In this document: in pieces, positions 1-39,512 of the stretch
Layout of the letters: every line of letters starts with the position of its first letter
Position numbering within the stretch: position 1 is the stretch's first letter
Virus record (IMG/VR): IMGVR_UViG_3300046011_006981
Location: 1 to 39,512 of that record
Length of the DNA: 39,512 bases
From: a virus
Direction: 5' to 3' (one strand)
Made by a program: the position numbers and the translations under genes
The notes under the pieces: model-generated
Told to the model about the DNA's origin: nothing
Seen by the model: the letters and a program-made list of their open reading frames with translations, nothing else
The model's database searches: none

Positions 1-209
1 TTATCTTAGATAATGGAGAAAGCTGTTCACTAAATTACAAGGATAACAGAACTTTATATAGAGTGTTTATTTCGGAGGGGATGTATGAAATCGCGAGAAA
101 AGAAGCGTCCATCAAACGAATGGAGAATGCCGTCAAATTCTTAGATGATGATAATCGAATAACATGTAAGGAGAACAACACGAATACCGACCCACTTAAT
201 TTTACATAA
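1..209 (+). CDS. 3' end of an unidentified gene (start outside window)
   Basis: An open frame runs from the window edge to a TAA at 207-209, giving about 68 residues with a charged C-terminal half (EIARKEASIKRME, then a DDD stretch). No domain is recognised. It precedes the LAGLIDADG gene by about 40 nt. The real start lies upstream of the window. Confidence 0.55.
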   Translation, partial: ILDNGESCSLNYKDNRTLYRVFISEGMYEIARKEASIKRMENAVKFLDDDNRITCKENNTNTDPLNFT

Positions 210-250
210 TAAAATATTAAAATTAGGAGGTGTTATAGATAAGTAAATGA

Positions 251-1312
251 ATGGTTATATCTGATATCTTACAATTAAAACCGCAATCTCATAAAAAAAT
301 TGAAGCACAATGTGATGGCAATTACGTAGAAAAGTGTATTTCTATCACATCGTTAGAGTTTCGCGAATATAATAAAAAAATACAAAAATATGGTAAATTT
401 CTATGTGCCAATTGTTCCCGATTGGCAAAAACAAAAAATAAAACAACATTCGACGATGAACCATCTAAAACTTCCAAATTGATCGGAAGCTTCAGCCCCG
501 ATTCACATGAAATTGTCCATTGCCTGTGCGATTTCCATCAATCGCCGAAATGTTCGGTATCGTCGAGAATAGCGTATCGAGACTTATTTAAAAATGTATC
601 TAATAATCGTGGACAATATGTATGTTTTTACTGTTCTCGGTTCCTAAAATATTCATCCGACTTAAATCCAAATAAAAAATATAACTATTCGCAAATCGAT
701 CTTTCTCGTTATGATACCGATCCAGAAATAGCTTATTTTCTTGGATGGTTAGCTAGTGATGGCCATATCAACCATAGAACCGGAACAAGTAGTGTACAGA
801 TCAAAAATATAGATATAGAAATACTCGAATATTTTAAAGACGTTTTCAAATTATCTTCTCCTATTATATATACGGACGATAAAATTCGTCTGTCTATTCA
901 TGACAAAAAAATCGCAAAAAATATAAGAGAACTGTTACATTTACCCGTTTCAAATGAAAATATTTCTATGAAAAAATCCCACATTGTTCGCTGTCCACAT
1001 TTTCAAAATACAACATGTCTTAAGCGATTCATCCAAGGAGTTTTCGAAGGGGATGGACATATACGAAATATATCGAAACGTAAATATCTTGAATGTTCAA
1101 TTTCATCATGTTCACCGACATTTTTAAAAGAACTTAATCATTATTCTGGTAATGAAGGATATATTTCATCAAATTCGATCACTTGGAGTTCGGATAAGGC
1201 TATGTCGTTTTTAAAAATGATTTATTCTGAAAAAACATTTGCATTGGCAAGAAAGTATGATATGTTTACTTCTTGGAAAAACATAAAAAGATATGAAAAA
1301 CATAACATTTAA
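251..1312 (+). CDS. LAGLIDADG homing endonuclease
   Basis: This 353-residue protein is a free-standing homing endonuclease. Two LAGLIDADG-type helices are visible: FLGWLASDGHI (about residues 163-173) and FIQGVFEGDGHI (261-272), with the acidic catalytic residues in the expected places. The N-terminal 130 residues carry cysteine pairs (CANC near 52, CFYC near 125) that look like zinc-binding DNA-recognition modules. An AGGAGGT sequence lies about 20 nt before the ATG, which is rather far. The last 20 nt overlap the start of the MazG-like gene, consistent with an intergenic parasite gene inserted beside it. No intron boundary was identified. Confidence 0.85.
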   Translation: MVISDILQLKPQSHKKIEAQCDGNYVEKCISITSLEFREYNKKIQKYGKFLCANCSRLAKTKNKTTFDDEPSKTSKLIGSFSPDSHEIVHCLCDFHQSPKCSVSSRIAYRDLFKNVSNNRGQYVCFYCSRFLKYSSDLNPNKKYNYSQIDLSRYDTDPEIAYFLGWLASDGHINHRTGTSSVQIKNIDIEILEYFKDVFKLSSPIIYTDDKIRLSIHDKKIAKNIRELLHLPVSNENISMKKSHIVRCPHFQNTTCLKRFIQGVFEGDGHIRNISKRKYLECSISSCSPTFLKELNHYSGNEGYISSNSITWSSDKAMSFLKMIYSEKTFALARKYDMFTSWKNIKRYEKHNI

Positions 1313-1631
1313 AGATACTTTTAATACATTAGCTGATGAAATCCACCAGACAGCTATCAATAAAGGGTGGTGGGAGACAGAACGTAATGACGGAGAGATT
1401 ATCGCATTAATTCACTCAGAATTATCAGAGGCACTGGAAGCGTTACGATTAGGAAATCCACCCGACGATAAAATCCCAGAGTTCACCGGAGTTGAGGCAG
1501 AATTAGCTGATGTGATCATTCGTATAATGGATTTCGCGAAAGCGAGAAATTTCCAAGTGGCAGAAGCTATTTTAGCTAAAGTTGCTATGAATAAAACACG
1601 TAGCTATAAACACGGAAATAAGAAGTTCTAA
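1293..1631 (+). CDS. MazG-like nucleotide pyrophosphohydrolase
   Basis: This 112-residue protein resembles single-domain MazG/dUTPase-like NTP pyrophosphohydrolases. Helix 2 carries IHSELSEALEALR (ExxE) and a later helix carries ELADVIIRIMDFA (ExxD), the four metal ligands of the fold, plus a basic C-terminal NKTRSYKHG stretch. Such enzymes cleave (d)NTPs or (p)ppGpp-like nucleotides; the substrate is not readable from sequence. The start overlaps the preceding endonuclease by 20 nt. Confidence 0.8.
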   Translation: MKNITFKDTFNTLADEIHQTAINKGWWETERNDGEIIALIHSELSEALEALRLGNPPDDKIPEFTGVEAELADVIIRIMDFAKARNFQVAEAILAKVAMNKTRSYKHGNKKF

Positions 1632-1716
1632 ACAAGTGAAAAAATGTTGAAGAAAATTCTTGAAACGACTTTACCGTAAGTGTAGATTATACTCATCTTA
1701 AATTTAGACAACTCCT

Positions 1717-2049
1717 ATGAGCAAAACAAAACAAAAAACAAAAATGGCGAGTGCGAAAATCAACGCACCGAAAATCGAAATCACCACATCTATGCGTAAT
1801 TTGATCCGCAACCAATCGGCAGTTATTCGTGCTGTCCTCGATGGTTCAGTTCGAGTTCGTGCAGAACGTTGGCATGGTCATACATCAGTCTATGACACCC
1901 ATCGTGTCGCAAACTATATGGACCGTCTTATTGGTGCCGATCAGATCGATATGGCGAAGTTCAAGTCGCTTTCGAAGGAAATCCCGACCTTCCTTAAGAT
2001 GATTGGGCCGAATCTCAGTCGTGCCGTTGCATCTGCTGCAAAAGCATAA
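1717..2049 (+). CDS. Basic protein of unknown function
   Basis: The product is 110 residues, lysine-rich at the N terminus and alpha-helical in appearance, ending in an alanine-rich tail (SRAVASAAKA). Local base composition is less AT-rich than its neighbours. It is followed 20 nt later by a good intrinsic terminator, so it ends a transcription unit. No family is recognised; a DNA-binding role would be a guess based only on charge. Confidence 0.7.
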   Translation: MSKTKQKTKMASAKINAPKIEITTSMRNLIRNQSAVIRAVLDGSVRVRAERWHGHTSVYDTHRVANYMDRLIGADQIDMAKFKSLSKEIPTFLKMIGPNLSRAVASAAKA

Positions 2050-2070
2050 ACAACAGTCACATAGAGATGG

Positions 2071-2104
2071 AAAACGCCAGAGGAGAAATCTTCTGGCGTT
2101 TTTT
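2071..2104 (+). terminator. Rho-independent terminator
   Basis: A perfect inverted repeat AACGCCAGA / TCTGGCGTT (2073-2081 with 2092-2100) is followed by a T run. It closes the unit ending with the 1717-2049 gene and lies just before the next promoter. Confidence 0.85.
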
Positions 2105-2107
2105 CAT

Positions 2108-2136
2108 TTGACAAAACACACTTTTGCATCTATATT
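2108..2136 (+). promoter_or_regulatory. Sigma70-type promoter, leaderless layout
   Basis: TTGACA (2108-2113), a 17-nt spacer and TATATT (2131-2136) are followed 5 nt later by the ATG at 2142. Transcription would start at or within a few nt of the start codon. Confidence 0.75.
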
Positions 2137-2141
2137 ATCGC

Positions 2142-2561
2142 ATGACAAACACCACCGACACAGCAGAGGACGAAATTATTGACATCACAGTTGAGGGCTT
2201 GGATTTCAGCGATGAGACGCCTATCCCTTTTCCAGACGATGTTCCAGAAATGGATATCCCTATTTTGGATGATTTCCTTTATTTCATTCCATGTGTCGAT
2301 GTCCCTCTATGGGATCGCATCGAACTTGCATGGGATGCACTAGGATTCGGCATTCTAAGTTTTTTTGTTCTGTCAAAATTTGATAAAGAACAAGCGAAAA
2401 AGAAAGAACTGTTCATCCAGTCTCAAGTATCAGCAATGATCCCGCATATTGCGCGTTTCCAACGTTTCCACCTATGGGAAAAGAACCAATGGGGGCAAAC
2501 GATTAGGAACAAACATACAGTTATTCACAATCGAAACATCCAAAGACATTGGTTAAATTAA
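2142..2561 (+). CDS. Acidic-N-terminus protein, possible membrane segment
   Basis: The start at 2142 is chosen because an ideal promoter ends 5 nt before it; an in-frame start at 2124 would lie inside the promoter. The 139-residue product has a very acidic first 45 residues, a hydrophobic stretch near residues 70-85 (LGFGILSFFVLSKF) and a basic, aromatic C terminus. No family is recognised. Confidence 0.7.
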   Translation: MTNTTDTAEDEIIDITVEGLDFSDETPIPFPDDVPEMDIPILDDFLYFIPCVDVPLWDRIELAWDALGFGILSFFVLSKFDKEQAKKKELFIQSQVSAMIPHIARFQRFHLWEKNQWGQTIRNKHTVIHNRNIQRHWLN

Positions 2562-2564
2562 TAT

Positions 2565-2834
2565 ATGGACATATCCAAGTATAGTTACTCGACAGATGAG
2601 AAGATGCAGGGTTTGGATTTGTACGGACTTCCATGCCGTGTCCCGACCCCTACAGAAGAACAATCGGAATGTAAACATACCCGTAAAGAGTGGGTTCGGA
2701 AGGGTTATCAAGACGAATTCTCGGGCGAATGGGTTGATCTGGGTGAGCAATTACACGAATCGTGGGCATATGAGGATATTCCTGGGACACATCTCCTCAA
2801 ATGTTCGATATGCGGATATACTCGGAGATATTGA
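2565..2834 (+). CDS. Small zinc-ribbon-like protein
   Basis: This 89-residue protein starts 4 nt after the previous stop. It has a CKH motif mid-protein and a C-terminal KCSICGYTRRY, suggesting one Zn site built from C/H plus CxxC. Similar CxxCGx(K/R) tails recur in several small proteins of this window (13136, 18600). Function unknown. Confidence 0.7.
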   Translation: MDISKYSYSTDEKMQGLDLYGLPCRVPTPTEEQSECKHTRKEWVRKGYQDEFSGEWVDLGEQLHESWAYEDIPGTHLLKCSICGYTRRY

Positions 2835-2855
2835 ATAAATATAAATAGTGAAAAA

Positions 2856-2928
2856 GGCACATGGCAGGTTGGATTCTGGGATCGTTTCATAAGCGATTTA
2901 AAATACGGTTCGATTCCGTAATATGCTA
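2856..2928 (+). tRNA. tRNA-Met(CAT)
   Basis: Acceptor GGCACAT pairs with ATATGCT with one mismatch. The anticodon arm has stem ATCGT/GCGAT and loop TTCATAA. The T arm is TACGG-TTCGATT-CCGTA. CCA is not encoded. It could equally be an Ile tRNA if C34 becomes lysidine. Confidence 0.8.
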
Positions 2929-2939
2929 CATAAAATACA

Positions 2940-3764
2940 ATGGAATACGAATCTATCAACTCATCCCCCGATACATTAAGAATCAATAATAAAGAATTCG
3001 ATTTCAATGTAGGTAAAGCATTTACTTTCTTAGACGAGGAAACTCTTCTATGGACTTACTCTACGCATAATTATATTCTTAATGCAATGAAGAAAGCATC
3101 GGCAGAGTTGATATCGAAGGAATATACACTGAAAACTCTTCAAGAGTATGAGGTGAAGCATTTCGGTGAAATAACCGCAGGGAAAACTCTTGGGTGGAGA
3201 AAAATGATCCACAATCTCGATTATTACAGTTTGGCTAAAATAAGACAAGCGACTAATTCGGGAAGAATCTGGAAGAATATAATGTTGGGTGATGATAAGA
3301 AGGATAAAAAAACATGCATCTCTTTCTGGACGGATCAAAGAAATATCACCAAAAATCACCTAGATTTACTCGTCGAGGCATTTAAAGTTGAAAATGAGAT
3401 TTTATGGGAAGGGACAGATTCGAGAGATTTCATCTCTTTTACGCCAGGTCAAAAAGAGGAAACCAAACCTAAAGAGGTTCGAAGATTGAAAAGTGCTATT
3501 GCACCGAATATGTCTCATGAAGAACTTTTAAATATCTTAATGAGGGCGCACTATGATGCAATGATGTCCCCTTTCGAGCGAAGAATAGCAAGAGAACTAC
3601 AAGGAATGGCTGCTGCTACTCTAAAAACACACACAGGGGGATACCCAACGACTGCTGAATACAATTATAGAAGCAAATTCTCTGAAGCATTTATGCCTCT
3701 ATTGAATCAAGGTTCTTCTTTTGATGCTGCAATCAAGCAATATATGGAGGCATTTAAAATTTAA
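2940..3764 (+). CDS. Conserved-looking phage protein of unknown function
   Basis: The product is 274 residues, starts 11 nt after tRNA-Met and is mostly alpha-helical with charged segments. No catalytic motif or known domain is visible. The next gene starts 5 nt after its stop, implying co-transcription. Confidence 0.75.
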   Translation: MEYESINSSPDTLRINNKEFDFNVGKAFTFLDEETLLWTYSTHNYILNAMKKASAELISKEYTLKTLQEYEVKHFGEITAGKTLGWRKMIHNLDYYSLAKIRQATNSGRIWKNIMLGDDKKDKKTCISFWTDQRNITKNHLDLLVEAFKVENEILWEGTDSRDFISFTPGQKEETKPKEVRRLKSAIAPNMSHEELLNILMRAHYDAMMSPFERRIARELQGMAAATLKTHTGGYPTTAEYNYRSKFSEAFMPLLNQGSSFDAAIKQYMEAFKI

Positions 3765-3768
3765 ATAT

Positions 3769-4524
3769 ATGAAATTTCAATCTTTCTTCAACAGCTATGT
3801 TCAAGGTCTTACAGGATATGATGACCTTGAAAATAGGGCATATATCCAACGATTATCCCAGACGATTCATTTTCTGAACGATCTAGGATATGTCGATCTT
3901 GCAAAAGAATCTACTGTCCAATATGTCACTAATATTGATTTTGATTTGAGGGGGTATAGTGTAATTAGGGAAGGATCGTTAAACTTTAAGTATGATTCCT
4001 ATTCCCCTGAGAAACAGGATAATATTTGGTTGGTTGAATATTTTTTCAATGCTCTCCGAATCAATAAAAAGAATTTCTTTCTGACACCGTATAGTAAAGA
4101 GGAGATTAGTAAAATGTTCCTCTTTAAGGTTCATGGTTTGGATGCGGGTTTTGCCATAAAAGAAACCAACGATTATCACGGAGAACCAACCCGTGATATT
4201 GTTGCCGTTCATAATAATTCAAAAGTTAAGGGTATCGGAAAAGACCTCGTTTTCGATGCAATCAAAGAGGACGGTCAAACTTTAGACCATTTCGACGGAT
4301 TTCTTTCGGCACTCTACGGCCCATTAGGATTCAATGCATATGCCCTAGATGAATGGAATGATGAATATACTCCTAAAGATTGGGATTATAGTCCGTTGGA
4401 TATTAGAGATAAGACTTATCATGCAGATAAGCTATCAGAATATGATCCAGAAAAACTGGAGAGAAAAAGGGAACAATATGCACACGGCAAGCCTGATGTC
4501 ATATATCGTAAACTAAAAAGATAA
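3769..4524 (+). CDS. Unknown phage protein
   Basis: The ATG at 3769 is preferred over 3721 because it directly follows the upstream stop codon. The product is 251 residues with acidic and aromatic content and no signal peptide or membrane segment. The C terminus is basic. No family is recognised. Confidence 0.75.
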   Translation: MKFQSFFNSYVQGLTGYDDLENRAYIQRLSQTIHFLNDLGYVDLAKESTVQYVTNIDFDLRGYSVIREGSLNFKYDSYSPEKQDNIWLVEYFFNALRINKKNFFLTPYSKEEISKMFLFKVHGLDAGFAIKETNDYHGEPTRDIVAVHNNSKVKGIGKDLVFDAIKEDGQTLDHFDGFLSALYGPLGFNAYALDEWNDEYTPKDWDYSPLDIRDKTYHADKLSEYDPEKLERKREQYAHGKPDVIYRKLKR

Positions 4525-4556
4525 AAAAGTTCTTGCATTGGGTAGAAAATGTGGTA
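4524..4556 (+). repeat. 33-bp direct repeat, copy 1 (promoter-bearing)
   Basis: The 33 bp at 4524-4556 recur identically at 4898-4930. Each copy supplies a -35 TTGCAT and a 16-nt spacer, with the -10 hexamer (TAGTGT here at 4555-4560) starting at its 3' edge. The ATG of the next gene is 8 nt after the -10. Confidence 0.85.
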
Positions 4557-4568
4557 GTGTTAATTCAC

Positions 4569-4919
4569 ATGAATCTTCCACCTGTTGGTCTTTTATTTTA
4601 TTTCCGAAAATTTACTCAAAACGATATATGTAAAAAGTTATCCGAAGATGAGTATAACACTTTAAAAGGATATGAACCGATGTTATATCGAGCAACATAT
4701 CAAAAATATTGTGAGCGACATGAACAAAGATTAAAATCAGACATGCATCATCTTAATTCTGGCGGAAACGTCATCATCCAAACCCCGTTCGAACGTTCGG
4801 ATATAAAAGGGACAATACAAAGGATAGAAGAGGCGGAAAATTCGCCAAATTTCGTATCTTGGGCGGAACGCTCCATACCAATAATATCCTTTTTCAGAAA
4901 AAGTTCTTGCATTGGGTAG
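4569..4919 (+). CDS. Unknown 116-residue protein
   Basis: The ATG at 4569 is chosen because the upstream in-frame TTG lies inside the repeat promoter. The N terminus is weakly hydrophobic (LPPVGLLFYFRKF) and the rest is charged. The C-terminal codons run into the second copy of the 33-bp repeat, so the repeat both codes here and acts as a promoter for the RNA unit downstream. Confidence 0.6.
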   Translation: MNLPPVGLLFYFRKFTQNDICKKLSEDEYNTLKGYEPMLYRATYQKYCERHEQRLKSDMHHLNSGGNVIIQTPFERSDIKGTIQRIEEAENSPNFVSWAERSIPIISFFRKSSCIG

Positions 4920-4930
4920 AAAATGTGGTA
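4898..4930 (+). repeat. 33-bp direct repeat, copy 2 (promoter-bearing)
   Basis: Identical to 4524-4556. TTGCAT (4907-4912), a 16-nt spacer and TAAAGT (4929-4934) would start transcription near 4940, just upstream of the structured RNA unit. Confidence 0.85.
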
Positions 4931-4956
4931 AAGTTACATAAATAGAAAATAAGACA

Positions 4957-5061
4957 ATGAAACATAACGAGACATTACGCAATAATCAGTATTCCCCGAT
5001 TGGGGTCGCATCGTCATGGTGCGAGCAAAGTTTTCTCGGTTTTGATAATAAAGTCGAATAA
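4957..5061 (+). CDS. Possible 34-residue peptide
   Basis: ATG 4957 to TAA 5059-5061 encodes a 34-residue peptide beginning MKHNETLRN. It lies inside the structured RNA unit and its codons form the first hairpins, so it may be a leader peptide or chance. No clear Shine-Dalgarno sequence. Confidence 0.3.
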   Translation: MKHNETLRNNQYSPIGVASSWCEQSFLGFDNKVE

Positions 5062-5123
5062 AATAGGGTTTTAACAAACCCTATCGGTCAAGTGACCAAG
5101 GGTTAGAACTCTTTCAAACCCCG

Positions 5124-5153
5124 AAACTCACTTGATCAAGTGAGTTTTTTTTT
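5124..5153 (+). terminator. Intrinsic terminator
   Basis: A 24-nt perfect palindrome (12 bp per arm, centred on GATC, 5124-5147) runs into a T9 tract. The 5' arm contains TCACTTGA, complementary to TCAAGTGA in the upstream hairpin at 5086-5097, a layout seen in attenuators. Confidence 0.85.
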
Positions 5154-5259
5154 ATGACAGTACATTAGCCAATCGAGACAGTGAATTGGTGGAAAAAGCG
5201 CAGAATGAGCTAAAATCATTTCATCTGAGAATCAGGGGATTAAATGCCCGTAACCAACT

Positions 5260-5874
5260 ATGACACATAAAGTAAAATATACAAGAAAAGAATATAGAGA
5301 AGAATATCTTCAATCTGAAGAATGGAAATCTCTAAGGACAACTATTATGGACGCAGGGCCAAATTGTCAATGCTGTGATCAAAAAGCCACAGACGTTCAT
5401 CATCTTGTTTATCGTAACATTGTTGATATTAAAATCACAGACTTGTTACCAGTGTGTCGAAACTGTCATGATTTAATACATCAAGCTATTAGAGATGGCT
5501 GGATTTCTCAAGAGATCAAAGATTTAGAAGATATAAAGCAAAAGACGCTGAACATCAAAAACGACGAACAGTATAAAGAACACGCTAAATGGTTAGCCGA
5601 GAAACATATCCTTGATAAGGAAGATCGAGATGCTATATTATATCTGCAAGGGTTTGTCATTCAGAAAATTTCTGCTTTAGTTAGAAAAAATGTATGGCAT
5701 GATAAATTAGAAGAAATGAAATTTACTGGACGCCAAATACTTTCAATAAAAGAGATAATAAAAGTCGCAAAATTTAGAAGAGAACATAAAATAGATATAA
5801 GAAGAAAATCTATCCTAAAACCTCGCAAACATGGTGTTTTAAGTAGATCAAAAAGGTCCAAACGAAAAAAATAA
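5260..5874 (+). CDS. HNH endonuclease
   Basis: This 204-residue HNH nuclease has a zinc-type core: CQCC near 36-39, DVHH at 45-48 and CRNCHDLIH at 66-74, the order C..C-HH-C..CH..H expected of HNH/McrA-like enzymes. The C-terminal two thirds are helical and very basic, ending in repeated RSKR/KRKK, probably for DNA binding. It sits immediately before tRNA-Phe, as expected for a free-standing homing nuclease near a tRNA array. Confidence 0.85.
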   Translation: MTHKVKYTRKEYREEYLQSEEWKSLRTTIMDAGPNCQCCDQKATDVHHLVYRNIVDIKITDLLPVCRNCHDLIHQAIRDGWISQEIKDLEDIKQKTLNIKNDEQYKEHAKWLAEKHILDKEDRDAILYLQGFVIQKISALVRKNVWHDKLEEMKFTGRQILSIKEIIKVAKFRREHKIDIRRKSILKPRKHGVLSRSKRSKRKK

Positions 5875-5887
5875 TATTATCAAACAA

Positions 5888-5960
5888 CCCTACTTAGCTG
5901 AGATGGATTAGCGGTTGCCTGAAGAGCAGCAGTAGGTTGGTTCGATTCCAACAGTAGGGA
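5888..5960 (+). tRNA. tRNA-Phe(GAA)
   Basis: Acceptor CCCTACT/AGTAGGG is perfect. Anticodon arm GTTGC-CTGAAGA-GCAGC and T arm GTTGG-TTCGATT-CCAAC. CCA is not encoded. Confidence 0.92.
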
Positions 5961-5965
5961 CATAT

Positions 5966-6041
5966 GTCGGGGGGGCTGGGTGGTTAAGCAATGTTCTGCA
6001 AAAACATTTTTAGGTGAGTTCGATTCTCACTCCTGACTCCA
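5966..6041 (+). tRNA. tRNA-Cys(GCA)
   Basis: Acceptor GTCGGGG/TCCTGAC, anticodon arm ATGTT-CTGCAAA-AACAT, T arm GTGAG-TTCGATT-CTCAC, CCA encoded. It lies 5 nt after tRNA-Phe and 5 nt before a gene that resembles the CysRS C-terminal tail. Confidence 0.92.
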
Positions 6042-6046
6042 CAATT

Positions 6047-6250
6047 ATGGAAACATTAGAAAAATACGCAATGATATATTTTGGCGCATTGCGTTCTCAA
6101 CATAGAGCAAATCGAGAGTTTAAAAAAGCTGATTTAATCAGACAGGTAATCCAAAATGAAAATTGGACAATCGAAGACATACCAGATGGTGGATTTCGTT
6201 TATCTAAACTACCAGACGAAGAATTAAGCGTGATTAGGGACCACGTATAG
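6047..6250 (+). CDS. Small protein resembling the C-terminal tail of cysteinyl-tRNA synthetase
   Basis: The 67-residue product starts at ATG 6047, since an upstream in-frame start would lie inside tRNA-Cys. Residues about 12-50 (LRSQHRANREFKKADLIRQ, then WTIEDIPDGGFRL) match the pattern at the end of CysRS enzymes: R..AR..kdf..AD.iRd followed by G(I/V).(I/V)EDtp.G. In CysRS this small domain contacts the anticodon side of tRNA-Cys. The gene directly follows tRNA-Cys, which strengthens the match. It lacks the catalytic domain, so a tRNA-Cys- or CysRS-binding role is inference. Confidence 0.6.
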   Translation: METLEKYAMIYFGALRSQHRANREFKKADLIRQVIQNENWTIEDIPDGGFRLSKLPDEELSVIRDHV

Positions 6251-6255
6251 CCGAA

Positions 6256-6328
6256 AGGTGATCAAGTTCCCGTAGAAAGTTGGGAAGGGATTCGGGAATC
6301 CGAAGTAAGTCTACGTTAAAAAACACCT
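6256..6328 (+). ncRNA. Candidate small structured RNA element
   Basis: Three nested helices can be drawn: AGGTG/CACCT (6256-6260 with 6324-6328), CGTAGA/TCTACG (6271-6276 with 6310-6315) and GGATT-CGGG-AATCC (6288-6301). It starts 5 nt after a stop codon and lies just upstream of the promoter at 6348, so it may be a 3' UTR element or a processed RNA. Not a tRNA; family unknown. Confidence 0.4.
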
Positions 6329-6347
6329 ACCAATTCCCACTTTTAAG

Positions 6348-6375
6348 TTGACAACAGTTTTTGATAGTGTATAGT
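6348..6375 (+). promoter_or_regulatory. Sigma70-type promoter, leaderless layout
   Basis: TTGACA (6348-6353), a 16-nt spacer and TATAGT (6370-6375), 5 nt before ATG 6381. The 28-bp block recurs at 6610-6637 with one mismatch. Confidence 0.75.
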
Positions 6376-6380
6376 TGATT

Positions 6381-6605
6381 ATGAATTATCCATATCCAAA
6401 AAAAGCAATAGTTAAACATCAAGATACATATCGCGATGGTGGGACAAAAATTTTCAGAGTGGAAAACTCTGAAGAAATAGGATTAAAATTCATCTATCAA
6501 GATTTCCGAATTCGATCCACTTCGAAAGGAAAATTCTATACGGATTATCCAAGTGATTCGGGAGCGCAAGAGATTCTTGATTCTTTTCTCGAAATTCAGG
6601 AATAA
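6381..6605 (+). CDS. Unknown 74-residue protein
   Basis: The start at 6381 is set by the promoter; the TTG two codons earlier overlaps the -10 box. The product is basic at the N terminus, beta-rich in appearance and ends SFLEIQE. No family is recognised. Confidence 0.65.
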   Translation: MNYPYPKKAIVKHQDTYRDGGTKIFRVENSEEIGLKFIYQDFRIRSTSKGKFYTDYPSDSGAQEILDSFLEIQE

Positions 6606-6609
6606 TTTC

Positions 6610-6637
6610 TTGACAACAGTTTTCGATAGTGTATAGT
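6610..6637 (+). promoter_or_regulatory. tRNA promoter
   Basis: TTGACA (6610-6615), a 16-nt spacer and TATAGT (6632-6637), nearly identical to the promoter at 6348. It would start transcription about 12 nt before tRNA-Lys. Confidence 0.75.
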
Positions 6638-6655
6638 ATAAATGTTAGTAACAAT

Positions 6656-6732
6656 GCTTCTGTAGCTCAACTGGATAGAGCAACGAGCTTTTAACTCGTA
6701 GGTTGTGGGTTCGAATCCCACTAGAGGCACCA
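6656..6732 (+). tRNA. tRNA-Lys(TTT)
   Basis: Acceptor GCTTCTG/TAGAGGC, anticodon arm ACGAG-CTTTTAA-CTCGT, T arm GTGGG-TTCGAAT-CCCAC, CCA encoded. Confidence 0.93.
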
Positions 6733-6743
6733 AATTTTAGAAT

Positions 6744-7508
6744 ATGAGAAAATATATCAAGACAGTAACGGTCACAGGAGCATCAGATGATACATCCTTT
6801 GAAGATATGGCCGCAATACAAGCTCGATTTCCGTTTGTTGAGTGGGGAATTCTTCACTCCGAACGAATGGCGGGAAAAAGCAACAGATTTCCAACTGATA
6901 AATGGTTGATCAACTCTATCAATTTCAGTGAAGATACTTTTAGGTTAAATTTGTCGGTACATTTATGTGGTAATGTAGTTAAGACCTTCTTAACAAAACC
7001 TTTTGTCGAAATAAATAAAAGTATATCTAAAGAAGACTATGAGTTTTTTGATCGTTTTGTGATGTTGAGTATTATTCTGGATAATAAAGTTGTAAACAGA
7101 GTGCAGATTAACACTCATGGTGAGAAGCATAAGTATGATATTGATGCAATAGAGAGTTACCTCAACTTTGCACCACATGTTGAGTTTATTGCTCAATATG
7201 ATGGAGTTAACGATTATATTCATAAACTATATGATCGAGGACATACAAATATCTCAGCACTTTATGATTTATCTCATGGTGCAGGAGTTTTACCCGAAGA
7301 TTGGGATGAACCGCTAGATGGAATCTTTACAGGTTATGCTGGTGGTCTATCTCCTGATAATCTTGAAGAACAACTTAAGAAACTTGATGATGTTGCATCT
7401 ATTCGACACATCTGGATCGATGCAGAAACATGGTTGAGAACTAATGATCAATTTGATCTTGATAAAGTTGTTAAATTTCTTGAGATTGCAGAATCTAGAA
7501 TAATTTAA
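6744..7508 (+). CDS. TIM-barrel protein resembling phosphoribosylanthranilate isomerase (TrpF-like)
   Basis: This 254-residue protein has the alternating strand/helix layout of a TIM barrel. The C-terminal third (GYAGGLSPDNLEEQLKKL, then IWIDAETWLR and FDLDKVVKFLE) resembles the phosphate-binding end of TrpF, where GGxxPENV and a VDxSSGVE-type segment occur. The early SFEDMAAIQARFPFVEWGI segment is typical of phage and bacterial relatives of unknown substrate. The catalytic residues of TrpF cannot be confirmed, so enzyme activity is uncertain. It lies between tRNA-Lys and tRNA-Asn. Confidence 0.5.
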   Translation: MRKYIKTVTVTGASDDTSFEDMAAIQARFPFVEWGILHSERMAGKSNRFPTDKWLINSINFSEDTFRLNLSVHLCGNVVKTFLTKPFVEINKSISKEDYEFFDRFVMLSIILDNKVVNRVQINTHGEKHKYDIDAIESYLNFAPHVEFIAQYDGVNDYIHKLYDRGHTNISALYDLSHGAGVLPEDWDEPLDGIFTGYAGGLSPDNLEEQLKKLDDVASIRHIWIDAETWLRTNDQFDLDKVVKFLEIAESRII

Positions 7509-7515
7509 ATAAAAT

Positions 7516-7609
7516 ACCGCTGTACTCTAACTGGTAAGAGGCGAAGCTGTTAACTTCGTGTAATCCTCCTTCGAGGGGTATGTAGGTTCGAAGCCTACTG
7601 GCGGTGCCA
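7516..7609 (+). tRNA. tRNA-Asn(GTT) with a long variable arm
   Basis: Acceptor ACCGCTG/TGGCGGT, D stem CTCT/AGAG, anticodon arm CGAAG-CTGTTAA-CTTCG, T arm GTAGG-TTCGAAG-CCTAC, CCA encoded. The 23-nt variable region contains a CCTC-CTTC-GAGG hairpin. Bacterial tRNA-Asn is normally class I with a 4-5 nt variable loop, so the 94-nt length is abnormal. Confidence 0.8.
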
Positions 7610-7610
7610 T

Positions 7611-7700
7611 ATCAATCAAATAGACTTAATCGAATTTCGAAATAGATTATATCGAATGTGGAATGGTTGGGGCTAATGCAAATGACCCATCTTGATTGAT
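7611..7700 (+). ncRNA. Candidate structured RNA between two tRNAs
   Basis: A perfect 9-bp terminal stem ATCAATCAA/TTGATTGAT (7611-7619 with 7692-7700) encloses 72 nt. Inside are a TAATC/GATTA hairpin (7627-7649) and a short TGGG/CCCA hairpin. It has tRNA-like length but no recognisable anticodon or T arm. It may be a decayed tRNA or a separate small RNA. Confidence 0.35.
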
Positions 7701-7710
7701 AATTTTAAAT

Positions 7711-7786
7711 GCCCTTGTAGCTCAATTGGAAGAGCACGTTGCTTCTAACAACGGAGGTGGGAGTTCGAATCTCTTTGGGGGTACCA
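7711..7786 (+). tRNA. tRNA-Arg(TCT)
   Basis: Acceptor GCCCTTG/TGGGGGT, anticodon arm CGTTG-CTTCTAA-CAACG, T arm GGGAG-TTCGAAT-CTCTT, CCA encoded. The final A of CCA is the A of the next gene's ATG. Confidence 0.9.
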
Positions 7787-8178
7787 TGAAAAAATTAGAA
7801 GACATGACTGCCGTAGAGGTTGCAAATTATGAATTTAGTTTTCATCCTTTTCCTAGAAAAGCAGTATCCGTGAAGAAAACAGGAATTCTTGAATGTGAAA
7901 TCGTATGCGAGGACGGATCAACTGTTAAAGCAATGGGGCTTATTGCACATGAATTGGGTAAAGCAGTAGATAGAGATTCTAAAAATGTCAAAATGAATTT
8001 TAAGAAAGAATTGAAAGAACTCTTAGATCGATATGATTTTGATATGTATATCGACTTCGATTCTCTAGGTGCAGGAGGATGGCATGAGTCGCTACTTGCC
8101 GTTGAAAATAGAGGATTCGACTGCGAGCATATCTCGTTCGATCTGGATGATATCGTAGAAAGAAAGACTCATCGATAA
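7786..8178 (+). CDS. Unknown acidic protein whose ATG overlaps a tRNA 3' end
   Basis: The 130-residue frame begins at ATG 7786, sharing one base with tRNA-Arg CCA; ATG 7804 is an alternative that would avoid the overlap. The sequence has a beta-like first half and an acidic C-terminal half (DFDMYIDFDSLGAGGWHES). No family is recognised. Confidence 0.65.
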   Translation: MKKLEDMTAVEVANYEFSFHPFPRKAVSVKKTGILECEIVCEDGSTVKAMGLIAHELGKAVDRDSKNVKMNFKKELKELLDRYDFDMYIDFDSLGAGGWHESLLAVENRGFDCEHISFDLDDIVERKTHR

Positions 8179-8182
8179 TATT

Positions 8183-8410
8183 ATGAAAAGAAGATCAATA
8201 TTTAAAACACTGGCGGCACTGTTCGTGTTCCCAAACCATTCGGTTTCACCAAAACCGTTTACGATGAAGATAGAAAAAACAGTGGTTTATGCTGGGACAC
8301 GCAAATTAAGAGTGGGTTGGAGCAAAGAGGCCGAAGAGTGTATGATGAATCTGATGAACATTCATGTTGACAGAGACAACAAGATAGTGTATAATGAATT
8401 AGTTTGTTAA
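8183..8410 (+). CDS. Small protein with a Tat-like N terminus
   Basis: The 75-residue product begins MKRRSIFKTLAALFVFP, a twin-arginine followed by a short hydrophobic run. This resembles a Tat signal (RRxFxK) but the run is brief. The rest is a small alpha/beta-like stretch ending in NELVC. Its last 44 bases contain the promoter of the downstream RNA. Function unknown; Tat export is tentative. Confidence 0.55.
   Translation: MKRRSIFKTLAALFVFPNHSVSPKPFTMKIEKTVVYAGTRKLRVGWSKEAEECMMNLMNIHVDRDNKIVYNELVC
8367..8395 (+). promoter_or_regulatory. Consensus sigma70 promoter for the 23S-like RNA and tRNA-Pro
   Basis: Perfect TTGACA (8367-8372), a 17-nt spacer and perfect TATAAT (8390-8395), inside the end of the preceding gene. 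Transcription would start near 8402, about 18 nt before the 23S rRNA-like segment. Confidence 0.8.
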
Positions 8411-8640
8411 TTTTAAGTAGTTGGCTTAGAAGCAGCAATCTTTAATGAGTGAAGCGAAGCGCGAGTCTCCGACATCAACGGCTTATTCATTGGGAGTAAG
8501 TGACTGTGATAATATGAACGTGTCAAAGTCAGATATTGACGTTCATATTGGATATCGTCTGACCGTGGAAAGTAAAAGAGCACCCCGTAAATGGTAAGGC
8601 TTAATTCTTCTTTGGCGTAACAGCACACTTTTAATAAACA
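8402..8640 (+). ncRNA. RNA with split 23S rRNA GTPase-associated-centre (L11-binding) segments
   Basis: GTTGGCTTAGAAGCAGC at 8420-8436 is identical to the near-universal helix 43 segment of 23S rRNA (E. coli about 1058-1076) and is followed by AATCTTTAA, like the rRNA CATC(C)TTTAAA. GCGTAACAGC plus ACAC at 8615-8628 matches the next conserved rRNA stretch (GCGTAACAGCTCAC), normally only about 15 nt away. Here about 165 nt intervene, with an AATGAGT/ATTCATT stem-loop and a long AATATGAACGT/ACGTTCATATT hairpin. A consensus promoter lies upstream and tRNA-Pro follows. No other rRNA is present, so this is not a ribosomal operon fragment by context. Confidence 0.6.
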
Positions 8641-8648
8641 AACAAAAA

Positions 8649-8725
8649 CTATATGTAGCTCAACTTGGTAGAGCGCGATATTTGGGATATCGTGGTTGTA
8701 CGTTCGAATCGTATCATATAGACCA
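8649..8725 (+). tRNA. tRNA-Pro(TGG)
   Basis: Perfect acceptor CTATATG/CATATAG, anticodon arm CGATA-TTTGGGA-TATCG, T loop TTCGAAT, CCA encoded. Probably co-transcribed with the 23S-like RNA. Confidence 0.92.
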
Positions 8726-8763
8726 AAGAATAGAACGTTCAAATTACACATACGGGACATTTA

Positions 8764-9687
8764 ATGATAAATAGAAGTATGCTTAAATTTTCACAAATCA
8801 ATGAACTTCAAATTGAAGAAGTTGTAAACGAATCCTATTCGGCTAACGAGGTGTTTCGTAAGTTAAATCTGAAAGCTACACCATCGAATAGAAAAACTTT
8901 AGCGTCATTTATTGAAAGCAAACAAATTAATATTGCTCATTTTGATCGCACCAAAAATCGAAGAGATAAACAGAGAAAACACGAGATAATAACTAAGCAA
9001 TGCCCAGTATGTGATATATCTTTCGAATGTAGTGACGGTGGATCACGTTGCAAAACAACATGTTCTATTCGGTGTTCTAATATCTTTTTTTCCGATAAAA
9101 GAATGTCGGGGGATACTAAAAATAAAATAAAAAACTCCTTAAAAAATTACCACATTAACCGTGATAAAACCTTGAAAAAAGTATTATTCGCTAAAATATG
9201 CACGATATGCGGAAAACCGTTTGAAACAAAAAAGAAAGAACAACCCACATGTTCGAAACCGTGTGGCGCAGTCATAATTAGCCAAAAAGTTAAAAGGAGA
9301 GTCTTGGAGGGGACACATAGAGGCTGGATCACTCGCCCAACGGCTAGTTATCCCGAAAAATATTTTCAACACCGTTTAACTGAATTATGTATCCCTTATG
9401 AATTTAACTATCCAGTACCAAAAAACACGTTAGGTATTCAGAAAGCTGCCGCCTATTTTCTCGATTTTTACTTTCCCGATATCAGACTAGATTTAGAAAT
9501 AGATGGAAAACAACATCTAAGGAAAGACCGTCGAGAATCTGATCTCTTTCGCGATGAACTATTGATAAAAAATGGGTATACGGTTTTTCGTATTCCTTGG
9601 GTTAACCCGATAAACGATGCAAATAAAGCGATTTTAGACTCTAAATTCGACGAATTTCTTACATTATATCATAAACTTTCTTCTTGA
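8764..9687 (+). CDS. Zinc-finger plus Vsr/EDxHD-type homing endonuclease
   Basis: This 307-residue protein has an N-terminal helix-turn-helix-like segment (NEVFRKLNLKATPSNRKTL) and two Cys clusters (CPVC...C..C near 80-110; CTIC...C..C near 145-165). The C-terminal nuclease domain reads FLDFYFPDIRLDLEIDGKQH and later DELLIKNGYTVFRIPW, the pattern of DUF559/Vsr-like PD-(D/E)xK nucleases. It lies directly after tRNA-Pro, typical of free-standing homing genes in phage tRNA arrays. Confidence 0.75.
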   Translation: MINRSMLKFSQINELQIEEVVNESYSANEVFRKLNLKATPSNRKTLASFIESKQINIAHFDRTKNRRDKQRKHEIITKQCPVCDISFECSDGGSRCKTTCSIRCSNIFFSDKRMSGDTKNKIKNSLKNYHINRDKTLKKVLFAKICTICGKPFETKKKEQPTCSKPCGAVIISQKVKRRVLEGTHRGWITRPTASYPEKYFQHRLTELCIPYEFNYPVPKNTLGIQKAAAYFLDFYFPDIRLDLEIDGKQHLRKDRRESDLFRDELLIKNGYTVFRIPWVNPINDANKAILDSKFDEFLTLYHKLSS

Positions 9688-9711
9688 CTTTCATAATAAA
9701 AGTGTTACGTT
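9684..9711 (+). promoter_or_regulatory. Promoter upstream of a truncated tRNA-like RNA
   Basis: TTGACT (9684-9689), a 16-nt spacer and TACGTT (9706-9711), overlapping the end of the endonuclease gene. Start of transcription would fall a few nt before 9724. Confidence 0.5.
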
Positions 9712-9723
9712 GTTAACATAAAT

Positions 9724-9771
9724 AGCGTTCTATGGAAGAGATCGTCGATTCGAATCCGACCTACGCTACCA
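9724..9771 (+). tRNA. Truncated or minimal tRNA-like gene (no D arm, no normal anticodon arm)
   Basis: Only 48 nt: AGCGT pairs with ACGCT at the 3' end, a T arm GTCGA-TTCGAAT-CCGAC is present and CCA is encoded. The middle TCTATGGAAGA can form only a 3-bp hairpin. Either an internally deleted tRNA or a minimal CCA-bearing RNA. A promoter just upstream suggests it is still transcribed. Confidence 0.45.
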
Positions 9772-9773
9772 CC

Positions 9774-9878
9774 TGTATTAGCACGAGATGCGGTATCATA
9801 TGAGTACTTTATGATGTGTTTAAATTGTAAGGCAAAGCATAAGTCCTTATAAAGTCGGTGTGAATCCGACCAATACGA
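9774..9878 (+). ncRNA. tRNA-like RNA of uncertain type
   Basis: TGTATT/AATACG can close the molecule and GTCGG-TGTGAAT-CCGAC sits exactly where a T arm should. Between are GCA-CGAGA-TGC, a 6-bp ATCATA/TATGAT hairpin and a TAAGG/CCTTA hairpin. The T loop lacks the canonical TTC, and no anticodon can be assigned. Likely a decayed or divergent tRNA. Confidence 0.35.
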
Positions 9879-9924
9879 GAAATTTAACAATAATTTTGGG
9901 AAGAATGAGAATAAAATTCTTTGG

Positions 9925-9951
9925 TTCAAACCCCATATGCTCCACATATGG
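9925..9951 (+). repeat. tRNA 3'-end-like remnant and 8-bp hairpin
   Basis: GGTTCAAACCCCATATGCTCCA resembles the T arm and acceptor end of the tRNA-Ala located after the next gene (CCCGTATGCTCCACCA). CCCATATG-CTCCA-CATATGGG also forms a perfect hairpin. The endonuclease gene between the two is thus flanked by related tRNA ends. Confidence 0.4.
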
Positions 9952-9964
9952 GATAAATACATAA

Positions 9965-10822
9965 ATGGGTGCGAAAATAGAAATAATATGTCCGAGATGT
10001 GATAAAGTCGCGTTAAAAGAGAAAAGGGAAGTAACTAGACAAACGAAAAAGAATAATCCCATTTTCTGTTCTAAAGAATGTGCTATCGCTAACAATATCG
10101 AAAAACGCACCACTCATTCGACAATAGAAAAATCTTGTTTAAATTGTGGTGATGATTTTCAGACCACTACCCATATAAAGGCTAGATCGTGTTGCTCTAT
10201 TAGATGTGCCAGAGAATATTCTTATAGATTTGTAAATTCTGAAAAAATCGCAAAATCCCTAAAAGAATATTATCAACATAACCCGCATCCCAAAACTGGG
10301 AAATTTTACGATTATTCGGCGAGAATATTAAAAAACATCGCGGCATCTGATGATAGAAACTCAGATGGGACATATAAGCTAATCTGTATTCAATGTGGAT
10401 CACCATTTGACCATTTAAATAAATATAGAAAAACCTGCTCGGAGGTATGTAGTCACCGAAGACGATCATTATTATGTGGTGGAGAAACGAACTATAGAAA
10501 ATTTAAATATAAAAATATTTGGATGGATTCTTCTTGGGAAGTTGAACTAGCGGAATGGTTTGACGTTAACGGCATTAAATGGATAAGAGATAAAAAGATA
10601 AAGTTTAAATGGGTTGATTCTTTAGGATTATCCCATACCTATTATCCAGATTTTTATCTTGAAGCTTACGATATATACGTTGATCCGAAAAACAAATTTT
10701 TACAGAGAAAAGATAAAGAAAAGCTTGACTATGTTAGAAATGAGTATAAGATAACACTGCTGAGTGGATTTCTTGAAGAAATCAAAGAACAGATAATTAA
10801 AATGGGGCATGGGACTGCATAG
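9965..10822 (+). CDS. Zinc-finger homing endonuclease (paralogue of the 12346-13035 gene)
   Basis: This 285-residue protein carries Cys clusters (CPRC...C..C; CLNC...C..C; CIQC...C..C) and a C-terminal nuclease-like domain with MDSSWEVELAEWF and YYPDFYLEAYDIYVDPKN. It is clearly related to the minus-strand gene at 12346-13035 (DSQWELDMVYFFEEN, YFPDFYIPNLNLYVDPKN). The DFYL...IYVDPK strand pair suggests a PD-(D/E)xK-like core, which is inference. Its last 19 nt overlap tRNA-Ala. Confidence 0.7.
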   Translation: MGAKIEIICPRCDKVALKEKREVTRQTKKNNPIFCSKECAIANNIEKRTTHSTIEKSCLNCGDDFQTTTHIKARSCCSIRCAREYSYRFVNSEKIAKSLKEYYQHNPHPKTGKFYDYSARILKNIAASDDRNSDGTYKLICIQCGSPFDHLNKYRKTCSEVCSHRRRSLLCGGETNYRKFKYKNIWMDSSWEVELAEWFDVNGIKWIRDKKIKFKWVDSLGLSHTYYPDFYLEAYDIYVDPKNKFLQRKDKEKLDYVRNEYKITLLSGFLEEIKEQIIKMGHGTA

Positions 10823-10881
10823 TGTGGTCGATAGTTTTGCAAACTATATTCAGACGGGCGCGATACCCGTATGCTCCACCA
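10804..10881 (+). tRNA. tRNA-Ala(TGC)
   Basis: Acceptor GGGGCAT/ATGCTCC, D stem GACT/GGTC, anticodon arm ATAGT-TTTGCAA-ACTAT, CCA encoded. The T stem ACGGG/CCCGT holds an unusual CGCGATA loop instead of TTCGAAT. The 5' end lies inside the preceding CDS and the last base is the A of the next ATG. Confidence 0.85.
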
Positions 10882-11144
10882 TGAAAATAGACAAAGTTAC
10901 TAATATTTTTCCGACATTTGGAGAACGAACGATAGAAATCAGCGATGGCGAAGAAAATCTAACCTTAAATATCAATGAGTTGTTATATAGTTTGCGGGTG
11001 CTTAGATTCACCGACAAACAAATTATGGAAGAATTCCATGCGACCATTAAAAACTCCTTTACAAATGAAGCAAACCGTGCTATAATATGGAACACGATTG
11101 CGAACATCTTAGTAACAGAGCATTACCTTCCACCTTTCACTTAA
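10881..11144 (+). CDS. Unknown 87-residue protein starting on the tRNA-Ala CCA
   Basis: ATG 10881 uses the terminal A of tRNA-Ala CCA. The product (MKIDKVTNIFPTFGERTIEI...) looks alpha/beta with a hydrophobic C-terminal part (IIWNTIANILVTEHYLPPF). Earlier in-frame starts would lie inside the tRNA. No family is recognised. Confidence 0.65.
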   Translation: MKIDKVTNIFPTFGERTIEISDGEENLTLNINELLYSLRVLRFTDKQIMEEFHATIKNSFTNEANRAIIWNTIANILVTEHYLPPFT

Positions 11145-11174
11145 CATGAACATTCAAGCAAAGTAACATACAAT

Positions 11175-11248
11175 GCACCATTAGTTTAATGGCAAAACGG
11201 CTTCCTTCCAAGTAGCGGTCGTCAGTTCGATTCTGACATGGTGCTCCA
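11175..11248 (+). tRNA. tRNA-Gly(TCC)
   Basis: Perfect acceptor GCACCAT/ATGGTGC, anticodon arm GCTTC-CTTCCAA-GTAGC with one mismatch, T arm GTCAG-TTCGATT-CTGAC, CCA encoded. Confidence 0.9.
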
Positions 11249-11258
11249 AATTTCACAT

Positions 11259-11513
11259 ATGAAAGTTCTTACCACATTTAAAATTCCAGTCATATTGATG
11301 GTGATTCCGATAATAATGACTTATCAAATTTTAGATTGGTCTGTGCGAATTGTGATTGTCAATTACCAACATTTAAATCAAAAAATAAAGGGAACGGTAG
11401 GAGATACGATAGAGAATATAAAAGGGTTCTTGCCGAGGTCGGCTCCTCAAGTGCTCTTGAAAAGCACGGTGACTGAAAGGTCAATCGTTCGATGCGATCA
11501 AGAACCGCAATAA
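11259..11513 (+). CDS. Small membrane protein whose 3' end contains a tRNA gene
   Basis: The ATG at 11259 is used because the upstream ATG lies inside tRNA-Gly. The 84-residue frame has a transmembrane segment (FKIPVILMVIPIIMTYQIL, residues about 7-25), then a basic tail. From about residue 56 on, the codons are also a complete tRNA-Ser(TGA) (11425-11507). The C terminus may therefore be unconstrained, or the frame may be only partly real. Confidence 0.5.
   Translation: MKVLTTFKIPVILMVIPIIMTYQILDWSVRIVIVNYQHLNQKIKGTVGDTIENIKGFLPRSAPQVLLKSTVTERSIVRCDQEPQ
11425..11507 (+). tRNA. tRNA-Ser(TGA), nested in a reading frame
   Basis: Perfect acceptor GGTTCTT/AAGAACC, anticodon arm GTGCT-CTTGAAA-AGCAC, variable arm GAC-TGAAA-GGTC, T stem ATCG/CGAT, discriminator G as usual for Ser. 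CCA not encoded. It lies within the 3' part of the 11259-11513 frame on the same strand. Confidence 0.85.
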
Positions 11514-11538
11514 AAATTAATAATACTAAGTAGACTGT

Positions 11539-11712
11539 ATGATCGAATCATTAATCTCATTACTTATTATCGCCCTAATCCTATACATTATCTTTTTCGT
11601 CGTAGGACAATTCATATCAGGAACTCCTTTACAGCTTATAGGAATTGTCCTTGGATTGGTTTTCCTTTTGAAAGCACTCGCAACATTTGGTTTGGGAATT
11701 GGCGGTTTTTAG
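11539..11712 (+). CDS. Two-helix membrane protein (holin-like size)
   Basis: The 57-residue product has two hydrophobic helices: LISLLIIALILYIIFFVVGQF and LIGIVLGLVFLLKALATFG, joined by a short turn. Size and topology resemble small phage membrane proteins such as class II holins, but lysis genes are not evident nearby. Its stop codon abuts the promoter for the next gene. Confidence 0.65.
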   Translation: MIESLISLLIIALILYIIFFVVGQFISGTPLQLIGIVLGLVFLLKALATFGLGIGGF

Positions 11713-11741
11713 TTGACAATTACATCAAGTTGATGTATGAT
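11713..11741 (+). promoter_or_regulatory. Sigma70-type promoter, leaderless layout
   Basis: TTGACA (11713-11718), a 17-nt spacer and TATGAT (11736-11741), 5 nt before ATG 11747. Confidence 0.75.
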
Positions 11742-11746
11742 AACGT

Positions 11747-11959
11747 ATGCTAGATGATGACGACAACAAATTCTTAAACTACAATCTAGACCTTAACAAT
11801 AATGAAATGGATTCATTGTTTGAATGGTTAAGGTCGCTCGGATTAAATGTTCAGACAGAGGTTGAAGTACCGATGGTTGACGATATTGAAGAACATCATC
11901 TGCCGCCTCCCACGGGTAAACTGTGGTATTATGGGGAGATAGTAACAGCGAAAAATTAA
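11747..11959 (+). CDS. Unknown acidic protein
   Basis: The 70-residue product has an acidic N terminus (MLDDDDNKF). Its start is 5 nt after an ideal -10 box. No motif is recognised. Confidence 0.65.
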   Translation: MLDDDDNKFLNYNLDLNNNEMDSLFEWLRSLGLNVQTEVEVPMVDDIEEHHLPPPTGKLWYYGEIVTAKN

Positions 11960-11964
11960 AATTC

Positions 11965-12195
11965 ATGACAAGTGCAAACGTAACAGAATACACTATATAC
12001 GATAAAGAGACAGGAGAAGAAGTAGGAACACATTCTCAGCACTGGTATTGTAAAACTAAGTGGGAGAATCTACTGAAATTCCAGCCATTAGAAAATTATG
12101 AAATTTTAACTTGGTGGTATGACGAAGAAGAAGAGTATAATGAGGGAGAAACAGTAAATCTCAAAGATTTCGTAGAGAAAAGAATTAAAATTTAA
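11965..12195 (+). CDS. Unknown 76-residue protein
   Basis: The start at 11965 is chosen because it follows the upstream stop by 5 nt; the earlier in-frame start overlaps the previous gene. The sequence is rich in Trp/Tyr and acidic residues (WWYDEEEEYNEGE). No family is recognised. Confidence 0.65.
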   Translation: MTSANVTEYTIYDKETGEEVGTHSQHWYCKTKWENLLKFQPLENYEILTWWYDEEEEYNEGETVNLKDFVEKRIKI

Positions 12196-12198
12196 AAT

Positions 12199-12298
12199 GG
12201 GTGTGTTGGTCATGGGTTAGACTGGTGGTTCGATTCCACTGTAAACATGGTTGTGCTCGACGGAGCAAAGCAGGGTTCGAGTCCCGCCGCATCCACCA
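12199..12298 (+). tRNA. Odd class II tRNA-like gene, anticodon readable as CGA (Ser)
   Basis: Acceptor GGGTGTG/CGCATCC, D arm GTC-ATGGGTTA-GAC, variable hairpin TGCTC-GACG-GAGCA, CCA encoded. The anticodon position is occupied by GGTGG-TTCGATT-CCACT, which looks like a T arm. The real T stem pairs only with a bulged A. Discriminator is A, not the G usual for Ser. May be a chimera or decaying. Confidence 0.5.
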
Positions 12299-12307
12299 AT
12301 TTAAAAT

Positions 12308-12387
12308 GGGCATGTATACCCTTGCGCTACGAACGCATTGAAAGGTTAACTGGATACATGGGGGTTCAACTCCCTCCATGCTCGCCA
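12308..12387 (+). tRNA. D-arm-less tRNA-Arg(ACG)-like gene, copy A
   Basis: Acceptor GGGCATG/CATGCTC, anticodon arm TGCG-CTACGAA-CGCA (the loop of bacterial tRNA-Arg ACG), T arm GGGGG-TTCAACT-CCCTC and encoded CCA. Only 7 nt separate acceptor and anticodon stem, so there is no D arm. Instead TAT.CC can pair with GGATA in the 21-nt region after the anticodon arm. It aligns without gaps to the gene at 15127-15206. Confidence 0.65.
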
Positions 12388-13035
12388 TTTAGAAATAATA
12401 ATAGATTGTAAGTGATCTAGATTGCCGTATATCAAATCGACCATATCGGATATAGTTTCTAATTTTACTCTTTGTTGAATTACAACTAGAGGATTTTTGG
12501 GATCGACATATAGATTAAGGTTGGGGATATAAAAATCAGGAAAATACCGATGCTCTTTCCCGTTCACATCGACCCATTTAATGGGAGCAGGTATGATAAA
12601 AGAGATATCGTTTTCTTCGAAAAAATACACCATATCCAGTTCCCACTGTGAATCGAAGTGCATCCCTTTATAGGTTAAAGATTTATTACCTCGCGCATTT
12701 TTTCTTTTAGTGGAAAGATAGCAATCATCAGAGCAAGTGGTTGGCCATGTGCATGATTTCGAGGTTGTTTTGCGATACGCTAAAAACTCCTTCTTGCAGA
12801 AATTACATAGTTTCATTTTAGTAACTTTTTTAACACGCTTATTGACGACATGAGTAAATACCCCATCCGATATTAGTTTTTTAATAGATGATGAGGTTTT
12901 TAATTTTGTCGCAGTGGAATGTTGTCTAGTGTTAGAGCAACGTCTTGAGCAAAAAAGCAACGGTGCGCGATTTATTTGTTTTTTAGAAGATCGCCATTCA
13001 TCACCGATATCGCCGCCACATGTTTTACATTTCAT
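12346..13035 (-). CDS. Zinc-finger homing endonuclease
   Basis: The start is taken at ATG 13035; the longer frame would begin with TTG. The 229-residue protein has CKTCGG...C..C and CNFCKK...C..C zinc modules and a C-terminal nuclease-like domain (DSQWELDMVYFFEEN, YFPDFYIPNLNLYVDPKN) shared with the gene at 9965. It is the only minus-strand gene of the tRNA region. Its 3' end overlaps the tRNA-like copy A by 42 nt. Confidence 0.7.
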   Translation of the reverse strand: MKCKTCGGDIGDEWRSSKKQINRAPLLFCSRRCSNTRQHSTATKLKTSSSIKKLISDGVFTHVVNKRVKKVTKMKLCNFCKKEFLAYRKTTSKSCTWPTTCSDDCYLSTKRKNARGNKSLTYKGMHFDSQWELDMVYFFEENDISFIIPAPIKWVDVNGKEHRYFPDFYIPNLNLYVDPKNPLVVIQQRVKLETISDMVDLIYGNLDHLQSIIISKWRAWRELNPHVSS

Positions 13036-13100
13036 AATCGACAGATACTTATCAAAGCTAACTTTGATTTTAAAGTTCAATTATTAAGTCAAGAAAAACG

Positions 13101-13129
13101 TTGACAGACATTTAAACATATGGTAGATT
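13101..13129 (+). promoter_or_regulatory. Sigma70-type promoter, near-leaderless layout
   Basis: TTGACA (13101-13106), a 17-nt spacer and TAGATT (13124-13129), 6 nt before ATG 13136. Confidence 0.7.
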
Positions 13130-13135
13130 GAAACA

Positions 13136-13405
13136 ATGATAAAGTATATTAAAGAATGGATAAACGTCTTACTCTTTTGGATAAGAGTTCAAAAACAGTT
13201 AAAAAAAGAAGATAACTGTAAGAAAGGTATCCATTCATGGCGCAAGAATCCAAATTGGTATCAAACCGATAAACACGGTAATCATGTTTTTTACGGTAAG
13301 CAAGAATTTAGAGATTTTCCGAGTTTGTGTATAGAAGTTTATTATATGCAATGTGAATGTTGTGGACATAAAAAAGTAACTCGTGAGAAAATCAATTACG
13401 ATTAA
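13136..13405 (+). CDS. Small zinc-ribbon-like protein
   Basis: The 89-residue product has an amphipathic N terminus (EWINVLLFWIRVQ), a C..G.HSWR segment and a C-terminal MQCECCGHKKVTR. The pattern C...H...CxxCG resembles the small proteins at 2565 and 18600. Probably binds one zinc; role unknown. Confidence 0.7.
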   Translation: MIKYIKEWINVLLFWIRVQKQLKKEDNCKKGIHSWRKNPNWYQTDKHGNHVFYGKQEFRDFPSLCIEVYYMQCECCGHKKVTREKINYD

Positions 13406-13407
13406 AT

Positions 13408-13533
13408 ATGGTCAAATGTAATATCGCAGAGTTCTTTCGAAAGATTAGAAAAGAACAACTAGAGTCCCAAGGTCCGGTCACGCAAGAGGTGATCGACGAG
13501 ATAAAAAAATCTAGAAAATATCAAAATAAATGA
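13408..13533 (+). CDS. Small basic protein (41 residues)
   Basis: ATG 13408 to TGA 13531-13533 encodes a charged 41-residue peptide (EFFRKIRKEQLESQ). It starts 2 nt after the preceding stop and overlaps the next start, as expected of a translationally coupled gene. Confidence 0.5.
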   Translation: MVKCNIAEFFRKIRKEQLESQGPVTQEVIDEIKKSRKYQNK

Positions 13534-13943
13534 TGAAAATACATGATAAAGTAGTTGAAGAACAGTTTAGAAACGGTCAATCTTGTATCAAGATAAATTC
13601 TAGACAAGAATTGGATGAGCTTGCTGAATATTTCAATGATATTGAACAGAGTCATAAGGAATTTAATTCCTTGTATGATTATGCTCATATCATAAACTAC
13701 AGTTCTGGAGATAAAAGACTGTGTTGCTTCTCGGGAAATAGAAACCGGACTGTTCATGATTCGTTGGATTCTTTTTGTACATTAGAGTTGGAGCACTACA
13801 AAACCTTAGAAGTGCCTGTTGTGTATTCTTTCAATAAAGATTCTAAAAATATAAACTGTTCTGTTTCGCAGAACCATATCCAGATAGGAATATATAAATT
13901 TAAAAGAGAAGAATTTGAAAAATTTGTAAAAGAATCGCTTTGA
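13533..13943 (+). CDS. Unknown 136-residue protein
   Basis: Start at the second of two adjacent ATGs (13530 or 13533), overlapping the previous stop. The sequence shows a helical first third and a C-terminal half with beta character and several cysteines (RLCCFSG). No family is recognised. Confidence 0.65.
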   Translation: MKIHDKVVEEQFRNGQSCIKINSRQELDELAEYFNDIEQSHKEFNSLYDYAHIINYSSGDKRLCCFSGNRNRTVHDSLDSFCTLELEHYKTLEVPVVYSFNKDSKNINCSVSQNHIQIGIYKFKREEFEKFVKESL

Positions 13944-13997
13944 CTGTATAAACAGCATTCGACGAAAACGGAAACTGCTATTATTAAGTAAGGAAAT

Positions 13998-14086
13998 GTT
14001 GGGGTGCCTGAGCGGTTTAAAGGGCTAGTCTTGTAAACTAGAAAGCGGAAGCTTAATCATGGGTTCGAATCCCATCTCCAACTCCA
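13998..14086 (+). tRNA. Class II tRNA with Thr anticodon TGT
   Basis: Acceptor GTTGGGG/CTCCAAC, a Ser-type D arm (CCTGAGCGGTTTAAAGG), anticodon arm CTAGT-CTTGTAA-ACTAG, a 17-nt variable arm with AAGC-GGAA-GCTT, T arm ATGGG-TTCGAAT-CCCAT, discriminator T and encoded CCA. Bacterial tRNA-Thr is class I, so this joins a Ser-like body to an ACA-reading anticodon. Confidence 0.85.
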
Positions 14087-14131
14087 TATTATGGAAACCT
14101 CTGAGAATTTACCATAAATAAGGGAAACCTT

Positions 14132-14404
14132 ATGAAAAGTATATTATTCTCACTGGTGTTACTATTAGCCTCATCTTCATGCTCATCTGTCGGTGTTTCT
14201 CTTCAGCAAATAGGAGGACAGACAATGAATTGTGGAGTTAAGCTTGCAGTGAAGTGTGATGAGTCGGCATTGACTCGCCCTTTCATTATCGTTCCTTCTA
14301 TTTTTCCTATGATAGCAGTCGGTTTTCCAATATGGAGTCTGGGATATGTATTAGAGGAAAACGCTGATGATTTTCTATCCGAAGAAAATTTAGAGAGTTT
14401 GTAA
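14132..14404 (+). CDS. Small lipoprotein (paralogue of 20918-21229)
   Basis: The 90-residue product has a signal sequence with lipobox LASSSC (cleavage before Cys about 17). Its core RPFIIVPSIFPMIAVGFPIWSLG is very like FPFAIVPGFVPMILIGQPTWIIG in the 20918-21229 lipoprotein. It should be anchored in a membrane. A role in superinfection exclusion or lysis would be guesswork. Confidence 0.7.
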   Translation: MKSILFSLVLLLASSSCSSVGVSLQQIGGQTMNCGVKLAVKCDESALTRPFIIVPSIFPMIAVGFPIWSLGYVLEENADDFLSEENLESL

Positions 14405-14411
14405 ATTTGTG

Positions 14412-14440
14412 TTGACTCACTCATTGAAGTGTGTTATAAT
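14412..14440 (+). promoter_or_regulatory. tRNA promoter
   Basis: TTGACT (14412-14417), a 17-nt spacer and TATAAT (14435-14440), 13 nt before tRNA-Asp. It probably drives the block of tRNAs that follows. Confidence 0.75.
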
Positions 14441-14453
14441 GTTAAAGTTAAAT

Positions 14454-14528
14454 GGAGTTATCGTATAGTGGTTATTACCTAGGATTGTCGATCCTATGAC
14501 AGGGGTTCAATTCCCCTTAGCTTCGCCA
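14454..14528 (+). tRNA. tRNA-Asp(GTC)
   Basis: Acceptor GGAGTTA/TAGCTTC, anticodon arm TAGGA-TTGTCGA-TCCTA, T arm GGGG-TTCAATT-CCCC, CCA encoded. Confidence 0.92.
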
Positions 14529-14557
14529 ATAGATTTTCAGTCAGTAGAGTATAAGAC

Positions 14558-14632
14558 GGGGTTAGTAGTTTAATGGTAAAACCTTTCTTTGTGGAAGAAA
14601 AGTCGGCGGTTCAATTCTGCCCTAGCCCACCA
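14558..14632 (+). tRNA. tRNA-His(GTG)
   Basis: Acceptor GGGTTAG/CTAGCCC preceded by an extra G (14558) in the G-1 position. Anticodon arm TTTCT-TTGTGGA-AGAAA, CCA encoded. Discriminator is A rather than the bacterial C. Confidence 0.9.
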
Positions 14633-14745
14633 ACAACATTATTCGAATCTTACCTAACGCACCATCCATAGTTCGGCAACGACTCTAAGGACAAATAAGA
14701 ATGTAGAGAAATCATAAGTCTTATAATCAAAAGTCATTGCATAAT

Positions 14746-14823
14746 ATACGGTCATGTTCCAAGGCAAGGCGACTTTGACTCCAAATCAGAGTGTGTAGAG
14801 TTCGATTCTCTAACCGTATGCCA
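14746..14823 (+). tRNA. tRNA-Trp(CCA)
   Basis: Perfect acceptor ATACGGT/ACCGTAT, anticodon arm TTTGA-CTCCAAA-TCAGA, T arm TAGAG-TTCGATT-CTCTA, CCA encoded. The 113 nt before it hold no gene or clear structure that I can see. Confidence 0.88.
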
Positions 14824-14832
14824 AATATAAAT

Positions 14833-14906
14833 GCGGAATTAATTTAGTGGTAGAATATGACATTGCCAATGTCAAGACGAGGTTTCGATTACCTCATTCC
14901 GCACCA
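14833..14906 (+). tRNA. tRNA-Gly(GCC)
   Basis: Perfect acceptor GCGGAAT/ATTCCGC, anticodon arm TGACA-TTGCCAA-TGTCA, T arm GAGGT-TTCGATT-ACCTC, CCA encoded. Confidence 0.92.
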
Positions 14907-14941
14907 CAGGGATTATAAATATAATTTCTGATAAATATAAT

Positions 14942-15015
14942 GGCGGTTGGCATAGGCCAGGTGGTCTGGTGACTCTCATAAGGTTACAAGTCGAGTTCGA
15001 GTCTCGGGGCCGCAT
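14942..15015 (+). tRNA. tRNA with CAT anticodon (Met or Ile2)
   Basis: Anticodon arm TGACT-CTCATAA-GGTTA, T arm TCGAG-TTCGAGT-CTCGG, acceptor of six pairs with a G1-A72 mismatch. CCA is not encoded. The 1:72 mismatch recalls initiator tRNA, but the G-C run of the initiator anticodon stem is absent. Confidence 0.7.
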
Positions 15016-15030
15016 CATTACATTATAAAA

Positions 15031-15118
15031 GGAAAATATCCGGCAGGATGAGGGGCAATCTTGGAAAGATTGTGGTCACTCGAAAGAGGGCTTGAGCGTT
15101 CGAGTCGCTCATTTTCCG
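15031..15118 (+). tRNA. tRNA-Ser(GGA)
   Basis: Perfect acceptor GGAAAAT/ATTTTCC, anticodon arm CAATC-TTGGAAA-GATTG, variable arm ACTC-GAAA-GAGG, T arm GAGCG-TTCGAGT-CGCTC, discriminator G. CCA not encoded. Confidence 0.92.
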
Positions 15119-15126
15119 CATTAAAT

Positions 15127-15206
15127 GGCTCAGTATAACCTCTCGCTACGAACGAGTTGAAAGTTTAACTGGATACATGCGGGTTCAACTCTTGTCTGAG
15201 TCACCA
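15127..15206 (+). tRNA. D-arm-less tRNA-Arg(ACG)-like gene, copy B
   Basis: Same length (80 nt) and layout as 12308-12387. Acceptor GGCTCAG/CTGAGTC, anticodon arm CTCG-CTACGAA-CGAG, TAT..CC pairing with GGATA, T loop TTCAACT, CCA encoded. Acceptor and anticodon stems differ from copy A by compensatory changes, while single-stranded parts are almost identical. Confidence 0.65.
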
Positions 15207-15212
15207 AAAATA

Positions 15213-15419
15213 ATGATACAGATCAATCCTACAATTCCATTAATAACACCGAAAGGTAAAGGTTTTGCTCATTTTCTAATTGACTATTCACAAGAACATG
15301 ATTTATTATGGGTCGTGTTTTTAAATGATAGTGGGCAATGTTGGACATTTCCTAATTCAGAAATTCGGATAGATAATAATTATTCATTAGGGAGAAAACC
15401 TCTTGACTCTGGAAATTAA
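15213..15419 (+). CDS. Conserved phage protein of unknown function
   Basis: The start at 15213 follows the tRNA-like gene by 6 nt. The 68-residue product (MIQINPTIPLITPKGKGFAH) resembles a small family found in several large phages (INP..PL.TPKGKG.AHFLIDY, then WVVF..SGQCWTF). That family memory is not verified here. No function known. Confidence 0.65.
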   Translation: MIQINPTIPLITPKGKGFAHFLIDYSQEHDLLWVVFLNDSGQCWTFPNSEIRIDNNYSLGRKPLDSGN

Positions 15420-15431
15420 TTGGAGTATAAT
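15403..15431 (+). promoter_or_regulatory. Sigma70-type promoter
   Basis: TTGACT (15403-15408), a 17-nt spacer and TATAAT (15426-15431). It is 5 nt before an ATG opening a 12-codon ORF and about 50 nt before tRNA-Val. Confidence 0.75.
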
Positions 15432-15436
15432 ATCAC

Positions 15437-15475
15437 ATGTTTAAAAAAAGAAAAGGATTCAGATACATCGTTTAA
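15437..15475 (+). CDS. Possible 12-residue leaderless peptide
   Basis: ATG 15437 lies exactly 5 nt after a consensus -10 box, as in other genes here, and encodes MFKKRKGFRYIV before TAA. It may be a real micropeptide or simply a start-site-like sequence upstream of tRNA-Val. Confidence 0.25.
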   Translation: MFKKRKGFRYIV

Positions 15476-15482
15476 ATAAAAT

Positions 15483-15557
15483 GCACCTGTAGCTCAGTGG
15501 TAGAGCACCGCTTTTACATGGCGAGGGTCGGGGGTTCGAACCCCTCTAGGTGTACCA
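15483..15557 (+). tRNA. tRNA-Val(TAC)
   Basis: Acceptor GCACCTG/TAGGTGT, anticodon loop TTTACAT in a 4-bp stem, T arm GGGGG-TTCGAAC-CCCTC, CCA encoded. Confidence 0.9.
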
Positions 15558-15563
15558 GATATT

Positions 15564-15637
15564 CGGAGATTAGCTCAATGGTAGAGTGTTTGCTCGACAT
15601 GCAAATGACAAAAGTTCGATTCTTTTATTTCCGACCA
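15564..15637 (+). tRNA. tRNA-Val(GAC)
   Basis: Acceptor CGGAGAT/ATTTCCG, anticodon arm TTTGC-TCGACAT-GCAAA, T arm AAAAG-TTCGATT-CTTTT, CCA encoded. Position 33 is C instead of T. Confidence 0.88.
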
Positions 15638-15645
15638 TGTTTCTC

Positions 15646-15674
15646 TTGACAAAGAACATCTTTAGTGTTATACT
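15646..15674 (+). promoter_or_regulatory. Sigma70-type promoter, leaderless layout
   Basis: TTGACA (15646-15651), a 17-nt spacer and TATACT (15669-15674), 5 nt before ATG 15680. Confidence 0.78.
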
Positions 15675-15679
15675 ATTGC

Positions 15680-15910
15680 ATGAAAATAACCGATTTCGTC
15701 TACGATAAAAACTTCTGTCAATTTGTATATTACAGACAGAATTTACTTTATTATAGTGTAGTAAAAAAGAATACTTCTGAAAAGTATTTGTTTCCTATTC
15801 CTTTGGATGATCTCGGCGATGCAACGATTAACAACATTGAAAAGAGTATCTTTTTGATGAGGTATATGAGAAAAGCACTTGACGAAGGGACATTAGTACG
15901 ATATAATTAG
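15680..15910 (+). CDS. Unknown 76-residue protein
   Basis: The start at 15680 is set by the promoter spacing. The product is Tyr/Phe-rich in its first half and ends in a helical MRYMRKALDEG segment. No family is recognised. The next gene starts 2 nt after its stop. Confidence 0.65.
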   Translation: MKITDFVYDKNFCQFVYYRQNLLYYSVVKKNTSEKYLFPIPLDDLGDATINNIEKSIFLMRYMRKALDEGTLVRYN

Positions 15911-15912
15911 CC

Positions 15913-16140
15913 ATGAAGAAACCATTTTTGTTAATTGCAGGTTATAGCTACTATCCTTCTTCTGGGACTGGTGATTGGATTTCAACGTTTGAGACATATG
16001 AAGATGCATCGGCAGCAATATGCAAAGTTGATCCTTGGAGAGGGATCAACGAGTATAAAATGTCATCTGACAATAGTGAATATCCAACAACCTTTGATTG
16101 GTTTGAGATAGTAGATTTGAGAAAATGGACAGAAGATTAA
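15913..16140 (+). CDS. Small conserved-type phage protein
   Basis: The 75-residue product (MKKPFLLIAGYSYYPSSGTG, then DWISTFETYEDA) resembles a small phage family with the KPFLLIAGxxYYPSSGTxDW signature, recalled but not verified. Strand-helix pattern; function unknown. Confidence 0.65.
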   Translation: MKKPFLLIAGYSYYPSSGTGDWISTFETYEDASAAICKVDPWRGINEYKMSSDNSEYPTTFDWFEIVDLRKWTED

Positions 16141-16146
16141 ACAATA

Positions 16147-16289
16147 AGATATGTAACAGTAAATAAATCGCAACGTAAAACCGACATCGAAAGATATTGT
16201 GGCGTTCGAATCCCACCTCGGGGGCATTTCTAAAAAAACCCCGAGTAGCCAAATTGGTAAAGGCATCGGAGCAAAAACAATGCATATCT
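16147..16289 (+). tRNA. Candidate circularly permuted tRNA (3' half precedes 5' half)
   Basis: The 3' half comes first: ACCGA (16180-16184), variable hairpin ATC-GAAA-GAT, T arm with TTCGAAT loop (16199-16216), acceptor CTCGGGG (16217-16223) and G. A 15-nt linker follows. Then the 5' half: acceptor CCCCGAG (16239-16245), TA, D arm GCC/GGC, and TCGG able to pair with CCGA of the first half. Flanks AGATATGTA (16147-16155) and TGCATATCT (16281-16289) form a 9-bp helix with one wobble pair. Features are Leu-like; the anticodon is uncertain (possibly CAA). Confidence 0.6.
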
Positions 16290-16298
16290 GCAATAAAA

Positions 16299-16373
16299 GT
16301 CCCGTTCGTCTAGTGGTTAGGACGGTAGATTTTCAATCTACGAACAGGAGTTCGATTCTCCTACGGGATGCCA
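16299..16373 (+). tRNA. tRNA-Glu(TTC)
   Basis: Acceptor GTCCCGT/ACGGGAT, anticodon arm GTAGA-TTTTCAA-TCTAC, T arm AGGAG-TTCGATT-CTCCT, CCA encoded. Confidence 0.93.
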
Positions 16374-16385
16374 GATTTTTTAAAT

Positions 16386-16460
16386 GACTCTTTAGTGTAA
16401 CGGTTAGCACATTAGGTTTTGATCCTAATAGTCCGAGTTCAAATCTCGGGGGAGTTACCA
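16386..16460 (+). tRNA. tRNA-Gln(TTG)
   Basis: Acceptor GACTCTT/GGGAGTT, anticodon arm TTAGG-TTTTGAT-CCTAA, T arm CCGAG-TTCAAAT-CTCGG, CCA encoded. Confidence 0.9.
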
Positions 16461-16481
16461 AAAACAATTAAAATCAATACA

Positions 16482-16907
16482 ATGAACGAATCTCCAAGAA
16501 TAATTTACCGTAAATCTGATAATGCCCCGTTTGTCCTACAAGATAATGGGCGATATAAATTAGATACTATGTTATGGTATGGCGAATCTCATGGAGAAAC
16601 TACAATGGATTATGATTTGCTAACTTTATCCGATCCTGAATTTTTCAGTTCGGAGCAGACGAAGAAAAAATTCGTGCGAAGTTTATCAGATTCATTGCCG
16701 AAATTACCTCTAGTAAAGTTCAATTTCGATGATCTTCCTGTGGAATTTCACAAGCAATACCCTTTTACTGATAAGGAAGTGTTTGTCATATTAGGTGAAA
16801 TAAAACAAATGCCAGGACATTGTATCGTATTACATCATCGGACTGGACAAATTCATAGTGGTTTTCATACGGATAATTTCGTTGAAATTCCTGAAGAAGA
16901 AGCATAA
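16482..16907 (+). CDS. Unknown 141-residue protein
   Basis: The start at 16482 is used because the longer frame begins inside tRNA-Gln. The product appears mixed alpha/beta, with FVILGEIKQMPGHCIVLHHR near the end and an acidic tail. No domain is recognised. Confidence 0.7.
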   Translation: MNESPRIIYRKSDNAPFVLQDNGRYKLDTMLWYGESHGETTMDYDLLTLSDPEFFSSEQTKKKFVRSLSDSLPKLPLVKFNFDDLPVEFHKQYPFTDKEVFVILGEIKQMPGHCIVLHHRTGQIHSGFHTDNFVEIPEEEA

Positions 16908-16913
16908 AATAAT

Positions 16914-17006
16914 GGAACATAAACCACTTAGGTAGTGGACCTCTTTGCTAAAGAGTGTGAGCCGTAACCAATCGTGCTTGGATTTCGAGTATTCTATGTT
17001 CCGCCA
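16914..17006 (+). tRNA. tRNA-Ser(GCT)
   Basis: Perfect acceptor GGAACAT/ATGTTCC, anticodon stem CTCT/AGAG with loop TTGCTAA, long variable arm with AGC/GCT stem, T stem GGAT/ATTC with loop TTCGAGT, discriminator G, CCA encoded. Confidence 0.88.
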
Positions 17007-17016
17007 AATTAAAAAT

Positions 17017-17400
17017 ATGAACATCAATAATGTAATTTTATATCTAGTTGTCCTTTCAATCTTTTCAGGAGTTGCGTATTTTATATACGAAAACGCCCAA
17101 TATTCACGGACAGTGACTCAAATTAGAATGGCAATCAATCAAACTATCAATGAAAATGATGCAGCTTCTACCTATAAAGATGTATGGGGAACTACCATCG
17201 AAGTCTATATAGAACCTCAAACCGATAAAGGAGTGGCCTACTTAGGTGTGAGTGCGGGTAAAGATAAAACATTTGATACAGACGATGATATTAAGATCAC
17301 TGAAATGGATTGGAATAAAGCTCGAATAGTAGGAAATTTCATAGGAAAGAAAAGTAAGGAAACATTCAAAGGTTTGATAGGTGGAATTTTTTCAAAATGA
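17017..17400 (+). CDS. Membrane-anchored protein with a type II secretion pseudopilin (GspG)-like C terminus
   Basis: The 127-residue product has an N-terminal transmembrane helix (VILYLVVLSIFSGVAYFIY) and a helical stalk, then DVWGTTIEVYI and SAGKDKTFDTDDDIKI. These resemble GspG/T2SG pseudopilins (DpWG..., SaGpDg..GTdDDI), where the Asp-rich loop binds calcium. The prepilin-peptidase site (G followed by FTLIE) is not seen, so it may be a non-cleaved relative. Start chosen after tRNA-Ser. Confidence 0.5.
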   Translation: MNINNVILYLVVLSIFSGVAYFIYENAQYSRTVTQIRMAINQTINENDAASTYKDVWGTTIEVYIEPQTDKGVAYLGVSAGKDKTFDTDDDIKITEMDWNKARIVGNFIGKKSKETFKGLIGGIFSK

Positions 17401-17459
17401 ATAAAGAAGAATATATTACATGGTACAAAAACGATCCTGTGAGTATGAAGGGGCAATAG
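17397..17459 (+). CDS. Possible 20-residue peptide
   Basis: ATG 17397 overlaps the previous TGA (ATGA) and encodes MNKEEYITWYKNDPVSMKGQ. Translational coupling is plausible; it could also be the truncated start of a lost gene. Confidence 0.3.
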   Translation: MNKEEYITWYKNDPVSMKGQ

Positions 17460-17483
17460 TATTTTAGCATGTTAGTTAAATAA

Positions 17484-17557
17484 CCTTCTGTAGCTGAGTG
17501 GTTTAGCACTGCCTTGATAAGGCATAGACGCAGGTTCGATCCCTGCCAGAAGGACCA
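17484..17557 (+). tRNA. tRNA-Ile(GAT)
   Basis: Perfect acceptor CCTTCTG/CAGAAGG, anticodon stem TGCC/GGCA with loop TTGATAA, T arm GCAGG-TTCGATC-CCTGC, CCA encoded. Confidence 0.92.
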
Positions 17558-17571
17558 TTTAAATAATAAAT

Positions 17572-17648
17572 GCTCTTGTGGGCTAACTGGTAAAGCCGCC
17601 TGTTTCAAGCACAGATGATTGTCGGTTCGAATCCGACCAAGAGTTCCA
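17572..17648 (+). tRNA. tRNA-Leu(CAA) with a class I variable loop
   Basis: Acceptor GCTCTTG/CAAGAGT, D arm GGC-TAACTGGTAAA-GCC, anticodon loop TTCAAGC in stem CTGT/ACAG, T arm GTCGG-TTCGAAT-CCGAC, CCA encoded. The variable loop is about 5 nt, whereas bacterial tRNA-Leu has a long arm. Confidence 0.8.
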
Positions 17649-17650
17649 CT

Positions 17651-17785
17651 ATGATTAAAGGTCAACAAATAATTAAAGAATGTAGAGAGCGTATGTCGAA
17701 ATATACAGATGCTCAGAGATTAGAAATAAAAGGATGGGCAGACCGATTGGTGACGGCATCTGTCTCGAAAACAGATGGTCCTTAA
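17651..17785 (+). CDS. Small protein overlapping tRNA-Ser(CGA)
   Basis: ATG 17651, 2 nt after tRNA-Leu, opens a 44-residue frame (MIKGQQIIKECRERMSKYTD...) that looks helical. Its last 18 codons lie within tRNA-Ser on the same strand. Coding is plausible only for the first half. Confidence 0.35.
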   Translation: MIKGQQIIKECRERMSKYTDAQRLEIKGWADRLVTASVSKTDGP

Positions 17786-17818
17786 ACGGCCTTGCGAGTT
17801 CGACTCTCGCTCCATCCG
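17732..17818 (+). tRNA. tRNA-Ser(CGA)
   Basis: Acceptor GGATGGG/TCCATCC, anticodon arm TCTGT-CTCGAAA-ACAGA, variable arm GGTC/GGCC, T arm GCGAG-TTCGACT-CTCGC, discriminator G. CCA not encoded. Confidence 0.9.
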
Positions 17819-17830
17819 CAGTAAGTAAAT

Positions 17831-17907
17831 GCTCATGTAGCCCAACGGAAGAGGCAATGCGTTTAGACCGCATACAGTGACGGGTTCGAATCCCTCCGTG
17901 AGTACCA
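17831..17907 (+). tRNA. tRNA-Leu(TAG) with a class I variable loop
   Basis: Acceptor GCTCATG/CGTGAGT, D arm GCC/GGC, anticodon arm ATGCG-TTTAGAC-CGCAT, T loop TTCGAAT in a weak 3-bp stem, CCA encoded. The variable loop is about 6 nt, again short for a Leu tRNA. Confidence 0.75.
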
Positions 17908-17915
17908 TAAATTGT

Positions 17916-18125
17916 ATGAAAAAACAACCATTCGACGCAAACAAACGGACATATCTCAAAACTCGTAAAAACGGAAATTCAACAGAATATTTTGTTGATG
18001 GTTCTTGGGTCGATATATCGGAAATGCCTCTACCGACATTACTCACCCAGTTCGAAGCATCTGATTCTAGTTCCTCCCATGATTCAGGGTCATGTGATAG
18101 CGGCTGTTCATGTGGAGGAGAATAA
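17916..18125 (+). CDS. Small protein with a Cys/Ser/Gly-rich tail
   Basis: The start at 17916 lies after tRNA-Leu. The 69-residue product has a basic N-terminal half and ends DSGSCDSGCSCGGE, a flexible cysteine-rich tail that could bind a metal. Function unknown. Confidence 0.65.
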   Translation: MKKQPFDANKRTYLKTRKNGNSTEYFVDGSWVDISEMPLPTLLTQFEASDSSSSHDSGSCDSGCSCGGE

Positions 18126-18130
18126 AACAT

Positions 18131-18643
18131 ATGATAGCTTTTATATCAGGACATCTAGATTTAACGGAACAGGAGTTCATCGAACACTATGTTCCAAGAA
18201 TAGACGATGCTAATCATAATGGTCATCATTTTGTAGTTGGAGATGCGCGAGGGTGTGACACTATGGCTATGAAATATATTCACAGCAAGGGGTTAGCGGG
18301 GCGTCTAACGGTATACCATATGCACACTGCTCCTCGTAATTATGTGGAGGGAGCATGGAAAAGAGGCGGATATGGTGACGATGAAGAACGTGATGCGACT
18401 TTAACATATCAGAGCAATTATGATATTGCATGGGTTAGGTTAGGGAGAGAAAAATCAGGGACATCTAAAAACATAGAAAGACGTAAAGAGAAAAACAAAC
18501 AGCTTGCCGATAAATGGAAAAAAGTTCTAAGCGGGAAATTCTCTTCGTCTGCAAAATGTCTCATTATAGAACCTCAAGAAGGCACTATAAATATGATTTA
18601 TGATAATTCAATTTCTGAAAAAAATATTTCCAAAACAATGTGA
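18131..18643 (+). CDS. SLOG/DUF2493-like Rossmann nucleotide-binding protein
   Basis: The start at 18131 follows the upstream stop by 5 nt. The 170-residue product has a FISGHLDLT opening and VVGDARGCDTMAMKYI (about residues 35-50), the G(D/E).RG.D..A signature of SLOG proteins (YspA, DprA-like), which bind nucleotide ligands. The C-terminal third is basic. Such proteins occur in phages and in nucleotide-signalling defence systems; no partner effector is seen here. Confidence 0.7.
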   Translation: MIAFISGHLDLTEQEFIEHYVPRIDDANHNGHHFVVGDARGCDTMAMKYIHSKGLAGRLTVYHMHTAPRNYVEGAWKRGGYGDDEERDATLTYQSNYDIAWVRLGREKSGTSKNIERRKEKNKQLADKWKKVLSGKFSSSAKCLIIEPQEGTINMIYDNSISEKNISKTM

Positions 18644-18758
18644 TCATAGTTTCAAAATTATCGAGGAAATTACAAATAGAGATTCTCAAGGATGTAAGAA
18701 AACGACATATGTTCTAAAATGTGAAAAATGTTCGAAGAAATCATCCTTTCAAAAATAA
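18600..18758 (+). CDS. Small zinc-binding protein
   Basis: ATG 18600 to TAA 18756-18758, overlapping the end of the SLOG gene in another frame. The 52-residue product has QCDHSFKII and LKCEKCSKKSSF, a C-x-H plus CxxC zinc pattern like those at 2565 and 13136. It ends one nt before tRNA-Thr. Confidence 0.55.
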   Translation: MIIQFLKKIFPKQCDHSFKIIEEITNRDSQGCKKTTYVLKCEKCSKKSSFQK

Positions 18759-18759
18759 C

Positions 18760-18831
18760 GGTCTGTTATTATAGTGGTTATTATGGAAACTTGGTATGTT
18801 TCAGACGAGGGTTCGATTCTCTCACAGACCT
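18760..18831 (+). tRNA. tRNA-Thr(GGT)
   Basis: Perfect acceptor GGTCTGT/ACAGACC, anticodon arm GAAAC-TTGGTAT-GTTTC, T arm GAGGG-TTCGATT-CTCTC, discriminator T. CCA not encoded. Class I, unlike the TGT tRNA. Confidence 0.9.
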
Positions 18832-18837
18832 CAAATT

Positions 18838-18909
18838 GGCTAATAAGCATAAATGGTGATGCGCTACACTCGTAATGTAGATAAATCGGTTCGATTCCGT
18901 TATTAGCCT
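18838..18909 (+). tRNA. tRNA-Thr(CGT)
   Basis: Perfect acceptor GGCTAAT/ATTAGCC, D arm GCAT/ATGC, anticodon arm CTACA-CTCGTAA-TGTAG, T arm ATCGG-TTCGATT-CCGTT, discriminator T. CCA not encoded. Confidence 0.9.
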
Positions 18910-18920
18910 CAAAAAAACAT

Positions 18921-18949
18921 TTGACAAACACTCACCAATAACCTATAAT
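18921..18949 (+). promoter_or_regulatory. Consensus sigma70 promoter, leaderless layout
   Basis: TTGACA (18921-18926), a 17-nt spacer and TATAAT (18944-18949), 5 nt before ATG 18955. The best example of the motif. Confidence 0.82.
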
Positions 18950-18954
18950 ACCAC

Positions 18955-19395
18955 ATGACATTAACATCCGCACTCAAAGTAAAAAACCGTCTCATCGGTC
19001 AACTCAACAAAATTCGTTCTGATCTTCATGAGCACAATTCAACATGTAAAGATCGAGAGATTGACATCCAAGCTCTGTGGGAAGAGGAGATCGATATCCG
19101 AAACAAGTTGATCGAACTTAAATCGAAAATTTCAAAAGAGACTGCTAAGATATCAGATAAATTGGTCAGTTTAGCCGAACACAAATCTTATCTACAATTC
19201 TTGAATGGGCTGTCTTGCCGAACAGGTGAAGATGTATCAATTGTATGTTATGGTAGTTCTGCGACCAAAACCGAAAACTGGTCTTCATATATTTCAGAGA
19301 CAACACGTAGACAGTTGATAAAAGAAACCGACGAACAAATTGCATGGTTGCAAGATGGCATCGACGAGTTTAATGCGACGACTGTTATTGATTAA
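18955..19395 (+). CDS. Coiled-coil protein
   Basis: The 146-residue product has a long heptad-like helical region (about residues 5-80), a short Cys-containing segment (SCRTGEDVSIVCYGSSA), then another helix. No catalytic motif. Function unknown; it may be structural or a regulator. Confidence 0.7.
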   Translation: MTLTSALKVKNRLIGQLNKIRSDLHEHNSTCKDREIDIQALWEEEIDIRNKLIELKSKISKETAKISDKLVSLAEHKSYLQFLNGLSCRTGEDVSIVCYGSSATKTENWSSYISETTRRQLIKETDEQIAWLQDGIDEFNATTVID

Positions 19396-19530
19396 TTTTC
19401 TTCGATAATTAGGTGAACAGTAGTTTGTGAATATATCTTATTCCTCGATTGGAAACTATATAAATGATACTGATTACGAATGTAAACTTTAAATTTTAGT
19501 AAACATAAAAAGTAAAGCATAAAATTCAAC
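19396..19530. other. Stretch with no recognised feature
   Basis: I see no ORF, tRNA, promoter or stable hairpin here. It is AT-rich spacer between the coiled-coil gene and the hairpin upstream of tRNA-Tyr. Confidence 0.5.
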
Positions 19531-19574
19531 AATCAAACTGTGGCTTTTTTACAATACCACTCAGTAGTTTGATT
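19531..19574 (+). other. Long hairpin upstream of tRNA-Tyr
   Basis: AATCAAACT (19531-19539) pairs with AGTTTGATT (19566-19574), and inside GTGG pairs with CCAC across a loop containing T6. The T tract is in the loop, not after the stem, so it does not look like a terminator. Possible RNA processing or regulatory element. Confidence 0.5.
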
Positions 19575-19588
19575 ATCGAAGAAACCTT

Positions 19589-19679
19589 GGGCCGATTTCC
19601 GCACGGAGGACTGTAAATCCTTCGCCTTAATAATAGTGCGGTGGTCGGGTAACTAGTTCGATTCTAGGTCGGCCCACCA
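19589..19679 (+). tRNA. tRNA-Tyr(GTA) lacking a normal D arm
   Basis: Perfect acceptor GGGCCGA/TCGGCCC, anticodon stem AGGA/TCCT with loop CTGTAAA, T stem CTAG/CTAG with loop TTCGATT, CCA encoded. Only about 10 nt separate acceptor and anticodon stem. CCGCAC there pairs perfectly with GTGCGG located after the anticodon arm, enclosing it, as in the two ACG genes. Confidence 0.75.
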
Positions 19680-19680
19680 T

Positions 19681-19831
19681 GCACCGTAAAACTCCTATCA
19701 TCAGGGAGTGGATGATGAATAACGCTTAGAAGTAACTTAAAGAAGAGCACTTACTATATATTTGATGGAAACGATAGCTACGTGGAAATCCTCAGACTTT
19801 AAGAGAAAATAAGAGCACGTTATAACGGTGC
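19681..19831 (+). ncRNA. Candidate 151-nt structured RNA
   Basis: GCACCGT (19681-19687) and ACGGTGC (19825-19831) form a perfect 7-bp closing stem, and ATCATC/GATGAT forms an internal hairpin near the 5' end. It begins 1 nt after tRNA-Tyr CCA and ends about 20 nt before the next ATG. No anticodon or T arm. A 16-codon frame starting on the tRNA CCA overlaps it. Family unknown. Confidence 0.45.
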
Positions 19832-19851
19832 AACCATTTCAAAATAAACAT

Positions 19852-20055
19852 ATGACAGAAAAACAATTTTACCGTGTGAGTCACAACTTGGAAAAAGAAT
19901 TAATCCTTCAATCAAGGTTATTATACGGTGAAAAAACGCGAGTTAGATGTGACCATACTAACAATACTGAAGAGGACATCAAGAATAACCGAGTAGTTGC
20001 TCATATATTTCCACCAATAAAAAACATCAAAATAGACATAGATATAGGCATATGA
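19852..20055 (+). CDS. Unknown 67-residue protein
   Basis: The start at 19852 is preferred over 19828, which lies inside the closing stem of the upstream RNA. Hydrophilic product with Cys-Asp-His (VRCDHTNN). Its stop overlaps the next start (ATGA). Confidence 0.6.
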   Translation: MTEKQFYRVSHNLEKELILQSRLLYGEKTRVRCDHTNNTEEDIKNNRVVAHIFPPIKNIKIDIDIGI

Positions 20056-20321
20056 CAATAGATCAATTTAATAAATTAACGGTAAATTCTCTGGTCCGTA
20101 TTTCAGTTAAGGGGAGAAATGTCCCCACGGCATGGGGGTCGGCCTACAGAATTAATCGCACCACGAAGTCAATTAAACCTTTTGGTTCAAAACGTTGGTA
20201 TAACTATAAACAAGTGTCAATCGATTCTGAAAAATATCGTGGGAATGGTATTTGGGGTGTCGGTTCGCCTACGTTTGTGGTAGAAATGCAAGCCACGGAA
20301 TATGAAATATCTAAAATGTAA
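20052..20321 (+). CDS. Unknown 89-residue protein
   Basis: Translationally coupled to the previous gene by an ATGA overlap. Looks like a small beta protein (ISVKGRNVPTAWGSAYRI, then a WYNYKQVSI strand). No family is recognised. Confidence 0.65.
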   Translation: MTIDQFNKLTVNSLVRISVKGRNVPTAWGSAYRINRTTKSIKPFGSKRWYNYKQVSIDSEKYRGNGIWGVGSPTFVVEMQATEYEISKM

Positions 20322-20326
20322 AATCT

Positions 20327-20560
20327 ATGAATGATGTAGAGACATTGAAAGGTGAATATTATATTCGATACAAATATCCTTATGTGTTACCAGGGTCAGA
20401 ACATTTAAATGATTGGAAAATTGTTAGGAATTTTTCAGGTTCTCACGATCCCCGAAAATTCGATTCTATAGAAGCATGTGAATCTGAAATATATGCACTA
20501 AAAACTTGTTTGGGATGTAAACCAGAAGAAATTGAAATTATTACAGAATTGAATTTATGA
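20327..20560 (+). CDS. Unknown 77-residue protein
   Basis: Small alpha/beta-like product with W.IVRNF and EACESEIYALKTCLG segments. It overlaps the next gene by 4 nt (ATGA). No family is recognised. Confidence 0.65.
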   Translation: MNDVETLKGEYYIRYKYPYVLPGSEHLNDWKIVRNFSGSHDPRKFDSIEACESEIYALKTCLGCKPEEIEIITELNL

Positions 20561-20916
20561 AACTAACAGCAAAAGAAAAACAGCTAATCTTGGAAAAGAG
20601 AGCGCAGGAGGAAGCAAGCAAACCGAAAAAACATGGGGTTTTAAAACATGATCTATTCGTCCTAGACTTTAGAGAGCCGAGAGTCGATATCGATATTTCA
20701 GATATAATCGAAGAATATGGATGGCATATTCCTAAAAATGCAGTTGATGAAATCAGAACCCGTTGTTTAAATGAGGACGATATGATCATTGCGAAAAAAG
20801 GAACCAAATTTGATTGTTATATCGATGGTGGTGAAGAATTATGGTATGATGCCGAGGGTATCGGTATAGAAGAAGTGGATTCCGAATGGGCAAAAAAACA
20901 TTTAACAGTAAAATAA
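20557..20916 (+). CDS. Unknown 119-residue protein
   Basis: A basic N-terminal helix (residues 1-25) is followed by KPKKHGVLKHD, a short motif also near the C terminus of the HNH enzyme at 5260 (KPRKHGVLSRS). The rest is acidic alpha/beta. Function unknown. Confidence 0.65.
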   Translation: MKLTAKEKQLILEKRAQEEASKPKKHGVLKHDLFVLDFREPRVDIDISDIIEEYGWHIPKNAVDEIRTRCLNEDDMIIAKKGTKFDCYIDGGEELWYDAEGIGIEEVDSEWAKKHLTVK

Positions 20917-20917
20917 T

Positions 20918-21229
20918 ATGAAAACAATTAAAAATTTAATTACCTCGCTGTGTTTGGTATGTATGCTCGGAAACTGTGCTCAAGTCGATACAGAGCTTGG
21001 GAAACGCCGAGAATGGCAGGTTGCAATGGGAACCCCAATCCATAATATGGGAAAAACCTTGACAAGGGACGGTGCATTAATCGCAGTAGTTGCATCTTCA
21101 TCTCCTATAACATTTCCATTTGCAATAGTTCCAGGGTTTGTCCCTATGATTTTAATTGGTCAGCCGACATGGATCATAGGCGGAAAGATTTCAGGAAAAA
21201 AGGTTGACACGGATGGGTTTGGGCTGTAA
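20918..21229 (+). CDS. Small lipoprotein (paralogue of 14132-14404)
   Basis: The 103-residue product starts 1 nt after the previous stop. Signal sequence with a Cys at the lipobox position (VCMLGNC). The hydrophobic core FPFAIVPGFVPMILIGQPTWIIGG matches the 14132 lipoprotein. Likely membrane-anchored; role unknown. Confidence 0.65.
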   Translation: MKTIKNLITSLCLVCMLGNCAQVDTELGKRREWQVAMGTPIHNMGKTLTRDGALIAVVASSSPITFPFAIVPGFVPMILIGQPTWIIGGKISGKKVDTDGFGL

Positions 21230-21240
21230 GGTATAATCAT

Positions 21241-21714
21241 ATGAGTGCAGAACAACATCAGATCGATAAATGTCTCGCCGAGACATATAAACATATCAAG
21301 CGTGTAGGACATTATCTACACGCATTCAGTAAAGAACTCATTGATCGGGCCGAACATCACGATGATTCAAAATTGGAAGAGCCTGAATTATCAGGATTTG
21401 CAGAGAATACCGATAAACTTGCTAAAGTGGTATACGGTTCGGAAGAATACCGAAACATGCTTGCAGAATTAAAGCCTACAATCGAACATCACTATTCGAA
21501 GAATAGACATCATACAGAATTTTGGCCCAACGGTATCAATGATATGAATCTCATCGATCTATTGGAGATGTTATCAGATTGGCGAGCAGCAGGAGAAAGA
21601 AATAAGAACGGTAATATCCGCAAGAGCATCGAGGTTAATGCAGAAAAATACGGCATATCCCCTCAACTACGTAAAATAATCGAAAACACGGTAAGAGATT
21701 ACTTCAAAGACTAA
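21241..21714 (+). CDS. DUF5662-type (HD-like) protein
   Basis: The 157-residue helical product has AEHHDDSKLEEPE near 45, a central HHYSKNRHHTEFWPNGI, and DLLEMLSDWRAA. The clustered His/Asp pattern (HD.SK...HH...N.HH.E) fits DUF5662, an HD-like family in phages and bacteria, with metal-dependent hydrolase chemistry suspected but unproven. A TATAAT lies 3 nt before the ATG but has no well-spaced -35. Confidence 0.7.
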   Translation: MSAEQHQIDKCLAETYKHIKRVGHYLHAFSKELIDRAEHHDDSKLEEPELSGFAENTDKLAKVVYGSEEYRNMLAELKPTIEHHYSKNRHHTEFWPNGINDMNLIDLLEMLSDWRAAGERNKNGNIRKSIEVNAEKYGISPQLRKIIENTVRDYFKD

Positions 21715-21721
21715 CATTCTT

Positions 21722-22192
21722 ATGCCTAAACAAAAAAATTATCCAATATGGTTCAATCGACATTATGCCCCGTCAGAGCCAGTGATGCCTACGGAAATAT
21801 CACCATTTCCTGTTACTACCCGATTAGATAAAACATCTATATTATTAGATAGACATGGTGGTGAATTTGACATAAATTGGCTGGCGAAAAAAATGGCGGA
21901 AAACGGGATAGATGATCCTGCTATACCTTGGACATTTGAACTTGACCATAGTGGATGTTATTATGAAGGGGATAGCCCTGATATAATATTGGTTCAATAT
22001 AAGAAAGTGTATCCCGTGAATAAACGGTATGCTATAGAAATGAAGCAATACACTGAGGCTCTCGAAGTATATAATGAGAGAATGGCGCAGTGGAAAGATT
22101 TAAAGGATAAATGGGAAAAAGAAGAAGCTGATGAGCGCGAGAAATCCGAACTAGCACTTCTAAAAAAACTACAAAAGAAATATAAGAAATGA
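21722..22192 (+). CDS. Unknown protein with charged coiled tail
   Basis: The 156-residue product has a proline-rich N-terminal third and a long Lys/Glu-rich helix at the end (WKDLKDKWEKEEADERE...). No family is recognised. It overlaps the macro-domain gene by 4 nt (ATGA). Confidence 0.65.
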   Translation: MPKQKNYPIWFNRHYAPSEPVMPTEISPFPVTTRLDKTSILLDRHGGEFDINWLAKKMAENGIDDPAIPWTFELDHSGCYYEGDSPDIILVQYKKVYPVNKRYAIEMKQYTEALEVYNERMAQWKDLKDKWEKEEADEREKSELALLKKLQKKYKK

Positions 22193-22656
22193 TTAAAGAA
22201 ATTCAAAAAGATGTCACGACAGTTGAAAGTGGTGTCGTTCTCCATCAAGTAAACTGTTTAGGGGTGATGGGTTCAGGCGTTGCATTGGCTATTAAAAATA
22301 AATGGCCCAAAGTTTACCAGCGATATGTGGAATTACACGATCAATATAGTAGCCAACAATGGCGTTTATTAGGAATGGCGCAAAGAGTCAAGGCTGATCG
22401 TGATGTTGCGGTGGTGAATTTGTTCGGACAATATGATTGTGGTTCAGGTCAACGATTCACTGAATATGGATCGCTAGGCACTGCTCTCAACGAATTTTCA
22501 TCAGGATTATGGGAAATTGGTCATGAGACTGAAGATATTTACATTCCCTACAAAATGGGATGTGATCGGGGCGGTGGTGATTGGAACATTGTATATGATA
22601 TGATCGAAACTCTACTTGACAATGATGAAAGAACAATCTACATTTGCAGTCTTTGA
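22189..22656 (+). CDS. Macro domain protein (ADP-ribose-binding, ALC1/TARG1-like)
   Basis: The 155-residue single-domain product has VLHQVNCLGVMGSGVALAIKN (residues about 17-37), the macro-domain ribose-binding loop with conserved Asn and GxG. VVNLFGQYDCG and IPYKMGCDRGGGDWNIVYDMIE supply the second binding loop. Relatives remove or bind ADP-ribose or its 1''-phosphate. A phage copy could reverse host ADP-ribosylation or recycle tRNA-splicing-type ADP-ribose phosphate; both are inference. Confidence 0.85.
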   Translation: MIKEIQKDVTTVESGVVLHQVNCLGVMGSGVALAIKNKWPKVYQRYVELHDQYSSQQWRLLGMAQRVKADRDVAVVNLFGQYDCGSGQRFTEYGSLGTALNEFSSGLWEIGHETEDIYIPYKMGCDRGGGDWNIVYDMIETLLDNDERTIYICSL

Positions 22657-22807
22657 ACCGCAAAAACCACTCCATACACCTTCAGTGTTGGTAACTCCCG
22701 TTGATCAACCTGAACATGTGTTGTTACCCATCCACTATTGGTTAAATGGTCAGTGGAGACACTATGAAAAATTAACAGGAATGGCAGGAAACGTAAGAGA
22801 TAATTGA
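22622..22807 (+). CDS. Unknown 61-residue protein
   Basis: ATG 22622 (or 22625) overlaps the end of the macro gene. The product is Pro/Trp-containing (LLPIHYWLNGQWRHYEKL) with no signal sequence. Nothing recognised. Confidence 0.5.
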   Translation: MMKEQSTFAVFEPQKPLHTPSVLVTPVDQPEHVLLPIHYWLNGQWRHYEKLTGMAGNVRDN

Positions 22808-22808
22808 T

Positions 22809-23060
22809 ATGCAGTTCATTTTAACAGAAGAAGAATATAATACTCTTCAAAATTCGGCAGCAGCAAAACGTGAAGAGGATACTGATACCATCAACAAGTT
22901 ATGTCAGTTAATAGCCAATAACGTCCCTGTAGAGGTTCCGTGGGCTTGGGCTTCAAAACACCCATGGGGTTGTATTCATACCAGAGGAAAAGATGATTGG
23001 TATTGCGATCAATGCCCAGTTAAAAAAGAGTGTAGATTGCCTAAAAATTGGAGCAAATAA
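22809..23060 (+). CDS. Small Cys/His zinc-binding protein
   Basis: The 83-residue product has C-terminal WGCIHTRGKDDWYCDQCPVKKECRL, giving C..H...CxxC....C ligands for one zinc, after a helical N-terminal half. Function unknown. Confidence 0.65.
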   Translation: MQFILTEEEYNTLQNSAAAKREEDTDTINKLCQLIANNVPVEVPWAWASKHPWGCIHTRGKDDWYCDQCPVKKECRLPKNWSK

Positions 23061-23062
23061 TT

Positions 23063-23299
23063 ATGACAGCATATATAATAGTCGGAACGACTGAGAATGT
23101 ATATCAAGATAAAATCGGAGAGCCTTTCGAATCTCATTATGATAAAGAGATTGTCTGCGGGTTTCTTGATTACGAAAAAGCAAAACAATTTATTGTTGAT
23201 TCTCGTCTTGACAAACCGAAAAAAAAGACGTATAGTGGGTTCCAATACTACAAGGGTGGGTATTACGAAATGGAATGCGAAACAGTAGAAATAGAATGA
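23063..23299 (+). CDS. Unknown 78-residue protein
   Basis: The start at 23063 directly follows the upstream stop. Strand-helix pattern with GGYYEMECETVEIE at the end. The coding sequence contains a TTGACA-17-TATAGT sequence at 23208-23236 that could serve the next gene. Confidence 0.6.
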   Translation: MTAYIIVGTTENVYQDKIGEPFESHYDKEIVCGFLDYEKAKQFIVDSRLDKPKKKTYSGFQYYKGGYYEMECETVEIE

Positions 23300-23314
23300 A
23301 GGCTATAATAGAAA

Positions 23315-23572
23315 ATGAGCGAGATGATAGAAATATTTCAATTTAAAGACCGTAGAGTTTCGGAGCATATGGAGAAAACTATCACACGGAGTGAATTTGA
23401 TACATATATAATCAGTACTGGCGGATTCGTCAGTAAAGGGTTTAAAACATTTATCAACGATACACGTGATTATAATGAATTTATAGTTTATTCCAATATC
23501 GGAATTCTCTCTGGAAGAGCAGGTATAAAAACACCTGATGAAAAATTCAACATCGTGATGTTGATGAGTTAA
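23315..23572 (+). CDS. Unknown 85-residue protein
   Basis: Small mixed protein (MSEMIEIFQFKDRRVSEHM). No family is recognised. It is the last plus-strand gene before the minus-strand HNH gene. Confidence 0.6.
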   Translation: MSEMIEIFQFKDRRVSEHMEKTITRSEFDTYIISTGGFVSKGFKTFINDTRDYNEFIVYSNIGILSGRAGIKTPDEKFNIVMLMS

Positions 23573-23635
23573 ATGAAATGGATTGCGAAGCAGTTTAAAT
23601 ATAATAGTAATCTAATTCGGTTTAATTTTAAATAG
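23573..23635 (+). CDS. Possible 20-residue peptide or remnant
   Basis: ATG 23573 directly follows the previous stop and encodes MKWIAKQFKYNSNLIRFNFK before running into the HNH gene's 3' end. It could be the start of a gene cut by insertion of that nuclease gene. Confidence 0.2.
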   Translation: MKWIAKQFKYNSNLIRFNFK

Positions 23636-24592
23636 ATATATTTGCTCAACCATTTGTAAGAATATATCCAAAGGAACATCAAATTTCATCGTATTTATTG
23701 CGGCAGCACATAGAACAACGTTATCCTGTGTATAACCTCCGAAGGAATTTACCCTATCGATAGAAATAGAGAAAGGGTCGTTTGTTTTCCCAACCAAAGG
23801 AATCCCCGAATAATGACATCTTTTCTGTTGTTTATTAAATAAATCCGATAAAAAACTTAAAGTTAGATCGAATTCTTTATTTAATTTTTTAGCACGTAGT
23901 TTGGCATCCCATAATTTCTTTCTCAGAAAGAAAGGCGGATCATCTATAGCTAATCGTTCTAAATTTTTTCGCGAGGCGATGAGCGCACACTGTTTACAAT
24001 GTTTCGCTTTATTCCTACTAATATAAAACTCAGATATCTCATATGTCTGATCACAGTTCCAGCAATGTTTCTTGCCCTCTCTCTTCAATGATGTATTGAT
24101 AAAACGTCTTCGTAACTCTTGGGACGCCAATCCTAATTCGATCAATTTTTCGGATACAGATGATGTTCTTTTTCTCACCTTTCGCGAAATAGTTCTTATA
24201 TCCATATTTTGCTCATTATATAATATGAGCATTTCGATTTGCCCTGAAGTCCATCCGACTACCTCATCTTCCTTTAAATTAATTCGGATATTGTTTTTTG
24301 TACAAAAATGTTGCAGCGTTCGCTCTTTCAACTGTAAAATGTTAGAAATTTTTTTAAGAGTGTTTCCTCGGTTAATTAAAGATTGGATCATATTTTCTTG
24401 ATCTTCTGTTAGGATTGTCTTTCCTAACGTGTTTACGGGAATATTTAAAGCTTTCAATCTACGTCCTATCCGTTTTCGCTCAATACCTGAAATTCTTTCC
24501 ATTTCTGAAAGATGGTGCCCATCTTCGTTCAATTTCATTATCAATTCATCGCGTTCTGGTGTCCAAAATGGAAGTTTGTTTTCTTTATTCAT
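23612..24592 (-). CDS. HNH homing endonuclease with repeated HTH domains
   Basis: The 326-residue product has three helix-turn-helix/SANT-like repeats (starting FWTPERDELIMKL, LTEDQENMIQSLI and GWTSGQIEMLILY), then a CWNC...CKQC zinc module. The C-terminal HNH-type core is CHYSGIPL...SIDRVNSFGGYTQDNVVLC, ending INTMKF. The S(I)DR.n...GYt..Nv..c pattern is that of phage HNH nucleases related to the Cas9 HNH and I-HmuI groups. It lies opposite to its neighbours between two plus-strand units, typical of an invasive gene. Confidence 0.82.
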   Translation of the reverse strand: MNKENKLPFWTPERDELIMKLNEDGHHLSEMERISGIERKRIGRRLKALNIPVNTLGKTILTEDQENMIQSLINRGNTLKKISNILQLKERTLQHFCTKNNIRINLKEDEVVGWTSGQIEMLILYNEQNMDIRTISRKVRKRTSSVSEKLIELGLASQELRRRFINTSLKREGKKHCWNCDQTYEISEFYISRNKAKHCKQCALIASRKNLERLAIDDPPFFLRKKLWDAKLRAKKLNKEFDLTLSFLSDLFNKQQKRCHYSGIPLVGKTNDPFSISIDRVNSFGGYTQDNVVLCAAAINTMKFDVPLDIFLQMVEQIYLFKIKPN

Positions 24593-24627
24593 CTGTTATT
24601 TATTTATAAAACTTTCTCACATTTTGG

Positions 24628-24655
24628 TTGACTTTTACATTTTAAGCCGTATATT
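24628..24655 (+). promoter_or_regulatory. Sigma70-type promoter, near-leaderless layout
   Basis: TTGACT (24628-24633), a 16-nt spacer and TATATT (24650-24655), 6 nt before ATG 24662. Confidence 0.72.
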
Positions 24656-24661
24656 AGATAT

Positions 24662-25777
24662 ATGGGCGGAAAATTATTAAAAAGCTGGGAGTTACCTGAA
24701 TATCGAATGAACGCAGAAGAATTCAATCAATATTCGACTGAACTTATTAAAATTTTCAATGAAGATTTATTGACAGATAAATACAAGTTCGATAATTATC
24801 GAAACATCATCCATACAAATTATATCCAAATTCCAGCACAAATAAGATCAAAATCATCTTTCGGTGATATTGATATCTTAATCGGTATTGATGACTTTAA
24901 GGGACCGATATGGTATTTAGCTGGTAATAAACTAACAACAACGGACTATATTTTGGAAAAGTTCGGTGTTAGACCTCATGTGAATGATTCAGTGTATTCT
25001 TTCCCTTATAAGGGAGTTCAAGTGGATATGTGTTTTTACCCAAGAGAGGATTTCCATTCAGCGTTGAATTATATGGCCCACTCAGACGCGAGCAACCTCC
25101 TTGGGCGCGTTTTCCATAAGATGGGGCTGCATTTTGGACATACAGGACTGTCGTTCTGGATTCGCCAAGGGATGTTTGATAATAATGTCACATGGAGTGA
25201 TAATGACCATATCTATGAGAAGGTAATCCTTACTAAGAACATGGAAGATATCTGCAAAATTGGTGGGTTTGATTATTCTAAATGGGAAGCGGGCTTCGAC
25301 ACAAATGAAGAGGTATATCGATTTGTCACTGAATCAGAATATTTCAAAAAAGAACTGTTTGCATTTGAAAATCTAAACCATACCAATAGGGTTAGAAATA
25401 AGAAAAGACCCATGTATGCGGAATTCGTGGAGTGGCTGGAAACGACCAACCCAGACGAATCTGGTAAAAAAGAATTCTTAGATAAATCCACCTATGCATT
25501 GATCTATCAGAAGAAGTTCCCACATCTTCAAAAGGCTATTTCAAAATATTATTTTGAATATAATGTAACGAAATGCTTAAAGTCGAAGCTGAATGGTCGT
25601 ATCGTAATGGACATTCTAGGAACTGAAGATGGTAGGACCGTAGGACAAATCATGTCGGCTATTAAGAAAGAATACACGACTATGGAACTTATCGGAAAAA
25701 CCGAATCCGAAATTCGAGTAATAATCGGAGATGCAGCGGCATATTTAGCACATCAAAATCATTTAATGTTACAATGA
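24662..25777 (+). CDS. DNA polymerase beta-like nucleotidyltransferase
   Basis: The 371-residue product has SFGDIDILIG (about residues 66-75), the GS/G...DhD motif of the pol-beta superfamily. YKGVQVDMCFYP (about 117-128) supplies the third Asp, and the thumb-like ALNYMAHSDASNLLGRVFHKMG resembles pol X (tGS..hN..lR..A...G). The C-terminal half is helical. Substrate unknown: short-gap DNA synthesis or tRNA end repair are both possible. Several tRNAs here lack encoded CCA, which makes the latter attractive but unproven. Confidence 0.7.
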   Translation: MGGKLLKSWELPEYRMNAEEFNQYSTELIKIFNEDLLTDKYKFDNYRNIIHTNYIQIPAQIRSKSSFGDIDILIGIDDFKGPIWYLAGNKLTTTDYILEKFGVRPHVNDSVYSFPYKGVQVDMCFYPREDFHSALNYMAHSDASNLLGRVFHKMGLHFGHTGLSFWIRQGMFDNNVTWSDNDHIYEKVILTKNMEDICKIGGFDYSKWEAGFDTNEEVYRFVTESEYFKKELFAFENLNHTNRVRNKKRPMYAEFVEWLETTNPDESGKKEFLDKSTYALIYQKKFPHLQKAISKYYFEYNVTKCLKSKLNGRIVMDILGTEDGRTVGQIMSAIKKEYTTMELIGKTESEIRVIIGDAAAYLAHQNHLMLQ

Positions 25778-25977
25778 AAAATCAATTTACAAACAGAGAA
25801 ATAGCATGTATAGTATGGAATACCATGTATCCTGATCGACGCCCTTTCTCTGAAATAGGAGAATCAGCCAAAGAAGAATGGGAAAAATGGGTCGAAATCG
25901 CATCTAAAGTATTCCATTTAAACCAAACGTTGACTGATGCTTTTATAGCTGACCTTAAGACCTTACAAAAACTATGA
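25774..25977 (+). CDS. Unknown 67-residue helical protein
   Basis: ATGA overlap with the nucleotidyltransferase gene implies coupled translation. Sequence REIACIVWNTMYP...WEKWVEIASKV is helical. No family is recognised. Confidence 0.65.
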   Translation: MKNQFTNREIACIVWNTMYPDRRPFSEIGESAKEEWEKWVEIASKVFHLNQTLTDAFIADLKTLQKL

Positions 25978-26327
25978 AAGATTATTCTGAGTATAATGTA
26001 CCCGAATTCTTCGTGGATACAACTTTTCCGACTCGATATGATTGGTGGTGTTGGCATCCGTTGTGGGAAAAATGGGTAAAAAGTTGTTGGGGTGGAGCAA
26101 CAGAAGAAGCGGCTTTTACCGCCATCAAATATGATGCTGATATTTTAGAGGCAGTGGGCGATCCCCATGCACATAAAATCGATCTTTACCATAACAAACT
26201 TATTAGACATAGTGTGGTAAGTGGCTACGAGGAAGTATATGATATGCCATGTAAAAAGACCGATGCATGGGATAGATGTTTAGAATTGAAAGAGAAAGGG
26301 TTATATAGAAACAACGACATATTATGA
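25974..26327 (+). CDS. Unknown 117-residue Trp-rich protein
   Basis: Overlaps both neighbours by 4 nt. Contains RYDWWCWHPLWEKWVKSCWGG and GDPHAHKIDLY. No family is recognised. Confidence 0.65.
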   Translation: MKDYSEYNVPEFFVDTTFPTRYDWWCWHPLWEKWVKSCWGGATEEAAFTAIKYDADILEAVGDPHAHKIDLYHNKLIRHSVVSGYEEVYDMPCKKTDAWDRCLELKEKGLYRNNDIL

Positions 26328-26869
26328 AATTTTGGTTTCCAATAAATTTTGAACTAGTTCGGGGTATACCGATCAATTCACATCCTGGCGCATTTGGTTG
26401 TGCTCGAAAACACAACTTCCATGAAGGTATTGATCTTTATGGAAAACCTGGAGATGTGGTAACTGCAATACGACCAGGTAAGGTGATATCTAATAGCACC
26501 TTCACTGGACCTTCCGAAGGTCATCCGTGGTGGTTAGAGACACATGCACTATTAATTCAGGATGAGGATGGATATTATGTCTATGGCGAATTGAACTCCG
26601 AGCTTAAAGCTGGAGATAATGTGACTGTTGGACAGAATATAGGTCAACTGACTCCTGTCTTACCTGATTACAAATTCAGGCCCGACATTCCAGGGCATTC
26701 GGTGACTATGCTTCACTTAGAGAGATGGAGTAACCAATATGACCCCGCAACTGGTTGGACTGCATGGAAAACACGAGAAAGTCGTCCGAAATATCTGGAA
26801 GACCCAACAGTAACTCTAATAAACATCTTGACAGAACGCAGAAGAGAGGTTAAACTGTTAACACTATGA
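26324..26869 (+). CDS. M23 (LytM)-like peptidase domain protein
   Basis: The 181-residue product has HEGIDLYGKPGDVVTAIRPGKV (first His and Asp zinc ligands at about 33-37) and a second site VTMLHLERW, where the usual HxH is MxH. The lysostaphin-type M23 beta fold is clear (DDGYYVYGEL, AGDNVTVGQNIG). With one ligand altered, activity on peptidoglycan is uncertain. No signal peptide. ATGA overlap with the upstream gene. Confidence 0.7.
   Translation: MKFWFPINFELVRGIPINSHPGAFGCARKHNFHEGIDLYGKPGDVVTAIRPGKVISNSTFTGPSEGHPWWLETHALLIQDEDGYYVYGELNSELKAGDNVTVGQNIGQLTPVLPDYKFRPDIPGHSVTMLHLERWSNQYDPATGWTAWKTRESRPKYLEDPTVTLINILTERRREVKLLTL
26828..26856 (+). promoter_or_regulatory. Possible promoter before coaB
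   Basis: TTGACA (26828-26833), a 17-nt spacer and TAAACT (26851-26856) inside the end of the M23 gene, 9 nt before ATG 26866. Confidence 0.55.
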
Positions 26870-27522
26870 AAGTTTTAATTACAAGCGGAGGAACGAAAGT
26901 TCCCATCGATGATGTGCGATTTATCGGAAACATGAGTTCTGGTAAATTTGGAGCATCATTAGCTGATGAATTCGACCAGAGAAATATAGATGTCATACTA
27001 TGGAAAGCTAAGGAAAGCGTCACCCCAAACGGATTATATACAGCATGTTGTAACGGGAGGATAGATTCCGCGATATTAGACTATAAAAATTATGATGAAT
27101 ATCTACAAGTGATCGAGCTTGCAAAGGTTCAAAAACCTGATATAATATTGAGTGCTGCGGCAGTTTCAGACTATACCGTCGAAAAGACCGAAGGGAAGAT
27201 TTCTAGCGGTAGTGATGACCTCATCATCACGTTGAGAAAAGCTATCAAAGTTTTACCTAAATTGCGGGAAGCTTGCCCAAATGCAATGATCGTGGGTTTC
27301 AAATTATTGGTTAGCCCTACATACGATGACGTATATTATGCTGTTCAGAAAGTTCTCAATAGTGGTGCAGATTATGTCGTCTATAATGATCTAACGGAAA
27401 TACGAAAAGGGAACACTAAAAGATTAGTATTTAAAAAAGATATGTCTTTCCGTGTAACCACCGACGAAAAACAACTAACACAGTATATACTAGATGAATA
27501 TTCTTCACGGCTTGACGGGTAG
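26866..27522 (+). CDS. coaB: Phosphopantothenoylcysteine synthetase (CoaB) homologue
   Basis: The 218-residue product matches the CoaB half of bacterial CoaBC/Dfp. It opens with VLITSGGTKVPIDDVRFIGN, followed by MSSGKFGASLAD. Later come LSAAAVSDY...GKI.S and VGFKL, then VVYNDL and NTKRLVF near the C terminus. CoaB ligates phosphopantothenate to cysteine in coenzyme A synthesis. In bacteria it is normally the C-terminal half of a CoaC-CoaB fusion; here it is separate and precedes CoaC, overlapping it by 29 nt. Confidence 0.8.
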   Translation: MKVLITSGGTKVPIDDVRFIGNMSSGKFGASLADEFDQRNIDVILWKAKESVTPNGLYTACCNGRIDSAILDYKNYDEYLQVIELAKVQKPDIILSAAAVSDYTVEKTEGKISSGSDDLIITLRKAIKVLPKLREACPNAMIVGFKLLVSPTYDDVYYAVQKVLNSGADYVVYNDLTEIRKGNTKRLVFKKDMSFRVTTDEKQLTQYILDEYSSRLDG

Positions 27523-28048
27523 TGTTGCTACCACTCTTTTCCCTAAGATAAGACAAAAATATATCTTAGATGATCAAAAAAGGTTCAAGGCAAGATTCGT
27601 CTTTACCACATCAGCCCAAAACTTCGTCTCTTTCGACGATTTCTGGTTTGGTGACGATGAGTTGAACGATGATGCGAGTGAATGGGAAGACTATCGGTAT
27701 CATAGTAAAGTCCAGCATATCGATCTTGTAAAGTGGGCAGATGCTTTCGTTATTGCTCCTTGTTCGGCGAACACTTTAGCGAAAATAGCTAATGGTATTT
27801 GCGACAATCTGCTGACTTGTGTATGCCGTGCATGGGATTTTAATAAACAATTGATAATCGCCCCAAGTATGAATACCCTTATGTGGGAACATCCGGCCAC
27901 GAAAGACCACATCGCGAAAATCACCGAATGGGGAATAGATGTTATCCCACCAATCGAAAAGACTCTTTTCTGTGGTGACACTGGAATCGGAGCATTGGCC
28001 AATATAGATGATATAATAAAATATATTCGAGAAAAAGATTCCGTTTGA
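27494..28048 (+). CDS. coaC: Phosphopantothenoylcysteine decarboxylase (CoaC) homologue
   Basis: The 184-residue HFCD-family flavoprotein has an N-terminal LHGLTGSVATTLFPKI and HIDLVKWADAFVIAPCSANTLAKIANGICDNLL. It then has IAPSMNTLMWEHPAT (the PxMNxxMW substrate motif) and a late FCGDTGIG containing the expected active-site Cys. It would decarboxylate phosphopantothenoylcysteine to phosphopantetheine using FMN. Relatives such as EpiD modify peptides, so a different substrate is possible. Overlaps coaB. Confidence 0.8.
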   Translation: MNILHGLTGSVATTLFPKIRQKYILDDQKRFKARFVFTTSAQNFVSFDDFWFGDDELNDDASEWEDYRYHSKVQHIDLVKWADAFVIAPCSANTLAKIANGICDNLLTCVCRAWDFNKQLIIAPSMNTLMWEHPATKDHIAKITEWGIDVIPPIEKTLFCGDTGIGALANIDDIIKYIREKDSV

Positions 28049-28073
28049 CAAATCGCGTTTTCGGTATTACATT
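28045..28073 (+). promoter_or_regulatory. Sigma70-type promoter
   Basis: TTGACA (28045-28050), a 17-nt spacer and TACATT (28068-28073), 8 nt before ATG 28082. It overlaps the coaC stop. Confidence 0.65.
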
Positions 28074-28081
28074 AAAGTGCA

Positions 28082-28699
28082 ATGAAGAAACAAGAAATAT
28101 TAAAGCTCAATAAGAATTTTTACCCTTTGGATGTAGCCGATTGGAAATCGGTCATGGTTGACATTGTGACTGGTGCAGCACATCCGGTAGATGTGTATTA
28201 TGAGGAAAACGAAGATGGTTCGGTGAACATGCAAAAGATCGATAGCTTTCAAGTGGTTCGAACTTTCGACGAATGGAAAGACTTACCTATTCGTGACTAT
28301 GATGATTCTGTATCGACTCCAAAAACAAAGTATCGTCTTCCTCCAATTGCAGTCTGTGCAAAATTCGATAGAATTATCAATTCTAAAGTCCTGTTCCCAA
28401 CAAAGAGTAACATCTGGAAAAGAGATGGATTTATTTGCCAATATACGGGCGAATTGTTGACCAGAGAAAATGCGAGTATCGACCATATTATCCCATCCTC
28501 TAGGGGTGGCGAAAACACTTGGGAGAACCTTGTTACCTGCGATAGAGCATTAAACACTTGGAAGGGTAATAGAACCCCTAAAGAATGTGGATTGAAGCTT
28601 ATCCGTAAGCCTGTCAAACCGAACAATGGTCTTGTTTTTGATTTCTTAAGAACCGAATGGGAAATATTCCTTGGCGGTGGAAGTTATAACGATTCTTAG
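28082..28699 (+). CDS. HNH endonuclease (HNH5/RloF-like family)
   Basis: The 205-residue product has IWKRDGFICQYTG, then ASIDHIIPSSRGGENTWENLVTC and LNTWKGNRTPKE. This is the C..C/DH..P.S.GG..T..N.v..C..N..K layout of stand-alone HNH nucleases. The second Cys of the first zinc pair is replaced (CQYTG). The long N-terminal part is an uncharacterised alpha/beta region. Unlike the homing genes it lies in line with its neighbours. Confidence 0.78.
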   Translation: MKKQEILKLNKNFYPLDVADWKSVMVDIVTGAAHPVDVYYEENEDGSVNMQKIDSFQVVRTFDEWKDLPIRDYDDSVSTPKTKYRLPPIAVCAKFDRIINSKVLFPTKSNIWKRDGFICQYTGELLTRENASIDHIIPSSRGGENTWENLVTCDRALNTWKGNRTPKECGLKLIRKPVKPNNGLVFDFLRTEWEIFLGGGSYNDS

Positions 28700-28700
28700 T

Positions 28701-28928
28701 ATGAGAAATAGAAAATACACATTCTGGTTTCATTACAATAAACCCTATTCAATGAAACATGGGACTGATAAATGGTCAGTCCACTATAGAGGCACATGTC
28801 ATATCGTCGATAAGATTATATGTAATGTGCCTACTTTTAGTAAAAATAACAAAACTCAACCACGGGTGGTGATGAAAGGTTATGCAGGGAACGTGGAAAT
28901 AAATGATGGAGTGTTAACGATATCATGA
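28701..28928 (+). CDS. Unknown 75-residue beta-rich protein
   Basis: ATG 28701 lies one nt after the HNH stop; the longer frame starts inside that gene. Short beta strands (YTFWFHYNKP, WSVHYRGTCHIV). Overlaps the next gene by 4 nt. Confidence 0.6.
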   Translation: MRNRKYTFWFHYNKPYSMKHGTDKWSVHYRGTCHIVDKIICNVPTFSKNNKTQPRVVMKGYAGNVEINDGVLTIS

Positions 28929-29137
28929 AAAAATACATCGTCCAATCTGGAAAACAATTCAATTTTAATTTCCACAATGCCGAATCTATCGTGTCGAAAA
29001 CTGCGGCAGAAGGGGATATTGTAGAATGTGAGAGAAATCAAGTATATGTCACTATAGACGATGTTCGCATCCATACTACGAACTATGCATGGATCGTATC
29101 TAAGGCAGTTACAGATGGAATTCTGACTGAAGTGTAA
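28925..29137 (+). CDS. Unknown 70-residue protein
   Basis: ATGA-coupled to the previous gene. Strand-rich (VQSGKQFNFNF, QVYVTIDDVRIHT). No family is recognised. Confidence 0.6.
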   Translation: MKKYIVQSGKQFNFNFHNAESIVSKTAAEGDIVECERNQVYVTIDDVRIHTTNYAWIVSKAVTDGILTEV

Positions 29138-29145
29138 ATATATTA

Positions 29146-29514
29146 ATGAGTTCGTTTACGAGTGCATTAATAGTTAAAAAGACAACGAAAAGAGAATGGG
29201 AAGTTGTAAATGACTTCACCTATGAAGTTGGTAGCCTCGGAAGTGGTGAAAAAATCACCGTTCCGCAAGGGTTTAAAACCGACTTAGCATCAATCCCTAG
29301 AATATTCTGGTCGCTTCTTCCTCCTGATGGGGACTATTCACAAGCATGTGTTCTACACGATTGGATGTGTGTCCAGAAAGGGCAAGTAGAAAAATACTAC
29401 GACTATAAAAAGACCTCGGATATATTCTTAGAGGCAATGGAAGTCTTAAAAGTGACTAAAGTTACTAGACAAATTCTATATAGGGGTGTTCTATGGTTCG
29501 GCCCTCGTTTTTAA
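29146..29514 (+). CDS. DUF1353 protein
   Basis: The 122-residue product carries VPQGFKTDLASIPRIFW and ACVLHDWMC, the P.GF.TDlASiPr and a..HD signatures of DUF1353, a family common in phages, often near lysis or structural genes. Biochemical function is not established. Confidence 0.78.
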   Translation: MSSFTSALIVKKTTKREWEVVNDFTYEVGSLGSGEKITVPQGFKTDLASIPRIFWSLLPPDGDYSQACVLHDWMCVQKGQVEKYYDYKKTSDIFLEAMEVLKVTKVTRQILYRGVLWFGPRF

Positions 29515-29515
29515 T

Positions 29516-29544
29516 TTGCAATATATGCGATTTATTGATAAATT
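29516..29544 (+). promoter_or_regulatory. Promoter, leaderless layout, of the IF-1 gene
   Basis: TTGCAA (29516-29521), a 17-nt spacer and TAAATT (29539-29544), exactly 5 nt before ATG 29550. Weaker hexamers but identical geometry to the other leaderless promoters. Confidence 0.6.
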
Positions 29545-29549
29545 AGTAT

Positions 29550-29771
29550 ATGTCAAAGACGCAAAATATTAAAATCATGGGTCATGTTACCCAGATTCAT
29601 GTTAATGCCCAATTCAGCGTAAAAGTCGAAAAAATCGATAAACCTCTAATATGCTACCTTGCAGGTAAAATATCTCGCGGCCAATCCAAACCCACAGTAG
29701 GGGATAGAGTCGAATTAGAGATATACCCGCAGGATTATACTAAAGGACGAATCATACGTGTTCTTAAATAA
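29550..29771 (+). CDS. infA: Translation initiation factor IF-1 homologue
   Basis: The 73-residue protein (E. coli IF-1 is 72) aligns over its length with IF-1. It has an N-terminal IKIMGHVTQIH (IF-1: IEMQGTVLET), a central CYLAGKISRG (AHISGKMRKN) and C-terminal GDRVELEIYPQDYTKGRIIRV ([21 protein letters not shown]). This is the S1-like OB fold that binds the 30S A site during initiation. Start fixed by promoter spacing; its own mRNA looks leaderless. Role in the infected cell is inferred: shifting initiation toward phage mRNAs. Confidence 0.85.
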   Translation: MSKTQNIKIMGHVTQIHVNAQFSVKVEKIDKPLICYLAGKISRGQSKPTVGDRVELEIYPQDYTKGRIIRVLK

Positions 29772-29779
29772 ATAAAGTA

Positions 29780-30505
29780 ATGACGTTAAAAAACTTTATT
29801 ATACAAGAGAGGGCATATTTCTCAGACCTCTCCACCTTCTCCGAAGAAATCATTTCTCAACTAACCGAGAAGATTAAAAATAAGAAGAATATTAGATCAG
29901 GCGATTCGTTCGTCGTAGAATTAGGCGATAATCATGATCTTGAAATTAAATTCTATAAAGAATATTCGCGCAGAGCAAGGGCATTCATCAATGAAAACCC
30001 TGAAGTGGAGGAAGGTGTTCAGGCACTTTATTTCGATAATACTACTGATAAAGCCGATGGGACCATAGAAATCTACCTGAACCATGCAAAGACATACTAC
30101 TATAAAGATGTCGATTCGATTGCTATTGTGAACAGCCGCCTACCGAAGTTCATTAAAGAAATTCTTCGCCATGAAATAACCCATGCATACGAATCAAATG
30201 TAATGGGATTCAACGAAATTCGTCCTAAACGCGAAGAGAATCCGACATATGATGATTATGTTAATTCGGACGAAGAGGTAAATGCGAAATTCAACGAACT
30301 GATCGCATCTGTGATCTCAGGTGATAATCTCGTGAAATACTATATTGCTGCGGGGGATGCTAATGCTGCTATGAGAGCATTAGTTATGAAAATCAAACAT
30401 GAACCCTCTATCGTCGATCTATCCGATGAAAATAAGAAGTGGATTCTCAAAACTGCATACACAACTATTCAAGATGAAATCGATAAGACTTTCATCGAAC
30501 CATAA
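29780..30505 (+). CDS. Zincin-type metallopeptidase-like protein
   Basis: The 241-residue product has a clear HExxH zinc motif, LRHEITHAYES (HEITH at 131-135), within a helix. A downstream acidic DEEVNAKFNELIAS may supply the third ligand Glu. No signal peptide. Related phage proteins occur near virion genes; the substrate is unknown. Ends at the terminator shared with the opposite-strand block. Confidence 0.72.
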   Translation: MTLKNFIIQERAYFSDLSTFSEEIISQLTEKIKNKKNIRSGDSFVVELGDNHDLEIKFYKEYSRRARAFINENPEVEEGVQALYFDNTTDKADGTIEIYLNHAKTYYYKDVDSIAIVNSRLPKFIKEILRHEITHAYESNVMGFNEIRPKREENPTYDDYVNSDEEVNAKFNELIASVISGDNLVKYYIAAGDANAAMRALVMKIKHEPSIVDLSDENKKWILKTAYTTIQDEIDKTFIEP

Positions 30506-30509
30506 AACG

Positions 30510-30546
30510 AAAAAAGGCCACTCTTATTAGAAGTGGCCTTTTTTTA
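30510..30546. terminator. Bidirectional terminator between convergent units
   Basis: AAAGGCCACT/AGTGGCC-TTT stem (30513-30522 with 30532-30541) has an A run on its 5' side and a T run on its 3' side. It can terminate both the plus-strand metallopeptidase unit and the minus-strand tail tube unit. Confidence 0.9.
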
Positions 30547-30561
30547 TTGTTTATTTAATTG

Positions 30562-31230
30562 TTATCGGCTCGGAACTGCAATACCGCATGATTGCGCTGA
30601 TTTACCGGAGTTAGCCTCTAAGGATTGATATACATTATCAATTTCCATTGCTTGCCTGTTTGATGCATCAATCGATCCTGTATCGGAAAGATTTAATGGA
30701 CGCCAATACTGATATTGGAGAGCAACACTAAAGTTGGTAACTTCGATTGCAGTTTGGTCATAACTAATTTCGCCGACTGATTGCGGATAGACACCGATAA
30801 GACGATATCCTTTAATACCTTCGCACCCTGGAGTGAATACTGCAATATCTAAGCTAGAAGTATCGCACGGAAATTGAAATGCACCACACATCGATTGCTC
30901 GTTCATAGTCTCGAAAGACCAACGTTCGAAGCTATCACGGAGGAAATAATCGCCTGGAGTTCTAAATGAAACGGTCCAAGGATTAGGTTCGTATGAAGTC
31001 TGTCCAGGGATTTTAAAATTAAAACCTCCGACTGGAACGTCGATATTGGTAATGTTTTTACCAGGGACAACCAAGGTTGTTGCATAGTAATGACCACCAT
31101 TATCGATCAAATCTCTTCTAACATAGGATGGGACACCAGGGCCGACATCCAATATACGGATTTGATTTTGACGAGAAAAATCGTGTCTTTGAAAGACTTG
31201 CTTTGCTATAGAGAGAGAACCTAATGACAT
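30562..31230 (-). CDS. Tail tube protein (T4 gp19-like)
   Basis: The 222-residue product has the gp19 order of segments: VVPGKNITNIDVPVGGFNFKI, PWTVSFRTPGDYFLRDSFERW, then YRLIGVYPQSVGEISYDQT and VTNFSVALQYQYW. T4 gp19 (163 residues) has P.G...KIPVGF.N.KI, WTV.v.ND...R..F..W and G.WP..VGE...D...E...F.VTLA.DYW. It polymerises into the inner tube of contractile tails. The extra length is mainly an insertion with several Cys (CGAFQFPCDT, TPGCEG). Confidence 0.85.
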   Translation of the reverse strand: MSLGSLSIAKQVFQRHDFSRQNQIRILDVGPGVPSYVRRDLIDNGGHYYATTLVVPGKNITNIDVPVGGFNFKIPGQTSYEPNPWTVSFRTPGDYFLRDSFERWSFETMNEQSMCGAFQFPCDTSSLDIAVFTPGCEGIKGYRLIGVYPQSVGEISYDQTAIEVTNFSVALQYQYWRPLNLSDTGSIDASNRQAMEIDNVYQSLEANSGKSAQSCGIAVPSR

Positions 31231-31281
31231 ATGAATTATTTATCATATGGATCAGATTTTCCTATAAAATAAATTTACAAG

Positions 31282-31605
31282 CTATTCTACAATGAAAGTG
31301 ACTTCTTCGATGTCATGTGCTTCTGCAACAGATGAGTCTAATGAATACTTCATAGGAATAGCCCCTTTACTGTGTAGGTATTGCTCAATGTCTCCAGAAA
31401 CCGTCTGAGTATAGTTAAGAATTGCACTATATGGGATATCACGCTCTTGTATCTCCTCTTTATATGAGGTTTCTCCGAGGTTGATAAATTTTAACCCATT
31501 ACAGAAGGCGAACCATGTCGATAGTTCGGCAGAACTCATTTCAGATGCGGATTTTAACGAGTTATCTTTATTAGATAATTTCAATTCGGTTTTTGGTATT
31601 TTCAT
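31282..31605 (-). CDS. Unknown 107-residue protein
   Basis: Minus-strand gene upstream of the tail tube gene. Mixed alpha/beta sequence (ELSTWFAFCNGLKF, IEQYLHSKGAIPMKY) ending in an acidic strand. It overlaps the 195-residue gene by 35 nt. Possibly a virion or assembly protein from context only. Confidence 0.65.
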   Translation of the reverse strand: MKIPKTELKLSNKDNSLKSASEMSSAELSTWFAFCNGLKFINLGETSYKEEIQERDIPYSAILNYTQTVSGDIEQYLHSKGAIPMKYSLDSSVAEAHDIEEVTFIVE

Positions 31606-32158
31606 ATGGTTTTATTGTTATTGATCCTACGTGTGGAATTTTATGTAATTTGAGCGTGTGAAATTCTGGAAGATTGTTGTTCAGTTGCCGTGCAACGAAT
31701 TCAACATTCGATTCTTCGATACCACTGTCTTTAGTGTGGAACAATACCATTGATCTCATCGAATTAAATTCTTGATTTCCTTTGGAAGACTTATTGAATA
31801 ATTCAAATGCAACCTTTATATGGCGTGATAACTCTTGAAGTATTTCACCATGACGATACCAGAACTTGATAGGATTCGTTCTCATCAATATCTCACAGTC
31901 CTTACACATGAATTCCTTTGCGATCTTTTCCTCAGAACCCCAATAGTCGAAATACGACTGATATTGGTCAGGATTTAAAATTTTCGATTCAGAGCAATAT
32001 GCACATTCAACCGTCCGGTTCGTCCTAGGAAGCCTCTCCCTCTCTTCGGTTAAGACTTTCTTCTTAACGCTGGAGGTTTTCTCTGGGACTTCTTTGCTCG
32101 AAGCTTTGGGTTTTTTGCTCGAAAAATCGGGCATTTCTATTTCTTGTATATTTTCCAT
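31571..32158 (-). CDS. Protein with CxxC zinc pair
   Basis: The 195-residue product has a Lys/Ser-rich N terminus, then VECAYCSESK and EFMCKDCEILM, two CxxC pairs about 38 residues apart forming a likely zinc site. A helical half and a beta-like C terminus follow. No known phage family assigned. Confidence 0.68.
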   Translation of the reverse strand: MENIQEIEMPDFSSKKPKASSKEVPEKTSSVKKKVLTEERERLPRTNRTVECAYCSESKILNPDQYQSYFDYWGSEEKIAKEFMCKDCEILMRTNPIKFWYRHGEILQELSRHIKVAFELFNKSSKGNQEFNSMRSMVLFHTKDSGIEESNVEFVARQLNNNLPEFHTLKLHKIPHVGSITIKPYENTKNRIEII

Positions 32159-32173
32159 AAAATTTGTGATCGG

Positions 32174-32584
32174 TTATATGAGTGCCGATATCATACCCAA
32201 AAGATACACCCTAAACGAAGTGTTGTCAATGCTTTCTTTTGATACCGATTTAATATCAATATCTTTTAGTTTATTTTCAATTCGGATTAAGTCTGAATCG
32301 CTATATGTGTTTCGAAGACTCTGCAAAAAGAATCGGGTAAAAATATACCATATATGTTCACTGGACATATTATTATTCGTGGTTTTTGCGGCCAATTGCG
32401 CTTGTTGAAATTTTGTAAAATCTTCTGGAGTTAAAGATGCACTAAATTTATGTATGGCATCCAGAAATTCACCGATATCGATCTTTTCCCGTTGGGTCGA
32501 GGGTTCGGCTTTTATGGTCGCATCTTGGCGGGTATAATAGATATCCGACAGAGGTCGTTCAAAATCATATTCAAATCTACTCAT
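32174..32584 (-). CDS. Unknown 136-residue helical protein
   Basis: Minus-strand, same operon. Predicted helical (EFLDAIHKFSASLTPEDF, FTRFFLQSLRNTY), no motifs. Short spacing to both neighbours supports co-transcription. Confidence 0.65.
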   Translation of the reverse strand: MSRFEYDFERPLSDIYYTRQDATIKAEPSTQREKIDIGEFLDAIHKFSASLTPEDFTKFQQAQLAAKTTNNNMSSEHIWYIFTRFFLQSLRNTYSDSDLIRIENKLKDIDIKSVSKESIDNTSFRVYLLGMISALI

Positions 32585-32587
32585 ATA

Positions 32588-32989
32588 TTACATCGGTATG
32601 TTTATAGATTCTGGTGATGTGATAGCGGCAGTCATAAATGTGACATAAATCGCATTTACCTTTTTACACTGCTCGCATTTATATTCTAATTTATCTAAAT
32701 CGACTGTCTGCACCTCTTTATGTCCACAATACTGACAGACAGTATCGATGGCATATTGTTTATACGGCTTACTATTATACTCCTCCAATTTACGTTTTAT
32801 AATTAGAGTATCACGAACATATTGCAAACCATAATCTCCGAGAAATATCAAAACCACATAGGTTAAAACCCATAATGGGAATGATACTATGGGAAAAATT
32901 AAAGCTGTCGGCCATGCAAGAAGACATGATGTTATCCCTAGAAGGAATAAGGCTTTTATAATGATCAGTATTTTCTTCGATGTTTTCAT
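32588..32989 (-). CDS. Membrane protein with C-terminal zinc ribbon
   Basis: The 133-residue product has two adjacent hydrophobic segments near the N terminus (ILIIIKALFLLGITSCLLAW and LIFPIVSFPLWVLTYVVLIF), then VCQYCGHKE and YKCEQCKKV, a two-CxxC zinc ribbon. It overlaps the next upstream gene by 4 nt. Confidence 0.68.
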   Translation of the reverse strand: MKTSKKILIIIKALFLLGITSCLLAWPTALIFPIVSFPLWVLTYVVLIFLGDYGLQYVRDTLIIKRKLEEYNSKPYKQYAIDTVCQYCGHKEVQTVDLDKLEYKCEQCKKVNAIYVTFMTAAITSPESINIPM

Positions 32990-33216
32990 TTAGAATCTGC
33001 TTCTTTAACGATTTTGGTTATTCCACTCTTATTGAACATGCCGCAGTTACCGCAACGCCAATCGCATTTCATAACTTGACGGCCTGATGCTTCCTTAACT
33101 AGATATTCACGGCCAGGGATCGTTGTGCTACATTTTCTACAGGGGATTGAGGTTCTTTGTAATAGATACATATGCACATATTTAGTTCGGAGGAAGCCTC
33201 TAGACAAGAAATTCAT
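32986..33216 (-). CDS. Small zinc-ribbon protein
   Basis: The 76-residue product has IPCRKCSTTI and CDWRCGNCGMF, a four-Cys zinc ribbon. The start ATG overlaps the exonuclease stop by one base (TAATG), so translation is probably coupled. Function unknown; single-strand nucleic acid binding is possible for such ribbons. Confidence 0.68.
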   Translation of the reverse strand: MNFLSRGFLRTKYVHMYLLQRTSIPCRKCSTTIPGREYLVKEASGRQVMKCDWRCGNCGMFNKSGITKIVKEADSK

Positions 33217-34139
33217 TACATGGAAACACTATAAAGAACATCATCCCACGAAAATTCTTCCTTATTTTTATCGAATATATTCTTCCATGAACCGATTTCC
33301 CTTGCTAGATTATTAAAACCGTATTTCGTAAAAAGCCCCATAAGCTTCTCGGCATCATACCTTTTACTTAAATTTTCTTCCCACTGTTTATCATAATGAA
33401 AATATTCGTCGGGTCTGCTGTTCACCGATTCGGCCAAATTCATAACCTTAAAATTCCTCTCGATTATAGATTTTTGTTCTTCGGTTAATTCAGGATTTAC
33501 GGTTTCCCCTCTATATAACTGCATGGCTAGATTTTGAGCCTTTACAGGGCCATATCGAAATAACCCTGGAATATTGTCCGACTTATCTCCTAGAATAGCT
33601 TTATAAAACAAGAAAGCTTCAGGATCAACTTCACCATATTGTTTAAAATTCTCCAAGGTGACTAGTGCTTGAATAGTAGGCAGTAATTGATGAGTAGACT
33701 CATTCACCAATTGTAGAAGGTCGCGATCAGATGAGACTATTAGTGAACTCTCCGACTTATCGGCAATATATTTAATGACATCATCTGCCTCCAAATCATA
33801 GGGGAATAATGTTCGAATACCCAATGCATCGCAAAAATCGACGATAAGCTGCATATATGATAGGACATTCTTCTTATCATCTGTATCGACACGGTTCTCC
33901 TTATATTCAGGGACGATCTCACGACGAAAATTCACAAAATCAGGATTTAATCGTCTATCCCAAGTGAAATATATTTGCTCTGACGGAAATCTATCCGCCA
34001 GCGATTTGAGCATAACCATTGCTTGATATAGAGGGCGAGTGTCTAGTCCGTCTACATCTCTAGGTTGTCTATTGGTTTTCGCATAGAAACTGCGAAATAG
34101 GAAATTATTACCATCGATTATTAAATTATGATATTGCAT
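33216..34139 (-). CDS. 5'-3' exonuclease / flap endonuclease (T4 RNase H-like)
   Basis: The 307-residue product has all core FEN motifs: LIIDGNNFLFRSFYA at the N terminus, YFTWDRR, PEYKENR, DLEADDVIKYIA, IVSSDRDLLQLV and ILGDKSDNIPGL followed by a helix-hairpin-helix-like segment. It removes RNA primers and 5' flaps during lagging-strand replication, matching the clamp loader encoded nearby on the other strand. Confidence 0.9.
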   Translation of the reverse strand: MQYHNLIIDGNNFLFRSFYAKTNRQPRDVDGLDTRPLYQAMVMLKSLADRFPSEQIYFTWDRRLNPDFVNFRREIVPEYKENRVDTDDKKNVLSYMQLIVDFCDALGIRTLFPYDLEADDVIKYIADKSESSLIVSSDRDLLQLVNESTHQLLPTIQALVTLENFKQYGEVDPEAFLFYKAILGDKSDNIPGLFRYGPVKAQNLAMQLYRGETVNPELTEEQKSIIERNFKVMNLAESVNSRPDEYFHYDKQWEENLSKRYDAEKLMGLFTKYGFNNLAREIGSWKNIFDKNKEEFSWDDVLYSVSM

Positions 34140-34145
34140 CCTTCA

Positions 34146-34469
34146 TCATACACCATTTTTAACGCTATGCAAGTTATTATTATATTGTTTCTTAAATGAG
34201 GTCAATACAAATTTTGGCAATTTCTCGATCTCAGATATCACTTTACGTTCTATCATACTCTCAAAATCAGCCACAGAACAGTTAAAATTTTCATTCCCGT
34301 CTGTCAGTAGGCGAATTCCAGATACTACATCGTCTTCTTCATTTATTACCACGAACGCTATTCCATGTTCTTGAAACAAATTCGTTTTATTATTCGCAAA
34401 TTTGAGAAGATTTGCATCTGGGGTGAAGGCGAAAATTCGTCCTTTGAATTTTTTCGGCATAAAAAACAT
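34146..34469 (-). CDS. Unknown 107-residue protein
   Basis: First gene of the minus-strand block; ATG 34469 (or 34460). A likely promoter lies just upstream on the minus strand. Sequence KKFKGRIFAFTPDANLLKF and IAFVVINEEDDVV suggests an alpha/beta fold. No family is recognised. Confidence 0.62.
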   Translation of the reverse strand: MFFMPKKFKGRIFAFTPDANLLKFANNKTNLFQEHGIAFVVINEEDDVVSGIRLLTDGNENFNCSVADFESMIERKVISEIEKLPKFVLTSFKKQYNNNLHSVKNGV

Positions 34470-34476
34470 ATTCTAT

Positions 34477-34505
34477 ATCTTATCATATGCCGATAAACGA
34501 TTCAA
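34477..34505 (-). promoter_or_regulatory. Minus-strand promoter of the exonuclease block
   Basis: Read on the minus strand: TTGAAT, a 17-nt spacer and TAAGAT, then 7 nt to ATG 34469. Same short-leader geometry as the plus-strand promoters. Confidence 0.6.
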
Positions 34506-34541
34506 GTTTGCATTTATAGATGGAAATATTAAATAGAAAGT

Positions 34542-34721
34542 ATGGTATTAGGATCAGCAAAAACACAAGTTGTCGTCGGAAGTCAGGTATTTTACGTTCC
34601 GTCCGATAAAATTCAAGAAGTATATTCATTATTATCCAGACTGCAAAGTCTTGCAGTTAACGAAAACACTGTTAACGGAGTTCCGCCACAATACAACGGT
34701 TTAAGTATTATCAGAGGATGA
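34542..34721 (+). CDS. Small protein (59 residues)
   Basis: ATG 34542 to TGA 34719-34721, product MVLGSAKTQVVVGSQVFYVP..., with a short helix (KIQEVYSLLSRLQSLAV) and Gly/Asn-rich end. No family is recognised. Confidence 0.6.
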   Translation: MVLGSAKTQVVVGSQVFYVPSDKIQEVYSLLSRLQSLAVNENTVNGVPPQYNGLSIIRG

Positions 34722-34792
34722 TTATTATTCCCATTTTGGCAATATTCTTGATTTATTACGGAATCAGAAACGTGCAGTGTGACATTTATTGA
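34718..34792 (+). CDS. Tiny hydrophobic peptide (24 residues)
   Basis: ATGA overlap with the preceding stop. Product MIIIPILAIFLIYYGIRNVQ plus CDIY is a single transmembrane segment. The overlap and hydrophobicity favour a real micro-membrane protein. Confidence 0.45.
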   Translation: MIIIPILAIFLIYYGIRNVQCDIY

Positions 34793-34801
34793 AAATTCCT
34801 C

Positions 34802-34830
34802 TTGCATATAACCCCATTTCATGGTAGTAT
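34802..34830 (+). promoter_or_regulatory. Sigma70-type promoter, near-leaderless layout
   Basis: TTGCAT (34802-34807), a 17-nt spacer and TAGTAT (34825-34830), 6 nt before ATG 34837. Confidence 0.68.
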
Positions 34831-34836
34831 GTTGGG

Positions 34837-35247
34837 ATGGAGAATATTGACCACATTGTATTTCAGAGACTCAAATCTCATCCAGATTTTCAAAAAACCG
34901 AAACCGTATGGCTTTCCGTATACCGTAAACACCAATGTTACGGTGGGTGCGAAGAAGGCGGTTGGTGGTATGATGTATATGAATTAGAGGGTTCTATCCC
35001 ATTCCTTTCGGAGCAGGATGCATTGGATGTTCTTCAGGTGGCTAAAGATGAAATTGAGGATATCAATAAATTAGAAGCACCTTATCGTCATAGCTCTATG
35101 GCAAATCTTCCAGATGAGGAAACCGCATACCATGATGAGGGTTATATACCCGTAGGATGGGATGATGGCGGTAAACTTCTAGTAACCGTCGAAAAAGTCA
35201 AAGGCGAACTTGATAACACAAAAGAAGGGCGACCACATTACGAATAA
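34837..35247 (+). CDS. Unknown acidic protein
   Basis: The 136-residue product has a YGGCEEGGWWYDVYELEG segment, an acidic helix and a DDGGKLLVTVEKV strand. No family is recognised. It heads the unit that includes the clamp loader. Confidence 0.68.
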   Translation: MENIDHIVFQRLKSHPDFQKTETVWLSVYRKHQCYGGCEEGGWWYDVYELEGSIPFLSEQDALDVLQVAKDEIEDINKLEAPYRHSSMANLPDEETAYHDEGYIPVGWDDGGKLLVTVEKVKGELDNTKEGRPHYE

Positions 35248-35250
35248 AAT

Positions 35251-36153
35251 ATGAATATAGAAACCATTGCATGGCCATTCAAATATGCGCCAAAAACTAT
35301 CGACGACATAATTCTTTCGGATAAAAACCGAGAATATTTTAATAATCTAAAAGATATTCCCAACAATTATCTTTTTGTTGGATTGCCAGGTGCAGGAAAG
35401 ACTACATTGGCTAAGATACTAGCCAAAAAATTCGCTCCGACTTCTTATCTCTTCCTTAATGCCTCCGACGAATCGGGTATTGAAACCGTTAGAACGAAGA
35501 TCAAGGACTTCATCGAAACGATGTCCTTGGATGGGGCACAGAAAATAGTCATTCTCGATGAGTGTGATGGTTTTTCACCACAAGCACAAGATGCCTTACG
35601 TTTCCTCATGGAAGAATTCTTAGATGATGTGAAATTCATTCTTACTGGAAACCATAAGAATAAGATAAGGGAAGCACTGCAAAGTCGTTGCATCATGTTC
35701 GATTTCGCAGTCGATATCAAGGCAGTATTCCAAAGAGTCTTGTCTATATGTGCATCAGAGAACATATCTCTTGATATTGAACAGAAGAAGAATCTGGCTC
35801 AGATTGTTAAAATGTGTCATCCTGACATTAGGAAAACAATCAATCATGTTCAACGATGCTGTCAAAGTGGGGAATTCGTTTACAATAAAAACGAACCCGA
35901 GATCGTATCGAAAGAGATTTTCACTATGTTGAAGGAGAAAACGCCTGTGTGGGATATTAGAAAATATACTATTTCGAATGAAGGTAACTTCAGCAATGAC
36001 TATCTTCTTTTAATGAGGAATCTTTTTGACCTCTTCGTTGAAGATAAAAATGTCTCTGCTGTCATGTATATTGTTGACAGCATCTATAAACATGCTATAG
36101 TATCTGATCCAGAAATAAATTTCATGGGGCTTCTTATCAATCTTTCAAAATGA
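35251..36153 (+). CDS. Sliding clamp loader large subunit (gp44/RFC-like AAA+ ATPase)
   Basis: The 300-residue product has Walker A GLPGAGKTT (44-52), Walker B VILDECD (100-106), sensor 1 LTGNHKNKI (about 131-139) and the SRC arginine-finger motif (145-147), diagnostic of RFC/gp44 clamp loaders. The C-terminal helical collar domain is shorter than in RFC but near gp44 size (319). It loads the sliding clamp using ATP. The small subunit is not seen in this window. Confidence 0.9.
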   Translation: MNIETIAWPFKYAPKTIDDIILSDKNREYFNNLKDIPNNYLFVGLPGAGKTTLAKILAKKFAPTSYLFLNASDESGIETVRTKIKDFIETMSLDGAQKIVILDECDGFSPQAQDALRFLMEEFLDDVKFILTGNHKNKIREALQSRCIMFDFAVDIKAVFQRVLSICASENISLDIEQKKNLAQIVKMCHPDIRKTINHVQRCCQSGEFVYNKNEPEIVSKEIFTMLKEKTPVWDIRKYTISNEGNFSNDYLLLMRNLFDLFVEDKNVSAVMYIVDSIYKHAIVSDPEINFMGLLINLSK

Positions 36154-36554
36154 AAAATCCAGTCGAATACGATTCACTATTAGATATTGTTATTGCCGTC
36201 GATTTCGACGGGACATGTGTTACACATGAATACCCGAAAGTTGGTAGGGATATAGGAGCAGAATCCGTTCTTAAACGAATGGTGAATGAGGGGGCAAAGC
36301 TCATACTTTGGACAATGCGAAGCGGTGATACGTTACAAGATGCAGTGAATTGGTTCGCTGAGCGGGAAATACCTCTTTTCGGCATTCAAAGAAATCCCAC
36401 TCAGGACTCTTGGACTACTAGCCCGAAAGCATATGCGAAAATATACATTGATGATGCTGCTTTAGGTGCCCCATTATGTAAAGGATTGACCGGAGAGCGT
36501 CCTTTCGTGGATTGGAAAGCGGTATCCGCGTACTTCTGGGGAGACGAAATCTGA
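36150..36554 (+). CDS. HAD-superfamily phosphatase-like protein
   Basis: The 134-residue product has AVDFDGTCVTHEYP (motif I DxDGT at 18-22), LILWTMRSGD (motif II Thr/Ser region) and AKIYIDDAALG (motif IV DD). Small capless HAD hydrolases of this type are frequent in phages; the substrate is unknown (nucleotide or polynucleotide phosphate possible). ATGA overlap with the clamp loader gene. Confidence 0.8.
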   Translation: MKNPVEYDSLLDIVIAVDFDGTCVTHEYPKVGRDIGAESVLKRMVNEGAKLILWTMRSGDTLQDAVNWFAEREIPLFGIQRNPTQDSWTTSPKAYAKIYIDDAALGAPLCKGLTGERPFVDWKAVSAYFWGDEI

Positions 36555-36557
36555 CTT

Positions 36558-36962
36558 ATGAAAAATCCGATACTTAATAAACTACACAATATCCTCGAAT
36601 ACTACTATCGAGCAAGACAAGTGGGTCACACTAAACTGATCCTTAATGCCGCAGACTGTATTAAAAATGCAGATGCAACTGTCGTGATCGCACAGCATAT
36701 TGATAGAGAGGCATTGGATATCCCAAAAGACGTTAAAACGGTTACAATAGACGAATTCAACACTAGAATGCTGGGCGTTTATTCCCCGATTATATTTGAC
36801 AACCATGCAATCGTTTCACTATTAGGTGAAAGCGTTCGCGAGATAAGACAACAACAGCGGAGAGCAGAACTTGCCGAGCATCAATTGAAAAAAATATCAG
36901 AGATGGCGGCAGTGTATTTCTCGGTTAAAGATGACTATCTTCGAGATAGAACGGAATCATAG
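36558..36962 (+). CDS. Unknown protein with nucleotide-binding look
   Basis: The 134-residue product opens with HNILEYYYRARQVGHTKLILNAA, then VVIAQHIDREAL and SPIIFDNHAIVSLL, an alternating helix/strand order reminiscent of small P-loop-like folds but without GKT. It ends in a coiled REIRQQQRRAELAEHQL helix. Function unknown. Confidence 0.65.
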   Translation: MKNPILNKLHNILEYYYRARQVGHTKLILNAADCIKNADATVVIAQHIDREALDIPKDVKTVTIDEFNTRMLGVYSPIIFDNHAIVSLLGESVREIRQQQRRAELAEHQLKKISEMAAVYFSVKDDYLRDRTES

Positions 36963-36967
36963 AACAG

Positions 36968-37303
36968 ATGAAACTATATAAGTATACATATTCATCGTGC
37001 TGTCATGCAAATGAGGACGAAACATTTGATAAGTTTAGCACCCCAATAATCAAATTACACTGTATCGACTATGATGTAATATCAGAAACCCCTCATTTCT
37101 GGAATATAGGAGGTAAAAGAGTATCAAAAAAAGCCAAAAACCCATATGCATCTCCTACACCTGAAGAGGCATTTAAAGTTTTTACCCGCAAAAAACTCAA
37201 CCAACTTGAGATACTTGAATATCAAGTGAAAACTATAAAAACTGTATTGTTGAAAATAACTCATAAAATAGATCAAGATAATGAAGCGAGAAATAAAATT
37301 TAG
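36968..37303 (+). CDS. Unknown 111-residue protein
   Basis: The product has a SCCHANED segment, then a helical C-terminal half (LEILEYQVKTIKTVLLKITHKI). It overlaps the YopX-like gene by 23 nt. No family is recognised. Confidence 0.62.
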   Translation: MKLYKYTYSSCCHANEDETFDKFSTPIIKLHCIDYDVISETPHFWNIGGKRVSKKAKNPYASPTPEEAFKVFTRKKLNQLEILEYQVKTIKTVLLKITHKIDQDNEARNKI

Positions 37304-37646
37304 AATCTGGGATGACCGATTAAAAACAATGTCATATTTCGATGTGTTCAACACCTTCGGAAGAATTCCTGACGACTGTAAGGATAATCTCCAACAATTT
37401 ACTGGTATGCAGGATAAAAAGGGGATCGATGTGTATGAGGGAGATATAGTTCTCGGGGATCATGACGGAGGAACGGGTGAAGCGACATTAGAACCGATAA
37501 CCTTCTCATATGGTTGTTTCCATATAGGTTTCTGCGATCCTCTATATGATAATGTTTATTCGGCATCACCAACCACGCTCGATGCATATACGGTCGTTGG
37601 AAACATTTTCGAAACCCCCGAACTTATGAAAGACTATATATCGTGA
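37281..37646 (+). CDS. YopX-family protein
   Basis: The 121-residue product matches the YopX pattern: KREIKFRIWDDRLKTM at the start, LQQFTGMQDKKGIDVYEGDIV in the middle and VVGNIFETPELM at the end. The family is common in phages and prophages. Function is not established; the fold is beta-barrel-like. Confidence 0.82.
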   Translation: MKREIKFRIWDDRLKTMSYFDVFNTFGRIPDDCKDNLQQFTGMQDKKGIDVYEGDIVLGDHDGGTGEATLEPITFSYGCFHIGFCDPLYDNVYSASPTTLDAYTVVGNIFETPELMKDYIS

Positions 37647-37828
37647 TAAATGCTAACGAAAATCTGAAAATTCTTATGCGAAAGAACGGTTTCGAGGTTC
37701 ACGACGAACTCTTCGATTTCGCAGATATCGTGATTAAAAACTGTATCAATATCATCAGAAAAGAAGAATCACCATCCGATGCCATCGATATGATAAAAAG
37801 TCATTTCGGAATTAAATATAATGTATAA
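37643..37828 (+). CDS. Unknown 61-residue helical protein
   Basis: A GTG start at 37643 overlaps the YopX stop (GTGA); ATG 37649 would not give this frame. Helical product with FADIVIKNCINIIRKEE. Coupled translation likely. Confidence 0.55.
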   Translation: MINANENLKILMRKNGFEVHDELFDFADIVIKNCINIIRKEESPSDAIDMIKSHFGIKYNV

Positions 37829-38012
37829 ATCGATCAGAATGAAAAATCAATTTGAAGGACTCTCTACGGAAGAGGTTAAACGGATATTCTTGGAGGAGCT
37901 TATGAAAGAAATTGATCCCGAAATATTAGAAAAATATAAACGAGAATATGCAAAAACCTTGGCAGGACTCACCGCCCACTATAAGAAAAAAATATGCAAA
38001 TTGAAGGACTAA
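37821..38012 (+). CDS. Unknown 63-residue helical protein
   Basis: ATG 37821 overlaps the previous gene by 8 nt. Charged helices (TEEVKRIFLEELMKEIDPE, YKREYAKTLAGL). It overlaps the next gene by 19 nt. No family is recognised. Confidence 0.58.
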   Translation: MYKSIRMKNQFEGLSTEEVKRIFLEELMKEIDPEILEKYKREYAKTLAGLTAHYKKKICKLKD

Positions 38013-38242
38013 TTATCAAAGAAACGGAAAAGGCATTTCTGATGCAACTCGACAAGGAGCATACCGAATGGTTCCCTAAATCGCAAATGACAGATATTCG
38101 AACGGGACGTTGCGATCAAGAAATCGTTTTCGTTATACCCGATTGGTTGGCAGAAAAGAAGTTCGATGATTTTACTGATTATGAAGAAGATGATGCCTAT
38201 GAGATGGACTATATAATCGGAACTTATTTCGATCAATGTTGA
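37994..38242 (+). CDS. Unknown 82-residue acidic protein
   Basis: Strand-rich N terminus (IEGLIIKETEKAFLMQL, TEWFPKSQM) followed by an acidic tail (DFTDYEEDDAYEMD). The start resembles small OB- or Sm-like inhibitors, but nothing is assigned. Confidence 0.6.
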   Translation: MQIEGLIIKETEKAFLMQLDKEHTEWFPKSQMTDIRTGRCDQEIVFVIPDWLAEKKFDDFTDYEEDDAYEMDYIIGTYFDQC

Positions 38243-38287
38243 CATAGTTTGAAAGAAAAATAAAAAAGATAAGTATGTACTCAGTAT

Positions 38288-39512
38288 ATGAAAAAGTTTA
38301 TTCTTACTGTGTTGGCGGTTTTTTACTCATTAACTTCCTGTTTTGCAACAAACGGGTTAGATAACGTATTAAACCAGTATTATTCGCAAAATAAAATTGC
38401 AGTTAAAAATACTAAAATAGATGATTATGGAATGGCTCGACGTTTATATGTCGATTTGGCAGGACGAATCCCAACCACAGACGAATTAAAGGCATATGTT
38501 TTAAGCCAATCACCTAATAAGAAAACTCAACTGGTAGATAAACTTCTAAACACAGAAGATTACGTTAATAATTTCTACAATTTCATGGCGGATATGTATA
38601 GAATTCGCCCTGATCGTCTCTCTGATAGTATAGGTCAATTAAAATCCTATCCATACATTCAATATATCAGAGACTCTCTACGTTCTGATAAACCGTACTC
38701 GACTATGGTATCAGAAATGTTGACCGCAGAAGGTCGTATCACCGAAAATCCTGCCGCAGGTTATCTTCTACGTGATAACGGGATGGCACTAGACAATCTT
38801 GCCACATCCGTTCAGTTGTTTCTAGGTAAAAACATTGCATGTGCTCAATGCCACGATGATCCCTTTCAGGACTATGGCCAAAAACAATACTATGAATTGT
38901 TTGCATTCTTCGGTTCGCAGGAGAATAGAATAAACGTCAAGGATTATCGTGACATTCAATCTCGAATAGATGGTGAAATTAAGAAAATAACGGGTAAAGA
39001 TCGTATCGATAATAATGCCCGTCAATTGATTTCAGCTAATTTGTATAGCATATCCGATAATGCGAAAAAAGAAGCAAAACTTCCTCATGACTATCAATAT
39101 GACGATGCAAAACCTAATGAAGTAGTAGCACCAGTATCTTTAGATGGTAAAGTTAAAAATGTCAAAGATGATAAAAGAGAAGCATTCACTAAATGGATCA
39201 TTTCAAAACCTGATTTCGAATATGCTATAGTCAATCGTGTATGGAAAGAATTGATCGGCGTTCCCCTCGTAGCACCCTTGGATAATTTCGACACTAACAG
39301 TGTCAGTGAAAAAGCTGTCATACATTATCTTGGAGATTATTTTAAAACAAACAAGCACTCACTTAAGGCACTGATTAGACATATTGTTGATTCAGAATTC
39401 TATTCGAGAGTCGGCTTCAATGCATCTGAAAGTGATTATAAATTTCAATCACCTCTTATAAAAAGACTGTCCTATGCCCAAATATGGGACAGCATCCTAA
39501 CATTGGTTCTCT
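38288..39512 (+). CDS. Secreted DUF1549/DUF1553-type protein with CxxCH motif (truncated by window end)
   Basis: At least 408 residues. It starts MKKFILTVLAVFYSLTSCFA, a signal peptide with a lipobox-like LTSC. DUF1549 signatures follow: ARRLYVDLAGRIPTTDELKAY (about 50-70) and the heme-c-like CAQCHDDPF (185-193) with DYGQKQYYELFAFFG after it. The start of DUF1553 is visible in VNRVWKELIGVPLVAPLDNFD. These families are characteristic of Planctomycetota, Verrucomicrobiota and relatives and are not usual phage genes. Base composition does not stand out. Confidence 0.75.
   Translation, partial: MKKFILTVLAVFYSLTSCFATNGLDNVLNQYYSQNKIAVKNTKIDDYGMARRLYVDLAGRIPTTDELKAYVLSQSPNKKTQLVDKLLNTEDYVNNFYNFMADMYRIRPDRLSDSIGQLKSYPYIQYIRDSLRSDKPYSTMVSEMLTAEGRITENPAAGYLLRDNGMALDNLATSVQLFLGKNIACAQCHDDPFQDYGQKQYYELFAFFGSQENRINVKDYRDIQSRIDGEIKKITGKDRIDNNARQLISANLYSISDNAKKEAKLPHDYQYDDAKPNEVVAPVSLDGKVKNVKDDKREAFTKWIISKPDFEYAIVNRVWKELIGVPLVAPLDNFDTNSVSEKAVIHYLGDYFKTNKHSLKALIRHIVDSEFYSRVGFNASESDYKFQSPLIKRLSYAQIWDSILTLVL

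Follow-up and report, generated by a model that had tools for sequence, protein, structure and literature searches.

A putative short transcription unit, rich in 3′ hairpins and closed by an intrinsic terminator, upstream of an HNH endonuclease gene in a phage tRNA island

Genomic setting

The window, the whole stretch of 39,512 nucleotides analysed here, is a 39.5-kb virus record that represents part of the genome of an uncultivated tailed phage. Protein families found in the window include tail tube, clamp loader, exonuclease, and DNA polymerase; the clamp loader is ~37% identical to that of the named phages best placed among the matches listed. The window carries an island rich in tRNAs and endonucleases, with 25 tRNA genes and numerous endonucleases of HNH, LAGLIDADG, and other types. 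Two 69-nt copies within the tRNA island (12304–12372 and 15123–15191) are 84% identical, end in GGGTTCAACTC, and are partly tRNA-like, with no tRNA called by ARAGORN.

The element studied here lies on the + strand and is composed of a promoter-like repeat (D1, 4898–4936), a 34-codon open reading frame (ORF, 4957–5061), three hairpins (H1–H3), and an intrinsic terminator (T, 5124–5153). T separates the unit from the gene of a 204-residue protein (5260–5874, + strand) that matches PHROG 144, HNH endonuclease, with an E value of 2e-10. An ATG-less open frame (5144–5263) runs from the terminator to the start of the HNH gene, which it overlaps by ATGA. It may be a gene remnant or a leader started by TTG (5186). 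Between T and the HNH gene, the + strand contains no promoter match of at least 9/12.

D1 repeat and promoters of the phage

The 39-nt D1 repeat at 4898–4936 is 95% identical to a copy at 4524–4562 and 69% identical to a third copy at 1230–1268. Its 24-nt core, TTGCATTGGNNAGAAANTNTGNTA, occurs three times in the window against 0.01 expected, a pattern derived from these same copies. Every copy sits close to where a gene ends, with the next start codon downstream, and the two closely similar copies flank the gene at 4569–4919. D1 contains TTGCAT (4907–4912) and TAAAGT (4929–4934), separated by a 16-nt spacer. From these, the start of transcription of the unit can be placed provisionally near 4941. 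However, the two hexamers match the sigma-70 consensus at only 3/6 and 4/6 positions, D1 is absent from the output of the promoter scanner, and it is poor beside the near-perfect promoters elsewhere in the window. Thus, of the repeat-borne promoter proposed in the initial annotation, the repeat is firm and the promoter is a loose match. D1 is possibly a second class of promoter, unlike the canonical promoters of the phage.

The near-perfect sigma-70 promoters (TTGACA, 16–17 nt, TATAAT) have a −10 box that ends a few nucleotides before an ATG; examples are at 2108–2145, 6348–6383, 11713–11750, 15403–15440, 15646–15680, 15879–15915, and 18921–18957. Among those on the + strand with 17-nt spacing, 9 of 17 have an ATG 3–9 nt past the −10 box, compared with 0.75 of 4.6 in shuffled sequence. 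In addition, Shine-Dalgarno-like motifs precede 2 of 40 gene starts, as against 12% of control ATGs. On these two grounds, the phage seems to use leaderless mRNAs, a possible pointer to its host. Adjacency of −10 regions to ORFs with leaderless mRNA is described for Deinococcus-Thermus (PMC12340547). Directly behind the strong terminator at 2071–2104 (AAAACGCCAGA...TCTGGCGTTTTTT) comes a near-consensus promoter (2108) that has a leaderless ATG, and the sequence of this pair reads as a clean insulated boundary.

A 34-codon ORF in the 5′ half of the unit

The ORF at 4957–5061, overlooked in the initial annotation, is a possible small gene encoding MKHNETLRNNQYSPIGVASSWCEQSFLGFDNKVE. Its codon usage gives a log-likelihood ratio of 1.3 bits, where true coding windows average 5.1 and false ones −5.1. 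This score is at the 16th percentile of true windows and in the top 5% of false windows, and so falls between coding and non-coding sequence, with a slight lean towards coding. The start is AT-rich, has no Shine-Dalgarno motif, and reads ATGAAA, a combination that is the usual one in this phage. The 34-residue peptide contains no regulatory codon run, and none of the collections searched yielded a homologue; the single match in a pattern search is an unrelated, longer protein.

Hairpins at the 3′ end

Structure is concentrated downstream of the ORF. The z score of folding is −3.56 for 4898–5160, −4.0 for 4941–5150, and −6.65 for 5062–5150, a segment that begins immediately downstream of the ORF's stop codon and whose folding energy is reached by none of 200 shuffled sequences. 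The ORF fills the weakly structured half of the unit, and folding of the ORF part and of 4941–5061 is no better than that of shuffled sequence (z −0.96 to −1.4). The description of ~210 nt full of stem-loops therefore holds for 5062–5150 (z −6.65) and fails for 4941–5061 (z −0.96). Among 877 windows of 90 nt scanned along the + strand, 5042–5131 ranks 9 and 4997–5086 ranks 16; for structure, the region is thus near the top of the record without being its extreme. The strand's top-ranking 90-nt window is 28757–28846 (z −8.4), in or beside a short ORF after 28671.

The 3′ half folds into four consecutive hairpins. H1 (5063–5084) has nine pairs and a predicted energy of −9.1 kcal/mol. H2 (5086–5097) pairs GGTC with GACC around the loop AAGT (−3.8 kcal/mol), and H3 (5098–5121), which resembles H1, has eight pairs (−6.6 kcal/mol). 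The fourth hairpin is T, a perfect 24-nt palindrome, AAACTCACTTGATCAAGTGAGTTT, that runs into nine T's (5145–5153). Its stem (5123–5148) has 11 pairs and a 4-nt loop, with a hairpin energy of −10.0 kcal/mol and an immediate T-run, as in an intrinsic terminator. Each of the four hairpins is dominant in the predicted ensemble, in agreement with the earlier assignment of H1, H2, and a strong terminator to these positions. Strong terminators were noticed at three places in the window: near 2071, 5124 (T), and 30510.

The first two hairpins resemble the last two. Alignment of H1–H2 (5063–5097) with H3–T (5098–5147) gives a score of 29, matched by 2 of 1000 shuffled pairs, and the two parts have AGGGTT, AA, CAAACC, and TCAAGTGA in common, in the same order. 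Their sequences point to a two-hairpin unit that was probably duplicated in tandem. Because shuffling does not keep the hairpins intact, this duplication is called likely rather than proven. When a hairpin pair is duplicated, the arms of one copy are automatically complementary to the arms of the other.

Alternative folds

The initial annotation proposed two mutually exclusive folds, as in an attenuator or a riboswitch. Both complementarities on which the proposal rests are present: TCAAGTGA of H2 (5088–5095) is complementary to TCACTTGA in the 5′ arm of T, and AACCCT of H1 (5077) is complementary to AGGGTT of H3 (5099). An 8-nt complement to the 5′ arm of the terminator is found in 44 of 2000 shuffled sequences. 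On paper, the folds do exclude each other; energetically, the alternatives do not compete once the RNA is complete. At full length, 5063–5153 forms the four local hairpins (−33.8 kcal/mol). Forcing the H2/T antiterminator gives −29.8 kcal/mol, a loss of 4.0 kcal/mol relative to the terminator fold, and forcing the H1/H3 pairing gives −30.6 kcal/mol, 3.2 kcal/mol above the minimum. About 0.15 antiterminator pairs are expected in the full-length ensemble.

As the RNA emerges, the antiterminator is the predicted minimum-energy fold when the exposed end lies at 5134–5144. It is complete from 5138, with 10 base pairs between GGTCAAGTGA and TCACTTGATC, and is lost by 5146. This transient fold is the best argument for the initial proposal and was compared with shuffled sequence for that reason. 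When the upstream sequence is shuffled, the pairing is as complete in 7% of cases and the energy gain as large in 2.7%; with shuffling confined to the sequence 3′ of 5061, the values are 1.3% and 2%, respectively. These values were obtained post hoc at a single site chosen by eye and are weak for that reason. Transient nascent pairing comparable to that of T is also seen at the terminators near 2071 and 30510.

As for the second alternative, when the 5′ arm of H1 is blocked by a ribosome-sized footprint ending at 5061, H1 and H3 re-pair and T stays intact, so the H1/H3 alternative has no route to termination. Rfam yields no family in the element, at gathering scores or at E ≤ 10, and this check gives a riboswitch no support.

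Relatives and comparison with known systems

Only one record is known to carry the element. No relative covering it was found by blastn against phages, in plasmids, or by pattern searches of viral_contigs and genome_contigs; the plasmid search returned one 31-nt match, which is at chance level. Two IMG/VR records are near-identical to parts of the window, starting at 9192 and 26103 of the window, and neither covers the element; two further records are distant, and the element is outside both. The clamp-loader search turned up sibling as well as distant phage contigs, none of which extends to the element. The D1 core occurs in two viral_contigs entries that share the same flanking sequence. None of the window proteins tested shows a detectable relation to these entries, and this match was set aside as chance. 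The HNH gene has no relative in viral_contigs or genome_contigs and one weak relative in phages, and the gene at 3721–4524 has none in viral_contigs. A literature search for terminators placed before homing endonuclease genes of phages returned nothing relevant.

The stable stem, 4-nt loop, and T-run at 5124–5153 are those of an intrinsic (Rho-independent) terminator, but here T is preceded by three more hairpins in a tandem-like array. In trp-leader attenuators and terminator-type riboswitches, antiterminator and terminator are mutually exclusive. The element is similar in that an upstream segment can pair with the 5′ arm of the terminator and a short ORF precedes it. It differs in that it has neither a regulatory codon run nor a known aptamer, its antiterminator is uncompetitive at full length, and its upstream hairpins form independently.

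A type III toxin–antitoxin leader has the order repeat RNA, terminator, toxin. The element likewise has a promoter, a tandem-like RNA unit, a terminator, and then a gene; however, the downstream protein is HNH-like and only two diverged hairpin units are present. This assignment was rejected, as the downstream gene falls in HNH PHROG families, is not ToxN-like, and has no PADLOC hit. Small stable RNAs occur in phage tRNA clusters, such as that of T4. The element also lies beside a phage tRNA cluster; it has no Rfam match, and phage blastn, the one comparison made, gave zero matches. IscB/IshB-type proteins have an N-terminal PLMP region. The downstream protein, by contrast, has its HNH near the N-terminus and matches ordinary phage HNH families, and an IscB/IshB-type RNA appears unlikely here.

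Discussion

We give about even credence to the reading that the element is a short independent transcription unit in which a 34-codon frame is followed by hairpins and an intrinsic terminator, and in which the cross-pairings form no working switch. D1 at 4898 would direct synthesis of an RNA of ~210 nt that carries the frame at 4957–5061 and ends in a compact array of four hairpins, the last being the terminator. The array would have arisen by tandem duplication of a two-hairpin unit, with the cross-pairings (H2/T and H1/H3) as a by-product of this apparent duplication. The hairpins could protect the 3′ end of the RNA and would stop transcription, including that from D1 at 4524. If transcription ends at T, the HNH gene and the tRNAs downstream are set apart. 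Of the self-contained unit described initially, the ~210-nt extent is thus plausible, given the promoter-like repeat, the strong structure, and the strong terminator; the switch is the part that lacks support.

A small regulatory RNA of ~210 nt that codes for no protein, has a promoter and a terminator to itself, and contains the 34-codon frame as a chance opening is the reading suggested by the strong overall structure (z −4.0), the promoter-like repeat with its terminator, the intermediate coding score, and a peptide for which the searches gave no homologue. We consider it less probable, as the 5′ half is not significantly structured, no Rfam match appears in the element even at E ≤ 10, and the ORF has the usual start context of the phage. 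The element could also be a remnant of recombination between D1 repeats and of gene decay, with a terminator that insulates its neighbours and a product of its own that is unimportant. The 39-nt direct repeats that bracket the gene at 4569–4919, the crowding of the island with endonucleases and tRNAs, and the ATG-less frame from 5144 to the HNH start fit such a history; the structure of 5062–5150, far above chance, and the intact terminator do not, and we consider it improbable.

An attenuator or riboswitch would have H2, a ligand, or the state of a ribosome select between the H2/T antiterminator and T, and so control readthrough into the HNH gene. This is quite improbable. It accounts for the 10-bp antiterminator as the minimum-energy nascent fold at exposed ends 5138–5144, for an energy gain matched by few shuffled sequences, and for the lack of a recognisable promoter between T and the HNH gene. 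However, the terminator fold wins at full length, similar transient pairing arises with random upstream sequence and at the two other terminators of the window, a ribosome-sized block on H1 leaves T intact, no known aptamer is present, and duplication accounts for the complementarity. A purely kinetic version, in which the transient antiterminator is tipped by a ligand, a protein, or a ribosome on the 34-codon leader and tunes readthrough into the homing-type HNH gene, is highly improbable.

An ordinary unit of this kind would have little significance in itself. It does illustrate that a duplicated hairpin pair before a terminator can mimic a two-state switch, and a useful precaution against such mimicry is to set nascent-chain folds against those of shuffled sequence and of terminators nearby. 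If the attenuator were nevertheless true, the element would regulate a selfish endonuclease encoded in the tRNA island of a phage.
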